A stretch of DNA of 64,000 nt from Phyllobacterium sp. YR531 (lineage in GTDB: Bacteria > Pseudomonadota > Alphaproteobacteria > Rhizobiales > Rhizobiaceae), in NCBI RefSeq assembly GCF_000282595.1, contig NZ_AKIZ01000035.1, positions 248,001 to 312,000 on the forward strand, in the 5' to 3' direction. Numbering within the stretch: the stretch's first letter is position 1; the number at the start of each line of letters is the position of its first letter. A program made the translations under genes and the position numbers. The notes under the pieces were generated by a model. The model was not told the DNA's origin. It worked only from the letters and a program-made list of their open reading frames with translations, and did no database searches. Positions 1 through 64,000 of this stretch are shown here, in pieces.

Positions 1-2
1 AT

Positions 3-140
3 CCAGCAAGAATGGCAATACAAGAGATTATCCTTGGCCCTAAGCACAGGTCCAATATCGATTGGATGCGCGCTTTTCTAGCGTCGGTGGGATTATCTCA
101 TGTGAAGGTAATACGATCTACTATCGACAGTTATCGTTAA
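3..140 (+). CDS. C-terminal end of a DUF2971-like protein (partial)
   Basis: An open frame enters from the left edge and ends at TAA 138-140. It encodes about 45 residues ending in the pattern EIILGPK ... VKVIRSTIDSYR. A GPK-type motif followed some 25 residues later by a basic segment, Ser and a terminal Tyr-Arg resembles the C-terminus of DUF2971 proteins, which are of unknown function and often lie in accessory regions. The start lies outside the window, so length and any other domains cannot be judged. The family call rests on this short tail only. Confidence 0.42.
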   Translation, partial: PARMAIQEIILGPKHRSNIDWMRAFLASVGLSHVKVIRSTIDSYR

Positions 141-236
141 AGACGTATGTGTAGCTAGGGACGGTTTCAGTAATTGTTAGTGATGAGCACTAATCAAAGA
201 ATTAGGAGCTATTCCCAATAGGACGTTCCAACTGCC

Positions 237-261
237 AGCCGGTTAAATGCGAGGACCGGCT
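237..261. other. Hairpin with 7-bp arms, no clear T-tract
   Basis: AGCCGGT (237-243) pairs with ACCGGCT (255-261) across an 11-nt loop. It sits between the stops of the partial DUF2971-like gene and the convergent NIPSNAP gene. Neither side has a T-run, so intrinsic termination is only a possibility. Confidence 0.3.
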
Positions 262-314
262 ATGAAGTTTGAAAAGCGATTGATTTGGCCGGTAATAGGT
301 TGATGTCTCTGGAA

Positions 315-1067
315 TTATTTCAATAACGACCTGCTCGTCGGCTCCATGGATGCGTTGACAATTGGTCTGGTAAGCCATGCAGCAAGCTCGGTTTGAACTC
401 CAGTAAAAACTTGGCTGTTCGCTAGCTTGTGGTTGAATTCATTCTGCTCAGCGGCGGAATCAAAGCGTGAAACGCTTACAAGTACATTTTCTCCAAGGCG
501 AACGGGCAAGCGGGTAAAAGTGTTTTCACGATGCTCCGAGGTCAGCAGTGCAATCCGTTTGTCTCCAGCAATGTTAAGGATGGGTGCCACGACAGTCTCG
601 TGAAAATCCAGAAATCCGTCTTCGGCGGGTGCTTTGAGCTTGTAGGTAGTGATCTGGAATGTGCCGGAACCCGATATATTTGGGTGATCGGTAGTGCGAG
701 ACACTGGTAGCTCAAAATCTGATTTCGCGATTGCGGGGCGAAGCAGCAAAACATCGTCGGAGTCGATCATGGTTGTGTTGGCTGCGTCGCGATGCTCGTT
801 CCAGACTGGTCCATCGTAAAAGGCACTGAGTGCCTCATGTCGTGCTCTCATATTGTCAAATCCACGCAACCAGACAAAAGCGTCAGGGTCGTCCAAGTCG
901 CGGAATTGACCAATAATCTTCATACCGCAGCTTTCCTGTCCCTCAAGAAAGTGCCTGTCGAAAACATCGATCAACTCATCGCGCTTATTTGGATGAAGTT
1001 TATAGCGGCGCAGTTCGATAACAGGGCTGTAGCGCGACTTCGGTTCCTTCTCGATCTTATTATCCAT
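315..1067 (-). CDS. NIPSNAP family protein
   Basis: A 250-residue protein. The segment after residue 12 (VIELRRYKLHPNKRDELIDVF, then FVWLRGFDNMRARHEALSAF) matches the NIPSNAP fold, a ferredoxin-like dimeric alpha/beta barrel of uncertain biochemical role. A second, weaker repeat of the fold may cover residues 135-240. I start at ATG 1067, which has a GAGAG-type ribosome site; upstream in-frame codons to 1289 would run into the divergent tetR gene. No signal peptide or membrane segment is visible. The gene is divergent from the TetR regulator at 1240 and has two inverted repeats just upstream, so it is the likely target of that regulator. Confidence 0.8.
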   Translation of the reverse strand: MDNKIEKEPKSRYSPVIELRRYKLHPNKRDELIDVFDRHFLEGQESCGMKIIGQFRDLDDPDAFVWLRGFDNMRARHEALSAFYDGPVWNEHRDAANTTMIDSDDVLLLRPAIAKSDFELPVSRTTDHPNISGSGTFQITTYKLKAPAEDGFLDFHETVVAPILNIAGDKRIALLTSEHRENTFTRLPVRLGENVLVSVSRFDSAAEQNEFNHKLANSQVFTGVQTELAAWLTRPIVNASMEPTSRSLLK

Positions 1068-1079
1068 CACATCTCTCAA

Positions 1080-1125
1080 AAACAGGTTGATCGTCCTGTT
1101 TAGATAAAACCGGTTGTCCTGTTTT
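1080..1125. promoter_or_regulatory. Two tandem inverted repeats, candidate TetR operators
   Basis: AAACAGG 1080-1086 is mirrored by CCTGTTT 1095-1101 with an 8-nt spacer. AAACCGG 1107-1113 is mirrored by CCTGTTT 1118-1124 with a 4-nt spacer and one arm mismatch. The sites start 13 bp from the NIPSNAP start codon and lie in the divergent gap to tetR. Operator function is inferred from position and symmetry. Confidence 0.5.
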
Positions 1126-1239
1126 GTCAATGTGATATTGTCAGGAACAGTCTGAGATTGCCTTGAGAGTTTGCGATAAGGTTCGACCAATAAAATATAG
1201 GGCGTGTAGTCTTGCAGCACTGGCCGGTTGGAGAGATTG

Positions 1240-1842
1240 ATGGCGGAAGGCTTAAAGAAGGCAAAACGTACCAATAATCCGCAAGCCATGCGCGCGCGGA
1301 TTCTGGATGTTGCTGCCGAGCTTTTTCAACAGCATGGCTATAATGCGACAAGTATTCACGACATTGTTCGGGCTGCTCCCACTACAGGGGGCGCGCTCCA
1401 CCATCATTTTGCTACCAAGAAGGTCCTTGGTCTTGCCGTCATAGCAGAGCGTGTAGCGGCGGAGGTAAGAGATACTGCCATCGAGCCCGTTGTAGCGGGT
1501 GCCTCGATAGCCCAAGGCGTGGCGGTGTTCCTTGATAATGTGGCAAGTGATCTGGAGCGCAATCAGGCTGTTTCCGGTTGTCCGCTCAACAATCTGGCTC
1601 TCGAACTATCCTTGGCCGATTCGGATTTTCGCGAAGCAGTGAACGTAGTTTTTGACGGGTGGAGAGATGCCTTGGCGCTGCGGTTAAAAACCGACAGACC
1701 CAGCCTGAATGCTTCGGACGCACAGGATTTGGCGACACTCGTTGTCGCCAGTTATTCGGGCGCGATGGCAATGGCTAAAGCAAGCCAAAGGGTAGAACCG
1801 CTACGCGCGACTGCCCGGCAATTGGCTTTGGTGCTTGCCTGA
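1240..1842 (+). CDS. TetR/AcrR family transcriptional regulator
   Basis: A 200-residue regulator with an N-terminal TetR helix-turn-helix: RILDVAAELFQQHGYNATSI, then a recognition helix around TTGGALHHHFATKK (residues 15-60). The C-terminal ligand domain ends in a LmrA/YxaF-like pattern (SGCPLNNLALELS). ATG 1240 is chosen because GGAGAG lies 5-10 nt upstream; a TTG at 1228 is also in frame. It is divergent from the NIPSNAP gene, with inverted repeats in the shared gap, so it probably represses that gene and itself. The ligand cannot be read from the sequence. Its 3' end overlaps the convergent gene ending at 1801 by 42 nt. Confidence 0.88.
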   Translation: MAEGLKKAKRTNNPQAMRARILDVAAELFQQHGYNATSIHDIVRAAPTTGGALHHHFATKKVLGLAVIAERVAAEVRDTAIEPVVAGASIAQGVAVFLDNVASDLERNQAVSGCPLNNLALELSLADSDFREAVNVVFDGWRDALALRLKTDRPSLNASDAQDLATLVVASYSGAMAMAKASQRVEPLRATARQLALVLA

Positions 1843-2199
1843 GAAGACTACGAAAGCGAAAAGCAAAACACCGGCAAACACGATGATTGAACCTATTCCG
1901 ACGAGTGGTTCAAATTCCAAATTGCCCTTCAGCATGAAGTAAAGCGCGGGAATCATGACGATGATCCCGACGGTGTAAATGGCAAACTGCCACATCGCGA
2001 GCTTTCCTTCAGCTTTTGCCGGATTAAGTGCGTAATAGATTGCAAATATTGCACTGCTGACCCAGCCAAGAAGATTGAGATGGGCATGGGCAGGAAAGGC
2101 GCCGTGGTCGCCCGATATTCCCATATGAAGACCCATGACGACGCCGAGTACAAAGAAAATAGTAGCCGATTTGAAAAACAGTTGCGCAACCTTTGGCAT
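1801..2199 (-). CDS. Small membrane protein resembling haem-copper oxidase subunit I N-terminus
   Basis: 132 residues with about four hydrophobic segments. The N-terminal part (FFVLGVVMGLHMGISGDH, then HAHLNLLGWVS) resembles the first two helices of cbb3/NorB-type oxidase subunit I, including histidines of the HAHLNLLGW motif. It is far shorter than a catalytic subunit and lacks the copper-ligand helices, so it cannot be a complete oxidase; database names for such proteins vary. ATG 2199 has a strong GGGAGAT ribosome site; the frame upstream to 2247 is not needed. It converges with and overlaps the TetR gene. The haem-binding possibility is inference. Confidence 0.68.
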   Translation of the reverse strand: MPKVAQLFFKSATIFFVLGVVMGLHMGISGDHGAFPAHAHLNLLGWVSSAIFAIYYALNPAKAEGKLAMWQFAIYTVGIIVMIPALYFMLKGNLEFEPLVGIGSIIVFAGVLLFAFVVFSGKHQSQLPGSRA

Positions 2200-2396
2200 G
2201 TTGATCTCCCCCGAGCCAAACCAAGGCGGACAATACCGACTAATCAAGAAGCATTCCAGACTACAGAAGTGACAGGAAGCTAAGCAATTTGAAGCAGAGT
2301 TATTTGCTGCATCAGGTAACGAAGGTACTTTTCTACTGGATTGAGATGCGAAAATGGCTCAAAGCATGGCAAAAGACCTCTTGCAGGAAATGCCAC

Positions 2397-3347
2397 ATGC
2401 CTTCCACGCCAGCTTCTTCAGTGAACATACCAGAATCGTCAGCTGCGCGAAACGGCGTGTTGCTCATGCTGCTTGGCATGTTGATGTTTTCGCTTAACGA
2501 CGTGATGGGGAAATGGCTCGTTTCAACCTATTCTGTCGGGCAGGTGGTTTTCATCCGCAGCGTTGCAGCGTTGATCATTCTCGCGCCATTCATCTGGTTC
2601 AATGGGCCAAAACAGATTGTGCAGGTTGATCGCCCGTGGGTGCAGGCAGCGCGGGTTATCCTCTCGACAGCCGAAGTGTTCGCCTTCTACTTTGCAGTCG
2701 TTTATCTGCCTCTGGCAGATGTTATGACCTATTGGCTTGCCGCACCCATTTATGTTGCAGCAATATCGCCCTTTATTCTCAAGGAACCCGTAGGATGGAG
2801 GCGCTGGAGCGCCATCATCGTCGGCTTTATTGGCGTGGTAATCGCACTTGAACCATCATCGCAAGCATTAACGCCGCAAGCGATCATTTCGATATTTGGA
2901 AGTGTGGCTTTTGCATTCATGCTTCTATTGGGTCGCACGTTGCGCGGTACGCCGGATACTACCTTGGTATTCTGGCAGATCATTGGAGCTGGACTTGCCG
3001 GGCTGGTGTGGATTGGTTTTGAATGGACGCCGGTGACAATGCGCGACCTGCTATTGCTCGGCCTGCTCGGCATAGTTGCCATGCTCGCACATGTACTGGT
3101 CAACCGCGCATTAAAACTCGCTGATGCAGCGACTGTTGCCCCGTTGCAATATACACTGCTTTTCTGGGCCATTCTGTTTGGCTGGATGGTGTTCGGCGAT
3201 GTACCACGTATGTCAATGCTGATCGGCTCGGGCTTCATTATCGCCTCCGGCCTGTTCATCTTTTTCCGGGAACAGCAATTGAAGCGGCAGGGGCGAATCA
3301 GCCAGCCAGCCGAAACTGTAGTTGCCGGTTCTGGCGACAGCGCTTGA
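2397..3347 (+). CDS. DMT family transporter (EamA domains)
   Basis: About 316 residues with ten predicted membrane segments in two EamA repeats. The first begins at GVLLMLLGMLMFSLNDVMGK and the second near residue 165. It is a drug/metabolite superfamily exporter or importer of the inner membrane; the substrate is not deducible. ATG 2397 has AGGA about 10 nt upstream and gives a normal short cytoplasmic N-terminus. The frame extends upstream to 2289, but those residues do not look like a transporter. The tail ends 1 bp from the convergent small gene at 3349. Confidence 0.87.
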   Translation: MPSTPASSVNIPESSAARNGVLLMLLGMLMFSLNDVMGKWLVSTYSVGQVVFIRSVAALIILAPFIWFNGPKQIVQVDRPWVQAARVILSTAEVFAFYFAVVYLPLADVMTYWLAAPIYVAAISPFILKEPVGWRRWSAIIVGFIGVVIALEPSSQALTPQAIISIFGSVAFAFMLLLGRTLRGTPDTTLVFWQIIGAGLAGLVWIGFEWTPVTMRDLLLLGLLGIVAMLAHVLVNRALKLADAATVAPLQYTLLFWAILFGWMVFGDVPRMSMLIGSGFIIASGLFIFFREQQLKRQGRISQPAETVVAGSGDSA

Positions 3348-3348
3348 A

Positions 3349-3546
3349 TTACAAGCCTTCGTGTCTGCGGTGCACCAGTTCTGATTCGAAGTGGTTGATG
3401 GCTTTCTCGAACTTGTCACGACAACCCGTATTGCAGAAACCGACTACGGCTCCGTTGTAGAGTGTCAAACTGTCTTCTTGGATTGGGGCGCCGGACCATG
3501 GGCAGGTGGTGTTGATCGCATCTTTTATCTTGAGGTCAGTGTTCAT
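3349..3546 (-). CDS. Small cysteine-rich YHS/TRASH-like protein
   Basis: 65 residues with the pattern TTCPWSGAPI ... GFCNTGCRDKF. This gives a Cys-Pro-Trp-Ser-Gly motif and a later C-x3-C, as in small YHS-like metal- or thiol-binding modules. Homologues are often labelled glutathione S-transferase in databases, but no GST fold fits 65 residues. It lies 14 bp downstream of the OsmC gene on the same strand and is probably cotranscribed. Metal binding is inference. Confidence 0.7.
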   Translation of the reverse strand: MNTDLKIKDAINTTCPWSGAPIQEDSLTLYNGAVVGFCNTGCRDKFEKAINHFESELVHRRHEGL

Positions 3547-3560
3547 GGTGGTTTCTCCCG

Positions 3561-4028
3561 CTAGTGTGCGATTGGCTCAACCTCAATGTGAGTCAGCACG
3601 GAATTGGCAATGAAACATTGCTCATGAGCCTCGTGGTGCAGTAACGACTCTGCAGTAATATCGGGTGATTGTCCGCTATAATTTACTTGCGGGCGTAAGG
3701 TGACATGGCTGACATACAGCTTGCCTTGGTCATTTTTGGCCAGAACGCCCTGCGCTTCGTCACGATATGAATCTACCACGAACCCTGCCTTTGCCGCACC
3801 GGACAGAAAGAACAGCATATGGCAGCTCGAAATTGACGCTACAAAAGCCTCTTCCGGATCAACATTTTCTGCCACCGAATAGGGCAGGCGGACAATATGC
3901 GGCGATGAGGATGCGGGCACTTCAGCTCCACCATCAAACTCCCAAACATGCGCACGGCTATACTTGTTATCAGTGAAAGCGGCATCCTCATCCCTGTTCC
4001 AGCGAACAGTTGCTCCAAATGTTGTCAT
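3561..4028 (-). CDS. OsmC family peroxiredoxin-like protein
   Basis: 155 residues matching the OsmC fold. The two family cysteines are Cys69 (in SISSCHMLFFL) and Cys138 (in HEQCFIANSV). OsmC proteins reduce organic hydroperoxides with this pair in the cytoplasm. It belongs to the general OsmC branch rather than Ohr, which is present separately at 10961. It is followed by the 65-residue cysteine protein in the same direction. Divergent from the SDR gene at 4121 with a 92-bp gap. Confidence 0.87.
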   Translation of the reverse strand: MTTFGATVRWNRDEDAAFTDNKYSRAHVWEFDGGAEVPASSSPHIVRLPYSVAENVDPEEAFVASISSCHMLFFLSGAAKAGFVVDSYRDEAQGVLAKNDQGKLYVSHVTLRPQVNYSGQSPDITAESLLHHEAHEQCFIANSVLTHIEVEPIAH

Positions 4029-4120
4029 GATATGATTCCTGATTCTGATCTGTTGCGGGAGCTTGTCAAAGCATGCAGGAATTGTCGATAAGGGTTGATC
4101 AACAATGAGGATGTGGCGCT

Positions 4121-4903
4121 ATGGATCTGGGTATCAAAGGAAAACGCGCAATCGTGTGCGCGAGTTCAAAGGGGCTGGGTCGGGGAGTAGCCGAAAAACT
4201 GGCGGAAGCCGGTGTAAATCTCACTTTGAACGCGCGCACCGAATCGACCTTGCGCGTTACTGCCGAAGAGATTGCCGGCAAATATGGCGTTACGGTTCAG
4301 ATCGTAGCTGAGGATGTGACGAGTGAAGCAGGGCGACAGGCCTTGCTTCGGGCAGAGCCGCAAGCAGATATTCTTGTAAACAATGCGGGTGGGCCCCCTC
4401 CAGGTCTATGGTCGGATTGGGGCGAAGAAGAATGGCTCAAAGCAGTCAACAATAACATGCTGACGCCAATCCTGCTGATGAACGCTATTCTGCCCGGCAT
4501 GATTGAACGCAAGTGGGGTCGCGTCGTCAATATTACCTCCGGCTCGGTCAAAGCTCCGATTGCACAGCTTGGCCTGTCCAATGCGGCGCGTAGCGGCCTT
4601 ACTGGTTTTGTTGCCGGCACAGCGCGGCAAGTCGCCCGGCACGGCGTTATTATCAATAATCTTCTGCCCGGATCGCACGATACGGACCGGACAAAAGGTT
4701 TCATTGAACGTATAGCGACCACAAAGAACATATCCCTTGAAGAAGCTCGCGCCGAAGCATATGCGGGAAATCCGACGGGGCGTTATGGCACGGCAGAAGA
4801 GTTTGGAGCCGCCGCAGCTTTTCTTTGCAGTCAGTTCTCCGGATTTATTGTTGGCCAAAACCTGTTGCTGGACGGCGGTGCGTTCAATTCCACGTTGGGC
4901 TAG
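4121..4903 (+). CDS. SDR family oxidoreductase with altered catalytic pair
   Basis: 260 residues with a Rossmann start (IVCASSKGLGRGVA, residues 11-24), the NNAG motif near residue 87, and a C-terminal LLLDGG typical of classical short-chain dehydrogenases. At the usual Tyr-x3-Lys position the sequence reads LGLSNAARSGLTGF, so Ser153 and Arg157 replace the catalytic Tyr and Lys; Ser139/Ser140 remain. This substitution marks a divergent SDR branch often annotated as 3-oxoacyl-ACP reductase-like. The substrate is unknown and ordinary SDR chemistry may not apply. The ribosome site GAGG is about 11 nt upstream. Confidence 0.85.
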   Translation: MDLGIKGKRAIVCASSKGLGRGVAEKLAEAGVNLTLNARTESTLRVTAEEIAGKYGVTVQIVAEDVTSEAGRQALLRAEPQADILVNNAGGPPPGLWSDWGEEEWLKAVNNNMLTPILLMNAILPGMIERKWGRVVNITSGSVKAPIAQLGLSNAARSGLTGFVAGTARQVARHGVIINNLLPGSHDTDRTKGFIERIATTKNISLEEARAEAYAGNPTGRYGTAEEFGAAAAFLCSQFSGFIVGQNLLLDGGAFNSTLG

Positions 4904-4924
4904 CAACCCGAAAGATGCTTGTGG

Positions 4925-5989
4925 TTAAATGTTCGCGATTTCTGCAACAGCATCGGCGAAAGCCTGTGGAGCTTCCTGAGGCAGGTTGTGGCCCACTCCG
5001 GGGATGATCCGGTGGATACGTTTGTTTTTGAAGAAGGCCGCCGTGGACTGTCCATCGGTGGCCGTGACGACGCCATCGCCATTGCCGTCAAGCGTGATAG
5101 CCGGAATCGTTATTGCGGGCTGGTCGTTAAGCTTTTCCTGCAATTCTGCATAGCGTTCATCTCCCGGAGCCAGACCAAAGCGATGGCGATAGGAATGGAT
5201 CACGGTGTCGACATAATCGGGGCTGTCAAAAGCGATGGCAGCACGCTCAAACGTAGCATCATCGAATTGCCAGTTGGGTGATCATTGAGCCCAAAGGATA
5301 CGTGCAATTTCTCTGCGATATTTCTCCAGTCCCGCACGGCCGCGTTCCTGATGGAAATAATACTGATACCATAGCGGTACCTCTCCCTCAGGCGGAACCG
5401 GCATTTGTGCTTTGGCAATATTCTGGATCAGATAGCTGTTGACGCAGACAAGGCCGATACAACGCTCCGGGTAAAGGGCAGCGGCAACGCAGGCCGCCCG
5501 ACCTCCCCAATCATAACCAGCGACGACCGCACGCTCGATTTCGAGCGCATCCATAAGCGCAATGAGATCGGCTCCAATAGCGGCCTGTTCGCCAGAACGA
5601 GGCGTAGATGCATCAAGAAAACGCGTCGGCGCAAAGCCACGCAGATAAGGTACGATGACGCGCATTCCACGTGCCGTCAGAAGAGGCACAACATCATTGA
5701 AGCTGTGGATGTCATAAGGGAAACCGTGCATCAGCATCGCTACTGGCCCGTTCGCAGGACCTCCCTCGTAATAGGCAATATTCAGCACTCCAGCGTCGAT
5801 GTTTTTAAGCGGCTCAAGACGTTTCAGTGGTAAGGACGCACCAGGTGCCATGGCAGTTCCTGTCTTATTGATAGCGCCAGAAGCCTGAGAAAAACCTGGT
5901 CCGGCAGTTATACCGATTTGAGCCGCAGCCAATCCGAAAGCCGCCGCGCCAAGGAGTTGGCGTCTTCGCGGGTTGATTTCATCTGACAT
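4925..5989 (-). pseudogene. Tat-exported epoxide-hydrolase-like alpha/beta hydrolase, interrupted by in-frame TGA
   Basis: The frame starts at ATG 5989 with a Tat signal (INPRRRQLLGAAAFGLAAA). It carries the oxyanion motif HGFPYDIHSF and the nucleophile motif AGYDWGG, where Asp marks epoxide-hydrolase or dehalogenase chemistry. After 235 codons it meets TGA at 5284-5282. Reading continues in the same frame without any other stop to 4925 and supplies the missing C-terminal third, including the catalytic His region GVGHNLPQEAPQ. The intact neighbour at 6005-7057 aligns along the whole length, and family members usually have Trp at the stop position, so one TGG-to-TGA change explains the break. 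A truncated product without the His would be inactive. A sequencing error or readthrough cannot be excluded. Confidence 0.82.
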
Positions 5990-6004
5990 AGTAAACGCTC
6001 TTTC

Positions 6005-7057
6005 TCAGTAGCTGTCGACGTCAATAACCGCTTGGGCAAAAGCTTGCGGGTCTTCTTGCGGGAGGTTGTGCCCAGCGCCCTTGATGATCCTGTGCGTACG
6101 TTTTCCGGAGAATTTTGCGGCATGGGAAGTGCCATCGGAAGCCGGTGCGACGCCATCGGAATCGCCATCAAGTGTTATTGTCGGCACTGCTATGACGGGA
6201 CCTGCGGCAAGCCTCTTCTCCAGATCATCATACTGCGGATCACCCGAAACAAGGCTTAGTCGCCAGCGGTAATTGTGAATAACGATGGCAACGTAATCTG
6301 GATTATCGAAGGACGTGACGGTTCGATCCAAAGTGGCTGTATCGAAATCCCACTTTGGTGAATTAGCGCGCCAGATGAGATCTGTAAACTCACGCCTGTT
6401 TGCCTCGTAACCTGCCTTGCCCCGGTCCGTTGCAAAGTAAAATTGATACCACCAACCATGCTCAACCTTTGGAGACAAGGGCATCTTGTTACGTTCGAGA
6501 TTATTGATCAGGTAGCCATTGACCGAAACCATCGCCTTGCAACGCTCTGGCCAAAGAGCCGCGATGATATTTGCTGTACGGGCACCCCAATCATAACCGG
6601 CAAGGATCGCTTTCTGGATACCCAATGCATCCATCAGCGCAATGATATCCAGCGCGACTACTGATTGCTGGGCATTGCGAAAAGCTTCAGCAGAAAGAAA
6701 CCGGGTTGTACCATGCCCACGCAGATGCGGAACGATGACCCGATATCCGGCAGATGCAAGCAAAGGCGCAACATCGACGAAACTGTGCATGTCATAGGGC
6801 CAGCCGTGCAAAAGCAATACGGCGGGGCCATCTTTGGGGCCTAGATCGGCATAACCAATGTTCAGGACACCGGCATTGATCTGTTTGAGTGGCCCGAAAG
6901 ATGTATTGGTCCCGGGTTTTATTTTGGAGATATCAGATATCTTTGGCTTGGCTGACTGCGCAAATGCGGAACTGGTAGCACTCAGCTGTGTTGCAGCCAG
7001 TGTCATTGCTGCGATGCCCAGAAAGCCGCGGCGATGATGGTTGATTTCTTCGGACAT
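6005..7057 (-). CDS. Tat-exported epoxide-hydrolase-like alpha/beta hydrolase
   Basis: 350 residues. The N-terminus has a twin-arginine signal (HHRRGFLGIAAMTLAATQ) and an AFAQ-type cleavage site, predicting a periplasmic enzyme. The core has HGWPYDMHSF (oxyanion), AGYDWGAR (Asp nucleophile) and GAGHNLPQEDPQ (catalytic His), as in epoxide hydrolases and haloacetate dehalogenases. I use ATG 7057, which has a GGAGAG ribosome site; the frame extends to a TTG at 7069. It lies 15 bp upstream of the broken paralogue, so the pair is a tandem duplication. The substrate is unknown. Confidence 0.86.
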   Translation of the reverse strand: MSEEINHHRRGFLGIAAMTLAATQLSATSSAFAQSAKPKISDISKIKPGTNTSFGPLKQINAGVLNIGYADLGPKDGPAVLLLHGWPYDMHSFVDVAPLLASAGYRVIVPHLRGHGTTRFLSAEAFRNAQQSVVALDIIALMDALGIQKAILAGYDWGARTANIIAALWPERCKAMVSVNGYLINNLERNKMPLSPKVEHGWWYQFYFATDRGKAGYEANRREFTDLIWRANSPKWDFDTATLDRTVTSFDNPDYVAIVIHNYRWRLSLVSGDPQYDDLEKRLAAGPVIAVPTITLDGDSDGVAPASDGTSHAAKFSGKRTHRIIKGAGHNLPQEDPQAFAQAVIDVDSY

Positions 7058-7198
7058 GGTTCTCTCCAATCGTCATGTTGAGGCTGAAGAGACCAAGTAC
7101 TTGTATCGGCGATGTGTCCCCATCACCTTGAATTGAAAGCAAGTGTAGAAATCATGGGGTTGAATACACTGTGTTACAAATATTGGCTTTCGCCACGA

Positions 7199-8236
7199 TC
7201 AAGCGAGAGGCGTCTCTTCTTTGCGGGCGGCGTTCATATTCTCAGCGGCTCTTGCATATCCTCCGTCCAATCCATCAAGAAAATGCAGATGAGACTTAGG
7301 GTTTCCGGTAGGCACGAGGCAGGTCATAAGCGCGTGCGATTGGCGATGCATGCCATAGCTTATCAAGCCTTCCGCCGCCGCATCTTTCAAAATGCCTTCA
7401 ATAGTATCCGCCTGTTCCTCGGAACAGTCCAGCGTAAGACGCAGGACGTCGTCATACTTCCTGAAATCAGAGTTCATGACGATCTCCGACCATGTTTGCT
7501 GATCAAGCCCGCTTTTTGCGCCGATTGGAGTTGGAGAGGTCGTAGGGAGAGGATGGCCATGACGAACGCTCGAGTCGAGCACCGACAAAACTCTCTGTGC
7601 CAATGTGGAAAAACCTGCGGTGCCCTTGTTGTCCCGCGGTTCGACAAGCAGCGACAGGATTAGTCCGTGACGGCTGGGAAACGGTCGCCATTCACAGGAT
7701 AGACCTGTCAGATCCACCTCTGAGATGGTCTCAATTGGTTCGACTGCATATTTTCCTCTCTTCATTTCGCGCTCGGCCCAACGCAGGCCGCCACCGGCGA
7801 ACATCGAATAGGTTGTATGCTCTGACACTGCATAGCGGGCAATCTTGATGTCGCGGCCGTGGGCTCGGATTTCACTGACCGGAAGAAGTCCGGCGCGAAG
7901 GGTCAGGCCAAATCTGGAGTTCGCCATGGCAATGACCTGCTGTAACGCGGTCCTGGCCTTCTCAATGCCGTTGGCCGGCAATGCGAAAGACGCGCCATCG
8001 CCCCCGAAGGTAAACGGAAAGTCATATGTACCCCAGATATTGCCGACAGCTGCAACAACAGAGGCGCCGGTAAAGTTCACATCCTGATATGCGCCGCGCC
8101 GGATCGCCGACGTCGAGTCGACAACATCCGTCATGCCGATCACCCAGTCGTCAGGAAGTGGCTCATAGGCCGAATCGTTCAGGATACTCGTAAAGTCGCT
8201 ATACGTACGCGCATGAGCTTCAAGTGTACTGTCCAT
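7199..8236 (-). CDS. DUF3095 family protein, nucleotidyl-cyclase-like
   Basis: 345 residues. The N-terminal half has GMTDVVDSTSAIRRGAYQDV and, about 45 residues on, FTFGGDGASFAL. These resemble the first metal-binding Asp segment and the GGD loop of class III cyclase/GGDEF folds, and I place it in DUF3095, whose members are sometimes called adenylate cyclase-like. The C-terminal third (DDVLRLTLDCSEEQADTIEGI) is a conserved extension. No membrane segment or sensor domain is seen. It may bind or convert a nucleotide, but there is no direct evidence for activity. It is divergent from the secreted hydrolase at 8585 across a 348-bp gap. Confidence 0.72.
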   Translation of the reverse strand: MDSTLEAHARTYSDFTSILNDSAYEPLPDDWVIGMTDVVDSTSAIRRGAYQDVNFTGASVVAAVGNIWGTYDFPFTFGGDGASFALPANGIEKARTALQQVIAMANSRFGLTLRAGLLPVSEIRAHGRDIKIARYAVSEHTTYSMFAGGGLRWAEREMKRGKYAVEPIETISEVDLTGLSCEWRPFPSRHGLILSLLVEPRDNKGTAGFSTLAQRVLSVLDSSVRHGHPLPTTSPTPIGAKSGLDQQTWSEIVMNSDFRKYDDVLRLTLDCSEEQADTIEGILKDAAAEGLISYGMHRQSHALMTCLVPTGNPKSHLHFLDGLDGGYARAAENMNAARKEETPLA

Positions 8237-8584
8237 GGCGGCTTTCCTTCTGCAGAAACTGTTTTGATAGGGTCTATATAAGGATGGTCCGCATGTATCT
8301 CCATTGTGTCAGCGATCAACCGTGTCGCATGGGAATGTTCTGAACGGCCAACATGATACACGGCGCTACAAATATGTTGGACATCGCTTGCTCATGACAT
8401 GAGGGCGGTGCCCCGAAAACCAAATATTGCAATGGATTTGTATCACAAGGTATCTGAAAGCTGCTCCTATACAGTTGCGAACAATTCATCACAGCCAGTT
8501 TGCTGGACTTATGTGAGGGGCATACCTAATTAATGCATATCGTCATAATATATGATGAGCAATTTAATTATTGAGGAGCCTCCC
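8237..8584. other. 348-bp divergent intergenic region
   Basis: No convincing coding frame. It holds the upstream regions of DUF3095 and of the secreted hydrolase, a 13-bp perfect dyad at 8391-8403, and a strong GAGGAG ribosome site just before 8585. A looser AT-rich dyad (TCAT/ATGA arms) lies near 8543-8556. I could not assign -35/-10 boxes with confidence. Confidence 0.5.
8391..8403. promoter_or_regulatory. Perfect 13-bp dyad in divergent gap
   Basis: CTCATG-A-CATGAG is a perfect palindrome around one base, near the middle of the divergent region between DUF3095 and the secreted hydrolase. It could be an operator, but no regulator is encoded next to it. Confidence 0.3.
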
Positions 8585-9355
8585 ATGAAGAAATCCTATC
8601 TCCTACCCCTTGTTGCAAGCCTTGCTGTTGTTGCTTCGGGTGGATTCTCCGCAGGCCTTGCCGCTGAAATCAAAAACATTGTCATCGTGCATGGTGCCTT
8701 CGCCGATGGGTCCGGCTGGCGGGCAGTTTCAGATACCCTGACAAAGGATGGGTATAAGGTGACGCTGGTACAGCAACCGCTGACATCACTGGACGAAGAC
8801 GTTGCAGCAACCAAGCGCGTGCTCGACCTGCAGGACGGGCCGAGTATTCTCGTCGGCCATAGCTATGGTGGCATGGTGATTACCGGCGCAGGGAGTGCCG
8901 CCAACGTAGCGAGCCTCGTTTATGTTGCAGCATTCCAGCCCGATAAAGGCGAGAGCCTTGTCGATCTGGCAGGCAGCAAGCCGGTTGAAAATGCAAAGAA
9001 GGATACGATAAAGGCAACGCCGGATGGGTTCCTCTATCTTGATCCCGCCGCAGTACCGGAAGCTTTTGCGGCTGACCTGCCACTTGCTGAAGCGGAGTTT
9101 ATCGCGCGGTCGCAGGTATTCGCTTCGCAAAAAGCTTTCACGGCAAAATCCGGTGAACCGGCATGGAAAACCAAGCCAAGCATAGCCATTATTGCCAAGA
9201 GTGATCGCTCCATCAATCCTGATCTTCAGCGTGATATGGCAAAACGCGCTGGCAGCAAGGTCTATGAGCTGGAAGCAAGTCACGTTCCCTATGCATCAAA
9301 ACCGCAGGATGTGGCGAAGATCATCGAAGAAGCTGCCAAGAGCGCACCGAAGTAA
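8585..9355 (+). CDS. Secreted alpha/beta hydrolase
   Basis: 256 residues with a Sec signal peptide (MKKSYLLPLVASLAVVASGG, cleavage near AGLAAE). The mature part starts with the hydrolase strand NIVIVHGAFADGSGWR, has the nucleophile elbow VGHSYGGM (Ser) and ends with a catalytic His in EASHVPYASKP. Unlike the Tat hydrolases at 4925-7057 it uses Ser, so it belongs to the esterase-like branch that resembles salicylate esterase/AB-hydrolase_6 proteins. ATG 8585 follows GAGGAG. A strong terminator follows at 9374, so it is a single-gene unit. Confidence 0.87.
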   Translation: MKKSYLLPLVASLAVVASGGFSAGLAAEIKNIVIVHGAFADGSGWRAVSDTLTKDGYKVTLVQQPLTSLDEDVAATKRVLDLQDGPSILVGHSYGGMVITGAGSAANVASLVYVAAFQPDKGESLVDLAGSKPVENAKKDTIKATPDGFLYLDPAAVPEAFAADLPLAEAEFIARSQVFASQKAFTAKSGEPAWKTKPSIAIIAKSDRSINPDLQRDMAKRAGSKVYELEASHVPYASKPQDVAKIIEEAAKSAPK

Positions 9356-9373
9356 TTAAAGAAAGAGCACTGC

Positions 9374-9409
9374 AAAAATGCCGGTTGCAAAAAGCAGCCG
9401 GCATTTTTG
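9374..9409 (+). terminator. Rho-independent terminator
   Basis: AAAAATGCCGG (9374-9384) pairs with CCGGCATTTTT (9398-9408), followed by further T residues. It closes the secreted hydrolase gene. Confidence 0.88.
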
Positions 9410-9437
9410 TTTGGAAGCAGCAAAGCCTCTACAGAAA

Positions 9438-9474
9438 GTTACATTTCAGAGCAAAGTGAACACATCCCGGATAC
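9438..9474 (+). promoter_or_regulatory. Bipartite motif upstream of dipZ, shared with ohr
   Basis: GTTACATTTCAG at 9438-9449 and ACACATCCCGGATA at 9460-9473. The same two blocks with the same 22-bp start-to-start distance occur before ohr at 10858-10893. The second block begins 80 nt before the dipZ start. If GTTACA and ACACAT are the -35 and -10 boxes, the spacer is 16 bp, as for many ECF sigma promoters; this assignment is inference. Confidence 0.55.
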
Positions 9475-9539
9475 ACGTATCAATCCTAATGCGGTGACTG
9501 GCTGCGGCCAGTAATATCTCACCGCAAAGGATAAAGACC

Positions 9540-10814
9540 ATGATCATACTTGTAATTACCTTTCTTGGAGGTGTGCTGACTATTCTCAGCCCGTGCATCC
9601 TCCCTGTCCTCCCCTTTGTCTTTGCCCGTGCCGGGCGGCCATTCATGAAAAGCACTCTGCCGATGCTTGCTGGTATGGCACTAGCCTTTGCCGGTGTTGC
9701 GACTTTGGCGGCAGTGGGTGGCGGCTGGGCCGTGCAGGCCAATCAATATGGCCGCTATACGGCAATCGCGTTGCTTGCCGTGTTTGGCATTACGCTGGTT
9801 TCACCGGAAATATCGGAAAGGTTGATGCGTCCGGTGGTATCACTTGGCAACCGGCTGTTGCAAAAAGCGGATGGACGTGGCGCTGTGTCGTCCATAGGCG
9901 GCTCGCTTCTACTTGGTGTGGCAACTGGTCTTCTCTGGGCGCCATGTGCCGGACCCATACTCGGGCTTGTCTTGACGGGTGCAGCCTTGCAGGGCGCAAG
10001 CGTTAATACAACGCTGCTGCTTCTTTCCTACTCGGCAGGTGCAGCTACGTCTTTGGCGGTTGCCCTGCTGGTCGGCGGCAAAATATTGGCTCTCATGAAA
10101 AAATCATTTGGCGCAGGCGAGAGAGTTCGCCAGATTATTGGTGTTACGGTTCTTGCCGGTGTCGCAGCCATTGCGCTCGGACTTGATACCGGGTTTCTCG
10201 CCCGCCTGTCTTACACCAGCACGGCTGGACTGGAGCAGTCGATATTGAATCATGTGGAAGCGCAGGGCAAAAGCATTGCCGCTTCCAACTCCGTGAGTGG
10301 ACCCATGGTCGCGGTGGTGGAGAAGCGTTCCACAAAAAGCGACCTGCCGGTGGAAGGACTATTCCCGTCGCTGGATGGGGCTGTTCAATGGCTGAACTCA
10401 CCACCACTCACAACGGAGCAGCTCAAAGGCAAAGTTGTTCTCGTAGACTTCTGGACGTACTCCTGCATCAATTGCATTCATACTGTTCCCTATGTTCGCG
10501 CCTGGGCAGAGAAGTACAAGGATCAGGGTCTCGTTGTCGTCGGCGTTCACGCTCCGGAATATGCTTTTGAGAAGAATATCGAGAACGTGAAAAAGGCCGT
10601 GAAGGATTTTCAGATCGGATATCCCGTGGCTATCGATAACGACTTCAAGATCTGGAGAGCGTTCGAGAACAGTTATTGGCCCGCCCATTACTTTATCGAT
10701 GCCAAAGGACAGATTCGCTATCACCATTTCGGTGAGGGTGACTATGAGCAATCCGAAAAAGTCATTCAGGATCTTCTGGCAGAAGCAGCGGGACTGCAGG
10801 CATCAAACGGATAA
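9540..10814 (+). CDS. DipZ-type CcdA-thioredoxin fusion
   Basis: 424 residues. Residues 1-230 form a CcdA-like membrane domain with six or so helices and the two redox cysteines in ILSPCILP and WAPCAGP. After a linker, residues from about 275 form a periplasmic redoxin/TlpA-like domain with the active site TYSCINCIHT. The protein moves reducing power from the cytoplasm to periplasmic thiols, in the manner of DsbD. It lacks the extra C-terminal carbohydrate-binding-like domain seen in longer DipZ proteins. It precedes ohr and shares an upstream motif with it, suggesting joint control in thiol or peroxide stress. AAAGGA precedes the start. Confidence 0.88.
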   Translation: MIILVITFLGGVLTILSPCILPVLPFVFARAGRPFMKSTLPMLAGMALAFAGVATLAAVGGGWAVQANQYGRYTAIALLAVFGITLVSPEISERLMRPVVSLGNRLLQKADGRGAVSSIGGSLLLGVATGLLWAPCAGPILGLVLTGAALQGASVNTTLLLLSYSAGAATSLAVALLVGGKILALMKKSFGAGERVRQIIGVTVLAGVAAIALGLDTGFLARLSYTSTAGLEQSILNHVEAQGKSIAASNSVSGPMVAVVEKRSTKSDLPVEGLFPSLDGAVQWLNSPPLTTEQLKGKVVLVDFWTYSCINCIHTVPYVRAWAEKYKDQGLVVVGVHAPEYAFEKNIENVKKAVKDFQIGYPVAIDNDFKIWRAFENSYWPAHYFIDAKGQIRYHHFGEGDYEQSEKVIQDLLAEAAGLQASNG

Positions 10815-10822
10815 TGGAAAGT

Positions 10823-10842
10823 CTGCGGGCCACGGCCCGCAG
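10823..10842. terminator. GC-rich hairpin after dipZ
   Basis: CTGCGGGC (10823-10830) pairs with GCCCGCAG (10835-10842) around CACG. It begins 9 nt after the dipZ stop. No T-run follows, so it may be a weak or Rho-assisted terminator that separates dipZ from ohr. Confidence 0.5.
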
Positions 10843-10857
10843 CCCCTCCTACACTAC

Positions 10858-10893
10858 GTTACAATTCAGGCCGTTCCAGACACATGCCGGATA
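10858..10893 (+). promoter_or_regulatory. Bipartite motif upstream of ohr, shared with dipZ
   Basis: GTTACAATTCAG at 10858-10869 and ACACATGCCGGATA at 10880-10893, start-to-start 22 bp. The second block begins 81 nt before the ohr start, against 80 nt at dipZ. Only one base differs in each block between the two copies, while the 10 bases between blocks are mostly different. Confidence 0.55.
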
Positions 10894-10960
10894 AGTACCC
10901 GGCGCTTTATTACGTCGGCTCAAAGAGCACAGAAGTACAACCAGTGAAGGAAACAAAATC

Positions 10961-11377
10961 ATGAGTAAGATCGACCGCGTTCTTTATACCGGAAAGACAG
11001 TGACTACAGGCGGCCGGGATGGCGCATCCCGCAGCTCCGATGGGCGGTTGGACATTAAACTTTCGTCACCTGGAACAACTGGCGCTGGCACCAACCCTGA
11101 GCAATTGTTCGCAGCCGGGTGGTCAGCCTGCTTCATCGGTGCCATGGGACTCGCCGCTACCAAGTTGAAAGTCGCTTTGCCTGCTGATCTGTCCGTTAAT
11201 ACGGAAGTCGATCTCGGCGTGACTGAGGGAGCATACTTTCTCCAGGCCCGTCTTGACGTTAGCTTGCCCGGCCTTGATCGGGATACTGCTCAGGCACTGG
11301 TGGATGCAGCACATCAAACATGCCCTTATTCAAAGGCGACGCGCGGCAACATAGATGTCGTTATTACGCTGCAGTAG
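10961..11377 (+). CDS. ohr: Organic hydroperoxide resistance protein Ohr
   Basis: 138 residues, the standard Ohr length. It has the two active cysteines, Cys57 (in GWSACFIGAM) and Cys121 (in HQTCPYSKATRGN), and the family opening VLYTGKTVTTGGRDG. Ohr reduces fatty-acid hydroperoxides with lipoamide as electron donor in the cytoplasm. It is convergent with the ohrR regulator and shares a bidirectional terminator with it. The start has AAGGAAA about 10 nt upstream. Confidence 0.94.
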   Translation: MSKIDRVLYTGKTVTTGGRDGASRSSDGRLDIKLSSPGTTGAGTNPEQLFAAGWSACFIGAMGLAATKLKVALPADLSVNTEVDLGVTEGAYFLQARLDVSLPGLDRDTAQALVDAAHQTCPYSKATRGNIDVVITLQ

Positions 11378-11395
11378 ATGAAACGACGATGTCGC

Positions 11396-11430
11396 AAAGG
11401 AGTGAGTTCCCCAAGGATATTCACTCCTTT
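11396..11430. terminator. Bidirectional terminator between ohr and ohrR
   Basis: AAAGGAGTGA (11396-11405) pairs with TCACTCCTTT (11421-11430). It ends 1 bp before the ohrR stop codon and serves both convergent genes. Confidence 0.8.
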
Positions 11431-11431
11431 G

Positions 11432-11893
11432 CTATTCGCGACTGGCCTTGAGAAGGTTGTTCCGCAGGTTAGCCACGGCCTTCTGCAATATGGGAAATTC
11501 CTCCGGTGTCAGGCCGGAAGCCTTCATGGTAATTTCGCCAAAGCCAAAACCTCTTTCGCGAAGCTCGCGGCCAGAATCGGTCAATGAAATACGCACGTTG
11601 CGTTCATCCACCGTATCGCGGTTACGATGAAGATAACCCATGGTCTCCAGCCGTTTTAACATGGGGGTCATGGTGCTTGGCTCAAGAAACAGCTTCTCAC
11701 TCAAACTTTTGACTGTCTGGTTATCTTCTTCCCACAGGGCGATGATCGTTATGTATTGCGGGTAGGTAAGCCCAAGCGCTTCGAGAACAGGCTTGTAGAC
11801 CCGCGAATATGCAAGGTTGGTTGAGTAGATAGAAAAGCACATGAAGTCGGCAAGTTTTGCTGTCTTTGTGCGTGTCGGGGTCTGGTCAGTCAT
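11432..11893 (-). CDS. ohrR: MarR family peroxide sensor OhrR
   Basis: 153 residues with a MarR winged helix (LSEKLFLEPSTMTPMLKRLE, then DERNVRISLTDSG). The N-terminus carries the peroxide-sensing Cys19 in ADFMCFSIYSTN and the Tyr residues of the OhrR pocket (SRVYKP, LGLTYPQY). OhrR represses ohr until this Cys is oxidised by organic hydroperoxide. I start at ATG 11893, which follows a perfect GGAGGTGA ribosome site; the frame extends 4 codons upstream. Here ohrR is convergent with ohr rather than divergent, so the two promoters are separate. Confidence 0.93.
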   Translation of the reverse strand: MTDQTPTRTKTAKLADFMCFSIYSTNLAYSRVYKPVLEALGLTYPQYITIIALWEEDNQTVKSLSEKLFLEPSTMTPMLKRLETMGYLHRNRDTVDERNVRISLTDSGRELRERGFGFGEITMKASGLTPEEFPILQKAVANLRNNLLKASRE

Positions 11894-11918
11894 AATCACC
11901 TCCATCTCTTATCACAAT

Positions 11919-11994
11919 TAATTATTACGCAAATGATTATCAAGCTTGCATTTCCAATCGCATGGAGATATATAATTATCACAATAACTAATTG
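11919..11994. promoter_or_regulatory. AT-rich direct repeats upstream of ohrR, candidate OhrR sites
   Basis: TTATCACAAT occurs at 11919-11928 and again at 11976-11985. The second runs into a near dyad CAATAACTAATTG (11982-11994); the first into CAATTAATTATT. AT-rich CAATT/AATTG dyads are typical OhrR targets. Position just upstream of ohrR suggests autoregulation; binding is inferred. Confidence 0.4.
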
Positions 11995-12011
11995 CACATA
12001 ATTTAAATAAG

Positions 12012-12155
12012 GTGAATGTGCTGAAGTTATCAGCGATCTTCCTGATAGTGTTTGCCGTGTTTGCTGCGCCGTGCGTCTACGACAGCACCTCCCGCGAACC
12101 ATCGGCACTGGCCGGAATCGTTGCACCATTTTCTGCAGCCAGCGCGGTTCGATAA
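12012..12155 (+). CDS. Possible small exported peptide (47 aa)
   Basis: A GTG-initiated frame with TAAG just upstream encodes 47 residues. A Lys at position 5 is followed by a strongly hydrophobic stretch (LSAIFLIVFAVFAAPC) and then a polar tail rich in Ala and Ser. The layout resembles a signal peptide or lipoprotein leader. No family is recognised, and the gene ends 33 bp before the GST gene. It could equally be a chance frame in the GST leader. Confidence 0.3.
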   Translation: MNVLKLSAIFLIVFAVFAAPCVYDSTSREPSALAGIVAPFSAASAVR

Positions 12156-12187
12156 TCCAACCCCGTCGAAAGTATGAGGAGCTTGTT

Positions 12188-12859
12188 ATGAAACTCTACG
12201 ACAACGAAATTTCATCTGCGGCATCGCGCGTTCGCATAGCACTCGCACTGAAGAACGTGCCGTATGAAAAACTGCAAATCGGCATTCTCGGCCCGGACGC
12301 CGAGAACCGGCAATCCGGCTACTTGAGCGTCAATCCGCAAGGGCTCGTCCCGGCTCTTTTAACTGATCAGGGTTCTCTGATTACTCAGTCGCTGGCAATT
12401 ATCGAATATCTCGATGAGGTGTATCCCAAGCCATCGCTCTTGTCCGAGAATGCCGAAGATCGCGCATTTTCACGTTCTATAGCGCTTCTGATTGCAGCGG
12501 AAATCCATGCCCTGTTGCCACCGAGAATCAGGGCGCGCCTGCTTGGCATTCCGGGCTTTGGCACTGCCGATGTTACCGCATGGAATTGGCATTGGATTCT
12601 TGAGGGAATGAACGCAGTTGAAGCACTGCTCGCCAGCCGGAAGCAAACAAGGTTCTCTGCCGGGGATAATCCTTCCGTTGCGGACGTCTTTCTCTTCCCG
12701 CAAGCGATTAATACGGAGCGTGCGGGGGCTGATCTTGCTCAATGGCCGCATTTATCGCGGATTGTATCGTCGCTGAGAACAATTCCCGCCTTTGCTGAAA
12801 ACGCACCCGTTGCTGCCAATCCTGCCGCCGCGCCACAGCCTGTTGCAGCAACAGTCTGA
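12188..12859 (+). CDS. Glutathione S-transferase family protein, zeta-class-like
   Basis: 223 residues. The thioredoxin-like N-terminal domain starts KLYDNEISSAASRVRIALAL, close to the zeta-class SSxxxRVRIAL signature of maleylacetoacetate isomerase, and has NPQGLVPAL and TQSLAIIEYLDE for glutathione binding. The helical C-terminal domain ends in an Ala/Pro-rich tail. It may isomerise a maleyl compound or detoxify electrophiles; no tyrosine-degradation genes are nearby, so the isomerase role is uncertain. ATG 12188 follows GAGGAG. It lies 31 bp upstream of a two-component system in the same direction. Confidence 0.8.
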   Translation: MKLYDNEISSAASRVRIALALKNVPYEKLQIGILGPDAENRQSGYLSVNPQGLVPALLTDQGSLITQSLAIIEYLDEVYPKPSLLSENAEDRAFSRSIALLIAAEIHALLPPRIRARLLGIPGFGTADVTAWNWHWILEGMNAVEALLASRKQTRFSAGDNPSVADVFLFPQAINTERAGADLAQWPHLSRIVSSLRTIPAFAENAPVAANPAAAPQPVAATV

Positions 12860-12890
12860 AATCTCCGTAACTCGATCAAAGGTTCGTTCG

Positions 12891-13631
12891 ATGGATCATA
12901 TTGACCACATACTCATTGTCGATGACGATCGCGAAATCCGTGAACTGGTTTCCAGCTATCTTAAAAAGAGTGGCCTGCGTGTAACCACCGCAGCAGATGG
13001 TCGACACATGCGGAAATTTCTCGAGGCAAATTCCGTTGATCTCATCATTCTTGATGTGATGATGCCTGGTGACGATGGTCTGGTACTCTGCCGGGAACTG
13101 CGTGCCGGAAAACACAAATCCACGCCAGTACTCATGCTGACTGCCCGTAACGATGAAACAGATCGCATTATCGGCCTGGAAATGGGCGCTGATGACTATC
13201 TGACAAAGCCATTTGCCGCCCGTGAATTGCTTGCTCGTATTAAAGCCGTTCTTCGCCGCACGCGTATGCTTCCACCAAACCTCCAGATCACTGAAATTGG
13301 CCAATTGCTTTCCTTCGGTGACTGGCAATTGAATACATCCGGACGGCACTTGCTCGATCGGAACGGGACAACGGTGGCTTTGAGTGGCGCGGAGTATCGT
13401 CTCCTGCGAGTGTTTGTGGATCACCCCCAGCGTGTACTCAACCGGGACCAATTGCTGAACCTGACACAAGGACGCGAAGCTGAATTGTTCGACCGGTCAA
13501 TTGATCTGCTCGTCAGCCGTTTGCGGCAACGCCTTGCCGACGATGCGCGCGGATCATCCTATATCAAGACTGTCCGAAGCGAAGGCTATGTCTTTTCCAT
13601 GCCTGTCGAGATCACCGAGGTCCGGCAATGA
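12891..13631 (+). CDS. OmpR family response regulator
   Basis: 246 residues. The receiver domain (4-120) has the acidic pair in VDDDRE, phosphoacceptor Asp55 in LIILDVMMPG, and Lys in YLTKPF. The C-terminal winged helix (about 150-240) contains LSGAEYRLLRVFVDHPQRVL and ends in VRSEGYVF. ATG 12891 is chosen because it gives a normal receiver N-terminus; the frame extends into the GST gene. Its stop overlaps the kinase start by 4 bp. The signal is unknown; the promoter is probably shared with the GST. Confidence 0.92.
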   Translation: MDHIDHILIVDDDREIRELVSSYLKKSGLRVTTAADGRHMRKFLEANSVDLIILDVMMPGDDGLVLCRELRAGKHKSTPVLMLTARNDETDRIIGLEMGADDYLTKPFAARELLARIKAVLRRTRMLPPNLQITEIGQLLSFGDWQLNTSGRHLLDRNGTTVALSGAEYRLLRVFVDHPQRVLNRDQLLNLTQGREAELFDRSIDLLVSRLRQRLADDARGSSYIKTVRSEGYVFSMPVEITEVRQ

Positions 13632-14941
13632 GTGCCATAGCCATTTTATCACTTCGCCCTTGGCCCCGGACTTTGCGTGCACGGCTGTTTCTGATTTTTC
13701 TGGCAGGACTGACCATCGCCCACTGCATGTCATTCGGAGTTCTGTTTCTTGAGCGCTATATGACAGCCAAAGCGATGATGCTCACAAACTTTGAACAGGA
13801 TGTGGCAACGTCAGTAGCGGTTCTGGATCATCTGCCTGCCAATGAACGGGGTCAGTGGGCAGGGCGTCTCGACAAGGGTAATGCGCGCTACATTCTAGGG
13901 CCAGGCGTCACAGGCATCCCCGAGCTTACCAGCACAGGTGTTGATGTTGAATTGACTATCCGCAAAGCGGTTGGTCCGAACATACCCGTTTCAGTTGAAT
14001 CTATTCAAGGCACAAAACGGGTTCAGGCCAAGCTGATCCTGAGTGATGGCTCACCGCTGACGATCGAAGTAAATCCCACGATCATGCCGATTGCAGATTG
14101 GCTTCCTCTTGTTTTGATAACCCAGTTGGTGCTGATCATCCTTTGCAGCTGGTTTGCGGTTCGTCTTGCGATACGGCCGCTGGTCGATCTTGCAAACGCT
14201 GCCGATGCATTGGACCCCAACAAGACAGCCCCGCGGCTGAGCGAAACAGGGCCGAGTGAAGTTGCCTATGCTGCCACCGCTTTCAATGCGATGCGTGATC
14301 GTATCGCGCATTATCTTGAAGAGAGAGTGCAGATACTCGCCTCCATTTCACATGATTTGCAGACACCCATCACGCGCATGAAATTGCGGGCCGAGTTCTC
14401 GGAAGGTTCGGCAGAAAAGGACAAGCTGATCCAGGATTTAGCCGAGATTGAGCGGCTCGTGCATGAGGGTATTGCCTATGCGCGCAGTGCGCACGGCAAC
14501 ACAGAGAAATCCACAAAAGTCGATATCGAATCCTTCATGGAAAGCCTTGTTTACGATTATCAGGACACTGGAAAATCCGTATCGATAGCCGGTGATGTTG
14601 AAACGGCGATATTGACCCGGCCTCATGCATTACGCCGTATTTTCACAAATCTCATCGACAATGCACTCAAGTTTGGCGGAAGTGCCGAAGTGAGTTTACA
14701 GCAAAATGCAGAAGGCTATGTTTTGATTAGTGTCCTTGATCGAGGTCCCGGTATTCCCGACGATCAACTGGAGGCAGTGCTTCAGCCATTCTTTCGGCTT
14801 GAACAATCTCGCAATCGCGGCACTGGGGGGACGGGGCTGGGACTTGCCATCGCACATCAATTGGCGATGGGCATAGGCGCGACGCTTAAGCTGCGCAATC
14901 GAGATGGCGGCGGCTTATCGGCAGAGCTTACTCTAAATTGA
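13628..14941 (+). CDS. Sensor histidine kinase
   Basis: 437 residues. Two membrane helices (about 20-42 and 150-175) flank a periplasmic sensor of roughly 105 residues. A HAMP linker follows, then the H-box ASISHDLQTPITRMKLRAEF, the N-box FTNLIDNALKFGG, and ATP-lid motifs DRGPGIPDDQ and GTGLGLAIAHQL. It is the partner of the regulator it overlaps by ATGA. The periplasmic domain gives no clue to the ligand. The pair resembles EnvZ/OmpR-type systems in domain order. Confidence 0.93.
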   Translation: MSAIAILSLRPWPRTLRARLFLIFLAGLTIAHCMSFGVLFLERYMTAKAMMLTNFEQDVATSVAVLDHLPANERGQWAGRLDKGNARYILGPGVTGIPELTSTGVDVELTIRKAVGPNIPVSVESIQGTKRVQAKLILSDGSPLTIEVNPTIMPIADWLPLVLITQLVLIILCSWFAVRLAIRPLVDLANAADALDPNKTAPRLSETGPSEVAYAATAFNAMRDRIAHYLEERVQILASISHDLQTPITRMKLRAEFSEGSAEKDKLIQDLAEIERLVHEGIAYARSAHGNTEKSTKVDIESFMESLVYDYQDTGKSVSIAGDVETAILTRPHALRRIFTNLIDNALKFGGSAEVSLQQNAEGYVLISVLDRGPGIPDDQLEAVLQPFFRLEQSRNRGTGGTGLGLAIAHQLAMGIGATLKLRNRDGGGLSAELTLN

Positions 14942-15059
14942 TTGGCTTTTGTTTGCCTACTATCGAGGTATGCGTCTTGACGGGCCATATGGTCAATCCA
15001 TAACTGTTGAAGCCTGAAAGGTAGATGAAATCGACGTTTCATCAGCATGAGAGATCTGA

Positions 15060-16655
15060 ATGACACGAAACTTCGAGAAGCCGGGCCGCTCGCTGGCCGT
15101 AGCGACAAATGGTATGGCTGCCACATCTCACCCGGCGGCAACGCTGGTCGCCGTTGAAACGTTGCAGCGCGGTGGCAATGCCATAGATGCTGCAGTGGCA
15201 GCCGCAGCGGTTCAAGGTGTGGTGGAAGCTGGCTCAACGGGCATTGGCGGCGATTGTTTTTGCATGCTTTCTCAGCAAGGTTCGACGGATGTTATTGCCT
15301 ATAATGGTTCTGGACGCACGCCGACAGCCGCTCGTTTTGAGACATTTTCGGCAATGGGCATCGCCAAAATCCCGGCGCAATCACCACATGCTGTCACCAT
15401 ACCCGGAGCGATAGAAGCATGGGCGCGGCTTGTCCGAGATCATGGCCGTCTCGATCTTGGTGACATACTGCGCCCGGCCGTCAGAATTGCTCGTGAGGGC
15501 TATGCAATTGCGCCACGTGTTGCTTACGACCTGATGAACAATACAGCGCATATCGCAGCAAACGAACGAGCACTGACCACCTTTCTCGACAATGGAAAAC
15601 CGCTTCCGGTAGGCGCCATCCACAGCCAGCCCCAACTCGCACATACGTTGGAGGCAGTTGGAGAAAATGGACCGGATGCGTTTTATACCGGGGCGATTGC
15701 CGAGGACATGGTGGCGAGTCTGCAGAGCCTTGGCGGTCTTCACACGCTTGCAGATTTTGCTGCGGCCAAAGGCGAGTATGTTACGCCGATAAGCACGAAT
15801 TTTCACGGTCGCACTGTCTACGAGTGTCCGCCGAATGGCCAAGGCGTCATCGCATTGATGATCATGAACATTCTTTCCCGGTTCAAAATCAAAGACGGGC
15901 CGCTGGATATCGATAATCTCTACATCGAACTTGAAGCGACACGATTGGCTTATGCAGCTCGTGACCAATTTTTGGCAGACAATCCCGATGATTCTGTCCC
16001 TACCGGTTATCTTCTGTCGGACGCTCTGGCCGGTAAACTCGCCGCCCGTATCAATATGGCGAAAGTGATTGATCCGCTACCTGTTCTTGATGAGGTGGAA
16101 CACAAGGATACGGTCTATATCAGTGTCGTCGACAAGGATCGCAATGCAGTAAGCCTGATCAATTCGATCTTTGGCGCCTATGGTAGTGGAATCGTCAGCC
16201 GCCGTTCGGGCGTTCTGTTTCATAATCGCGGGTCAAGCTTCTCGCTCACTGCGGGGCACCCGAATGCTATAGCGCCGAACAAGAGACCAATGCATACAAT
16301 CATTCCCGGCATGATTGCAGAAGATGGTCGGGTGATGATGTCTTTCGGCGTTATGGGCGGACACTATCAGGCAATGGGGCACGCCCACTTCATGTCCAAG
16401 TTGTTCAATCATGGAATGGACATACAAAGCGCCATGGACCTGCCGCGACTGTTTCCTCTTCCTGGCACGACAACAGTCGAGTGTGAAGAAGCTATCCTCT
16501 CTTCGGTGGGGCCGGACCTTATGCGGCGAGGCTATACCGTGATTCCTGCTGCGCGCCCGATTGGCGGCGCACAGGCCGTTCAAATCAACTGGAAGCAGAA
16601 CAGCCTTATCGGGGCTTCCGATTTTCGGAAGGACGGAATGGCGCTCGGTTATTGA
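15060..16655 (+). CDS. Gamma-glutamyltransferase family protein
   Basis: 531 residues of the Ntn-hydrolase GGT family: ATSHPAATLVAVETLQRGGN at the start, GSTGIGGDCF, and the maturation/catalytic Thr in HKDTVYISVVDKD, where self-cleavage would give two subunits. The later GSGIVSRRSGVLFHNRG region matches the small subunit. There is no signal peptide, unlike classic periplasmic GGT, so a cytoplasmic amidohydrolase role such as that of HpxW-like members is also possible. It stands alone between the two-component system and the Dabb gene. Confidence 0.85.
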   Translation: MTRNFEKPGRSLAVATNGMAATSHPAATLVAVETLQRGGNAIDAAVAAAAVQGVVEAGSTGIGGDCFCMLSQQGSTDVIAYNGSGRTPTAARFETFSAMGIAKIPAQSPHAVTIPGAIEAWARLVRDHGRLDLGDILRPAVRIAREGYAIAPRVAYDLMNNTAHIAANERALTTFLDNGKPLPVGAIHSQPQLAHTLEAVGENGPDAFYTGAIAEDMVASLQSLGGLHTLADFAAAKGEYVTPISTNFHGRTVYECPPNGQGVIALMIMNILSRFKIKDGPLDIDNLYIELEATRLAYAARDQFLADNPDDSVPTGYLLSDALAGKLAARINMAKVIDPLPVLDEVEHKDTVYISVVDKDRNAVSLINSIFGAYGSGIVSRRSGVLFHNRGSSFSLTAGHPNAIAPNKRPMHTIIPGMIAEDGRVMMSFGVMGGHYQAMGHAHFMSKLFNHGMDIQSAMDLPRLFPLPGTTTVECEEAILSSVGPDLMRRGYTVIPAARPIGGAQAVQINWKQNSLIGASDFRKDGMALGY

Positions 16656-16727
16656 AGCCGTATGCCCAAGCATGCTGCGTTATCGGTCGTTAATTCAGAC
16701 TGCGACAGCGCATCTATTGACGGATAG

Positions 16728-16752
16728 GGGCGGGATATGAAAAGTCCCGCCC
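16728..16752 (+). terminator. GC-rich hairpin after the GGT-family gene
   Basis: GGGCGGGA (16728-16735) pairs with TCCCGCCC (16745-16752) around a 9-nt A-rich loop. No T-run follows. It lies 25 bp before the Dabb start and could end the upstream transcript or act in the Dabb leader. Confidence 0.4.
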
Positions 16753-16776
16753 AATCCATTGCATCAGGAAGCAGCT

Positions 16777-17067
16777 ATGATCCGCCATATTGTATTCTTC
16801 AGCGCCCGTAACAAAGATGACGTTGAAGCAATCGTCACCGGACTGAAACAGCTTGGCGACATACCCCATTCAATCATCTTCGAAGTCATGAAGAATACGA
16901 AGGTCGATCCCATTTCAGGCGAAATCGACGTCGTCGTCTATGGTGAATTCGAGGATGAGAATGCTCTTGCAGCCTACAAGGCACACCCGATCTATTCGGC
17001 AACAACAGCCTTGGTAAAACCGATGCGTGAATTGCGCATCTCTGCCGACGTTGTATCGACGCTCTAA
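16777..17067 (+). CDS. Dabb (stress-responsive alpha/beta barrel) protein
   Basis: 96 residues opening with MIRHIVFFSARNKDDVEAI and ending with a strand-helix unit around YKAHPIYSATTALVKPMREL. This is the dimeric ferredoxin-like Dabb fold found in small stress-induced proteins. No catalytic site can be assigned. ATG 16777 follows AGGAAG. Its stop overlaps the convergent cueR gene by 4 bp, but a role in copper handling is not implied. Confidence 0.84.
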   Translation: MIRHIVFFSARNKDDVEAIVTGLKQLGDIPHSIIFEVMKNTKVDPISGEIDVVVYGEFEDENALAAYKAHPIYSATTALVKPMRELRISADVVSTL

Positions 17068-17453
17068 CTATTGCCAGAGATATTTTCGAGGATAGGGCAG
17101 TCGGGCCGCTGATCGCCGTGACAATGGGCGATCAAATGGTTCAGCGTCTGCTGCAGTTCACGAAGTTCAATGATCTTGCGGTCAATTTCGTGAAGCTTGG
17201 ATTGTGCCATTGATTTGACGTCAGCACTGGCTCGGTCCTTGTCCTCATAAAGTGCCAGCAGTTGGCGGCACTCTTCAACAGAAAATCCCAATCCCCGCGA
17301 GCGTTGCAGAAAGCGCAACTTGTGCACGTCTGACACCGAATAATCGCGATAACCATTGTCGGAGCGATCAGGTTTCAGCAGGCCGATATCCTCGTAGTAC
17401 CTTATGGTCTTCGCCGGGAGCCCGGAACGTTCGGAAGCATTGCCAATGTTCAT
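17064..17453 (-). CDS. cueR: Copper(I)-responsive MerR regulator CueR
   Basis: 129 residues. The MerR helix-turn-helix starts MNIGNASERSGLPAKTIRYY, a dimerisation helix follows, and the metal loop is Cys111-x7-Cys119 (CHGDQRPDC), the signature of CueR/HmrR Cu(I) sensors. It twists the 19-20 bp promoter spacer of copA in the presence of Cu(I). It lies 7 bp downstream of copA on the same strand, so it is transcribed from the promoter it controls. Confidence 0.94.
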   Translation of the reverse strand: MNIGNASERSGLPAKTIRYYEDIGLLKPDRSDNGYRDYSVSDVHKLRFLQRSRGLGFSVEECRQLLALYEDKDRASADVKSMAQSKLHEIDRKIIELRELQQTLNHLIAHCHGDQRPDCPILENISGNS

Positions 17454-17460
17454 GAGAGCC

Positions 17461-19950
17461 TCACAATTTTATGGTGCGCAGACGAAGCGCATTCGCGATG
17501 ACCGAAACCGATGAAAGACTCATCGCAGCAGCCGCTAGCATGGGCGACAACAACAGGCCGAAAACCGGATAGAGAATTCCAGCGGCAACGGGAACACCGA
17601 GCACATTGTAGATAAAGGCAAAGAACAGGTTCTGTTTGATATTTCGGATCGTAGCGGTAGCAAGCTGACGAGCACGAACAATCCCGTTCAAATCGCCTTT
17701 CACCAAGGTGATTCCAGCGCTTTGCATTGCCACGTCAGCTCCGGTTCCCATCGCAATCCCGACATCGGCTGCTGCCAGCGCAGGTGAATCATTCACACCA
17801 TCACCGGCCATTGCGATTTTTGACCCCTTTGCCCGCAATTCGTCGATGAGCTGTTTTTTGGTTTCTGGCAGCATGTCAGCGCGAACCTCGTCAATTCCAA
17901 GCTCCTTGCCTACGGCCTGCGCGGTAATTGCGTTATCGCCCGTAGCCATAATGATGCGAAGCCCTGCCTTGTGTAGTAGGCGGATCGCCTCGGCTGTCGT
18001 TGCCTTGATGGGGTCGGCAACTGCCAGAATACCCGCCGCCTTGCCATCAATGGCAACAAAAAGAGCGCTTTTACCAGCAGCCCTCAGCGTATCGGCCTGT
18101 CGGGTCAGGGCAGAGAGATCAACACCGCTATCCTGCATCATGGCGAGATTGCCGAGTGCGATGGCATTGGGACCGACCTTGCCCGATATGCCCTTGCCGG
18201 TAACAGCGTTAAAATCACTTGCGTCGCGAACGACGAGATTGCGTGTTGCCGCACCTTCAACGATGGCCTCGGCCAGCGGATGCTCAGAGCCTTTTTCAAG
18301 GCTAGCCGCAAAGGCGAGCAGTTCATTCTCGAAAATACCGGCCACCGTCACGATATCAGTCAGCTTTGGTTTGCCCTCTGTCAACGTGCCGGTTTTATCG
18401 ACGATCAGCGTATCAACATTGGCAAAGCGCTCAAGCGCCTCGGCATCCTTTATCAGCACACCGGCCTGAGCGCCGCGCCCGGTTGCTGTCATGATCGACA
18501 TTGGCGTGGCCAGTCCCAATGCGCAGGGACAGGCGATGATCAGCACCGAGACCGCAGCCACGAGCCCATAGATCATTCTGGGTTCAGGGCCGATCAGTGC
18601 CCAAGCGGCGAATGCGATGACAGCGACAAGAACAACTGCCGGAACAAAGTAACTGGCCACCCGGTCTGCCATGCCCTGAATCGGCGCGCGTGAGCGTTGT
18701 GCCGATGCTACCATGCCGACGATCTGTGACAGCACAGTATCCGCGCCTACTTTCTTCGCAGTAATCAGCAAAGTGCCATTCCGGTTGAGTGTGCCGCCCG
18801 TCACATTGTCATCAAGGGTTTTCTCAACGGGAAGTGGCTCTCCTGTCAGCATTGATTCGTCAATGGAAGAGCGTCCCTCGACAACGACACCGTCCACGGG
18901 CACGCTTTCACCAGGGCGAACACGCAGACGATCGCCTACAATGACCTCCTCAAGCGGTACATCGTTCTCGGTGCCATCTGCAGCCACGCGGCGCGCGGTT
19001 TTGGGGGCGAGGTCAAGAAGTGCCCGGATTGCGGAGCCGGTACGTTCGCGGGCTTTCAATTCGAGGATTTGCCCGAGAAAGACAAGGGTGACGATGACCG
19101 CAGCCGCTTCAAAATAGACCGGCACCGAGCCGCCATGCATGCGGAATGAATGAGGGAAAATATCGGGAAGCAAAGTTGCAACAACGCTGAATGCATAGGC
19201 TGCACCCACACCAATGGCGATAAGCGTCCACATATTCGGACTACGATGAATAAACGAAGACCATGCACGTTCGAAGAACGGGATGGCGGCCCAGACAACA
19301 ACGGGAGTTGCCAGCACAAACTCCAGCCACACGGCAAGAGGCTCTCCAATCCAGGTGCGCAATGGCAAACCAAGCATAGGTCCCATTGTTACGAAGAGAA
19401 GCGGCACAGAACAGAGGGCACTGATCCAGAAGCGCCTCGTAAAATCGACCAGTTCGGGATTGGGGCCTTCGTCGCCGGTCGGAATGCCCATGGGTTCGAG
19501 TGCCATACCACAGAGCGGACAGGACCCAGGGCCGTCTTTGACAATCTCCGGATGCATTGGACAGGTGTATTGCGTCCCTGCAGGCATCGCTTTCGGCGCG
19601 GGGCGATCACCAAGATAATCCTGCGGAGATCTTTCGAATTTCGCCATGCAACTGGCCGAGCAGAAATAATATTTCTCACCTTCGTGCCGCAGAAAATGCT
19701 TGGCACTGGCGCGATAGACTTTCATGCCGCAGACAGGATCTGTTGCCTCCAAATAGGTTTCCGGATCCTTTGTGAACTTTGAATGGCACCCCGCTGAGCA
19801 GAAATGAAACACTCGTCCATCATGTGTAGCCGTCAGTTTTCCGGCATTCGGGTCCACAAGCATCCCGCAAACCGGATCGCGTATTATGACCTCTGACTGG
19901 CTCCCCCCGCAGCAGGAGTGATTATGATGATGATTGTGGTCGTGTTTCAT
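17461..19950 (-). CDS. copA: Copper-translocating P1B-type ATPase with YHS metal modules
   Basis: 829 residues. The N-terminus has a His-rich stretch, two YHS domains ([14 protein letters not shown] and [14 protein letters not shown], each with a later FC-x3-C motif) and a heavy-metal-binding module ([20 protein letters not shown]). No CxxC-type HMA domain is present. The pump core has about eight membrane helices, CPC in [13 protein letters not shown], the phosphorylation loop [20 protein letters not shown] and [15 protein letters not shown]. It exports Cu(I) from the cytoplasm. It is the first gene of a copA-cueR operon. Confidence 0.93.
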
Positions 19951-19987
19951 TGATGCAGCTTTCGGTTATAAACCAGATAGTGCATCC

Positions 19988-20018
19988 AAGATAATCTTTC
20001 CAGTAACTGGAAGGTCAA
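19988..20018 (-). promoter_or_regulatory. CueR-type copA promoter
   Basis: On the minus strand TTGACC (20018-20013) and TATCTT (19993-19988) are separated by 19 bp. The spacer holds the dyad CTTCCAGTTACTGGAAAG, the MerR/CueR layout in which an over-long spacer is corrected by the activator. It ends 38 bp before the copA start. Confidence 0.85.
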
Positions 20019-20039
20019 GGGCGATATGTATTATTCTAT

Positions 20040-20062
20040 GAGCCCGAAACAATGTCGGGCTC
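20040..20062 (-). terminator. Hairpin downstream of the ada-like gene
   Basis: GAGCCCGA (20040-20047) pairs with TCGGGCTC (20055-20062) across 7 nt. It starts 16 bp after the stop of the methyltransferase gene on the minus strand. The following sequence is AT-rich but has no T-run. It would insulate the copA promoter from that gene. Confidence 0.55.
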
Positions 20063-20077
20063 TGCTTTGGCAAACTG

Positions 20078-20977
20078 TCAACCAGCCTGACTGATTTCTT
20101 CGCCGGTGCCAAGCTGGCCTGCTTCCCAACCAAGGATCGCCCTTTTGCGGGTAAGACCCCAATGATACCCGGTCAATGCGCCAGATTTCCCAACGGCCCG
20201 ATGGCAGGGTACGACAAAGGAAACCGGATTGGCACCCACTGCCGCACCAACGGCCCGTGATGCTTTGGGCGATCCGATATCGGCGGCGATGTCGGAATAG
20301 GCAACGCATTTACCCATCGGAATCTTGAGCAAAGCTTCCCAGACGCGAAGCTGGAAGTCTGTTCCGATAGTGACAACTTTCAGTGGCTTGTCAGCGCGCC
20401 ATTCCGATGGATTGAACACGCGAGCTGCATAGGGAGCTGTTGCGCCCAAATCTTCCACGTAGGTGGCATTGGGCCAGCGGGAAGACATATCGGCAAGCGC
20501 TTCCCTCTCTTTGCCGGGATCAGCGAATGCCAAACCGGCCAATCCGCGATCTGTCACCATAATCAACGCCTGACCAAATGGTGAAATCAGGAAACCGTAG
20601 CGGATCGTCAGTCCTGCACCACGCGATTTGTAATCTCCCGGCGACATGCCTTCATGAGTCACGAAAAGATCATGCAGGCGTCCCGGGCCGGACAGGCCGG
20701 TTTCATAGGCAGTCTCAAGCAGTGGCATGCCCTCATCGAGCAGTCGCCGGGCATGGTCTATTGTCACTGCCTGCAAAAACCCCTTCGGAGACAAGCCGGC
20801 CCAGCGCGTGAAAAGTTTCTGCAAGCCGGTAGGCGAAAGACCCGTATCGCGAGCCAATGTCTCAAGCGAAGGCTGGTCACGATAATCCTTGCTGATTCGC
20901 TCAATGATATGACTGACAATGGCGTAATCATCGCCACTCGGCGTAATGTCTTTCTGAAGTATGGCATGTGGTTTCAT
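20078..20977 (-). CDS. AraC-domain O6-alkylguanine-DNA alkyltransferase (Ada-like)
   Basis: 299 residues. The first 105 form an AraC-type helix-turn-helix (SLETLARDTGLSPTGLQKLF, ending HEGMSPGDYKSRG). Residues from about 190 form the methyltransferase domain with the Tyr-containing wing (GKCVAYSDIAADIGSPKASR) and the acceptor Cys in NPVSFVVPCHRAVG. It repairs O6-methylguanine by suicide transfer. The N-terminal zinc phosphotriester domain of E. coli Ada is absent, so activation by phosphotriester methylation is not expected. It stands alone. Confidence 0.9.
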   Translation of the reverse strand: MKPHAILQKDITPSGDDYAIVSHIIERISKDYRDQPSLETLARDTGLSPTGLQKLFTRWAGLSPKGFLQAVTIDHARRLLDEGMPLLETAYETGLSGPGRLHDLFVTHEGMSPGDYKSRGAGLTIRYGFLISPFGQALIMVTDRGLAGLAFADPGKEREALADMSSRWPNATYVEDLGATAPYAARVFNPSEWRADKPLKVVTIGTDFQLRVWEALLKIPMGKCVAYSDIAADIGSPKASRAVGAAVGANPVSFVVPCHRAVGKSGALTGYHWGLTRKRAILGWEAGQLGTGEEISQAG

Positions 20978-21054
20978 GGTTCTGTACCTCGTTGTTGAGG
21001 ATATATGACCATTGATATGGGTTCCCCGCCACCCGATTCTTGCGCTTGTTTATA

Positions 21055-21561
21055 CTACCGGCTTTTAGCCGCTGCCAAAGCACTCTGAAAGGCGGAAGCG
21101 AAGCTTTCTCTATCATCGGGATTGAGGAAAGAGCCGATAGTCAGTGCCTTGCCGCGACTTTCCACCTGCATCGATGTGATACCGATTTCCGCATGACGGG
21201 CGACAATAAACCTTGTCCAGAAGGGATTGAACTCATGCAGCTTGGTTCTGCCTGATGGGGCAATCTGACGAACCTGCAAAGCAATGCGGGATACCCTCAC
21301 TTCCTCATGCGTACGGGCCGATCTGTAGTTGAGGCGGAAAGCAATATAAACCAGCAGAACATCAAGCCCGAAGAACCCGAATACCGGCCAGGCTCCCAGC
21401 ATCAGGAAGAAAAGGCCGGTTACAAAGCTGCTGATACCAAGCGCACCCATCAGCACCAGAAACCCTATTTTTCCAAGCGAGCGATGTGGCACCAGAAGAG
21501 CGTGAAAAATCTCTTCTTCGTTGATGCCTCCAGCGTCAATTGGGTCGATTGTTTGGCTCAT
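21055..21561 (-). CDS. DUF2244 membrane protein
   Basis: 168 residues. Two close hydrophobic segments (LGKIGFLVLMGALGISSFVT and AWPVFGFFGLDVLLVYIAF) are followed by a cytoplasmic domain with HEFNPFWTRF, as in DUF2244 proteins of alphaproteobacteria. The function is unknown. ATG 21561 gives the usual N-terminus; the frame extends 12 codons upstream into the nth region. It is divergent from nth with a 22-bp gap, so the two promoters must overlap, and the pairing may reflect co-regulation. Confidence 0.82.
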   Translation of the reverse strand: MSQTIDPIDAGGINEEEIFHALLVPHRSLGKIGFLVLMGALGISSFVTGLFFLMLGAWPVFGFFGLDVLLVYIAFRLNYRSARTHEEVRVSRIALQVRQIAPSGRTKLHEFNPFWTRFIVARHAEIGITSMQVESRGKALTIGSFLNPDDRESFASAFQSALAAAKSR

Positions 21562-21583
21562 GGTGTTTAAGTATAGAAGGCAA

Positions 21584-22342
21584 ATGAAAAATCCCAAGCG
21601 TAAAATTGATCAGATTAGCGTGAGTAGCGCAACGCCTGCCAAGGCCCGACGCGTGGCTGGTACGAGCTACAGTGCAGCGGAAATCCATGAGATATTTCGG
21701 CGGTTTTCCATCCAGAGACCTGAGCCGAAAGGTGAGCTTGAGCATGTCAATCCGTTTACACTGCTCGTCGCAGTTGTTCTTTCGGCACAGGCAACAGATG
21801 TGGGGGTGAACAAAGCAACACGGGCGCTTTTCAAGATCGCAGATACCCCGGAGAAAATGCTGGCGCTGGGTGAAGAGAAGGTCGGCGATTATATCAGGAC
21901 AATCGGTCTTTGGCGCAACAAGGCCAAGAACGTGATCACCCTGTCGCAAACACTGATCAATGATTACGGCAGTGTTGTTCCCGATAGCAGGGATGAATTG
22001 GTCAAGCTGCCAGGCGTTGGCCGCAAGACGGCAAATGTCGTGCTCTCAATGGCATTCGGCCAGGCAACAATGGCCGTAGACACGCATATTTTCCGCATCG
22101 GAAACCGCTTGGGCCTGGCACCTGGCAAAACGCCGGAACAGGTGGAAGACAAGTTGATGAAGATCATTCCGGCGGAATATCTTTATCACGCCCATCATTG
22201 GCTTATTTTGCATGGGCGATACACCTGCAAGGCGCGCAAGCCGGAATGCCCGGCCTGTATTATTGCTGATATCTGCAAGGCAGCCGAAAAAACATCAGAA
22301 ATGCCTGCTCCGCTTGTGCCGCTTCCACCGCAGGTCTTCTGA
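21584..22342 (+). CDS. nth: Endonuclease III
   Basis: 252 residues. It has the helix-hairpin-helix with catalytic Lys (LPGVGRKTANVVL), the catalytic Asp in VDTHIFRIGNRLG, and a C-terminal [4Fe-4S] motif C-x6-C-x2-C-x5-C (CKARKPECPACIIADIC). It is a bifunctional glycosylase/AP lyase for oxidised pyrimidines. ATG 21584 follows AGAAGG. The N-terminus is about 30 residues longer than in E. coli, and the C-terminal tail is Pro-rich. Confidence 0.94.
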   Translation: MKNPKRKIDQISVSSATPAKARRVAGTSYSAAEIHEIFRRFSIQRPEPKGELEHVNPFTLLVAVVLSAQATDVGVNKATRALFKIADTPEKMLALGEEKVGDYIRTIGLWRNKAKNVITLSQTLINDYGSVVPDSRDELVKLPGVGRKTANVVLSMAFGQATMAVDTHIFRIGNRLGLAPGKTPEQVEDKLMKIIPAEYLYHAHHWLILHGRYTCKARKPECPACIIADICKAAEKTSEMPAPLVPLPPQVF

Positions 22343-22351
22343 CAAACCTTG

Positions 22352-23068
22352 CTAATGTACAGCAGCCGGTGGCTCGGACTGCGCAACAGCCTTGTGCAGA
22401 TGCACCATCATCGCTGCAGCAAACAAGGGCGTCAGCAGGTTGAGGATCGGGATAGCCATGAAGGCGGCAATCAACAGGCCAGCCAGAAACACGGTGGTTG
22501 AGTGCTTGGAACGCAAGGCTTTCGCCTCCATTTCAGGACGGAAGCGCATAGCGGCGAATTCAAAAAATTCGCGCCCCAGCAGATAGCCATTCACCACGAA
22601 AAACGCGATGATGTTAACGCCGGGTATCAACAGCAAAAGCAGCGCAATAATGTTGCCGATGATAACGATACCAAGGAACTTGATGGACAGGACAAAAGAT
22701 CGGAGCGTTGGGAGCGATTTACCTTTCGGATCAAGGGGATAATCTTCCTTTTCCACGACTTCCGCTACATCATCGAGAAACAGGCCGGCAACGATGGCGG
22801 TGATCGGTGCAATCAAAAGAGCCAAGCCGAGCGCGAGACCAAGACTGGCCAGAATACCTGCAATAAAGCCAATCCAGCCTGTCCAGGCAGGCAGTTCCGG
22901 GATCATTTGATCGACGAAAGGCCATGCCAACGCCTCGAATAACTCACGCAACCCAAACCAGACACCCGCCAGAAGCAGGATTGTCAGCCCGATGGATTTC
23001 CAGAGGACGGAGCGGAATTCCGGCCTGAACAGATGGCCCGCTGCAGCGCGGGCGCTTTCAAGGATCAT
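22352..23068 (-). CDS. EI24/CysZ-like membrane protein
   Basis: 238 residues with four or more long hydrophobic helices, including ILLLAGVWFGLRELFEALAW and IIGNIIALLLLLIPGVNIIA. It ends ILNLLTPLFAAAMMVHLHK, the pattern of the EI24/CysZ family. Some members move sulfate; this one is far from the cys operon, so that role is not supported. ATG 23068 is the first Met that fits the family. It is convergent with nth, 9 bp apart. Confidence 0.8.
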   Translation of the reverse strand: MILESARAAAGHLFRPEFRSVLWKSIGLTILLLAGVWFGLRELFEALAWPFVDQMIPELPAWTGWIGFIAGILASLGLALGLALLIAPITAIVAGLFLDDVAEVVEKEDYPLDPKGKSLPTLRSFVLSIKFLGIVIIGNIIALLLLLIPGVNIIAFFVVNGYLLGREFFEFAAMRFRPEMEAKALRSKHSTTVFLAGLLIAAFMAIPILNLLTPLFAAAMMVHLHKAVAQSEPPAAVH

Positions 23069-23245
23069 GGTACTCCGTGCTCCGATTGCTCTTGGACACC
23101 CGAGATAGGGTCGGTAATGGTTGATGACAAGGCAACATCCCAAACGAGGGGTGGTAAAGCGATGGCTGACGCGCTACGAAGTGCTCCGGAATACTCACTT
23201 ACAGGTGTAATCGCTGCCTAGGCGGCCTCGCAATCCGGAGAATTC

Positions 23246-24238
23246 ATGTCCAGCTATGACGTGCTTTGCATCGGCAATGCCATTGTCGATATCATTGCCC
23301 GCACCGATGACGATTTCATCGTGAAAAACGGCATTATCAAGAACGCAATGAACCTGATTGATGCCGATCGTGCGGAATTTCTCTATGAACGTATGGGCCC
23401 CGCCATTGAGGCTTCCGGCGGAAGTGCCGGCAATACAGCTGCAGGTGTCGCCAGTCTTGGTGGACGCGCCGCCTATTTCGGCAAGGTGGCTGATGACCAG
23501 CTGGGTCATGTCTTTATTCATGATATCCGCTCGCAAGGCGTAGCCTTCGATACGCGGGTTTTGCAGGCTCCTCCGCCCACGGCCAGATCAATGATTTTCG
23601 TGACGCCCGATGGCGAGCGTTCCATGAACACTTATCTGGGTGCCTGCATTGAGCTGGGGCCGGAGGATGTGGAAAGCTCAAAAGTTTCCGAAGCCAAGGT
23701 AACTTATTTTGAGGGATATCTCTGGGATCCGCCCCGTGCAAAGGAAGCTATCCGCCTCTCGGCAAAAATCGCGCACGAACATGGCCGTGAATTATCCATG
23801 ACGCTCTCCGATCCATTCTGCGTCGACAGATATCGCGACGAGTTTCTGGACCTCATGCGTTCCGGCACCGTGGACATCGTATTTGCCAATGAAGCCGAAT
23901 TGAAATCACTGTATCAGACTGATGATTTCGAAAAGGGCCTTGATCTGATCCGCAAGGATTGCAAGCTGGCCGCTATCACACGCTCCGAAAAAGGCTCGGT
24001 GGTTGTGTCAGGCGATGAAACCGTTTCAGTTCCCGCAATCGAGATTGCGGAACTGGTGGATACGACCGGTGCGGGCGATCTTTACGCGGCTGGCTTCCTG
24101 TTCGGCTACACCAATGGCCGCGCCTTGGTTGATTGTGCCAAGCTCGGTTCGTTGACTGCAGGTCTGGTGATTCAGCAGATCGGCCCTCGGCCTCAGCAAA
24201 ATTTGAGGACCGCCGCCGAACGGGCAGGGCTACTCTGA
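23246..24238 (+). CDS. PfkB family sugar/adenosine kinase
   Basis: 330 residues of the ribokinase fold. The first signature is GGSAGNTAAGVASLGGRAAY. The second is DTTGAGDLYAAGFLFGY, with the catalytic Asp and anion hole. The opening YDVLCIGNAIVDIIART and the overall pattern resemble the alphaproteobacterial group annotated as adenosine kinase. The phosphate acceptor is not certain from sequence. GGAGAA precedes the start. The 3' end overlaps the convergent channel gene by 9 bp. Confidence 0.87.
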   Translation: MSSYDVLCIGNAIVDIIARTDDDFIVKNGIIKNAMNLIDADRAEFLYERMGPAIEASGGSAGNTAAGVASLGGRAAYFGKVADDQLGHVFIHDIRSQGVAFDTRVLQAPPPTARSMIFVTPDGERSMNTYLGACIELGPEDVESSKVSEAKVTYFEGYLWDPPRAKEAIRLSAKIAHEHGRELSMTLSDPFCVDRYRDEFLDLMRSGTVDIVFANEAELKSLYQTDDFEKGLDLIRKDCKLAAITRSEKGSVVVSGDETVSVPAIEIAELVDTTGAGDLYAAGFLFGYTNGRALVDCAKLGSLTAGLVIQQIGPRPQQNLRTAAERAGLL

Positions 24239-24883
24239 ACGGATATAGCCATCCCGCTTGAGTTCTTCATCAGTGCGGCCCGGCTTGTGATAGTTGGGCA
24301 ATATCCATCCGAAATAAAGCGCTCCGCCGCGCACGGCAAATGCGGCGAGCGCGGCTACCAGGGCTGCGATTTCGGGAGCAACGGAAAGCTTGTAGAGTAG
24401 CGTATAGGCACTGGAACCAGCCAGCGCTGCCGTGACATATATCTCGCGTCGCATCAGAACGGACGGCTCCCCGGAAACAATATCGCGCAGAATGCCACCG
24501 AAAGTTGCCGTCAAAATGCCGGTCACGACTGCAATTGTTGAATCGAAGCCCAGTGCGAGGCCCTTTGCTGCGCCAAGTACGCTATAGGCCGCGAGTCCCA
24601 AGGCATCGAGCCAGAGAAGCAAGCGGTAGCGCGATTCCAGCAGGTTGGCCGAAAAGTAGACGATGAAGGCGGCTGCAGTGCAGACCAGAAGATTGCCGGG
24701 GTCCTGCACCCAGAACACCGGAACGCCTAAAATCAGATCGCGCAATGTGCCGCCGCCAATACCTGTAACCGCAGCCAGAAACACAAAGGCGATGATGTCG
24801 AGTTGCCGCCGGGATGCGGCCAGCGCTCCCGTCGCCGCGAAAACAAACACGCCCGCATAATTGAATAGTTGAATCATGGTCAT
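24230..24883 (-). CDS. TRIC/UPF0126 family cation channel protein
   Basis: 217 residues with seven membrane helices in two UPF0126 repeats. Each has the Gly-rich motif GIGGGTLRDLILG or TFGGILRDIVSGEPSVL. Prokaryotic members are trimeric K+-type channels (TRIC-like). ATG 24883 has GGGGA upstream; a Met two codons on (24877) is also possible. It follows grpE on the same strand but is separated from it by a terminator. Confidence 0.86.
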   Translation of the reverse strand: MTMIQLFNYAGVFVFAATGALAASRRQLDIIAFVFLAAVTGIGGGTLRDLILGVPVFWVQDPGNLLVCTAAAFIVYFSANLLESRYRLLLWLDALGLAAYSVLGAAKGLALGFDSTIAVVTGILTATFGGILRDIVSGEPSVLMRREIYVTAALAGSSAYTLLYKLSVAPEIAALVAALAAFAVRGGALYFGWILPNYHKPGRTDEELKRDGYIRSE

Positions 24884-24944
24884 GGGCAGTGTCCCCTGCG
24901 CTTTATCGCGATCACTGCTTCTACAGCACGCCACTGCGGAAATG

Positions 24945-24981
24945 AAAAGAGCCACGTTCCGGTTTGAAACGTGGCTCTTTG
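24945..24981 (-). terminator. Rho-independent terminator of grpE
   Basis: AAAGAGCCACGTT (24946-24958) pairs with AACGTGGCTCTTT (24968-24980), 13-bp arms around 9 nt. On the minus strand it is followed by TTTT. It begins 20 nt after the grpE stop. Confidence 0.88.
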
Positions 24982-24999
24982 CTTGTTCTACCTTTTGGA

Positions 25000-25713
25000 T
25001 CAGGCGTCTTTTTCCGCTTGCGGGTTAATTGGTCCCGGCTCGGGCTGGCCTTCCGCCGAGGCCTGCTTCGGTCCACCTTTGGAAACGCCGACCAGAGCAG
25101 GGCGCAACATGCGGTCGCCAATAACAAAACCGGACTGCGCTACCTGCAATACGGTGTTGTGCGGAACATCGGCATTCGGAATTTCAAACATGGCCTGATG
25201 GAAATTCGGGTCGAATTTCTGCCCTTGCGGCTCGATCTTCTTGACGCCGTGACGTTCCAGAGCCGAAATCAACGAGCGTTCAGTAATGTCCACGCCTTCG
25301 GCCAGCGCCTTGAAACCGGCATCACCTTGCGCAAGCACATCGGCAGGAATTGCTTCCAGTGCACGCTTCAAATTGTCAGAAACCGAAAGCATGTCGCGTG
25401 CAAAGTTTGCAACCGAATAGCTGCGCGCATCATGCACATCGCGTGCCGTGCGCTTGCGAAGGTTTTCCATGTCGGCAGCAAGGCGCAGCAACTGATCTTT
25501 CAGGTCGCCATTTTCAGCGCGCAGCTTGTCCAGTTCAGCCCAATTCTGGGCATTCGCCTCGACTTCATCTTCATTTGCCAGCGCGTATTCTTCAGCCTTG
25601 CGTGATTTCAGAAAATCATCGGCAGCGCGTTTCAGCGCATCCCGGTCGCGCGGATTCTTCAGGTCGCGCTGATCGAGATCAGGTGTGTCGTGATTGTTCT
25701 TGTCGTCAGTCAT
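25000..25713 (-). CDS. grpE: Nucleotide exchange factor GrpE
   Basis: 237 residues. A charged N-terminal region and a long coiled coil ([20 protein letters not shown]) lead to [15 protein letters not shown] and a C-terminal beta domain with [20 protein letters not shown] and [19 protein letters not shown], all GrpE signatures. It releases ADP from DnaK. It lies 75 bp downstream of hrcA on the same strand and has an RpoH-like promoter in that gap. dnaK is not in this window. Confidence 0.95.
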
Positions 25714-25749
25714 CTGTGCAGTCCGTCCTATATTCGTAAGTTGCGCTGG

Positions 25750-25778
25750 ATATCGAGGTTTAGTGCCCGAAAATCAAG
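25750..25778 (-). promoter_or_regulatory. Heat-shock (RpoH-like) promoter of grpE
   Basis: On the minus strand CTTGATT (25778-25772), a 14-bp spacer, and CTCGATAT (25757-25750). This compares with the CTTGAAA-N13-15-CCCCATNT consensus for sigma-32. It would allow grpE to be induced without hrcA. Confidence 0.45.
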
Positions 25779-25788
25779 TGCAAATGGG

Positions 25789-26856
25789 TTATCTCAGGAG
25801 TCTTGAGACAAGTTGCGCCGTATAATCCACCATAGGGACGATGCGGGCGTAGTTGAGCCGGGTTGGTCCGATCACACCGAGTGCACCAATAATGCGTTGT
25901 TCGGAATCGCGATAGGGAGCAATAACCAACGACGAACCGGATAGGGAAAACAGCTTGTTTTCCGAACCAATAAAAATACGCACACCCGGCCCGGCTTCCG
26001 CCAGATCAAGCAGCTGCAATGTGCCTTCTTTGGTCTCCAGATCATCGAAAAGATGACGCAGACGATCCAGATCAGCTTCGGCGTGAATGGAATCGAGCAG
26101 ATTGCCACGTCCGCGGACAATCAGGCGGGCAGGCTGCCCCGCGCCATCTCCACCCCACACAGCCAGGCCTTGCTGCACCAGATGCTGCGAAAGACTGTCG
26201 AGAGCCTGCTGCGTTTCATCCTTCAACCGGGCTATCTCCTGACGTGCCTCGGTTATTGTACGCCCCTGAATATGCGCATTGAGAAAATTGGATGCCTCGA
26301 TCAATTGCGAGGGTGTTACGCCGATTGGAAGGTCTATGACGCGGTTTTCCACATCGCCGTTCTGGGTAACGAGCACCGCCAAGGCTTTTGTCGGTTCCAG
26401 CCGCACGAACTCTATATGCTTCAACGCACCTTCAACCTTGGTTGCGAGCACAAGGCCCGCACCGCGCGACATGCCGGAAAGAATCTGGCTTGCTTGCGTC
26501 AGAACGTTTTCTGCCGACTGCGCATCACCGGCTCGCACCTGCGCTTCAATTGAATTGCGCTCGGACGAGGAAAGATCACCAACTTCCATGAATGCATCAA
26601 CGAAAAACCGCAAGCCAAGTTGGGTAGGCAGGCGTCCGGCCGAAATATGCGGCGCATAAACAAGGCCCAGATGCTCAAGATCGCTCATGACATTGCGGAT
26701 AGTGGCTGGTGACAGCGCCACGGGCAATATGCGAGACAGGTTGCGCGAGCCTACGGGCTCACCATCGCCCAGATAGCTCTCAACGATACGCCGGAAAATA
26801 TCGCGTGATCTTTGATCGAGCGATTGAAGTGCTTCCGGGGCGACTGCCTTGTTCAT
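25789..26856 (-). CDS. hrcA: Heat-inducible transcription repressor HrcA
   Basis: 355 residues. The N-terminal winged helix ([20 protein letters not shown], then [20 protein letters not shown]) is followed by the HrcA GAF-like domain with [18 protein letters not shown]. It ends in [20 protein letters not shown], all family hallmarks. It represses chaperone genes through the CIRCE element. No CIRCE (TTAGCACTC-N9-GAGTGCTAA) is visible here, so its targets, for example groESL, lie elsewhere. ATG 26856 follows GAGG. It is transcribed towards grpE and divergent from rph. Confidence 0.94.
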
Positions 26857-26886
26857 CGTACCTCGTCTATCCATCGGTTCATGCCT

Positions 26887-26915
26887 GATATAAGCATTCT
26901 TGACGCAATCATCAA
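26887..26915 (-). promoter_or_regulatory. Sigma-70-type promoter of hrcA
   Basis: On the minus strand TTGATG (26915-26910) and TATATC (26892-26887) with a 17-bp spacer, ending 30 bp before the hrcA start codon. Confidence 0.55.
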
Positions 26916-26979
26916 AGCCTTTGCTTCATTACGTCATCGCGGTTAAAAGGCCGAAAGCTTATCAACAAGAGGTCTATCC

Positions 26980-27696
26980 ATGCGTCACTCCAAACGAGCC
27001 CCCGACGAAATGCGCGCCATTTCCTTCGAGCGCGGCGTTTCCAAACATGCTGAGGGCTCGTGCCTGGTCAAGTTCGGTGACACCCATGTTCTTTGTACAG
27101 CAAGCCTTGAGGAAAAAGTGCCAGGCTGGATGCGCAACACAGGAAAAGGTTGGGTAACAGCTGAATATGGCATGTTGCCTCGCTCGACGGGTGACCGCAT
27201 GCGCCGCGAGGCTTCATCCGGCAAGCAGGGTGGTCGTACGCTTGAAATTCAGCGTTTGATCGCGCGTTCACTGCGGGCCGTCGTTGATTTGCAGGCGCTC
27301 GGCGAAGTTCAGATCACTGTGGATTGCGATGTCATTCAGGCGGATGGCGGCACGCGTACCGCAGCAATCACCGGCGGTTGGGTTGCCTTGCATGAATGCT
27401 TGCGATGGATGGAAACACGCCAGATGCTCAAAGTGGAAAAGGTACTGAAAGACCATGTTGCGGCAATCTCCTGCGGCATTTCCAATGGTACGCCGGTTAT
27501 TGATCTCGATTACATTGAAGATTCCACTGCACAGACCGATGCCAACTTCGTCATGACTGGCAAGGGTGGCATTGTTGAGGTGCAAGGTACTGCTGAGGGT
27601 GAGCCTTTTTCACAGGAAGAACTGCTTGCCCTTATGGATCTGGCTCGCAATGGCATTACGCGGCTGGTTTCGCTGCAGAAAATGGCAGTCAGCTAA
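26980..27696 (+). CDS. rph: Ribonuclease PH
   Basis: 238 residues, normal length. It has [20 protein letters not shown], the RNA-binding Arg-rich segment [28 protein letters not shown]-like [14 protein letters not shown] and LDLDYIED-like catalytic Asp residues. It trims tRNA 3' ends phosphorolytically. It is divergent from hrcA, a conserved rhizobial arrangement, and heads a run of closely spaced genes to yraN. Confidence 0.96.
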
Positions 27697-27707
27697 GGGG
27701 CGGAACC

Positions 27708-28115
27708 ATGCAGCCATCGAGCATACTGGAAACAGCGCTTTATGTAGATGATGTTGAAGCGGCGGCGCAGTTTTATGGTGGCCTGCTCGGTCTGGAATGT
27801 ATTTTGCGCGCCGGAGAGGAATCAGCATTTTTCACCTGCGGTGCAGGTGTGCTTATCGTCTTCAATGCAGAAAAGCTGAAAGAGCGCCCTGAGGGCGGTC
27901 TGCCCATTCCAAAACATGGCGCCAAAGGCCCGGGGCACGTGTGTTTTCGCGCGACTCGGGATGAAATTGCCGATTGGAAAGCCCATCTGACAGTGCATGG
28001 TATAGAAATCGAAAGTGAGTTCGACTGGCCAAGTGGTGCGCACTCGCTGTATTTCCGCGATCCTTCGGGCAATTCGGTTGAGTTCGCGGAACCAAAATTA
28101 TGGAATTTGAAATGA
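27708..28115 (+). CDS. VOC (glyoxalase/bleomycin resistance) family protein
   Basis: 135 residues with the vicinal-oxygen-chelate fold: [20 protein letters not shown] at the start, GPGHVCFRA in the middle, and [17 protein letters not shown] at the end, whose His/Glu positions can hold a metal. The substrate is unknown. It lies 11 bp after rph and overlaps rdgB by 4 bp, so it is part of the operon. Confidence 0.86.
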
Positions 28116-28759
28116 GAACATTGGAAAAGGGCAAGCTGCTGGTTGCCAGCCACAATCAGGGCAAGATCAATGAAATGATTGATCTGCTTGGCCCATTTGG
28201 TTTTGAGGTTGTGTCTGCTGCCGAGCTGGGGCTGCCCGAGCCTGATGAGACTGGAACGACCTTCGAAGAAAACGCCTATATCAAAGCCTTTGCAGCCGCC
28301 AAGGCGACAGGGCTTGTGGCGCTTTCGGATGACTCCGGTCTGTGTGTAGACGCTTTGGGTGGCAATCCGGGCGTATACACTGCCAATTGGGCGGAATTGC
28401 CGGACGGAAAGCGTGACTTCGCTCACGGAATGCAAAAGGTCGAGACAGCGCTCCAGAACGAAGGTGTCAGCAAGTCTGAAGATCGTGGGGGCAGGTTTGT
28501 CTCGGTCATCTGCCTTGCGTGGCCGGATGGGGAAGCCAATTATTATCGTGGTGAAGTGGAGGGCGAAATTGTCTGGCCACCACGTGGAACAGCCGGTTTT
28601 GGCTTCGATCCCGTGTTCAAGCCAGACGGCTATGAAACGACCTTCGGTGAAATGACGGCGGAACAGAAGCATGGCTGGAAACCCGGCGATGCATTGGCCT
28701 TGTCCCATCGTGCCCGCGCTTTCCAGCTGTTTGCAAAAGACTGTCTGGATGCCGCATGA
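28112..28759 (+). CDS. rdgB: XTP/dITP diphosphatase (non-canonical purine NTPase)
   Basis: 215 residues. The Ham1 signatures are [51 protein letters not shown] and the late [10 protein letters not shown] and SHRARAF. It hydrolyses ITP, dITP and XTP to monophosphates. I choose ATG 28112, which overlaps the previous stop as ATGA and matches the usual N-terminus. ATG 28100 would add four residues. It overlaps hemW by 4 bp. Confidence 0.94.
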
Positions 28760-29922
28760 ACCACAGCGACCATAGATCCGAATCCGGCTTCGGGATCTAT
28801 GTCCACTGGCCCTTTTGCATGGCGAAGTGTCCCTATTGCGATTTCAACTCGCATGTCCGGCATCAGGCTGTGGATCAGCCGCGCTTTGCAGCGGCGTTTG
28901 CACGCGAAATGGCAACCATGCGTCAGCGAACCGGGGCACGCAAAGTCTCAAGTATATTTCTGGGTGGCGGTACGCCGTCGCTGATGCAGCCTGAGACTGT
29001 GGGTTCCGTCTTGAACGAAATCGCCCGCAACTGGCATGTGCCGGATGATATCGAGATTACGCTAGAAGCGAACCCGACAAGTGTCGAGGCGGATCGCTTT
29101 CGCGGCTATCGAGCTGCGGGCGTCAATCGCGTATCACTTGGCGTACAGGCGTTGAACGATCCGGATTTGCGTCGCCTTGGTCGCATGCACAATGTCGATG
29201 AGGCTTTGGTTGCGATAAAATTGGCACGGGAGATTTTCCCGCGGCTTTCATTTGACCTGATCTATGCAAGGCCGGACCAAACAATCGAGGCATGGCGGGA
29301 TGAACTGGCCAAAGCCATTTCCTATGCTGCTGATCATTTGTCGCTCTATCAGCTGACAATTGAGGAGGGCACACCATTCTATAACCTCTGGAAGGCAGGC
29401 AAGCTGGTTACGCCGGATGGCGATCATGCAGCGGCGCTTTATGCCGAAACGCAGGATGTTACCGCGCAGTATGGCTTGCCCGCCTATGAGATTTCAAATC
29501 ACGCTGCGCCGGGAGCTGAATCCCAGCACAATCTCGTCTATTGGCGTTACGGCGAATATGTTGGTGTTGGGCCGGGTGCGCACGGACGCTTTATAGAAAA
29601 TGGTACGCGTGCCGTAACCATTACCGAGCGTCATCCTGAAACATGGGTGCAAAAGGTCGAAGCTGATGGCCATGGCGTTGTCGAAGAAGAGTTCTTGACC
29701 GGTGAACAGGAAGGTGACGAATTCCTGCTAATGGGTCTGCGTCTGGTGGAAGGTATCGATCTTTCCCGTTACGAACGTCTGACCGGACATGGAGTCAAGG
29801 AGAGCAAAGTGATTTCCTTGGCGGAACAGGGTCTTATTGAATATATCGGCAATAGCCGCATCAGGACTACACCTGAAGGCGCTATAGTGCTCAATGCAGT
29901 CATCGCCGATTTGGCGGCTTAG
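28756..29922 (+). CDS. hemW: Radical SAM haem chaperone HemW
   Basis: 388 residues. The radical-SAM cluster motif C-x3-C-x2-C reads [11 protein letters not shown] near residue 25, after [28 protein letters not shown] and the HemW domain tail follow. HemW-type proteins, rather than HemN, use this motif and lack the HemN N-terminal extension. It probably delivers haem to target proteins. The start overlaps the rdgB stop (ATGA). Confidence 0.93.
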
Positions 29923-29931
29923 GGATAATCT

Positions 29932-30831
29932 GTGTCAGACGAGGAAGCAAAAGAGCGAAATTACCAGATCGGCAACGCATCATATCGTGCGAGGCCATTG
30001 GAGCCGGCGCTTTACATCGTTGCAACGCCGATAGGCAATCTTGGCGACATGACGCTTCGCGGTATCGAGACCTTGGCTGCGGCAGATGTCATCGCCTGTG
30101 AGGATACTCGGGTCAGCCGCGTTCTTCTTGATCGGTATGGTATCTCACGTCGTCCTTATGCTTATCATGAACACAATGCCGATATGGCGGGGCCAAAGCT
30201 CATCGAAGCTTTGCTTGCGGGAAAAAGCGTCGCGTTGGTGTCTGATGCAGGTACGCCTCTTGTTTCCGATCCGGGCGGACGCCTTGTTCCTGAAGCCAAG
30301 GCTGCCGGTATTCGTGTCGTGCCAATTCCCGGCGCATCGTCCGTTCTGGCGGCACTGACCGCTTCCGGACTTTTCAAGGATGCATTCTTTTTTGCCGGTT
30401 TTCTCTCCTCCAAACAGGGTCAGCGCAAAGCAAAACTGGAACAGTTGAAGACTTTGGATGCTGCTCTGGTATTTTTTGAATCTCCCAATCGCGCCGCCAC
30501 TACATTGGCGGACATGGTTGAAATTTTCGGTCCGGAGCGCCAGGGATCACTCTGCCGCGAGCTAACGAAAACCTATGAGACTGTTACCACCTTGCCTTTG
30601 AAGGATCTGGCAGCAGAATTTGATGGTGAAGATCGTATTCGTGGTGAAGTGGTGCTTGTTGTCGCACCCCCAAAAGAAGATGAGCATGTTGCGCGAAGCG
30701 ATGGCGATATCGATGCTTTGCTGCGTGCACTCAGTCTTGAAATGTCGCCGTCCAAGGCGGCAGGGGAGGCGTCCCGCATGACAGGCCGTCCAAAGGGTGA
30801 ATTATATCAACGTCTGCTGGCGATGAAATAA
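29932..30831 (+). CDS. rsmI: 16S rRNA (cytidine1402-2'-O)-methyltransferase
   Basis: 299 residues. It has LYIVATPIGNLGDMTLRG, the CEDTRVSRVLLDRYG segment, ALVSDAGTPLVSDPGGRLV and PGASSVLAALTASGL, which are the SAM-binding signatures of RsmI. It 2'-O-methylates C1402 in the decoding centre. The start is GTG 29932, preceded by AGGGAT. It is followed after 6 bp by yraN, the common order. Confidence 0.94.
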   Translation: MSDEEAKERNYQIGNASYRARPLEPALYIVATPIGNLGDMTLRGIETLAAADVIACEDTRVSRVLLDRYGISRRPYAYHEHNADMAGPKLIEALLAGKSVALVSDAGTPLVSDPGGRLVPEAKAAGIRVVPIPGASSVLAALTASGLFKDAFFFAGFLSSKQGQRKAKLEQLKTLDAALVFFESPNRAATTLADMVEIFGPERQGSLCRELTKTYETVTTLPLKDLAAEFDGEDRIRGEVVLVVAPPKEDEHVARSDGDIDALLRALSLEMSPSKAAGEASRMTGRPKGELYQRLLAMK

Positions 30832-30837
30832 CAGCAG

Positions 30838-31203
30838 ATGAGTGACCGGGGTAAGCGCCATGAAGCCTATCGCCGCGGCCACTCGGCTGAACGCCTTGCT
30901 GCCATCGCCTTGATGTTGAAAGGTTACCGGATCATAGGGCGCCGTTATCGCACAAGGCTCGGGGAAATCGATCTTATTGCGCGACGCGGCGATGTTATTC
31001 TCATTATTGAAGTCAAAGCGAGAGCAACGCTTCAACAAGCGATGGACTCGGTCGACCGGCAGACCATGAGGAGAATAGAAGCGGCAGCCGACCAATGGTT
31101 GGCGCGGCAGCCGGATCATGAACGCCTCTCGCTTCGCTTCGATCTTGTTGCGATCTTGCCGTGGCGATGGCCAGTGCATGTTCCGGCCGCTTTTACCGCT
31201 TGA
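30838..31203 (+). CDS. YraN/UPF0102 family protein
   Basis: 121 residues. The endonuclease-like core reads [20 protein letters not shown] and then [16 protein letters not shown], keeping the D-x(n)-E-x-K pattern of restriction-endonuclease-like folds. A role in DNA processing is suspected for the family but not shown by sequence. It ends the rph-yraN gene run and converges with the VOC gene at 31207. Confidence 0.9.
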
Positions 31204-31206
31204 GTG

Positions 31207-31605
31207 CTATTGTGCTTGCGGGATCATATGGACGAGTTCCCAGACGTGCCCGTCTATGTCCTGGAAACTGCAGCCATACATGAAGCCCTCATAGTTTTGT
31301 ATCGGGCGCCATTCCTTGCCACCGGCAGCCAGAGCTTTCGCGAGTGTTTCGTCGACTTCTTCCTTGCTGGAAGCTGAAAGAGCGATGAGAACTTCCTGTG
31401 ATTTTGTTGCATCGCTGATGCCGTTATTGATAAAATCCTTGAAACGGTCTTCTTCCATCAGCATGGCGAAGATGTTCTCTTCTATGATCATGCAGGCAGT
31501 CTTGTCGTCAGAAAATGCGGGATTGAAGCTGAATCCCAAGGCTGCAAAAAATGCTTTTGTAGCACTGAGATTCTTGATTGGCAGGTTTACGAAAATCATA
31601 CGCAT
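31207..31605 (-). CDS. VOC family protein (PhnB/glyoxalase-like)
   Basis: 132 residues. The VOC start is FVNLPIKNLSATKAFFAALG and the end is FQDIDGHVWELVHMIP. The middle strands include IIEENIFAMLMEEDRFKDF. This group is annotated as glyoxalase/bleomycin resistance-like lactoylglutathione lyase; the substrate is unknown. It is convergent with yraN (3-bp gap) and divergent from cysG. Confidence 0.86.
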   Translation of the reverse strand: MRMIFVNLPIKNLSATKAFFAALGFSFNPAFSDDKTACMIIEENIFAMLMEEDRFKDFINNGISDATKSQEVLIALSASSKEEVDETLAKALAAGGKEWRPIQNYEGFMYGCSFQDIDGHVWELVHMIPQAQ

Positions 31606-31950
31606 TGGGGTAGTATCCTCTCCATTTGATAACTCACATACTAATGACGAACCAAGGTTTCAGAACCCGACATCTTTGAAAAAATAAAAAACAACTTGCA
31701 ATCTCATTTAAACCCGATAAAAATGGTCGTGTATCAGATGCCTGTTTGCCGGGCTGTTTCTGTGCGCCTCTTTGTATCCTTGATGAGGATGGAAAAGAGT
31801 GCAATCTCGCGTTGCGTGGAAAGAGAATCCGATTGTTTCCGGTTTTTCAGAAATTCTATGCTCTTGCGCAATAAATGGCGCATTTCTGTTTCTTATAATC
31901 CATTCACCGATATCGGATAATTCCCATAGCCATTGGGATACCACCGATTT
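31606..31950. other. 345-bp upstream region of the cys operon
   Basis: I see no convincing gene. TATAAT at 31894-31899 lies 51 bp before the cysG start but has no clear -35 at 16-18 bp. A perfect 10-bp palindrome CCGATATCGG (31907-31916) and a TCCCA/TGGGA dyad (31922-31938) lie between it and cysG and are possible regulator sites. No riboswitch fold was recognised. Confidence 0.45.
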
Positions 31951-33411
31951 ATGACTATTCGTTCCAACCAGCTATCTGTCTTTCCAGCCTTTTTCCGCGT
32001 GCGGAACGAGTTGCTTGTCGTCGTTGGTAATGGCGAAGAAGCCTTGAACAAGGCCCGCCTCCTCGATCAGACCAATGCGATGATCCGGGTCGTCGCAGCT
32101 GAGCCCGAAGCCGAGCTTGCCGCGTTTCTGCGCGAAGGCGGATACGACCATATTGTAGAAGAATTTGCTCCCAAGCATCTGACCGGCGCAAAACTGGTCT
32201 TCGTTGCTACCGGCGATGAAGACCAGGATATGGCGATAGCCGATGAGGCTCGCCGCCAGAATATTCCGGTAAACGTCGTTGACCGCCCTGATCTGTGCGA
32301 TTTCTACACGCCCGCCATCGTCAATCGCGCGCCTATCGCCATTGCAATCGGCTCAGAGGGAACCGGGCCAGTTTTGACGCAGCTCATCCGCGCACGTATT
32401 GATGCAGCATTCTCACCGCGTTTGGGTGATCTTGCCCGTCTGGCCAACGCCTATCGCCCGGCAGTCGAGCGATTGGTGAAGAAGGGATTGCCGCGCCGTA
32501 TTTTCTGGCGGTCATTCTTCGCCGGTGATGTTGCCGGCAACGTCTATAATAATGATCTTGCCGGTGCCCACAGTGCCGCCGCCAGTTTGCTCGACAATCA
32601 AGCCTCGCCGAAAGGTTATGTATGGCTGGTTGGTGCAGGGCCCGGCGCGGAGGACTTGCTTACACTTCGCGCTCACCGCGTGCTGATGGAAGCCGATGTG
32701 ATAGTCTATGATGCGCTGGTGCCCGAAGCTGTTGTCGCCATGGGCCGCCGCGATGCAGTAAGACTGTCCGTGGGCAAGCGCAAGGGTTGTCACTCCAAGA
32801 GCCAGAGCGAGATCAATGAGCTTCTGGTATCGCTCGGCCGCGAAGGAAAGCGTGTTGTGCGGCTGAAGTCCGGTGACCCGCTGGTTTATGGCCGCGCCGG
32901 GGAAGAAATGGCAGCACTGCGCGATGCCGGCATAGCCTTTGAGATCGTTCCGGGCATCACGTCGGCTTTTGCTGCCGCAGCAGACATGCAACTGCCGCTG
33001 ACGTTGCGGGGCGTTGCCTCATCGCTGGTGTTTACGACCGGTCACGACATGGCTGGCGATGTTCTGCCGGATTGGGCGCGTCTTGCCATCTCCGGTGCAA
33101 CCATTGCCGTTTATATGGGGCGTAGCGTTGCTGCATCTGTTGCCAGCCGTCTGATACAGGCCGGTCTGCACGCGGACACTGGCGTGGCTGTTATCGAAAA
33201 TGCCGGACGGTCCGATCGCCGCATGTTCCATGGGACATTGAAGGATCTGCCTGCGCTGGAACAGCGCGGCGATCTGGATGGCCCGGTCATGGTTGTCATT
33301 GGCGATGCGGTGGCCGGTGCTGCAATCCATCTGGCTGAGCCGCTTTCCGCAAGCCATGCAACCTTTGAAAATTCCGTGGCGCAACGCCATCTGACAGCAC
33401 AAGCTGTCTGA
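31951..33411 (+). CDS. cysG: Siroheme synthase CysG
   Basis: 486 residues. The N-terminal third is precorrin-2 dehydrogenase/ferrochelatase (LLVVVGNGEEALNKARLLDQ, NVVDRPDLCDFYTPAIVNR). The rest is uroporphyrinogen-III C-methyltransferase (VWLVGAGPGAEDLLTLRAHR, VVRLKSGDPLVYGRAGEE, PGITSAFAAAADMQLPLTLR). It makes siroheme for the sulfite reductase two genes downstream. ATG 31951 is chosen over the GTG- or Met-start six codons upstream because it gives the usual N-terminus. First gene of the cys operon. Confidence 0.95.
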   Translation: MTIRSNQLSVFPAFFRVRNELLVVVGNGEEALNKARLLDQTNAMIRVVAAEPEAELAAFLREGGYDHIVEEFAPKHLTGAKLVFVATGDEDQDMAIADEARRQNIPVNVVDRPDLCDFYTPAIVNRAPIAIAIGSEGTGPVLTQLIRARIDAAFSPRLGDLARLANAYRPAVERLVKKGLPRRIFWRSFFAGDVAGNVYNNDLAGAHSAAASLLDNQASPKGYVWLVGAGPGAEDLLTLRAHRVLMEADVIVYDALVPEAVVAMGRRDAVRLSVGKRKGCHSKSQSEINELLVSLGREGKRVVRLKSGDPLVYGRAGEEMAALRDAGIAFEIVPGITSAFAAAADMQLPLTLRGVASSLVFTTGHDMAGDVLPDWARLAISGATIAVYMGRSVAASVASRLIQAGLHADTGVAVIENAGRSDRRMFHGTLKDLPALEQRGDLDGPVMVVIGDAVAGAAIHLAEPLSASHATFENSVAQRHLTAQAV

Positions 33412-33429
33412 ACTGCAAGGACGACGATC

Positions 33430-33744
33430 ATGAGTGTCAAAGTTTTAACAGCAAACCGCCTGACAGATGGCGAAGCAGTTTGGCTTGGTGCCAATGGCGA
33501 TTGGCTCGATCATATCGATGGTGCGCTTGTGGCACGCCATGCAGAGGCAGTCGCGGCCCTTGAAGAAGCCGGCAAGGCTGCAATCAAGTCCAACCTCGTC
33601 ATCGACGTCAACGTGATTGATGTTGAAGAGCGCGGTACAAACCTCTATCCGCTGCGCCTGCGCGAACGCATTCGCCAGCTTGGTCCGACAATCCGTCTTG
33701 ATCTCGGCAAACAGGCCGAGAAAACCAGCGCCAACGCCGCTTAA
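33430..33744 (+). CDS. DUF2849 family protein
   Basis: 104 residues. LTANRLTDGEAVWLGANGDW at the start and NVIDVEERGTNLYPLRLRER later match DUF2849, a small family found almost only between cysG and cysI in alphaproteobacteria. It is probably an accessory of sulfite reduction, perhaps as a partner of CysI; no catalytic motif is seen. Gaps of 18 and 20 bp to its neighbours show it is cotranscribed. Confidence 0.88.
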   Translation: MSVKVLTANRLTDGEAVWLGANGDWLDHIDGALVARHAEAVAALEEAGKAAIKSNLVIDVNVIDVEERGTNLYPLRLRERIRQLGPTIRLDLGKQAEKTSANAA

Positions 33745-33764
33745 TATCTGAAGGTCCGCATAGA

Positions 33765-35435
33765 ATGTATCGTTACGATGAGTTTGACCACGCATTTGTC
33801 TCAGCCCGCGTTGAGCAGTTCAAGGATCAGGTTGAGCGGCGTCTTGCCGGCGAACTGACCGAAGAGCAGTTCCGTCCGCTGCGGCTGATGAATGGTGTCT
33901 ATCTTCAGCTGCATGCCTATATGCTGCGCGTGGCGATCCCCTATGGCACATTGTCGGGTCGCCAGATGCATAAGCTGGCGCACATTGCCCGCCGTTACGA
34001 TCGCGGCTACGGCCATTTCACCACTCGCCAGAATATTCAGTATAATTGGCCCGCCCTGAGCGATATGCCTGCGGTGCTCGATGAACTGGCATCTGTTGAG
34101 ATGCACGCCTTGCAGACATCGGGCAATTGCATCCGCAATGTCACCGCCGATCATTTTGCCGGTGCTGCCGCCGATGAAGCTGCTGATCCACGTCCCTACG
34201 CGGAGATTTTACGGCAGTGGTCTTCAATGCATCCGGAATTCTCCTATCTGCCACGCAAGTTCAAGATTGCCGTGACAGGCGCTGATCGTGATCGCGCGGC
34301 TATTCAGGTGCACGATATAGGGCTTCATCTGAAAAAGAATGAGGCTGGCGAGCTGGGTTTTGCTGTTTATATCGGCGGCGGACAGGGCCGCACACCGATG
34401 GTTGCCAAAAAGATCAGGGATTTCCTGCCAATTGAAGACTTGCTGACCTACACGACCGCAATCGTGCGCGTCTATAATCTTAATGGCCGCCGTGACAACA
34501 AGTACAAGGCGCGTATCAAGATACTCGTGCATGAAACCGGTACGGAAGAAATCACGCGTCAGGTCGAAACCGAATGGCAGGCAATCAAAGACACTGACCT
34601 GAAGATGCCCCAGCAGGATGTCGATGCCATCGACAACTATTTCCGCATGCCTAACCTGCCGCAACGCCCGGAAGGCTGGTCACAACTTGCTGCTGCACGC
34701 AAGGCAGATGCGTCGTTTGCGCGTTGGGTTGATCAGAATGTGACGCCTCACAAGAATCCGGATTACGGCGTTGTGACCATTTCACTGAAGCCGATTGGCG
34801 GCATCCCCGGGGATGCAACTGACGCCCAGATGGATTTGGTGGCAGACATTGCCGAGAAGTTCTCAAATGACGAAATTCGCGTCAGCCACGAGCAGAATCT
34901 GGTTCTGCCGCATGTGGCCATTGCCGATTTGCGCATTGTTTACGATCTGCTTTTAACGGACGGTCTCGCGACCGCTAATGCCGGCTTGATCACCGATATC
35001 ATCGCCTGCCCGGGTCTGGATTATTGCGCACTCGCCAATGCCCGTTCCATCCCGGTAGCCCAGCGCATATCCGAGCGTTTCGGCAAGCCGGAGCGTCAGG
35101 CGGATATTGGTGAACTCAAGATCAAGATTTCCGGCTGCATCAATGCCTGCGGGCATCATCATGTCGGCCATATTGGCATTCTCGGCGTGGAGAAGAAGGG
35201 CGAAGAACTCTACCAGATTTCGCTTGGCGGCTCGGGCGATGAAATCTGCACGATTGGCGATATTACCGGGCGCGGCTTCTCCTCCGAAGAAATCGTGGAT
35301 GCGGTTGAAACCATCGTGGATCGCTACCTTCTGGTGCGTACAGACAAGGAAGAGAATTTCCTTGCAACCTACAGGCGTCTGGGCGCCGCACCTTTCAAGG
35401 ACGCGCTGTATAACGAGACTGCAAATGCTGCTTGA
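33765..35435 (+). CDS. cysI: Sulfite reductase, siroheme [4Fe-4S] subunit
   Basis: 556 residues of the nitrite/sulfite reductase family. The cluster/siroheme ligands are C-x5-C (CPGLDYC) and C-x3-C (CINAC) near residues 410-460, followed by GHHHVGHIGILG. Two ferredoxin-like half domains contain GYGHFTTRQNIQYNW and EIRVSHEQNLVLPH. It reduces sulfite to sulfide. No CysJ flavoprotein is encoded nearby, so electrons may come from the ferredoxin pair at 36754-38126. It overlaps cysH by 11 bp. Confidence 0.93.
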   Translation: MYRYDEFDHAFVSARVEQFKDQVERRLAGELTEEQFRPLRLMNGVYLQLHAYMLRVAIPYGTLSGRQMHKLAHIARRYDRGYGHFTTRQNIQYNWPALSDMPAVLDELASVEMHALQTSGNCIRNVTADHFAGAAADEAADPRPYAEILRQWSSMHPEFSYLPRKFKIAVTGADRDRAAIQVHDIGLHLKKNEAGELGFAVYIGGGQGRTPMVAKKIRDFLPIEDLLTYTTAIVRVYNLNGRRDNKYKARIKILVHETGTEEITRQVETEWQAIKDTDLKMPQQDVDAIDNYFRMPNLPQRPEGWSQLAAARKADASFARWVDQNVTPHKNPDYGVVTISLKPIGGIPGDATDAQMDLVADIAEKFSNDEIRVSHEQNLVLPHVAIADLRIVYDLLLTDGLATANAGLITDIIACPGLDYCALANARSIPVAQRISERFGKPERQADIGELKIKISGCINACGHHHVGHIGILGVEKKGEELYQISLGGSGDEICTIGDITGRGFSSEEIVDAVETIVDRYLLVRTDKEENFLATYRRLGAAPFKDALYNETANAA

Positions 35436-36176
35436 AGTAAATGAACGCACCGTGGCGGATGAAGCGCGCGCGCTTCAGGCCCGCTACGGAAATCTTGAAC
35501 CGGTCGATATAATCGAGCTGGCGGTAGATCATTTGTTCAATGAAGAAATTGCTGTCGTTTCATCATTCGGCGCTGAATCCTCGGTGCTGCTGCATCTTAT
35601 TGCTCAGGTAGACCGCGCCACTCCTGTATTGTTTTTGGAAACCGGAAAGCACTTTCCTGCAACCCTTCGCTATCGCGATGAGCTTGTCGGCGAGCTTGGA
35701 ATGACGGATGTCCATGATATCCATCCCCTGCAGCAAAGCCTCAAGGATGAAGATCCCTATGGCGCCATGTCCATGACCAACAAGGATCGCTGCTGCTATC
35801 TTCGCAAGGTCGAGCCGATGGCTCGTGCCGTTGCCCCTTACCGGGCATGGATGACTGGACGCAAGCAGTTTCAGGCATCGACGCGCAATGCATTGCCGGT
35901 GTTTGAATCGGTAGGTGAGCGCATTCGCATTAACCCACTGGCGCAATGGACATCGGCAGACCTGCAAAACTATATGGTCACCAACCACCTGCCGCCGCAC
36001 CCATTGGTGGCGGAAGGCTATCGTTCAATCGGCTGCATGCCCTGCACGCAGCCGGTGAAGGAAGGCGAAGATGCGCGCTCCGGGCGTTGGGCTGGCAGTG
36101 ACAAGACTGAATGCGGTATCCACCTGACGGGCCTTACCGATCAATTGAGCAATATTTCCCTGACGGATTCGAATTT

Positions 36177-36180
<4 letters not shown>
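35425..36180 (+). CDS. cysH: Assimilatory APS reductase
   Basis: 251 residues. It has the ATP-sulfurylase-like PP-loop variant VSSFGAESSVLLHL, the cluster cysteines CC (KDRCCYLRKVEPM) and C-x2-C (GCMPCTQPV), and the catalytic C-terminal Cys in ECGIHLTGL. The CC...CxxC set binds [4Fe-4S] and marks an APS rather than PAPS reductase. ATG 35425 overlaps the end of cysI. It overlaps the next gene by ATGA. Confidence 0.94.
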
Positions 36181-37781
<1,601 letters not shown>

Positions 37782-37782
<1 letters not shown>

Positions 37783-38126
37783 TGTCTGATTCTCTGTTCA
37801 TCCACGTCACCGATCAAAAGGGTGAGCGCCATACGCTGGAGGCCCTCGAAGGCTTTCGCGTCATGGAAGTCATTCGCGATTGGGGCCTCGACATCAAGGC
37901 GGAGTGCGGCGGTGCTGCCGCTTGCGGCACGTGCCATTGCTATGTGGAGCAGGAATGGACAGAGAAGCTCTTTGCACCGCTGGATGAAGAAATTGACCAA
38001 CTCGACGTGACGTTTCACGTCGAGGAGAATTCCCGTTTATCATGCCAGCTAATCATGACTGAAGAACTGAATGGCCTGGAGATTACTCTTGCTCCAGGCA
38101 CTCAGAAAGATAGCGTAGCTGCCTGA
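37782..38126 (+). CDS. [2Fe-2S] ferredoxin
   Basis: 114 residues. It has C-x5-C-x2-C (ECGGAAACGTCHCYV) and a fourth Cys in RLSCQLIMTEELNGLEI, the adrenodoxin/ISC-type pattern. The start is GTG 37782, sharing a base with the reductase stop TAG. The tight coupling makes it the likely partner of that reductase. It could pass electrons to CysI, or serve Fe-S or P450 systems. It is convergent with the nucleoside hydrolase gene with a 2-bp gap. Confidence 0.92.
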
Positions 38127-38128
38127 CT

Positions 38129-39067
38129 CTAAGGCAGCGTTGCTATGCGCGATGTCAAAAGCTCGAAGAAGCCATCGGAATCCACATCACGAATGTAGAA
38201 CGCGTTCTTTGGGCGATCGGTAACACCCCACCAGTCAACCACTGTCATTCCAAGCGTCAACTCGTTGGAAGCATCAACCTCAACGTTGCACTCCCGGCCC
38301 GTATAAAGCTCCGGCTTAAGCAGATAGGCAATAACGTTCGGGTCGTGCAAAGGTCCGCCATCGCTGCCATATTTCTCTTCATCGAAGCGCTCGAAAAACT
38401 CCAGCAGCGCAACTGATGCATCCCCGGATTTGGTCCCCATAGCGCGGAAGCGCTCAATACGTTTGGCGGTGGTTAGAGCCTGATGCGTAACGTCGAGCGG
38501 TAGAATTACTGTTGGAATACCTGATTGCAGCACAATTTGCGCTGCCTGTGGATCAACATAGATGTTGAACTCGGCGGTTGGCGTAATATTGCCGCCCTCA
38601 AAGAAGCCACCACCCATCAAGACGATCTCTTTGATACGCGGTGCAAGGTCCGGCGCTCGCAGCAGCACAAGGGCGATGTTGGTCAGGGGGCCAAGCACGC
38701 AAAGCGTAACTGTTCCCGGCGCTTCGTTACGCAAAGTATCAATGATGAAATCAACTGCATGCTGAGGTTGTAGAGGCATGGTGGGTTCAGGCAGATCAGG
38801 ACCATCAAGGCCGGTCTTGCCGTGCACATGCTCTGCGGTGATCAAAGGGCGCATCAACGGCCGGTCAGCACCGGCAAATACACGGGTCTCCGGACGACCG
38901 GCCAGTTCAGAAATTTTACGGGCATTCACCTCGGTCAACGCAAGCGGCACATTCCCGGCTACAGCCGTAATGCCGAGTATTTCCAGTTCCGGACTGGCGA
39001 ATGCCAAAAGTATGGCCAAGGCATCGTCTTGCCCGGGATCGGTATCGATTATGATCTTACGTGCCAT
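38129..39067 (-). CDS. Inosine/uridine-preferring nucleoside hydrolase
   Basis: 312 residues. The N-terminal DTDPGQDDALAILLAFASPE supplies the Ca2+-binding Asp cluster. LCVLGPLTNIAL, VLMGGGFFEGGNITPTAEFN and HDPN-like LHDPNVIAYLL complete the IUNH signature. It releases bases from ribonucleosides. It has no signal peptide and is therefore cytoplasmic. A link to the pyrimidine catabolic locus 7 kb away is plausible for uridine use but not shown. Confidence 0.91.
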   Translation of the reverse strand: MARKIIIDTDPGQDDALAILLAFASPELEILGITAVAGNVPLALTEVNARKISELAGRPETRVFAGADRPLMRPLITAEHVHGKTGLDGPDLPEPTMPLQPQHAVDFIIDTLRNEAPGTVTLCVLGPLTNIALVLLRAPDLAPRIKEIVLMGGGFFEGGNITPTAEFNIYVDPQAAQIVLQSGIPTVILPLDVTHQALTTAKRIERFRAMGTKSGDASVALLEFFERFDEEKYGSDGGPLHDPNVIAYLLKPELYTGRECNVEVDASNELTLGMTVVDWWGVTDRPKNAFYIRDVDSDGFFELLTSRIATLP

Positions 39068-39101
39068 TTGTTGCTTTCTCTTGCTCTATATGCCGCACTC
39101 A

Positions 39102-39130
39102 CTTGAAGTCTCGTGGTCGATAGACCATAT
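39102..39130 (+). promoter_or_regulatory. Heat-shock (RpoH-like) promoter of the Hsp20 gene
   Basis: CTTGAAG (39102-39108), a 14-bp spacer and GACCATAT (39123-39130), close to the sigma-32 consensus CTTGAAA-N13-15-CCCCATNT. It ends 71 bp before the Hsp20 start codon. Confidence 0.6.
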
Positions 39131-39201
39131 CTGAGTACAGGAGCGAAATGCTGTTGAATTACGGGTTTTGCTTTAGGTCGCTTTACTAAAGGACTGCTTA
39201 G

Positions 39202-39624
39202 ATGACACGAATGACACCATTTTCAAGCCCATTGCTGCTTGGATTCGACTCGATGGAAAAAACGCTGGAGCGTATCGCCAAATCCGGCGACGGCTACCCG
39301 CCATATAATATCGAGCGTATCCGTTGCAATAATGATCGTGAGCAGCTTCGAATTATTCTCGCCGTGGCGGGGTTTTCCAGCGACGATCTTGAAGTAACCA
39401 CGGAAGACAACCAGCTGATCATCAGGGGCCGCCAGGCCGATGAAGAAGCACGTGAATATTTGCATCGCGGCATCGCTGCCCGCCAGTTTCAGCGCATTTT
39501 CGTTCTTGCAGATGGAATGCGGGTCAGTAATGCCGCTTTGAAGAATGGGCTTTTGTCGATTGATCTTGATCGGCCGGAACCCGAACGATTGGTCAAGCGC
39601 ATAAACATTGCGGTTGAAGACTAA
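39202..39624 (+). CDS. Hsp20/alpha-crystallin family small heat-shock protein
   Basis: 140 residues. It opens PLLLGFDSMEKTLERI and YPPYNIERI, then the alpha-crystallin domain with LAVAGFSSDDLEVTTEDNQL, IRGRQ, and NAALKNGLLSIDLDRPEPE near the end, typical of IbpA/HspA-type holdases. It binds unfolded proteins in the cytoplasm. The upstream RpoH-like promoter fits the family. It precedes DUF1150, the usual rhizobial pair. Confidence 0.93.
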   Translation: MTRMTPFSSPLLLGFDSMEKTLERIAKSGDGYPPYNIERIRCNNDREQLRIILAVAGFSSDDLEVTTEDNQLIIRGRQADEEAREYLHRGIAARQFQRIFVLADGMRVSNAALKNGLLSIDLDRPEPERLVKRINIAVED

Positions 39625-39679
39625 TCACGGCTCTAACGGGACAGGGCTCATGAGAGACTGTCCAAATAAGGAGGCTATA

Positions 39680-39925
39680 ATGCAAGCGAATCCTCTGACA
39701 GAACTTGAATTCTCCCGTCTTGGCTCCGGTCAGGTTGCGTACCTGCGTAAGGTCAAGACAGATGATCTCGCCACCAGTTTTCCGGCCCTTCCGCCGATGA
39801 CGCCAGGTGTTGAGCTCTGGGCGCTTTTTGCTGCCAATGGCGATCCTATCGTGCTTTCCGATGAACGCGACAATGTTCTTGTCGGCGCTCAGGAACATGA
39901 GTTGCGCACGGTAATGCTGCAGTAA
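39680..39925 (+). CDS. DUF1150 family protein
   Basis: 81 residues. The core LGSGQVAYLRKVKTDDL, then LWALFAANGDPIVLSDERDN matches DUF1150, a small family that follows Hsp20 genes in Rhizobiales. Its role is unknown. ATG 39680 follows a strong AAGGAGG, which fixes the start; the frame runs 24 codons upstream into the hsp20 end. The 55-bp gap implies cotranscription with hsp20. Confidence 0.88.
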   Translation: MQANPLTELEFSRLGSGQVAYLRKVKTDDLATSFPALPPMTPGVELWALFAANGDPIVLSDERDNVLVGAQEHELRTVMLQ

Positions 39926-39930
39926 TCGCC

Positions 39931-39980
39931 TAAGCAATTTCAGGAAAAGTGGAAACCGGTTTTCCGTCCGGAATTGCGTA
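39931..39980. repeat. Rhizobiales-type intergenic repeat
   Basis: A 50-bp unit begins TAAGCAATTTCAGG and ends CCGGAATTGCGTA. It has nested inverted arms: CAATTTC with GGAATTG, and GGAAAA (39943-39948) with TTTTCC. I recognise this as a widespread short repeat of Rhizobiales intergenic DNA. It lies between DUF1150 and the convergent pncB, so it may also act as a transcript end. Confidence 0.55.
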
Positions 39981-39998
39981 GATTGGAAACCGCGTGGG

Positions 39999-41306
39999 TC
40001 AGACTTTGACAGTCTGCTCCACGCGGTCTTCTGCGCCGAAAATTTCCAGATAGCGTTTGATTTCCGAAGGTTCGCCCGTGGCCTTCTTCGGATTGTCCGA
40101 AAGCTTCACTGCCGGACGCCCATTCGCATAACTCACCTTGCAGACAAGCGAAATCGCATTCAACTGATCGTTGAAGCGTGGGGCGCAGTCCTCGAAGTCA
40201 TTGGTCAGGTTGGTGCCCCAACCGAAGCTCATGCGGACCTTGCCGTCAAAATGCCTGTAGGTTTCTTCAATCGTATCGACATCAAGACCGTCAGAAAACA
40301 CCAGCAATTTTTCGCGGGGGTCTTTCCCCTTTGATTTCCACCAGGCCAGAATTTTCTCACCGCCTTCAATGGGCGGTGCGCTGTCCGGACGAAAGCCGGT
40401 CCAGTCTGCCACCCAGTCCGGCGCGTCTCGCAGGAACGCCGCTGTTCCGAACGCGTCCGGCAACACGATGAGAAGGTTGCCGCCATAGTAGCGGTTCCAA
40501 TCTTGAAGCACTTGGTATGGTGATGCCAGCAACTCCTCGCGGTTCTTGCTCAAAGCCGCCAAGACCATGGGCAGCTCATGCGCATTGGTGCCGAGAGCTT
40601 CCAGATCATTGTCCATCGCCATCAACACATTGCTTGTGCCGGTAAAGGACGCCCCGATCCCTTCTTTCAAGGCCTCAACGCACCAGCGCTGCCACAGGAA
40701 TGAATGGCGGCGGCGTGTGCCGAAGTCGGAAATCCGGATATCAGGCAGTGACTGGAGTCGCTCGACTTTCGTCCACATCTTTGCTTTGGCGCGGGCATAA
40801 AGCACATCCAGCTCAAACCGGCCCATTTTTTTCATCGCGGCGCGGGAGCGAAGTTCATTGATGATGGTCAACGCCGGAATTTCCCACATCGTGGTGTACA
40901 TCCATGGGCCATGGAAATTCAGTTCATACTGGCCGTCACGTTTGACCAGCTCATATTCCGGCAATTGAAAGTTCGCCAGCCAGCTAAGGAAATCCGGCTC
41001 AAATATCTGGCGTTTGCCGTAAAACGTATTACCGCCAAGCCAGATCATTTCCTTTTTGGAGAAGCGAATCTCGCGAGCGTGATCAAGCTGTTCGCGCAAT
41101 TCCTGCTCGTCAATCTCATCACCCAGCCGTACTTTGGTGGTGCGGTTGATGAGTGTGAAAGTTGCATCGACCTTGGGATAAACACCCCATATCATCTGTA
41201 GCATGAGGAGTTTGTAGAAGTCCGTATCGAGAAGACTCCGGACGATGGGGTCCAGTTTCCATGTATGATTGAAAACACGCCGGGCTATATCGGTCTTGGT
41301 CGCCAT
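39999..41306 (-). CDS. pncB: Nicotinate phosphoribosyltransferase
   Basis: 435 residues. It opens with [20 protein letters not shown], continues with the substrate loop around [18 protein letters not shown] and GTSNVLMA, and includes [14 protein letters not shown] and [11 protein letters not shown] for phosphoribosyl binding. It makes nicotinate mononucleotide from nicotinate in the NAD salvage pathway. It is a single gene, convergent with DUF1150. An inverted repeat lies 28 bp upstream of its start. Confidence 0.95.
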
Positions 41307-41727
41307 CGAATGCTATCCTTGCGAATATGTCGCCAGTGGTTTGATTCTAACATTCGCGCCCCGTTTCGATCACGCCCGTAGCGAATGTTAGGATCAGACC
41401 ACTGTTAAGTTTATGGTTCTAGTGGAGTTTACAAATTTGACATTTGCATAAGGCCATTGGCCAGCGAGAGACAAGCGTCAAATTCCTCCACCAGCCATGT
41501 TGCACGGCAGGACAGTGTCATCAAGAAGTGCAATTGATAAACTTGAATTATGCGGCAAAGTTGAATGACGCCGCTCTATTAAATCTTTGTAATCTCACCG
41601 ATTTGTCATTAACGGCGACATCAAAGCGCTTTATTCTCTCCCACAGATAAGTTGTTCGCTGTGGAACGCAGGTGCAGCTATAATGATTTTGCTGGCTCCC
41701 TGAGCGGAACCGGCCTTGGAGTGTTGG
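41307..41727. other. 421-bp divergent region between pncB and the RND operon
   Basis: No convincing coding sequence. The region holds the 71-bp inverted repeat at 41334-41404. A TATAAT at 41679-41684 could serve the RND operon, but no good -35 box at the right distance was found. A frame of 68 codons at 41444-41650 lacks a ribosome site and family resemblance. Confidence 0.4.
41334..41404. repeat. Long inverted repeat upstream of pncB
   Basis: Arms of 24 nt at 41334-41357 (starts CAGTGGTTTGATTC) and 41381-41404 (ends CAGACCACTG) are separated by 23 nt. 22 of 24 pairs are Watson-Crick and the other two would be U-G wobbles in a plus-strand RNA. It may be a dispersed palindromic repeat or a cis-acting RNA hairpin. 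Confidence 0.65.
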
Positions 41728-42897
41728 ATGAAGGTCTGGAAACAAATTCTTGTTGCTGCCGTGGTTCTGGTGGGTGCCGGATCTGGCTGGCTGTACTTTT
41801 TTCCCGGCTCCAATGAACTGCTGAAGAAGGCCGGCGTTGATCCGACTTCAACTGCCACGACTGAACCCGCTGCCGGATCGGGCAGGCGTGGGGGCGGGCA
41901 GGGGACGCCGCTTGTGGTTGTAAAGGCGGCTACCGACGCCAAAATCAATGACCGGCTATCAGCAATCGGAACCGGCAAGGCCAAGAGCTCCGTATCGGTT
42001 ACGCCGTTTTCTGCTGGCCGAATGACAGAATTGCTCGTTCAGTCAGGCTCCAAGGTGATGGCCGGAGATGTCATTGCCAAGCTTGATTCCGAAGCCGAAA
42101 TGATTATCGCGGAAAAGACCCGCACCGCGCTCAAGGATGCACAGAACAAACTGAAACGCGCTGAAAATTTGAGCACGACCAACACGGTTTCGGCGGTCCA
42201 GGTATCTGATGCCGAGCTTGCCGTAGAGAATGCCGCGCTTGATGTACGCGAAGCAGAACTGGCGCTTGATCGCCGCGATATCAAGGCGCCGATTAGCGGT
42301 ATTGTCGGTATCCTGCCGGTTAATGCAGGCAATTACATTACGCTTTCAACCCAGGTTGCAACGATTGACGACCGATCCGAAGTGCTGGTGGATTTTTGGG
42401 TGCCGGAGCGTTTCGCTCCGCTTCTGACCATCGGCGCTCCGGTATCGGCAAGCTCGATTGCCCGTCCGGGAGAGATGTTCCAGGGTTCGGTAAGTGCCAT
42501 CGACAGCCGGGTAGATCCTGCAAGCCGCACTCTGCATGTGCAGGCACGGATAACCAATCCGAAAGACACTTTGCGCGAAGGCATGGCGTTTCAGATTACC
42601 ATCGCATTTCCCGGCGATACTTACTCCGCAGTTGATCCGCTGGCGATCCAATGGGGAACGGATGGTGCTTATGTCTGGAAAATTGCAGATAACAAGGCGA
42701 GCCGGGTTCAGGTTCGGATTGTTCAGCGAAATGCATCCAATGTTCTTGTCGATGCGGACATCAAGCCGGGCGACGAGATTGTTGCGGAAGGTGTGCAGTC
42801 AGTGCGCGAGGGTGGACTTGTCCAGATAAAGGGACAACCAGCGCCTAAACAGAATACGGATGCGAGGCCGCTTGCCTCTGCCGGAGAAGCTGGCTGA
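41728..42897 (+). CDS. RND efflux periplasmic adaptor
   Basis: 389 residues. An uncleaved or weak N-terminal membrane segment (ILVAAVVLVGAGSGWLYFF) anchors it. It has a lipoyl half-motif (VQSGSKVMAGDVIAKLDSEA), an alpha-helical hairpin (about 105-165), the second lipoyl half (RRDIKAPISGIVGI), and beta-barrel and membrane-proximal domains ending in GDEIVAEGVQSVREGG. It links the pump at 42908 to an outer-membrane channel. No TolC-type gene is nearby. GGAG lies 8 nt upstream of the start. Confidence 0.91.
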   Translation: MKVWKQILVAAVVLVGAGSGWLYFFPGSNELLKKAGVDPTSTATTEPAAGSGRRGGGQGTPLVVVKAATDAKINDRLSAIGTGKAKSSVSVTPFSAGRMTELLVQSGSKVMAGDVIAKLDSEAEMIIAEKTRTALKDAQNKLKRAENLSTTNTVSAVQVSDAELAVENAALDVREAELALDRRDIKAPISGIVGILPVNAGNYITLSTQVATIDDRSEVLVDFWVPERFAPLLTIGAPVSASSIARPGEMFQGSVSAIDSRVDPASRTLHVQARITNPKDTLREGMAFQITIAFPGDTYSAVDPLAIQWGTDGAYVWKIADNKASRVQVRIVQRNASNVLVDADIKPGDEIVAEGVQSVREGGLVQIKGQPAPKQNTDARPLASAGEAG

Positions 42898-42907
42898 GGG
42901 TGGGTCT

Positions 42908-45900
42908 GTGACAACACAAAGCAATAATTCGGATACGAGCTTTACCGCCCTTTTCATCCGGCGCCCGGTCATGGCGCTTGTGCTCAATGCCTTGATTGTC
43001 GTGGCTGGTTTGGCCGCCTATTACGGCGTCGATGTCCGCGAACTTCCGGACGTTGACCGCCCGGTTGTCACCGTTTCCACGGATTTCGAATCCGCTGCTG
43101 CTGAAACAGTTGACCGGGAGTTGACCTCTGCAATTGAGGGCGCGGTTTCCCGTGTTTCGGGCGTCAAATCCATCTCGTCTAGCTCGTCATTCGGCAGCAG
43201 TAGGGTTACTGTCGAATTCAATGATGGCGTGGATCTGAATGTTGCTGCCGCCGACATGCGCGACGCGATCAGCCGCATTACCAATACCCTGCCGGAGCAG
43301 GCGGATCCGCCGCGGATCGTTAAGGCGGATGCTAACTCCGATGCGGTCATGCGGCTTGCCGTAACGTCTGACACGATGGCCGTGGAAGATATGACGGTTC
43401 TGGTCGAGGATCAGATCGAAGATGTGCTCGCATCTGTTCCCGGCGTTGCCGATGTGCAGATAAATGGTGACCGCAACAAGATTTTCCGTATCGATATTGA
43501 TCAGGGCAAGCTTGCCAGCCTTGGCATGAACGTTGCCGATATTCGCAATGCGCTGACCACCATGGCCTTTGACACGCCGGCGGGGCAGCTCAACAGCAAT
43601 GACCAGAGCATCGTTGTGCGAGCAACGGCGCCCGTCACCACGCCGGAAGAATTTGAAAACATCATTATCAAGGGCCAGACGAAGATACGCGATGTCGCCA
43701 CGGTCACGCTTGGTCCCGACATCGGCACTTCCAGCTTGCGGGCAAATGGCAAAACCGGCATCGGCCTTGGCATTATCCGTCAGGCGCAGTCCAACACATT
43801 GGATATTTCAACCGGCGTGCGTGCTGCCGTTGCCCAGCTTCAGCAAACCTTGCCTGAAGGCGTTGATATTCGTGTTACCAGCGATGATGCAGACTTCATC
43901 AATGGTGCTGTGCATGAGGTGGAGATAGCGCTTGCCGCATCTGTCATCATCATCATTGCCATCATTTACCTGTTCCTTTGGGATATTCGCGCAACCTTGA
44001 TTCCCGCTGTCAGCATGCCTGTCGCATTGATTGGCACAATTTCGGCGATTTATCTGGCGGGCTTCTCCATCAACATTCTGACGCTCCTCGCTCTGGTGCT
44101 GGCGACCGGTCTGGTCGTGGACGACGCGATTGTCGTGCTTGAGAACATTGTTCGCCGCCGTAATCAGGGTATGGGCCCGCGTGCCGCCGCAGTGCTTGGC
44201 ACACAGGAAGTGTTCTTCGCAGTTATCGCAACCACCGTTACCCTTGCTGCCGTCTTCGTGCCCTTGTCATTCCTGCCCGGACAGACGGGTGGTCTGTTCC
44301 GTGAGTTTGGCTTCGTTCTGGCAATCTGCGTGCTGCTTTCGGCAGTCGTGGCCCTAACCCTGTGTCCAATGCTTGCCTCGCGTCTTTTAAGTGCAAGCGA
44401 GGCGAGTCATCACGAAGTCGCTCACGCTCCCGGCATTGTCGGACGTGCGGGCAATCGTCTTGGCGGCTGGTACAAAACCTTGTTGCACGCTTGTCTTGCT
44501 GGGCCGTGGATCGTGGTTGTGGTGTCCATCCTATTTGCGGGAGCCGCATTTGGTGCGTTCTCGCTTCTAAAGCAGGAATTGACCCCTTCTGAAGATCGCG
44601 CCGCTGCATTCCTGCGTATCACGGCGCCTCAGGGCGTTAGCCTCGAATACCTGAATGATGAGATGCGTCAGATCGAGACTTTGATCCAGCCTTTGCGGGA
44701 TTCCGGCGAAATTGAAAATACATTCTCCATTGCTGGTCAGAACGGAAATACCAATCGCGGCTTTATGGTTCTCAGCCTTGCCAATTGGAAAGCGCGCGCG
44801 AGAACGCAGCAGGAGATTGTTTCAGACGTTTCAAGGCGTGTCCGCGCTGTTCCCGGTATTCAGGTCTTCGCGTCGCAACCAAATTCGCTCGGCATTCGCG
44901 GTGCGGGCAATGGTTTGCAGTTTGCAGTTGTGGGCACAAGCTATGCTGAACTCGGCAAAACCGCTGCCAAAATCGTTACCGAACTGGAAAAGGATCGCCG
45001 GTTTGATCGCCCGCGTCTGACAAACGAACCGACGCAACCGCAATTGGCTGTCACGATTGACCGTGAGCGTGCTTCGGACCTCGGCATCGATATTACCGGT
45101 CTGGCTGAAGCATTACAGTCTGTGCTTGATGGCTACAAAATCGGTTCCGTCTATATTGAGGATCGCAGCTTTGACGTAAAACTTGTATCCACGACCAACC
45201 CGATCAACGATCCCACCGATCTGGAAAACGTCTTCCTGCGCACGCAGGATGGGCGTTTCGTGCCCATGTCCACCATTGCCAAGTTGACGGAAGTCGCGGT
45301 TCCGCCAGCGTTGACCCGTGAGCAGCAGATGCGGTCGGTTGCCATCACTGCAAGTCTATCTCCAGACTTCGCTCTTGGCGACGCCTATGCGGAAGCCCAG
45401 ACAATTGCCGAGCCATTGCTCCCACCCGGCTATCGTCTCATTCCACTTGCAGAAGCTGCAACGCTTGGGGAAAACTCCTCAAGCATGATCATCACATTCG
45501 GCTTTGCCATTCTGATCATCCTTCTGGTGCTTGCTGCACAGTTCGAGAGCTTCATCAGTGCTGTTATTGTGATGGCAACAGTTCCGTTGGGCCTTGCCTG
45601 TGCGGTCTTTGCGATGGTTATGACCGGCACCAGCATGAATGTTTACAGCCAGATCGGGCTCGTACTTCTCGTCGGCATCATGGCGAAGAACGGTATTCTT
45701 ATCGTCGAGTTTGCCAATCATTTGCGCGATCAGGGTCGCAATGTGCGTCAGGCTATCGAAGAAGCCGCCACAATACGCCTGCGCCCTGTTGTAATGACAA
45801 TGCTCTGCGCGATTCTTGGTGGCGTTCCGCTGGTGCTCGCCAGTGGTGCAGGGGCCGAAGCCCGTATCGCTCTCGGTTGGGTCATTGTGGGTGGTCTTGG

Positions 45901-46045
45901 TCTTGCAACCGCGTCAACGCTGTTCCTCACCCCAGTCGCCTATCTGCTTCTGGCGGGTTTCTCCAAGCCGAAAGCCGAGGAAGAGGCAAGACTCCAGCGT
46001 GAATTGTTACAGGTCAGCACACGCGCACAGCTGCCAGCCGAATAA
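42908..46045 (+). CDS. RND family efflux permease
   Basis: 1045 residues with twelve membrane helices in two halves. TM1 opens LFIRRPVMALVLNALIVVAG, motif A-like PGVADVQINGD lies in the porter domain, and TM4 carries the proton-relay acids in VLATGLVVDDAIVVLENIV. The second half has LVGIMAKNGILIVEFAN. The pattern fits the hydrophobe/amphiphile exporter branch (AcrB/MexF-like). The start is GTG 42908 after GAGGGTGGG, 10 bp after the adaptor stop. The substrate is unknown; no local regulator is encoded. Confidence 0.92.
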   Translation: MTTQSNNSDTSFTALFIRRPVMALVLNALIVVAGLAAYYGVDVRELPDVDRPVVTVSTDFESAAAETVDRELTSAIEGAVSRVSGVKSISSSSSFGSSRVTVEFNDGVDLNVAAADMRDAISRITNTLPEQADPPRIVKADANSDAVMRLAVTSDTMAVEDMTVLVEDQIEDVLASVPGVADVQINGDRNKIFRIDIDQGKLASLGMNVADIRNALTTMAFDTPAGQLNSNDQSIVVRATAPVTTPEEFENIIIKGQTKIRDVATVTLGPDIGTSSLRANGKTGIGLGIIRQAQSNTLDISTGVRAAVAQLQQTLPEGVDIRVTSDDADFINGAVHEVEIALAASVIIIIAIIYLFLWDIRATLIPAVSMPVALIGTISAIYLAGFSINILTLLALVLATGLVVDDAIVVLENIVRRRNQGMGPRAAAVLGTQEVFFAVIATTVTLAAVFVPLSFLPGQTGGLFREFGFVLAICVLLSAVVALTLCPMLASRLLSASEASHHEVAHAPGIVGRAGNRLGGWYKTLLHACLAGPWIVVVVSILFAGAAFGAFSLLKQELTPSEDRAAAFLRITAPQGVSLEYLNDEMRQIETLIQPLRDSGEIENTFSIAGQNGNTNRGFMVLSLANWKARARTQQEIVSDVSRRVRAVPGIQVFASQPNSLGIRGAGNGLQFAVVGTSYAELGKTAAKIVTELEKDRRFDRPRLTNEPTQPQLAVTIDRERASDLGIDITGLAEALQSVLDGYKIGSVYIEDRSFDVKLVSTTNPINDPTDLENVFLRTQDGRFVPMSTIAKLTEVAVPPALTREQQMRSVAITASLSPDFALGDAYAEAQTIAEPLLPPGYRLIPLAEAATLGENSSSMIITFGFAILIILLVLAAQFESFISAVIVMATVPLGLACAVFAMVMTGTSMNVYSQIGLVLLVGIMAKNGILIVEFANHLRDQGRNVRQAIEEAATIRLRPVVMTMLCAILGGVPLVLASGAGAEARIALGWVIVGGLGLATASTLFLTPVAYLLLAGFSKPKAEEEARLQRELLQVSTRAQLPAE

Positions 46046-46078
46046 TTCCTCGTACTGCTATTGGAAGAATTATCATGC

Positions 46079-46190
46079 GTGGTTCGACAAGCTCACCATG
46101 AGGAATGTGGTCGCTTTCATTAGTCTACAGCTCACGAAGTCCGGTTCCATAAAGTGTATGATCTTCCTCATGGTGAGCTTGTCGAACCAC
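46079..46190. repeat. Palindromic repeat element, copy 1
   Basis: A perfect 27-bp inverted repeat: left arm 46079-46105 beginning GTGGTTCGACAAGCTCACC, right arm 46164-46190, with 58 bp between. Copy 2 at 49201-49324 has nearly the same arms but an unrelated centre. The GTTCGACAAGCTCACC core is a common alphaproteobacterial intergenic repeat. No transposase is encoded inside. Confidence 0.82.
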
Positions 46191-46242
46191 ACATAATTGA
46201 AATGTAACGAGATGAACGCTTCTCCCATAAGAACATGATTAT

Positions 46243-46277
46243 TGACCATTTGATAAAAAATTTGACCTTTTGTAAAA
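46243..46277. promoter_or_regulatory. Two RutR-like boxes upstream of preT
   Basis: TTGACCATTTGATAAA (46243-46258) matches the RutR consensus TTGACCA-NN-TGGTCAA at 12 of 14 fixed positions. TTGACCTTTTGTAAAA (46262-46277) is a weaker second copy, 19 bp on. Both lie 106-140 bp before preT. Control by the RutR-type gene at 49360 is inferred. Confidence 0.6.
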
Positions 46278-46382
46278 ATATGCCATTCTTTCCATAACGG
46301 AGCCGGACATACCGGCTCATCCTGCAAATGGCGGTGATCCACGGGAACCGGAGACTGCCACAGATATGGGAGATGCCATTTC

Positions 46383-47840
46383 ATGGGATCGATGGATTCA
46401 GGAATCCGTGACGTCAGGGCCGGGCGGCTCGCCAACGGCAATTACAGCGAAGTGTTTTCCGATCTGCATCCACCGCTTTCGCGGCATGAGGCTTTCGTTG
46501 AATCTGACCGGTGTTACTTTTGTTACGATGCCCCGTGCATGAATGCCTGCCCGACGGGCATCGATATTCCGCTTTTCATACGCGAGATCGCAGCAGACAA
46601 TCCGACCGGCTCAGCCAAGACCATCCTTGCCGAAAATATCCTTGGCGGCATGTGCGCCCGGGTGTGTCCGACAGAAACCCTTTGCGAGCAGGCGTGTGTG
46701 CGTGAAGCAGCCGAAGGCAAGCCGGTCAAGATCGGTCTCTTGCAGCGCTACGCCACTGATCATCTTATGGAAAACGGCCAGCATCCGTTCAAACGCGCTG
46801 CACCTACGGGTAAATCGGTTGCCGTTGTCGGTGCCGGTCCGGCGGGGCTTTCCGCCGCCCATCGTCTGGCTATGCATGGGCATGATGTGACGATTTTCGA
46901 GGCGCGCCCCAAAGCGGGTGGTCTTAATGAATACGGTATCGCCGCTTATAAAAGCGTTGATGATTTTGCACAGAAGGAACTTGAGTTCGTACTGGAAATA
47001 GGCGGCATCACCATCCAGAACGACAAGGCGCTTGGACGCGATATCAGCCTTGATGCCTTGCGCGCCGGTTTCGATGCGGTTTTCCTTGGGTTGGGCCTGC
47101 CCGGTGTCAATGAGTTGGGGCTTGATGGCGAGGACGCTGCGGGATGTATCGACGCGGTGGATTACATCTCGGTTCTGCGTCAGAGCAACGATCTTTCGGA
47201 AATCGCAGTTGGCCGCGATGTCGTCGTCATTGGTGGCGGTATGACGGCAGTCGACGTTGCAGTTCAGACAAAACTGCTCGGCGCGGAGAATGTCATCATC
47301 GCCTATCGTCGCGGACCGGAAAGCATGAACGCCAGTGAGTTCGAACAGGAACTAGCGTTGAAGAATGGCGTGATCATACGCCACTGGCTGCAGCCGCGCG
47401 CATTGACCCGCAACGATCGCGGCGAAGTTTGCGGCATCACCCTCGACTATACCGTGCTGAACGATGGCAGGCTGGAGACTTCCGGCGAGAGCGTCACATT
47501 GGCGAGCGATCAGGTTTTCAAGGCTATCGGCCAGATGCCGGCGGAAAAGATTCTTGCTGATGCAGGTATGGCACTATCGCGTGGCCGTATCAGTGTTGAC
47601 GAGGAGCGCCGCACGTCGATCTCGGGAATCTGGGCAGGCGGCGATTGTATTGCAGGTGGTCAGGATTTGACCGTGGCAGGCGTTCAGGATGGCAAGCTTG
47701 CCGCCGAATCCATCCATCGGATGCTCTCGATGCAGCCGGAAAAGGTGAGTGGTTTTGCTGAGGCAGTGATTGCCAGCAATGCCGAGCCTGCTGCAGCGCC
47801 TTCACAAAATCCTGCCAATCCAGGCCACATTAGCGGCTGA
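46383..47840 (+). CDS. preT: Dihydropyrimidine dehydrogenase subunit PreT
   Basis: 485 residues. The N-terminal region has Fe-S cysteines (CYFCYDAPCMNACPTGIDIP and CARVCPTETLCEQACV). FAD and NADH Rossmann folds follow: SVAVVGAGPAGLSAAHRLAM and DVVVIGGGMTAVDVAVQTKL, with GIWAGGDCIAGGQDLTVAGV near the end. It passes electrons from NAD(P)H to PreA for reduction of uracil and thymine. It lies 11 bp before preA. ATG 46383 has GGGAGAT about 15 nt upstream; ATG 46392 is an alternative. Confidence 0.93.
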   Translation: MGSMDSGIRDVRAGRLANGNYSEVFSDLHPPLSRHEAFVESDRCYFCYDAPCMNACPTGIDIPLFIREIAADNPTGSAKTILAENILGGMCARVCPTETLCEQACVREAAEGKPVKIGLLQRYATDHLMENGQHPFKRAAPTGKSVAVVGAGPAGLSAAHRLAMHGHDVTIFEARPKAGGLNEYGIAAYKSVDDFAQKELEFVLEIGGITIQNDKALGRDISLDALRAGFDAVFLGLGLPGVNELGLDGEDAAGCIDAVDYISVLRQSNDLSEIAVGRDVVVIGGGMTAVDVAVQTKLLGAENVIIAYRRGPESMNASEFEQELALKNGVIIRHWLQPRALTRNDRGEVCGITLDYTVLNDGRLETSGESVTLASDQVFKAIGQMPAEKILADAGMALSRGRISVDEERRTSISGIWAGGDCIAGGQDLTVAGVQDGKLAAESIHRMLSMQPEKVSGFAEAVIASNAEPAAAPSQNPANPGHISG

Positions 47841-47851
47841 AGGAAACCATC

Positions 47852-49162
47852 ATGGCTGATCTTTCTTCGAACTTCCTTGGTATCAAATCTCCAAATCCAT
47901 TCTGGCTTGCATCAGCGCCACCAACCGATAAGGCCTATAATGTCGAGCGGGCCTTTGCGGCGGGCTGGGGCGGTGTCGTCTGGAAAACTCTTGGCGAGGA
48001 GGGGCCTCCCGTTGTCAATGTGAATGGTCCGCGCTACGGCGCAATTCATGGCCCCGACCGCCGCCTGCTGGGCTTGAACAATATTGAGCTGATCACGGAT
48101 CGTCCTCTTGAAGTCAATCTGCGTGAGATGACTGAGGTGAAGAAGAAGTGGCCAGACCGTGCGTTGATCGCATCAATCATGGTACCTTGTGAGGAAGAAG
48201 CATGGAAAGCCATTTTGCCACGCGTCGAGGAAACGGGATGTGATGGCATCGAGCTGAACTTCGGCTGCCCGCACGGCATGTCGGAACGTGGCATGGGTGC
48301 TGCGGTTGGCCAGGTGCCAGAATATATCGAAATGGTGGTGCGTTGGTGCAAGCAATATACGCGCATGCCCGTCATCACCAAGCTGACGCCGAACATTACG
48401 GATGTGCGCAAGCCCGCTCGCGCTGCCAAGTCTGGTGGCACTGACGCGGTTTCATTGATCAACACGATCAATTCCATTGTTTCGGTTGATCTCGATACAT
48501 TTGCGCCCAATCCTTCCATTGATGGACGGGGCTCGCATGGGGGCTATTGCGGTCCGGCAGTCAAGCCGATTGCATTGAACATGGTCGCGGAAATTGCCCG
48601 CGATGCGGAAACGCGCGGCCTTCCAATCTCGGGCATCGGCGGTATAACCACATGGCGCGATGCGGCAGAATTCATTGCGCTCGGCTGCGGCAATGTTCAG
48701 GTCTGTACTGCGGCGATGACCTATGGGTTCAAAGTAGTCCAGGAAATGATTTCCGGCCTGTCTGACTGGATGGACTCTCGCGGTTTCAGTTCCATCGAAG
48801 ATTTTCGTGGCATGGCCGTTCCCAATGTTACTGACTGGCAGTATCTCAACCTCAACTACATCACCAAAGCGCAAATCGATCAGGATCTCTGCATTAAATG
48901 CGGCCGCTGCCACATTGCGTGCGAAGACACATCGCATCAGGCGATCACGTCAATGGTCGATGGGGTCCGGCATTTCGAGGTGATTGATGAGGAATGCGTG
49001 GGCTGCAACCTATGCGTTAATGTTTGCCCGGTCGAAAATTGCATTGATATGGTGCCGATGATCTCGGGTGTTGACCCACGCACCAAAACACCAGTTCGAC
49101 CCGATTATGCCAACTGGACAACCCATCCGAACAATCCAATGGCTAAGGTCGCGGCGGAGTAA
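47852..49162 (+). CDS. preA: NAD-dependent dihydropyrimidine dehydrogenase subunit PreA
   Basis: 436 residues. An FMN barrel of the dihydroorotate dehydrogenase type (NPFWLASAPPTDKAYNVERA, NFGCPHGMSERGMGAAVGQV with the catalytic Cys region, ISGIGGITTW) is followed by two [4Fe-4S] motifs: CIKCGRCHIACED and CVGCNLCVNVCP. It reduces uracil/thymine to the dihydro forms, the first step of the reductive pathway completed by the downstream genes. It forms an operon with preT. Confidence 0.95.
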   Translation: MADLSSNFLGIKSPNPFWLASAPPTDKAYNVERAFAAGWGGVVWKTLGEEGPPVVNVNGPRYGAIHGPDRRLLGLNNIELITDRPLEVNLREMTEVKKKWPDRALIASIMVPCEEEAWKAILPRVEETGCDGIELNFGCPHGMSERGMGAAVGQVPEYIEMVVRWCKQYTRMPVITKLTPNITDVRKPARAAKSGGTDAVSLINTINSIVSVDLDTFAPNPSIDGRGSHGGYCGPAVKPIALNMVAEIARDAETRGLPISGIGGITTWRDAAEFIALGCGNVQVCTAAMTYGFKVVQEMISGLSDWMDSRGFSSIEDFRGMAVPNVTDWQYLNLNYITKAQIDQDLCIKCGRCHIACEDTSHQAITSMVDGVRHFEVIDEECVGCNLCVNVCPVENCIDMVPMISGVDPRTKTPVRPDYANWTTHPNNPMAKVAAE

Positions 49163-49200
49163 AGGAGTTAACTCAACCTCCGGCTTGCAATGCCGTTTTT

Positions 49201-49324
49201 GCGTGGTTCGACGGGGCTCACCATGAGGAACGTATTAATTTGCACAGGAGTCTAGTTCTGTGGCAGTGCAGGTTGGCTTTGCAGCCCTACAACTTTCCTC
49301 ATGGTGAGTCCCGTCGAACCACGC
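49201..49324. repeat. Palindromic repeat element, copy 2
   Basis: A 30-bp inverted repeat with one G-T wobble: left arm 49201-49230 beginning GCGTGGTTCGACGGGGC, right arm 49295-49324. Compared with copy 1 the arm has GGGG in place of AAG, compensated on the other side. It lies 38 bp after preA, between convergent preA and rutR, and could also end both transcripts. Confidence 0.8.
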
Positions 49325-49359
49325 GCAGAGCCGGTGCAAAGGCTAAGTAACCACCATAT

Positions 49360-50013
49360 TCAATCGCGCGGTCGTATCCCGTTGAGAATGATACTCAGCA
49401 CAGCCTGTGCCGTTTGCTCGCGGAAGCCGGGACGACCAACCTGGCTGCCCATGATGGCGCGGACCTGAACATCGAAATCCGCATAGTGCTGGGTGGTTGC
49501 CCAGATCATGAAAATCAGATGGTAGGGATCAACGGGCGCAAGCTTTCCTTCACCTACCCAGCGGCGGATGACGACGGCTTTCTCATCCACCAGTGGCTTC
49601 AGGTGCTTGGCAAGAAAGTCACTGATCGCCGGTGCGCCATGCAGCACCTCATTGGCGAATAATCGCGAAGCTTCCGGGTGACTTTCGGACATTTTGATCT
49701 TGAGCGTGATGTACTTGCGAAGCTGTTCGATCGGATCTCCCTCGGGATCAATGTCCGCAAGGGGCGCAAGCCATTCGGTCAAGGTTTCTTCCAGCAGCGT
49801 CACATAGATGTTCTGCTTGCGGGGAAAATAATAAAGCAGGTTCGGTTTAGACATGCCGGCTTTCTCGGCGATCTGGTCGATTGTCGTGCCACGAAAGCCA
49901 TAGGTTGAGAAAACATCAAGCGCCGCATCAAGGATCAGGCGGCGGTTGATTTCCTGAATACGGGTCGTTTTTTCCGGTCCGCCACTGGTCTTCTGCTTTG
50001 CAGCTTTCGCCAT
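49360..50013 (-). CDS. rutR: TetR family regulator RutR
   Basis: 217 residues. The helix-turn-helix reads ILDAALDVFSTYGFRGTTID then KAGMSKPNLLYYFPRKQNIY. The C-terminal domain (SRLFANEVLHGAPAISDFL, FMIWATTQHYADFDVQV) matches RutR, whose ligand pocket binds uracil or thymine and releases DNA. It lies divergent from the aminotransferase gene and convergent with preA. A near-perfect RutR box at 50127 supports the identity and suggests it controls both halves of the pyrimidine locus. Confidence 0.92.
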   Translation of the reverse strand: MAKAAKQKTSGGPEKTTRIQEINRRLILDAALDVFSTYGFRGTTIDQIAEKAGMSKPNLLYYFPRKQNIYVTLLEETLTEWLAPLADIDPEGDPIEQLRKYITLKIKMSESHPEASRLFANEVLHGAPAISDFLAKHLKPLVDEKAVVIRRWVGEGKLAPVDPYHLIFMIWATTQHYADFDVQVRAIMGSQVGRPGFREQTAQAVLSIILNGIRPRD

Positions 50014-50092
50014 CTACCGATTACTCCACCCACCCGCGACAAAATGGCAATTCCGCTATCACTTGCAACGGGTTGAAATGCCTATAAAGCGC

Positions 50093-50142
50093 TTGACCAC
50101 CTAACTATGCTCTTCTAGCCTGCATTTTGACCAACTAGTCAA
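50093..50142. promoter_or_regulatory. RutR box upstream of the aminotransferase operon
   Basis: TTGACCAACTAGTCAA (50127-50142) matches TTGACCA-NN-TGGTCAA at 13 of 14 fixed bases. A half-site TTGACCAC lies at 50093-50100. The full box lies 93 bp before the aminotransferase start and 113 bp from rutR. Confidence 0.75.
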
Positions 50143-50235
50143 GTTTTTGGCAATTGGTTTTTGAATCCACCAAAGGTTCAATCATTCGGGAACACAAAAC
50201 AAGCGGTAATATCCGCAATCAGGAGGCTTCGTCAC

Positions 50236-51561
50236 ATGTCTAAAGCGGCACTGGGGACAAACAATCTCGACGCGTTCTGGATGCCTTTCACGGCAAACAA
50301 GCAGTTCAAGCAAAATCCCCGCCTCCTCGTCAGTGCTAAAGACATGCACTACAAGTCTCATGATGGTCGCGAAATTCTTGATGGCACTGCTGGCCTCTGG
50401 TGCTGCAATGCCGGTCATGGCCGCCCGAAGATTGTAGAAGCAGTTCAAAAGCAGGTTGCAGAGCTGGATTATGCGCCGGCATTCCAGATGGGTCACCCCA
50501 AGGCATTTGAGCTGGCTGCCCGTCTTGCCGCCATGCTGCCATCGCCGCTTGACCATGTATTCTTTACCAATTCCGGCTCTGAATCGGTCGATACCGCGCT
50601 GAAGATTGCGCTCGCCTATCATCGTGCCAAGGGCAATGGCACCAAGGTCAAGTTGATCGGCCGTGAGCGCGGTTATCATGGTGTCGGTTTTGGCGGCATT
50701 TCCGTTGGCGGCATTTCCGGCAACCGCAAGACTTTCGGCAATGCGCTCGGCGGAATTGACCATATCCGCCATACCCACGATCTGGCACGTAATGCCTATA
50801 CGCGCGGCGAACCGGAATATGGCGTCGAGTTTGCCGATGATCTGGAAAGAGTCATTGCTCTGCATGACGCATCAAATATTGCGGCAGTCATCGTAGAACC
50901 CGTGGCAGGGTCGACCGGCGTTCTCATTCCGCCAAAGGGATATCTCAAGCGCCTGCGCGAGATTTGCACCAAGAATGATATTCTCCTGATCTTTGATGAG
51001 GTCATCACCGGGTTTGGCCGCCTTGGAACACCCTTTGCGATTGACTATTTCGGCGTCGTGCCTGATCTCGTCACCACTGCAAAAGGCATCACCAGCGGGG
51101 TTATTCCAATGGGTGCCGTGTTTGCCTCGTCGGACATCTATCAGGCGTTCATGAATGGTCCTGAAAATCTGATCGAGCTTTTCCACGGCTACACCTATTC
51201 AGGTCATCCCGTCGCTTGTGCCGCCGCTCTGGCAACGCTTGATACTTACGAAGAAGAAGGGCTACTGACTCGCGCATCTGAGCTTTCCGATTATTGGGCG
51301 GATGCGCTGCATGGGCTCAAAGGATTGCCGAATGTCATCGACATTCGAAATCTCGGACTGATCGGTGCCATTGAGCTTCAGCCTATAGAAGGTGCGCCGA
51401 CCAAGCGTGCGTTTCAGGCTTTCCTGAATGCCTATGAGAAGGGTGTGCTGATCCGCACGACTGGCGATATCATTGCGCTGTCGCCGCCCTTGACCATCAG
51501 CAAAGGCCAGATCGAACACCTGTTCGATACACTGGCTGACGTGTTGAAGAATCTCGCATAG
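50236..51561 (+). CDS. Omega-amino-acid (beta-alanine) aminotransferase, class III
   Basis: 441 residues, fold-type I class III PLP enzyme. It has FTNSGSESVDTALKIALAYH for cofactor phosphate, GRERGYHGVGFGGISVGGI, IFDEVITGFGRLGTPFAID, and the Schiff-base Lys in VTTAKGITSGVIPMGAV. The position in the pyrimidine operon suggests it transaminates beta-alanine or beta-aminoisobutyrate, the last step of the pathway. ATG 50236 follows AGGAGG. First gene of an operon of seven, preceded by a RutR box. Confidence 0.9.
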   Translation: MSKAALGTNNLDAFWMPFTANKQFKQNPRLLVSAKDMHYKSHDGREILDGTAGLWCCNAGHGRPKIVEAVQKQVAELDYAPAFQMGHPKAFELAARLAAMLPSPLDHVFFTNSGSESVDTALKIALAYHRAKGNGTKVKLIGRERGYHGVGFGGISVGGISGNRKTFGNALGGIDHIRHTHDLARNAYTRGEPEYGVEFADDLERVIALHDASNIAAVIVEPVAGSTGVLIPPKGYLKRLREICTKNDILLIFDEVITGFGRLGTPFAIDYFGVVPDLVTTAKGITSGVIPMGAVFASSDIYQAFMNGPENLIELFHGYTYSGHPVACAAALATLDTYEEEGLLTRASELSDYWADALHGLKGLPNVIDIRNLGLIGAIELQPIEGAPTKRAFQAFLNAYEKGVLIRTTGDIIALSPPLTISKGQIEHLFDTLADVLKNLA

Positions 51562-51572
51562 GGAACAGGCAA

Positions 51573-52820
51573 ATGTCGCTGACAGGAAATCTTCGGATCA
51601 ATGGCGACCGGCTCTGGGACAGCCTCATGGAAATGGCCAAGATCGGGCCGGGTTTGCGCGGTGGTAACAACCGCCAGACCCTGACCGATGAGGATGGCGA
51701 AGGCCGCCATTTGTTTCAGTCCTGGTGCGAGAACGCCGGGCTGACCATGGGTGTTGATACCATGGGTAATATGTTTTTCACCCGCGAAGGCACAGATCCC
51801 GACGCTTTGCCCGTCTATGTAGGGAGCCATCTGGATACACAGCCAACAGGCGGTAAATATGATGGTGTGCTGGGCGTTCTTGGCGGGTTGGAACTGATCC
51901 GCACACTCAATGATCTTAATATCAAGACCAAGCATCCGATTGTCGTCGTCAACTGGACGAATGAGGAAGGCACACGCTTCGCACCGGCCATGCTGGCTTC
52001 AGGGGTTTTTGCTGGCATTCACGATGAGCAATGGGCCTATGATCGCGAAGATGCCAAGGGCAAAAAGTTCGGTGACGAGCTTGAGCGGATAGGGTGGAAA
52101 GGCGATGAGAAAGTCGGTGCCCGCAAGATACATGCGCTGTTTGAACTGCATATCGAACAGGGACCCATCCTGGAAGCGGAAGGCAAGGACATCGGCGTTG
52201 TCACGCATGGGCAGGGACTTTGGTGGCTGCAGATCACGTTGACGGGCAAGGAGAGCCACACAGGCTCGACACCCATGCCCATGCGCAAGAATGCCGGTCT
52301 CGGCATGGCGCGTATTACCGAGCTGGTTCACAATGTCGCCATGGCACATCAACCCAGTGCGGTCGGTGCAATCGGCCATGTTGATGTCTATCCGAACTCG
52401 CGCAATGTCATCCCCGGTAAAGTGGTGTTTACGGTCGATATCCGCTCGCCGGATCTGGCTACGCTTACAGCCATGAAGACTGAAATTGAAGCGAAAGCAC
52501 CGGAAATCGCCAAGGAACTTGGCCTGAGCATTGAAATCGAAGAGGCGGGACATTTCGATCCGGTCACATTTGACAAAGGCTGCGTGACAGCAGTGCGCAA
52601 TGCGGCTGAGCGTCTGGGCTACAGTCACCGCAATATTGTTTCCGGTGCGGGTCATGATGCCTGCTGGATCAACCGTGTTGCTCCGACTGCGATGGTGATG
52701 TGTCCTTGCGTTGATGGCCTCAGCCACAATGAGGATGAGGAAATCTCGAAAGAATGGGCTGCTGCCGGAACTGACGTCCTGCTGCATGCGGTTCTGGAGA
52801 CGGCGGAGATTCAAGCCTGA
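51573..52820 (+). CDS. N-carbamoyl-beta-alanine amidohydrolase (Zn-dependent M20 family)
   Basis: 415 residues. The di-zinc site is spread over VGSHLDTQPTGGKYDGVLG, NWTNEEGTRFAPAML and LHIEQGPILEAEG, with a late SGAGHDACWINR. The family includes HyuC and allantoate amidohydrolase. With dihydropyrimidinase next door it is best read as the beta-ureidopropionase step (PydC-like), giving beta-alanine, CO2 and ammonia. It lies 11 bp after the aminotransferase and 56 bp before hydA. Confidence 0.91.
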   Translation: MSLTGNLRINGDRLWDSLMEMAKIGPGLRGGNNRQTLTDEDGEGRHLFQSWCENAGLTMGVDTMGNMFFTREGTDPDALPVYVGSHLDTQPTGGKYDGVLGVLGGLELIRTLNDLNIKTKHPIVVVNWTNEEGTRFAPAMLASGVFAGIHDEQWAYDREDAKGKKFGDELERIGWKGDEKVGARKIHALFELHIEQGPILEAEGKDIGVVTHGQGLWWLQITLTGKESHTGSTPMPMRKNAGLGMARITELVHNVAMAHQPSAVGAIGHVDVYPNSRNVIPGKVVFTVDIRSPDLATLTAMKTEIEAKAPEIAKELGLSIEIEEAGHFDPVTFDKGCVTAVRNAAERLGYSHRNIVSGAGHDACWINRVAPTAMVMCPCVDGLSHNEDEEISKEWAAAGTDVLLHAVLETAEIQA

Positions 52821-52876
52821 TCTAGATTCACACACAGCAGCATGTTCGGCAAAAGACCAAAAAGGGGAACGAACAC

Positions 52877-54331
52877 ATGGCTACGAAACTGATCAAAGGT
52901 GGCACGATTATTGCCGCCGACCGCACCTACAAAGCGGACGTGCTGATCGACGGTGACAAGATCGCTGCAATCGGCAATGATCTTGCAGGCGATGAGGTCA
53001 TTGATGCAACGGGCTGCTTTCTCATGCCCGGCGGTATTGATCCGCACACGCATCTTGAAATGCCTTTCATGGGCACCCATTCCAGCGATGATTTCGACAC
53101 TGGTACAGCCGCTGCTTTAGCGGGCGGGACCACCATGGTCGTCGATTTTGTTCTTCCGGGCGAAGATGGGCTGCTCGCAGCATTGCAGGACTGGTTCCAA
53201 AAAGCGGGCAAGGCGCGCACTGATTATTCTTTCCACATGGCGATAACCGGCTGGAACAAGCAGGTTTTTGATGAAATGCCGAAGGTTGTCGAGCGCGGTA
53301 TCAATACGTTCAAACATTTCATGGCCTATAAGGGCGCGCTGATGGTGGATGACGACGAAATGTTCGCATCCTTCCTGCGTTGCGCCGAGATTGGCGCCAT
53401 GCCGCTGGTTCATGCGGAAAATGGCGATGTCGTTGCCCATCTTCAGCAAAAATTACTGGCTGAAGGCAATACCGGGCCTGAAGCCCATGGCTATTCGCGT
53501 CCGCCGGAAATTGAAGGCGAGGCGGCCAATCGCGCCATCATGATCGCGGATCAGGCAGGCGTGCCGCTTTATATCGTGCATGTCTCCTGTGAACAGTCAC
53601 ACGAAGCCATCCGTCGTGCGCGCGCCAAGGGCATGCGTGTTTATGGCGAACCACTGATCCAGCATCTTGTTCTCGATGAAAGCGAATACAAGAACGAGGA
53701 TTGGGACTATGCCGCCCGCCGCGTCATGTCTCCGCCCTTCCGTGACAAGATCAACCAGAATGGATTGTGGGCCGGTCTGGCATCGGGAAGCCTGCAAGTT
53801 GTCGCAACGGACCATTGTGCTTTCACCACTGAGCAAAAGCGTTTTGGCGTCGGTGATTTTACCAAGATACCGAACGGCACAGGTGGGCTTGAAGATCGTA
53901 TGCCCGTGCTATGGACGAAGGGCGTACGGACAGGACGCCTGACCCCGAACGAATTTGTAGCCGCGACATCCACCAACATTGCGCAGATTCTCAATATATA
54001 TCCGCGCAAGGGTGCCATATTGCCGGGTTCCGACGCGGATATTGTCATCTGGGACCCGAACGCAACCAAGGTCATTTCTGCAAAGTCGCAAAAATCCGCC
54101 ATCGACTATAATGTCTTTGAAGGCATTGAGGTCACAGGCCTGCCACGCATCACGCTTTCGCGCGGAGAGATTGCCTATAAGGATGGCGAGGTAATCGCGC
54201 CGACAGGCAGCGGGCGTTTTGTAGAACGTGAGGCCAATCCCTCTGCAAGCCGCGCACTTTCCACTTGGAAGGAATTGACCGCACCGCGTAGAGTGGAGCG
54301 TGATCCAAAGAATATTCCGGCAGGCGTCTGA
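52877..54331 (+). CDS. hydA: Dihydropyrimidinase
   Basis: 484 residues of the cyclic amidohydrolase family. Metal ligands are seen in GIDPHTHLEMPF (His-x-His), FKHFMAYKGALM (carboxylated Lys), PLVHAENGD, YIVHVSCEQ and VATDHCAFTTEQK (Asp). It opens the dihydrouracil ring to N-carbamoyl-beta-alanine. AAAGGGGAACG precedes the start. Its stop codon shares one base with the start of the ABC ATPase gene. Confidence 0.95.
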   Translation: MATKLIKGGTIIAADRTYKADVLIDGDKIAAIGNDLAGDEVIDATGCFLMPGGIDPHTHLEMPFMGTHSSDDFDTGTAAALAGGTTMVVDFVLPGEDGLLAALQDWFQKAGKARTDYSFHMAITGWNKQVFDEMPKVVERGINTFKHFMAYKGALMVDDDEMFASFLRCAEIGAMPLVHAENGDVVAHLQQKLLAEGNTGPEAHGYSRPPEIEGEAANRAIMIADQAGVPLYIVHVSCEQSHEAIRRARAKGMRVYGEPLIQHLVLDESEYKNEDWDYAARRVMSPPFRDKINQNGLWAGLASGSLQVVATDHCAFTTEQKRFGVGDFTKIPNGTGGLEDRMPVLWTKGVRTGRLTPNEFVAATSTNIAQILNIYPRKGAILPGSDADIVIWDPNATKVISAKSQKSAIDYNVFEGIEVTGLPRITLSRGEIAYKDGEVIAPTGSGRFVEREANPSASRALSTWKELTAPRRVERDPKNIPAGV

Positions 54332-55170
54332 TGACAGTCGTCGCGCTTCGACCCAAGGCAAAGATAATGGCTGATGCGGCGCCAAAAAATGTAATTGACG
54401 TCAAGGATTTGTCGCTGGTCTTCCAAACCAATGACGGGCCGGTCAACGCCCTTTCCAACATCAACCTTGCAGTCAATAGCGGCGAGTTCGTTTCCTTCAT
54501 CGGCCCGTCCGGTTGTGGAAAGACCACCCTGTTGCGGGTGATTGCCGATCTGGAGCAACCGACATCGGGCAGCATATCAGTCAACGGCATGACGCCCTCG
54601 CAAGCGCGGGAAAAGCGTGCCTATGGCTATGTGTTTCAGGCGGCCGCGCTTTACCCATGGCGTACCATTGGCGGCAATATTTCCCTGCCGCTGGAGGTGA
54701 TGGGAATTCCCAAGGAAGAGCGCAAGGCGCGCATCGCCAAAAACCTTGAACTGGTCAACCTTGCCGGTTTCGACAAGAAGTTTCCGTGGCAATTGTCTGG
54801 TGGCATGCAGCAGCGCGCATCCATCGCCCGCGCATTATCCTTCGATCCGGATATGCTTTTGATGGACGAGCCATTCGGTGCTCTTGATGAGATCGTCCGC
54901 GATCATCTCAACGAGCAATTGTTGAAGCTCTGGGCCAAGACGCAGAAGACCGTGATCTTTGTCACACACTCGATCCCGGAGGCGGTGTTTCTCTCAACCA
55001 AAATTGTGGTCATGAGTCCGCGCCCCGGCCGCATTCACGAAATCATTGATTGCAATCTGGGTTCAGAACGCACGCTCGATATTCGCGAGACACCGGAGTT
55101 TCTTGAAATTGCCCATCGGGTCCGCGAAGGTCTGCGTCATGGTCATTCCTATGACGAGGCGCATTTATGA
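54331..55170 (+). CDS. ABC transporter ATP-binding protein
   Basis: 279 residues. Walker A is GPSGCGKTTLLRV, the Q-loop follows in YVFQAAALYPW, the signature is LSGGMQQRASIARAL and Walker B is MLLMDEPFGALDEI. It belongs to the NitT/TauT-type (SsuB/ThiZ-like) group. It powers the importer formed with the two permeases and the binding protein downstream. The ATG at 54331 overlaps the hydA stop; an ATG at 54367 is an alternative start nearer the domain. Confidence 0.93.
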   Translation: MTVVALRPKAKIMADAAPKNVIDVKDLSLVFQTNDGPVNALSNINLAVNSGEFVSFIGPSGCGKTTLLRVIADLEQPTSGSISVNGMTPSQAREKRAYGYVFQAAALYPWRTIGGNISLPLEVMGIPKEERKARIAKNLELVNLAGFDKKFPWQLSGGMQQRASIARALSFDPDMLLMDEPFGALDEIVRDHLNEQLLKLWAKTQKTVIFVTHSIPEAVFLSTKIVVMSPRPGRIHEIIDCNLGSERTLDIRETPEFLEIAHRVREGLRHGHSYDEAHL

Positions 55171-56066
55171 TGGAGGAGCGTAAAGGCTTTTCAGCCATGC
55201 TCCACGACAGGGTAATCCCGGTCGGAACAATCCTTTTGGTCATTCTCGTGCTCTGGTATGGGTTTGCAATATTCCTCAATGCACCTTTTGAGCGTGACCA
55301 GGCGGCACGTGCCAACACGACCATTTCCACCAGTCAGCTGATTGCCAATACGATGGTGCAAGAGAGGCCGGTTTTGCCCGCTCCGCATCAAGTCGCCGCA
55401 GAAATCCGCAAGACAGTTTTTGATATTTCCCCGACATCCAAACGCAGCCTCATCTATCATGGCGGCGTAACCTTATCGTCTACGCTCCTCGGCTTCGCAT
55501 TCGGAACGCTGCTCGGTATTCTTCTGGCGATTGCCATTGTGCATTCGCGCACGCTCGACAAGAGTCTTATGCCGTGGATCATCACGTCGCAAACAGTGCC
55601 GATACTTGCCATTGCCCCGATGATTATCGTGGTGCTCAATGCGGTTAATATTACAGGGCTTTTGCCCAAGGCGATGATCTCGACCTATTTGTCATTTTTT
55701 CCCGTCGCCGTCGGCATGGTCAAAGGCCTGCGCTCGCCGGAAATCATGCATCTTGATCTGATGCGAACCTATAACGCTTCAAAGGCGCAAGTTTTCTGGA
55801 AATTACGCTGGCCCGCCTCCATGCCTTATCTCTTCACGTCGATGAAAATAGCCGTCGCGATCAGCCTTGTCGGCGCTATTGTTGGTGAGCTGCCAACTGG
55901 CGCAGTGGCGGGTATTGGCGCGCGCCTTCTGGCTGGTTCCTATTACGGACAAACTGTCCAGATCTGGGCGGCTTTGATCGCTGCCGCATTGATGGCCGCT
56001 ATCCTTGTCAGCCTGATCGGCATCATTTCGACGCTGGTTAACCGGCGTATGGGAGTGCGATCATGA
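55167..56066 (+). CDS. ABC transporter permease
   Basis: 299 residues with six or so membrane helices. The ATPase-contact EAA loop reads DLMRTYNASKAQVFWKLRWP. A large periplasmic loop follows the first helix. It belongs to the BPD_transp_1 family of NitT/TauT importers. The start overlaps the ATPase gene (ATGA) and the end overlaps the next permease gene (ATGA). Likely forms a heterodimer with that permease for pyrimidine uptake. Confidence 0.92.
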   Translation: MMEERKGFSAMLHDRVIPVGTILLVILVLWYGFAIFLNAPFERDQAARANTTISTSQLIANTMVQERPVLPAPHQVAAEIRKTVFDISPTSKRSLIYHGGVTLSSTLLGFAFGTLLGILLAIAIVHSRTLDKSLMPWIITSQTVPILAIAPMIIVVLNAVNITGLLPKAMISTYLSFFPVAVGMVKGLRSPEIMHLDLMRTYNASKAQVFWKLRWPASMPYLFTSMKIAVAISLVGAIVGELPTGAVAGIGARLLAGSYYGQTVQIWAALIAAALMAAILVSLIGIISTLVNRRMGVRS

Positions 56067-57169
56067 GGATTTCGCGTTCACCTTTGGCCATAGGCGCCTT
56101 TGTCCTCTCGGCAGTCTCACTGGTATTTTCGACAGGCGCTGACGTGCAAAGCACATTGTCCTATAGTGCTCCAATAGTCCTTTTTGCCGCCGCTGCTGTC
56201 GCGCTGTTTGCTTCAGCGTCCACTTCTTCCACGATTGCCCTGCTCGTTCTCGTTCACATCACGGCTTACAGCCTCATATCACTGCTTGGTTCGATGGGCC
56301 CGGCTGGTGCTGCGCTCGGTTACTGGTGCATGGTTATCGCCGCGTGGCTTCTGGCCTGGCTGAGCGTACAAAGGCTTGCCGGTTGGCGCCTTGCGTCTCC
56401 CGATGCGCAACGCCTGATAAATCTGGCATTGCCCGTCCTGTTCGGCGCGTGGCTGCTCATCCTTTGGGAAGTGATCGTGCGCGGTTTTGGCGTTCCGGCG
56501 ATCCTGCTGCCGCCACCGTCCATGATTGCCTCACGTATAGCGGCCTCGGTGCCGACGCTCTGGGCGGATTTTCAGCAGACCTATCTGAAGGCAGCAATTG
56601 CCGGCTATGTCATGGGCTGCGGTTCTGGTTTTCTTGCTGCGATCATTGTCGATCGTGTGCCCTTCCTGCGTAAAGGCCTATTGCCCATCGGCAATCTCGT
56701 CGCAGCTTTGCCTGTCGTCGGCATTGCTCCTATCATGGTCATGTGGTTCGGCTCCTACTGGCAGTCAAAGGCCGCTGTCGTTGTCATCATGACGTTCTTT
56801 CCCATGCTGGTGAATACTGTTGCCGGGCTTGCCGCTTCCGGAGCGATGGAGCGTGATCTGATGCGCACCTATGGCTCTAGCTATGGCCAGACATTGCTGA
56901 AACTCCGATTGCCTGCCGCGATGCCGTTTATTTTCAACGCATTGAAGATAAACTCGACGCTGGCGCTGATTGGCGCGATTGTTGCCGAGTTTTTTGGCTC
57001 ACCGATTGTCGGCATGGGCTTTCGCATATCGGCGGAGGTTGGCCGCATGAATGTCGATATGGTGTGGGCCGAGATATTCGTTGCCGCTCTTGCCGGTTCG
57101 CTTTCCTACGGGCTGATTACGCTTGTCGAAAGGGCCGTCACTTTCTGGCACCCTTCTTACAGGACTTGA
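56063..57169 (+). CDS. ABC transporter permease with N-terminal membrane extension
   Basis: 368 residues. The C-terminal 255 residues form a standard permease domain with the EAA loop DLMRTYGSSYGQTLLKLRLP. The first 115 residues add three or four extra hydrophobic helices (SPLAIGAFVLSAVSLVFSTG, VLFAAAAVALFASA, ALLVLVHITAYSLISLLG), which the partner permease lacks. It overlaps that gene by 4 bp. The extension may be structural; its role is unknown. Confidence 0.91.
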   Translation: MRISRSPLAIGAFVLSAVSLVFSTGADVQSTLSYSAPIVLFAAAAVALFASASTSSTIALLVLVHITAYSLISLLGSMGPAGAALGYWCMVIAAWLLAWLSVQRLAGWRLASPDAQRLINLALPVLFGAWLLILWEVIVRGFGVPAILLPPPSMIASRIAASVPTLWADFQQTYLKAAIAGYVMGCGSGFLAAIIVDRVPFLRKGLLPIGNLVAALPVVGIAPIMVMWFGSYWQSKAAVVVIMTFFPMLVNTVAGLAASGAMERDLMRTYGSSYGQTLLKLRLPAAMPFIFNALKINSTLALIGAIVAEFFGSPIVGMGFRISAEVGRMNVDMVWAEIFVAALAGSLSYGLITLVERAVTFWHPSYRT

Positions 57170-57208
57170 AAAACAACTTTAAAAACAAGAACAGAGGAGA
57201 ACTAAAAC

Positions 57209-58198
57209 GTGAAAAAAACCATTGCACTCTCGTTGGGGCTGGCCATCAGCACGCTCATGGCCGGCTCAGCGCTGGCGGCTGACAAGCTTACCCTCCAGCT
57301 CAAATGGGTCACACAGGGGCAGTTCGCCGGCTATTACGTTGCCAAAGACAAAGGCTTCTATGAAGAAGCAAACCTCGATGTAGAGATCAAACCGGGTGGG
57401 CCGGATGTAGCCCCTCCACAGGTCATCGCCGGCGGCGGGGCCGACGTGGTGGTTGACTGGATGCCGTCTGCGCTTGCAACGCGCGAAAAGGGCCTGCCTC
57501 TCGTCAATATTGCGCAGCCTTTCAAACGCTCCGGCATGATGCTGACCTGCCGCAAGGAAACCGGTATTACAAAGCCCGAAGATTTCAAGGGCAAGACACT
57601 CGGCGTATGGTTTGGCGGCAATGAATATCCATTCCTGTCATGGATGAACCATCTCGGTCTCAAGACCGATGGAGGGCCGGAAGGCGTTACAGTTCTCAAG
57701 CAGGGCTTCAATGTTGATCCATTGATCCAGAAACAGGCCGACTGCATTTCCACCATGACCTATAATGAATATTGGCAGGTCATTGATGCAGGCATTCCGG
57801 AAGATCAGCTCGTGACCTTCAAATATGAGGACGAGAAGGTAGCAACGCTCGAAGACGGCCTTTATGTCCTGCAGAAGAGCCTCGACGATCCGGCAATGGT
57901 TGAAAAGTTGGCACGTTTCGTCAAGGCCTCGATGAAGGGCTGGGAATATGCCCGCGCCAATCCTGATGAAGCCGCGACCATTGTCCTCGACAATGATGCG
58001 AGCGGCGCTCAGACCGAAAAGCATCAGAAGCGCATGGTTGCTGAAATCAACAAGCTGACCGAAGGTTCAGATGGTGTGCTTGATACAGCTGCTGCCGACC
58101 GCACAGTTGAAACCTTGCTCGGTGGTGGTTCGGACCCGGTAATCACCAAGAAGCCGGAAGGCGCTTGGACGACTAAGGTTACCGACGCAGCGAAGTAA
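57209..58198 (+). CDS. ABC transporter substrate-binding protein (NMT1/THI5-like)
   Basis: 329 residues. A Sec signal (LGLAISTLMAGSALAAD) exports it to the periplasm. The mature part starts KLTLQLKWVTQGQFAGYYVA, the NMT1/THI5-like pattern found in binders of pyrimidine-type ligands such as HMP precursors. The locus suggests uracil, thymine or a nucleoside as ligand. GTG 57209 follows AGAGGAGA. A 38-bp gap separates it from the permease gene. It is the last gene of the operon. Confidence 0.92.
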   Translation: MKKTIALSLGLAISTLMAGSALAADKLTLQLKWVTQGQFAGYYVAKDKGFYEEANLDVEIKPGGPDVAPPQVIAGGGADVVVDWMPSALATREKGLPLVNIAQPFKRSGMMLTCRKETGITKPEDFKGKTLGVWFGGNEYPFLSWMNHLGLKTDGGPEGVTVLKQGFNVDPLIQKQADCISTMTYNEYWQVIDAGIPEDQLVTFKYEDEKVATLEDGLYVLQKSLDDPAMVEKLARFVKASMKGWEYARANPDEAATIVLDNDASGAQTEKHQKRMVAEINKLTEGSDGVLDTAAADRTVETLLGGGSDPVITKKPEGAWTTKVTDAAK

Positions 58199-58202
58199 GG
58201 CT

Positions 58203-58379
58203 CTTATCTCCCCCCTTGTGGGGGAGAAAGGGTTTTCTTGGATTTAGCTTTTTGGCTAAATCCTTAGAAAAGCCAAGAGAGGGGGTAATAAATTATGAAT
58301 CCCCTCTCTTGCGATTTCTAGCACTTAGCAAGAGCTAAGATGCTGAAATCACATTCTCTCCCACAAAGGGGAGAGATAA
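58203..58379. repeat. Nested-hairpin intergenic element
   Basis: Outer arms (58203-58227 and 58355-58379) are imperfect inverted copies of the Rhizobiales repeat TCTCCCCC-TTGTGGGGGAGA. Inside are GGATTTAGC/GCTAAATCC (58240-58248, 58255-58263), CAAGAGAGGGG/CCCCTCTCTTG (58274-58284, 58301-58311) and CTTAGC/GCTAAG (58324-58329, 58334-58339). It fills the gap between the convergent binding-protein gene and ilvD and may end both transcripts. Confidence 0.7.
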
Positions 58380-58397
58380 CGCGCGTAGCGCTTCACC

Positions 58398-60251
58398 TTA
58401 CTCCCAATGATCAGGGATTTGCCTCACAGCGCCACGGGCAGCGCTGGTTGCCATCGCACCATAGGCACGAAGTGCGGTCGTAATCTTGCGCTTGCGCTTT
58501 TCCTCGGGCTTCCAGGCTGCTGTGCCCTTGGCTTCCATATGGGCACGCCGATCAGCAATAACGGCATCATCAACAGCAAGGTGAATCTTGCGGTTCGGGA
58601 TGTCGATATCGATAACATCGCCTTCCTGCACCAGACCGATCAAGCCGCCTTCGGCGGCTTCCGGAGAAACGTGGCCGATTGAAAGGCCGGATGATCCGCC
58701 GGAGAAGCGTCCATCAGTGATGAGGGCGCAGGCTTTGCCGAGGCCCTTTGATTTCAGATAGCTGGTTGGATAAAGCATTTCCTGCATGCCGGGGCCGCCA
58801 CGCGGACCCTCATAACGGATCAGCACAATATCACCAGGCTTGACCCCACCATTCAAAATACCCAACACAGCGCTGTCCTGGCTCTCGAAAATCCGGGCAG
58901 GGCCGGAGAACTTCAGGATCGACTCATCGACGCCTGCGGTTTTGACGATACAGCCATCCTCCGCAAGGTTGCCGTAAAGCACCGCCAGACCGCCATCCTT
59001 GGAATAGGCATGTTCCGCATTGCGGATGACGCCCTTTTCGCGGTCCAGATCAACATCCGCGAAGCGGCGGTCCTGACTGAATGCGACCTGTGTTGGCACG
59101 CCGCCAGGAGCCGCCTTGAAGAAATCATGAACAGACTGGTTCTTGCTGCGTACAACATCCCAGCGATCAAGCGCCGCACCAAGATTGGCGGCGTGAACGG
59201 AATAGACCGAGGTATCGAGCAGACCCGCACGATCAAGCTCGCCGAGAATGCCCATGACGCCGCCCGCGTGATGCACGTCTTCCATATGCACATTGGCAAC
59301 AGCAGGAGCAACCTTGCAAAGCACCGGCACGCGGCGCGACAGCCGGTCGATATCACTCATGGTGAAATCGACTTCACCCTCATGCGCGGCCGCAAGCAGA
59401 TGCAGAACCGTATTTGTTGATCCGCCCATGGCAATGTCGAGCGTCATGGCGTTCTCGAAAGCAGCAAACGACGCGATGGAGCGCGGAAGCGCAGTCTCAT
59501 CATCCTGCTCGTAATAACGGCGGGCCAGATCAACAACCAGATGTCCGGCTTCAACGAAAAGGCGGCGGCGATCCGCATGGGTTGCCAGTGTCGAGCCATT
59601 GCCCGGCAAGGAAAGCCCGAGTGCCTCGGTAAGGCAGTTCATCGAATTGGCGGTAAACATGCCGGAGCAGGAACCGCAGGTGGGGCAGGCGGAACGCTCA
59701 ATAGCCGTTACTTCCTCATCGGAAATGCGGTCATCGGCGGCTGCGACCATGGCATCGACCAGATCGAGCTTCTTTTCCTTGTCTTCCCAGACAACCTTGC
59801 CGGCTTCCATAGGGCCACCGGAAACGAAAACGACAGGGATGTTCAAGCGCAAAGCTGCCATGAGCATACCGGGCGTGATCTTGTCGCAGTTGGAAATGCA
59901 GACCATGGCATCGGCACAATGGGCGTTGACCATATACTCGACACTGTCGGCAATGATTTCGCGCGATGGCAGCGAATAGAGCATGCCATCATGTCCCATG
60001 GCGATGCCGTCATCGACCGCAATCGTGTTGAATTCCTTGGCGACGCCACCTGCGCTTTCGATTTCGCGCGCCACAAGCTGGCCAAGATCCTTCAGATGCA
60101 CATGTCCCGGCACAAACTGCGTGAACGAATTCACCACGGCAATAATTGGCTTGCCGAAGTCCTCGTCCTTCATGCCGGTTGCGCGCCATAGGCCGCGGGC
60201 ACCGGCCATGTTGCGGCCATGTGTGGTTGTACGTGAACGATAGGGCGGCAT
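58398..60251 (-). CDS. ilvD: Dihydroxy-acid dehydratase
   Basis: 617 residues, full length for the [4Fe-4S] IlvD type. Fe-S cysteines are seen in [13 protein letters not shown] and [20 protein letters not shown]. Also present are [19 protein letters not shown]-like [13 protein letters not shown] and [20 protein letters not shown]. It dehydrates dihydroxy-isovalerate and -methylvalerate in branched-chain amino acid synthesis. It is a single gene on the minus strand, convergent with the ABC operon. Confidence 0.97.
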
Positions 60252-60391
60252 TTTAAAACTATCCTGATAGTGAATTGCGAAAGAACCAGTCTATAGAAGA
60301 ACTGCTTCCCAAGCAAAGAATGGAATTTTGTTACCCGAATGAGGCTGTTTTATTGCACTCATTACATAGGGGACATCATTATCGCATGAAA

Positions 60392-60408
60392 CGAGACGTA
60401 ATGTCTCG
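60392..60408 (-). terminator. Hairpin after the RAM-domain gene
   Basis: CGAGAC (60392-60397) pairs with GTCTCG (60403-60408) around 5 nt. On the minus strand it is followed by TTTCAT, a short T-run. It lies 28 nt beyond the stop of the small regulator gene. Confidence 0.5.
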
Positions 60409-60436
60409 GTTGTCACGTTAAAATCGCCGCGGGTTG

Positions 60437-60673
60437 TCAAAATGCCGTGAAGGTCATGGTCGTGAGCGAGCGCGCTATGCCTTGAATGTCGAGGACATTG
60501 TCATTGATGAACTTGCCGACATCCTGATCTTCGGGAATGTAAATCTTGGCCAGCAGGTCAAAGTTGCCGCTGGTGGAGTAGAGTTCCGAGACGATTTCGC
60601 GCTCGAACAGGGCAGCTGCCACTTCATAGGTTTTACCGGGAAAGCATTGCAGCTGCAGGAATACGGGTTTCAT
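60437..60673 (-). CDS. Stand-alone Lrp/AsnC ligand-binding (RAM) domain protein
   Basis: 78 residues. The pattern VFLQLQCFPGKTYEVAAALF, SELYSTSGNFDLLAKIYIPE and a closing RSLTTMTFTAF is the RAM domain of Lrp/AsnC regulators without the helix-turn-helix. Such proteins bind amino acids and can form mixed assemblies with full Lrp proteins. Its position upstream of ilvD on the same strand, 185 bp away, makes a link to branched-chain amino acids attractive, but this is inference. Confidence 0.88.
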   Translation of the reverse strand: MKPVFLQLQCFPGKTYEVAAALFEREIVSELYSTSGNFDLLAKIYIPEDQDVGKFINDNVLDIQGIARSLTTMTFTAF

Positions 60674-61015
60674 CTATATGCTCCGGAGGGACTGTTTTAT
60701 CTGCCCTAGCCTATTGGGGTTGCGCGGGCAGCGCAATGTTCACCCGGTCCAAAACGCATTGCGCGCCGACTTATTGCATACTTCTAATAAAAAGTGATCA
60801 AGTAAGGGAGTGCGGGAAATACCCCATATTGTGGCGATATGGACACAACGCCAGCGAGCATGGGGTTGGTGTTGGTCTTTGCGGGTTGGCCTGTATGAAT
60901 CACCATGTTATCGTTTTCTTAAGCTAGAGAGGCGAATTTTAACGATCACAGGATATGGCGTAATCATACCTGTTGGTTTGTGTCACTTTGTTTGAGTTAG
61001 GGATTTTACTGGTTG
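60674..61015. other. 342-bp divergent region upstream of tamA
   Basis: No gene, RNA or convincing promoter recognised. Small frames here lack ribosome sites and family resemblance. It carries the promoters of the RAM-domain gene and of tamA. Confidence 0.4.
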
Positions 61016-62944
61016 ATGGACTTCAAGCGCCCACAGGCCAGTTTGTTTGCCGCCGCTTTGCTGGCTTGCTCAGCCCTCGTATCGCCTGCGCATGCGTTCG
61101 ATATTTTTGGCATTCATCTTTGGGGTGAAAAGAAGGAAGACGATGCGGATTCCGTCATCGCCGACCCGCAAAAATATACGGTAGAGATCGCCAACGAAGA
61201 AAACGAAGAGACCAAGAAGCTTGTCGAAGGGGCTTCCGGTCTTTTCGCCGACAAGGAAAAGCCTGCCTCTGGCGCTGCTGGGCTTCTCGCAAAAGCCCGA
61301 GGCGATTACCGCCGTATTCTTGGCGCGCTTTATGCCGATGGCCGCTATGGCGGTAATATCAGCATCAAGGTGGACGGCCGCGAGGCCAGTGATCTGCCTC
61401 CTGATACTGTTTTGCCTGAAACTGCAACAGTGGCGATTTCGGTCGATCCCGGCCCGCAATTTCTTTTCTCCACCGCGCGCATCAAAAACGTCGCGCCGCC
61501 GCCAGTGGACAGGAAAGACATTGTCGACCTGCCGGAGAAACAGGGATTTGCAGTTGGAGAGGTTGCCCGATCAACCGCCATCGTAAAGGCTGAGCGTCTA
61601 GCCGTCGATGCATGGCGCGAGCAGGGGCACCCCAAAGCGAAGATTGTTTCGCGCGAAGTTACCGCCGATCATGACAACAGCAAAGTTGATGCGACCATCG
61701 ACGTTGATCCGGGTCGCCGTGCATCCTTCGGCCAGACACAAGTTACCGGCACTGAGCGCATGGACCCGGAGTTTGTTGCTTTCATCACTGGGCTTGAACC
61801 CGGCCGGGAATATGATCCCGACGAGATAGAGCGCGCCAAGAAACGCCTGTCGCGTCTTGAGGTGTTCCGGTCTGCCCGTATTGAAGAAGCAGACGCCATC
61901 ACAAGCGATGGGCTTTTGCCGATAACCGTTGCCGTACAGGAACAGAAACTGCGCCGGTTCGGCGTCGGCGGCAGCTACTCGACACTGGACGGGGCAGGCT
62001 TCGAAACCTATTGGCAGCACCGCAATCTCTTCGGCCGTGCTGAACGTCTGCGTTTTGATGCCAAGGTTGGCGGTATTGGCGGACAGTCCTACGATCCGCA
62101 GGATTACAATTACATGTTGGGTGTCAGCTTCACCAAGCCCGGCGTCTGGACTCCCGATACAGATTTCATTTCTTCGCTGATTGGCGAGCGCAAGGTACTT
62201 GATGCCTATACGCAGACATCAGTCACTGCTGAAGCCGGGCTGACCCATATCTTCTCGGACGAACTTTCCGGTAAACTGACGGCAATTGTTTCCAAGTCAA
62301 ACTTTGAAGATGATTTTTTCGACAGCCGCGATTTTCTCACCGTTGGTGTGCTCGGCGGCCTGACCTATGATAGCCGAGACAGCAAGGTCGATCCCAAGAA
62401 CGGCTACTATCTCGAAGGGTTGTTGTCGCCGTTCTACGAAGTCGAGTACGGCAATTTCGCCACCAAGTTTACGGCTGAAGGCCGCACCTATTACGGCTTT
62501 GGAGCCGAGGATCGCTTTGTCCTCGCCGGACGCCTGAAGCTCGGTTCCATTGTCGGTGCTGAAATTGGCGAGCTTCCGCCGGATCAATTGTTCTTCGCTG
62601 GCGGTGGCGGTTCCGTACGCGGTTATGCCTATCGCAATATTGGCGTGAATGTCAGTCGCGATGGCGATGATTATGTGATCGGTGGCCGCTCGCTTATCGA
62701 AAGCTCAGTGGAAGCCCGTGTGCGATTCACCGATACAATTGGTGCGGTGGCCTTTGTTGATGCCGGTTATGTCGGTGAAGAGTCGTTCCCGGATTTTGCC
62801 GAGGACATGCGCCTCGGCGTGGGTGCGGGCATAAGGTATAATACCGGCCTTGGTCCGATCCGGCTTGATGTCGCCGTACCGCTTGACCGGACCGATGACG
62901 ACCCCAGTTTTGCATTCTACGTTGGCATAGGACAGGCGTTTTGA
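61016..62944 (+). CDS. tamA: Outer-membrane assembly protein TamA
   Basis: 642 residues. A signal peptide (ASLFAAALLACSALVSPAHAF) is followed by POTRA domains (about 60-290, for example VSREVTADHDNSKVDATIDV and GREYDPDEIERAKKRLSRLE). The C-terminal half is a BamA-like 16-strand barrel with GGSYSTLDGAGFETYWQHRN, the RGY motif in GGGGSVRGYAYRNIGV and a final strand ending in Phe (FAFYVGIGQAF). It works with TamB to insert outer-membrane proteins. I use ATG 61016; TTG 61013 is also possible. It overlaps tamB. Confidence 0.93.
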   Translation: MDFKRPQASLFAAALLACSALVSPAHAFDIFGIHLWGEKKEDDADSVIADPQKYTVEIANEENEETKKLVEGASGLFADKEKPASGAAGLLAKARGDYRRILGALYADGRYGGNISIKVDGREASDLPPDTVLPETATVAISVDPGPQFLFSTARIKNVAPPPVDRKDIVDLPEKQGFAVGEVARSTAIVKAERLAVDAWREQGHPKAKIVSREVTADHDNSKVDATIDVDPGRRASFGQTQVTGTERMDPEFVAFITGLEPGREYDPDEIERAKKRLSRLEVFRSARIEEADAITSDGLLPITVAVQEQKLRRFGVGGSYSTLDGAGFETYWQHRNLFGRAERLRFDAKVGGIGGQSYDPQDYNYMLGVSFTKPGVWTPDTDFISSLIGERKVLDAYTQTSVTAEAGLTHIFSDELSGKLTAIVSKSNFEDDFFDSRDFLTVGVLGGLTYDSRDSKVDPKNGYYLEGLLSPFYEVEYGNFATKFTAEGRTYYGFGAEDRFVLAGRLKLGSIVGAEIGELPPDQLFFAGGGGSVRGYAYRNIGVNVSRDGDDYVIGGRSLIESSVEARVRFTDTIGAVAFVDAGYVGEESFPDFAEDMRLGVGAGIRYNTGLGPIRLDVAVPLDRTDDDPSFAFYVGIGQAF

Positions 62945-64000
62945 TCCGGATTCTTGCAACCCTTCTCCTGCTTCTTATTGTTGGCCCGTCTGTGGCGCAA
63001 TCACCTGCGCCTGCCAGTCCCGAAGCCGAGAAGTCGTATTTTCTGAGCTTTGTTGAAAACCAGCTTTCGACACCCAATCGCCAGATCGTGATTTCCGATA
63101 TTCAAGGCGTGCTTTCCTCAGAAGCGAATATTGGCAGCATCACTGTCGCCGACCGTGAAGGTATCTGGCTCAAAGTCACCAATGCCAAGATTGTCTGGAG
63201 CCGCCTTGCATTGCTGCGTGGCCGGCTGGATATCAATACGCTGGCTGCGGACAGTATCGATGTCATGCGCAAGCCATTGCCGGATGAAAGCCTGCCATCG
63301 CCGGAAGCAAAAGGCTTCAGCCTGCCGGAATTGCCGCTGGCAGTCATTCTGCAGGAATTGAAGATCGGCCGTGTCGCTTTTGGCGATACGGTTTTTGGTC
63401 TGAAATCCGAGATTTCCGCCGCAGGTAACCTGACGCTTGATGGTGGTTCGCTCGATTCCAATCTGCAGATCAAGCGGCTCGATGGTCCCGGTGGTGATTT
63501 CAGCATCAAGGCAGCCTATGCCAATGAAAGCCAGCAGCTCGAGCTCGATCTTTCGCTGAACGAGCCAGCCAATGGTATCATGGCGAACCTTCTCAATATT
63601 GAAGGCCGCCCGCCTGTCATTATGGCTCTCAAGGGCTCCGGTCCGTTAAGTGATCTTGCTTTGCAACTGACGTTGGATGCAGCGGGGAAACGCGTCCTCA
63701 CCGGCAACACCAAGATCGACAGGCAAGCCGATGGGCTTGGCTTCAAGACGACGCTGGATGGCGAAGTCGCAGCGCTGATACCACCAGTTTTCCGGGATTT
63801 CTTTGGCAATGATACCGCTCTGATATTCAATGGTGTTGTGCGGGATGCTGGCGGCTTTGCCCTTGATCGCCTCAACATCAAAAGCAATGCGCTCGTTGTT
63901 GATGCGACAGGCGAGACCACGAATGACGGTTTTTTGCGTAGTCTCAAAGTCGACGCAACGATTGCTGACCCAACAGGCAAGAAGGTTATCCTGCCCGTTG
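62941..64000 (+). CDS. tamB: Translocation and assembly module TamB (5' part)
   Basis: An open frame runs from TTG 62941 to the right edge, 353 codons. It starts with a hydrophobic signal/anchor (LATLLLLLIVGPSVAQ), then IVISDIQGVLSSEANIGSIT and repeated beta-rich units (LDINTLAADSIDVM, LPELPLAVILQELKIGRVAFG) typical of the AsmA/TamB N-terminus. The TTGA overlap with the tamA stop sets the start. TamB spans the periplasm and acts with TamA. The C-terminal DUF490 domain lies outside the window. Confidence 0.9.
   Translation, partial: MIRILATLLLLLIVGPSVAQSPAPASPEAEKSYFLSFVENQLSTPNRQIVISDIQGVLSSEANIGSITVADREGIWLKVTNAKIVWSRLALLRGRLDINTLAADSIDVMRKPLPDESLPSPEAKGFSLPELPLAVILQELKIGRVAFGDTVFGLKSEISAAGNLTLDGGSLDSNLQIKRLDGPGGDFSIKAAYANESQQLELDLSLNEPANGIMANLLNIEGRPPVIMALKGSGPLSDLALQLTLDAAGKRVLTGNTKIDRQADGLGFKTTLDGEVAALIPPVFRDFFGNDTALIFNGVVRDAGGFALDRLNIKSNALVVDATGETTNDGFLRSLKVDATIADPTGKKVILPV

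Follow-up and report, generated by a model that had tools for sequence, protein, structure and literature searches.

A gene for a RutR-type regulator lies among genes for reductive pyrimidine degradation in a 64,000-nucleotide stretch of a Phyllobacterium genome (hereafter the window), raising the question of whether both halves of this locus answer to RutR. The original prediction was that they do, based on a 13-of-14 operator match before the aminotransferase operon and two degenerate boxes before preT. As set out below, we hold with considerable confidence that the whole reductive uracil/thymine pathway is under a dedicated local RutR repressor, encoded by the rutR gene of Table 1, with uracil or thymine as the releasing ligand.

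A reductive locus with its own RutR-type regulator

Family models bore out the predicted gene content of a complete reductive locus enclosing a RutR-type gene (Table 1). Genes for PreTA, dihydropyrimidinase and ureidopropionase were found together, PreT being assigned by its domains only (no equivalog model scored over its cut-off among the best 25 matches of the preT product) and ureidopropionase by family and context. The pydC/amaB product also scored over the cut-off of NF006769, a model named allantoate amidohydrolase. The claimed absence of rut genes was upheld for RutA across the whole genome, in which the best match to the family model reached 134.3 bits, where 498.3 is the cut-off.

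Table 1 Genes, predicted operators and proposed promoter elements of the locus (window coordinates).
Feature	Position	Strand	Evidence or remark
Predicted RutR operator before preT, TTGACCATTTGATAAA	46242..46257	.	12/14 match, 26.9 bits; 125 bp upstream of preT ATG
Second preT 'box', TTGACCTTTTGTAAAA	46262..46277	+	10/14; left half invariant, right half variable
Proposed extended -10 of preT (TGnCATTCT)	46284..46289	+	Putative; conserved block
preT, NAD(P)H/Fe-S partner subunit of dihydropyrimidine dehydrogenase	46383..47840	+	Domains PF14691, PF07992
preA, dihydropyrimidine dehydrogenase subunit	47852..49162	+	NF006183, 745.7 bits, cut-off 335
rutR, TetR-family regulator	49360..50013	-	107/211 aligned residues identical to E. 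coli RutR
Predicted RutR operator common to divergent rutR and aptA, TTGACCAACTAGTCAA	50127..50142	.	13/14 match, 25.6 bits; 93 bp upstream of aptA ATG, 113 bp upstream of rutR ATG
aptA, omega-aminotransferase (beta-alanine/pyruvate type by context)	50236..51561	+	NF052567, 764.9 bits, cut-off 500
pydC/amaB, hydantoinase/carbamoylase family (M20), beta-ureidopropionase by context	51573..52820	+	TIGR01879, 406.2 bits, cut-off 204
pydB, dihydropyrimidinase	52877..54331	+	TIGR02033, 599.7 bits, cut-off 393.25
ABC importer, close-packed with pydB	54331..58198	+	Family models, domains
ABC ATPase	54331-55170	+	
ABC permeases	55167-56066, 56063-57169	+	
ABC binding protein, NMT1/THI5-like	57209-58198	+	

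The regulator itself carries a TetR_N domain (51 bits) and a YcdC-like C-terminal domain (PF08362, 176.5 bits), both over cut-off, and passes the NCBIfam RutR model NF011584 (235.2 against 230). It falls short of the RutR equivalog model TIGR03613 (257.2 against 368), and we therefore filed it as a RutR-type (RutR/PydR-like) regulator rather than as the RutR of a Rut system. All five residues given as uracil contacts of E. coli RutR in PMC10891134 (W77, Y97, W167, Q171 and Q179) are present, as W81, Y101, W171, Q175 and Q183. Among 157 RutRs linked to reductive genes, W77, W167, Q171 and Q179 are found in every one, and Y97 in 156.

Two predicted operators in the window

As search pattern we used TTGACCANNTGGTCAA, the E. 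coli RutR operator consensus; the same motif emerged from a de novo search in other genera (see below). At up to three mismatches it was matched 9 times in the window, against 2.56 expected. The best of these matches confirmed the predicted 13-of-14 site before the aminotransferase operon, so that an operator of the TTGACCANNTGGTCAA type adjoins the regulator's own gene, and the preT operator was one of three sites at 12/14. The predicted span of 46243 to 50142 starts one base late for the preT operator.

The two operators also took the top two places in the window when scored with a matrix whose training set came from other genera only (maximum 34.1 bits), and no site in 5 Mb of first-order random sequence scored as high. 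In the whole 5.0 Mb genome there is no place that matches the pattern without mismatch, and only two match with one: the rutR/aptA operator, and a site inside an ORF which, by eye, reads as hisF. This intragenic site (18.8 bits) was rejected as a target in a wider regulon, as was a window site at 20568-20587 (15.8 bits, inside a 299-codon ORF). Two-mismatch places in the genome scored 5.0-17.2 bits for the first 13 among the matches listed, so the genome may hold additional weak targets. A third box-like sequence of the locus, TTGACCACCTAACTAT at 50093-50108, scored -8 bits and was rejected as an operator.

The same operator in other genera

Upstream regions from other genera, 130 in all, were searched for motifs de novo. 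The result was TTGACCAATTGGTCAA, with a log-likelihood of 948.8 (30 starts); three first-order reshuffles (8 starts) gave 121.8, 107.3 and 97.4. Across 80 loci of other genera within the order, all 50 usable preT upstreams, on which the matrix had itself been trained, contained the preT box, and the rutR-upstream box was found in 55 of 80 at 12 bits. The 25 loci without the latter include 4 that are RutA-linked, 7 with a second RutR copy, 5 without PreA and dihydropyrimidinase nearby, and 9 that are reductive-linked and unexplained. In cross-tests at 12 bits, for which the training sites had been chosen with the joint matrix, a matrix from rutR upstreams found 49/50 preT upstreams and 0/50 shuffled ones, and a matrix from preT upstreams found 49/80 rutR upstreams and 0/80 shuffled ones. 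Phylum-wide, among reductive-linked loci outside the training set, the rutR box was found in 15/18 and the preT box in 15/15 at 14 bits; for the named loci at ≤82% RutR identity (some from genomes in the training set) the figures were 54/64 and 33/33.

Many TetR regulators bind palindromes, and the strict equivalog model is not reached by the product of the window's rutR gene; the operators might on these grounds serve a different TetR-family protein, with the linked RutR-type gene acting elsewhere. This we judge to be extremely unlikely, given that each of 20 genomes of the genus holds a single RutR relative at E ≤ 1e-40 and no second, that the operator stands upstream of the RutR gene in the 55 loci above, and that the matrix also fits the rut operator of E. 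coli: the site between rutR and rutA ranks first in its 12 kb, at 17.0 bits.

Nor is a RutR beside reductive genes the oddity that it had been taken for. This is a common arrangement in the Rhizobiales, seen in 70 of 80 sampled loci against 4 of 80 with RutR beside rutA, making proximity to the Rut oxygenase gene the minority case in the sampled order.

Conservation within the genus

A comparison of the boxes in orthologous loci, which had been suggested as a check, showed both to be conserved in Phyllobacterium. We designed the pattern TTGACYRNNTGRTMAA to fit the two sites after they had been seen; it matched both operators in every one of 19 genomes of the genus, giving 46 matches in total (38 at the two sites and 8 others), while the reversed pattern gave 4 in the same genomes. 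We did not count these 8 strays, set against 4 control matches, as a wider regulon. With the window included, the rutR/aptA box is present in 20/20 loci of the genus, and the preT box accompanies 14/14 adjacent preT copies and 6/6 relocated ones, in genomes where preTA lies on another contig or at a distance of 38-89 kb. Relocation of this kind supplies natural evidence that the control acts in trans.

Two positions of the preT box differ from the E. coli consensus, as they might in a relic left behind if regulation were limited to rutR and the aptA operon and preTA were expressed separately. We give this idea almost no credence: all 20 copies of the genus, including the six at a distance, have the box in identical form except at one A/G position, and this is the usual preT form in other genera. 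Because the same form recurs across the genus and beyond it, this first preT box, judged by its sequence, is clade-typical.

A probable promoter element beside the preT operator

The original prediction was right in placing boxes before preT, and the first of them is real, though not degenerate as had been claimed; the second is probably part of a promoter. TTGACCTTTTGTAAAA scores 18.7 bits, a level reached 4 times in 5 Mb of first-order random sequence, and only its left half is invariant in the genus. Since the right half varies, we set it aside as a full operator; from its sequence, 46262-46267 is more likely the -35 hexamer of the preT promoter, and the box is possibly a weak second half-site. 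The proposed -10 element lies 16 nt downstream of this TTGACC; a consensus promoter scan does not flag it, and promoter scans do not recover the proposed promoters of the locus.

Might all of the boxes, then, be core-promoter elements (TTGAC -35) kept for RNA polymerase, and resemble RutR sites only because the operator contains TTGAC? In the genus, TTGACC is invariant both at 50093-50098 and in the second preT box, and the sequence after it varies or misfits the matrix, so that for these two this explanation is probably right. As a general explanation it is very unlikely, since both half-sites of the two claimed operators are conserved across the genus, and since in other genera the full palindrome is found, even by a motif search without imposed symmetry.

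RutR phylogeny and a possible link to coenzyme A

To examine the age of the reductive link, a RutR tree was built from 109 of 212 rows after removal of those >80% alike, using a sample rich in Rhizobiales and leaving out weaker homologue matches, many from outside the class. A single clade of 16 (support 100/96) takes in all 13 RutA-linked RutRs, that of E. coli among them, and 3 rows tied to neither pathway here. Of the rows in its sister clade (99/84; 95/86 for the two clades together), 8 are reductive-linked and 3 unlinked, and the remaining 73 rows group weakly (80/24). This weak group, the Rhizobiales-rich and thinned sample, the omitted weaker matches and a midpoint root on the branch leading to tandem second copies argue against a firm polarity. 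Scored with the reductive-locus matrix, RutA upstreams reach 12 bits in 6 of 17 cases; the best site scores 6.5-27.2 bits in 16 of 17, and many have GGACC for TGACC. Judged by sequence, the boxes of RutA-linked loci seem related to the reductive-locus operator but shifted from it.

As a whole-genome search found no panD in the window genome, the RutR regulon may also feed CoA synthesis. It is a speculative and rather doubtful proposition that, in Rhizobiales lacking panD, RutR sets beta-alanine for pantothenate and CoA through beta-alanine synthase (PydC), and that its reductive role is older than its rut role in E. coli. If true, a uracil sensor would gate an essential cofactor and would not be merely a catabolic switch. 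In Rhizobium etli CFN42, amaB has previously been implicated in this context. One may also ask how panD-less bacteria continue CoA production while the repressor is on.

Proposed control and comparison with known systems

This study contributes the genes, the two operators and their conservation, the boxes at relocated preT genes and the conserved uracil contacts. On this evidence RutR most likely represses the aptA-pydC-pydB-ABC operon, preTA and its own gene, and that uracil lifts this repression. One RutR dimer on the rutR/aptA operator would block rutR at its divergent promoter (autoregulation) as well as the aptA operon, and a second on the preT operator would block preTA. Uracil (or thymine) in the conserved pocket would release RutR, so that import, reduction, ring opening, decarbamoylation and transamination would be turned on together. 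RutR binding, repression, uracil as inducer, the operon structure and the promoter positions are what we infer, and RutR could activate rather than repress, as box position alone does not separate the two. The predicted control of both halves is thus supported at the level of sequence, each half carrying a conserved putative RutR operator, and the pair offers a testable case, within the Alphaproteobacteria, of a reductive pathway controlled by uracil.

A literature search, mostly without subscription papers and supplements, listed no titles on RutR at this locus in Phyllobacterium. A RutR-type regulator over the reductive pathway is already known; the arrangement in Phyllobacterium is real and widespread among relatives. 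According to the title of Hidese et al. (2012, J Biochem; cited in PMC7332683), the RutR-like PydR of Pseudomonas putida represses a dihydropyrimidine dehydrogenase gene, a precedent, likened by title, from a different class of bacteria. RegPrecise RutR regulogs are described in PMC5343134 (table row 273, 743, 10.9) as predicted pyrimidine-catabolism regulons for 13 proteobacterial groups, 68 genomes in all, with taxon-specific changes in the motif. With E. coli RutR, the regulator described here shares its domains, five uracil contacts, a matrix-fitting operator and a box next to rutR, but the E. coli protein controls the oxygenase (Rut) pathway, whereas the box in the window serves reductive genes, in a genome without RutA over cut-off.

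Organization of the reductive pyrimidine locus

Family models and domains confirmed the original prediction of a RutR-type gene within a reductive pyrimidine locus: preT-preA (plus strand) is followed by rutR (minus strand) and then by aptA-pydC-pydB and an ABC importer (plus strand). PreA, AptA and the dihydropyrimidinase passed curated cut-offs in the family models and the carbamoylase (PydC) lay above its family cut-offs, while PreT was assigned from its domains alone. RutR reached the cut-off of model NF011584 and missed that of TIGR03613; its closest comparisons were an entry labelled 'Rhizobiales bacterium' (98% identity) and Phyllobacterium-named records (82-94%), which makes Phyllobacterium very probably the genus. 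From aptA through the binding-protein gene, neighbouring genes are separated by gaps of 11, 56 and 39 bases or else overlap, which makes a single operon likely. The importer, whose binding protein is NMT1/THI5-like, is also found next to pyd genes elsewhere in the Rhizobiales and had no above-cut-off match among the NCBIfam models listed; it likely imports pyrimidines.

Features of the locus and its surroundings (window coordinates)
Feature	Coordinates	Description
Nucleoside hydrolase gene	38129-39067	Upstream of the locus; presumed from reading the translation
Nicotinate phosphoribosyltransferase gene	39999-41306	Upstream of the locus; presumed likewise
Palindromic element, first	46072-46197	Flanks preTA
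preT box	46242-46257	12 of 14 positions agree with the E. coli consensus
Second preT site	46262-46277	Read as a putative -35 region
Palindromic element, second	49201-49324	Flanks preTA
rutR/aptA box	50127-50142	13 of 14 positions agree with the E. coli consensus
ABC importer	54331-58198	

The two palindromic elements, each about 125 bases, have arms of 34 and 33 nt that are 94% complementary, with 58 nt between. Used as a query, the first matched 89 pieces genome-wide (both strands and single arms counted), which places the two in a dispersed REP- or MITE-like family. They may bear on preTA mobility.

RutR boxes in the window and across the genus

The predicted 13-of-14 operator match before the aminotransferase operon was recovered between the divergent rutR and aptA genes. 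Across the 4,997,302-base host genome, no place matched the E. coli consensus without mismatch, and only two did so with a single mismatch: this box and a site within an ORF reading as hisF. Using a weight matrix trained on upstream regions of other genera, the preT box (26.9 bits) and the rutR/aptA box (25.6 bits) were the top two sites of the window, followed by sites of 18.7 and 15.8 bits; 5 Mb of first-order random sequence yielded none as high as these top two.

Two degenerate boxes had been proposed before preT. The first is real, and is not degenerate, as it matches the preT-specific consensus of other genera, ATTTGACCAatTGaTcAAAA, and is therefore typical. The second is better read as part of a promoter: within the genus its left half is invariant and its right half variable, and a conserved block, TGnCATTCT, follows 16 nt past its TTGACC. 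These would form the -35 and extended -10 of a putative preT promoter, with the operator beginning 20 bp 5' of the proposed -35, although a consensus promoter scan flagged other hexamers. Second sites of at least 10 bits at 19-20 bp occurred in 4 of 50 preT upstreams of other genera.

Both boxes proved conserved when orthologous loci were compared, a check proposed with the original prediction. The rutR/aptA box was present in all 20 Phyllobacterium loci (19 fetched plus the window), invariant except for one central base, and the preT box in 14/14 loci with preT adjacent, invariant except for one A/G position. In the other six genomes (L172-L177), preTA lies 38-89 kb from the remaining pyd locus or on another contig; all six relocated boxes stand before preT, five of them separated from the rutR box by 45.1, 89.0, 37.8, 74.5 and 66.7 kb and one on another contig. 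The pattern TTGACYRNNTGRTMAA, devised after the sites had been seen, gave 46 matches in 19 genus genomes (a draw that left out genome G002), 38 at the two operators and 8 elsewhere, against 4 for the reversed pattern.

The operator in other genera

We extended this analysis to 80 Rhizobiales loci of other genera, hand-picked from 136 other matching genomes and mostly higher-scoring. Sites differing from the E. coli consensus at no more than two positions were found in 45/80 rutR and 37/50 preT upstreams, and in none of ten first-order reshuffles of each set. A palindromic EM search of these 130 upstreams returned TTGACCAATTGGTCAA with a log-likelihood of 948.8 (30 starts), against values of 121.8, 107.3 and 97.4 when reshuffled sequences were searched three times (8 starts), and the same palindrome emerged from either upstream set when symmetry was not imposed. 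In a cross-prediction that was only partly blind, since the counted sites came from the joint matrix, rutR-site counts identified 49/50 preT upstreams and preT-site counts 49/80 rutR upstreams, with no matches in letter-shuffled controls.

Among 64 named loci with RutR identity of at most 82% (two still Phyllobacterium-named, and some genomes shared with the training set), sites of at least 14 bits preceded rutR in 54/64 and preT in 33/33; nine of the ten rutR misses (seven of them Kiloniella) carry a second RutR copy. Likewise, 18 phylum-wide loci outside the training set, in which RutR lies near PreA or dihydropyrimidinase ("reductive-linked"), had the rutR box in 15/18 and the preT box in 15/15 cases, and the E. 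coli operator was the top site of its 12 kb region by the reductive-locus matrix (17.0 bits). Against this, the rutR-upstream box fell below 12 bits in 25/80 order loci, nine of them reductive-linked with no second copy. Taken together, as far as sequence tests tell, the operators are real, conserved and functional, and support the predicted RutR control of both halves of the locus.

The Kiloniella preT operators (L240, L241, L243-L246) have the sequence TTTATCAAATGATAAA, in which TGATAAA, the right half-site of the preT box in the window, is arranged as a palindrome. Where RutR instead lies near RutA (L129, L136, L137, L278, L281, L282, L285, L286 and others), the boxes before RutA often have GGACC in at least one half, as opposed to TGACC at reductive loci, so that the operator seems to have shifted along with the pathway.

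Probable effector and pathway of RutR

The window RutR retains all five uracil contacts described for E. coli RutR (W77, Y97, W167, Q171 and Q179; PMC10891134). Across 157 reductive-linked RutRs, the window's included, Y97 is present in 156 and the other four in all. This conservation makes uracil the likely effector. A second RutR-like gene lies near the first in L060, L066, L080, L085, L095, L098, L111, L113, L116, L126, L239-L247, L302, L307 and L311; all 22 copies retain the five contacts, and nine representatives form their own clade (support 100/100).

RutR relatives (E <= 1e-40) were found in 137 of 297 order genomes, and RutA above cut-off in 16. Near RutR, 70 of the 80 order loci carry PreA or dihydropyrimidinase, 4 RutA (none of these with PreA) and 6 neither. 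Phylum-wide, the E. coli RutR query matched 114/398 genomes; 40 loci from 38 of these, mostly higher-scoring, comprised 18 reductive-linked, 13 RutA-linked, 9 with neither and none with both. In a 109-row tree, whose midpoint root lies along the branch leading to the second copies in tandem, the 13 RutA-linked proteins, E. coli RutR and three unlinked rows formed one clade (100/96), whose sister is mostly reductive-linked (pair support 95/86), suggesting that the rut link may be derived.

Possible role in beta-alanine supply, and comparison with known systems

The window genome has panC, and had no match to panD, as in 15/19 genus genomes (itself counted), or to the PF00282 decarboxylases. For the panD-less Rhizobium etli CFN42, the uracil-pathway beta-alanine synthase is reported to provide the beta-alanine for pantothenate (PMC7142369). 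Should the same route operate here, the supply of a CoA precursor would be gated by RutR. Beta-alanine could also have other sources, such as AptA in reverse. A table in the same paper lists Ochrobactrum anthropi without PYD3 or PYD2, whereas PydC and PydB relatives stood beside rutR in 16/16 Ochrobactrum- or Brucella-named loci, none of them named O. anthropi.

The predicted RutR control of a reductive locus is of an ordinary kind: by the title of a paper in the reference list of PMC7332683, Pseudomonas putida has a RutR-like repressor of this pathway, and RutR regulons have been predicted across 13 proteobacterial groups (PMC5343134).
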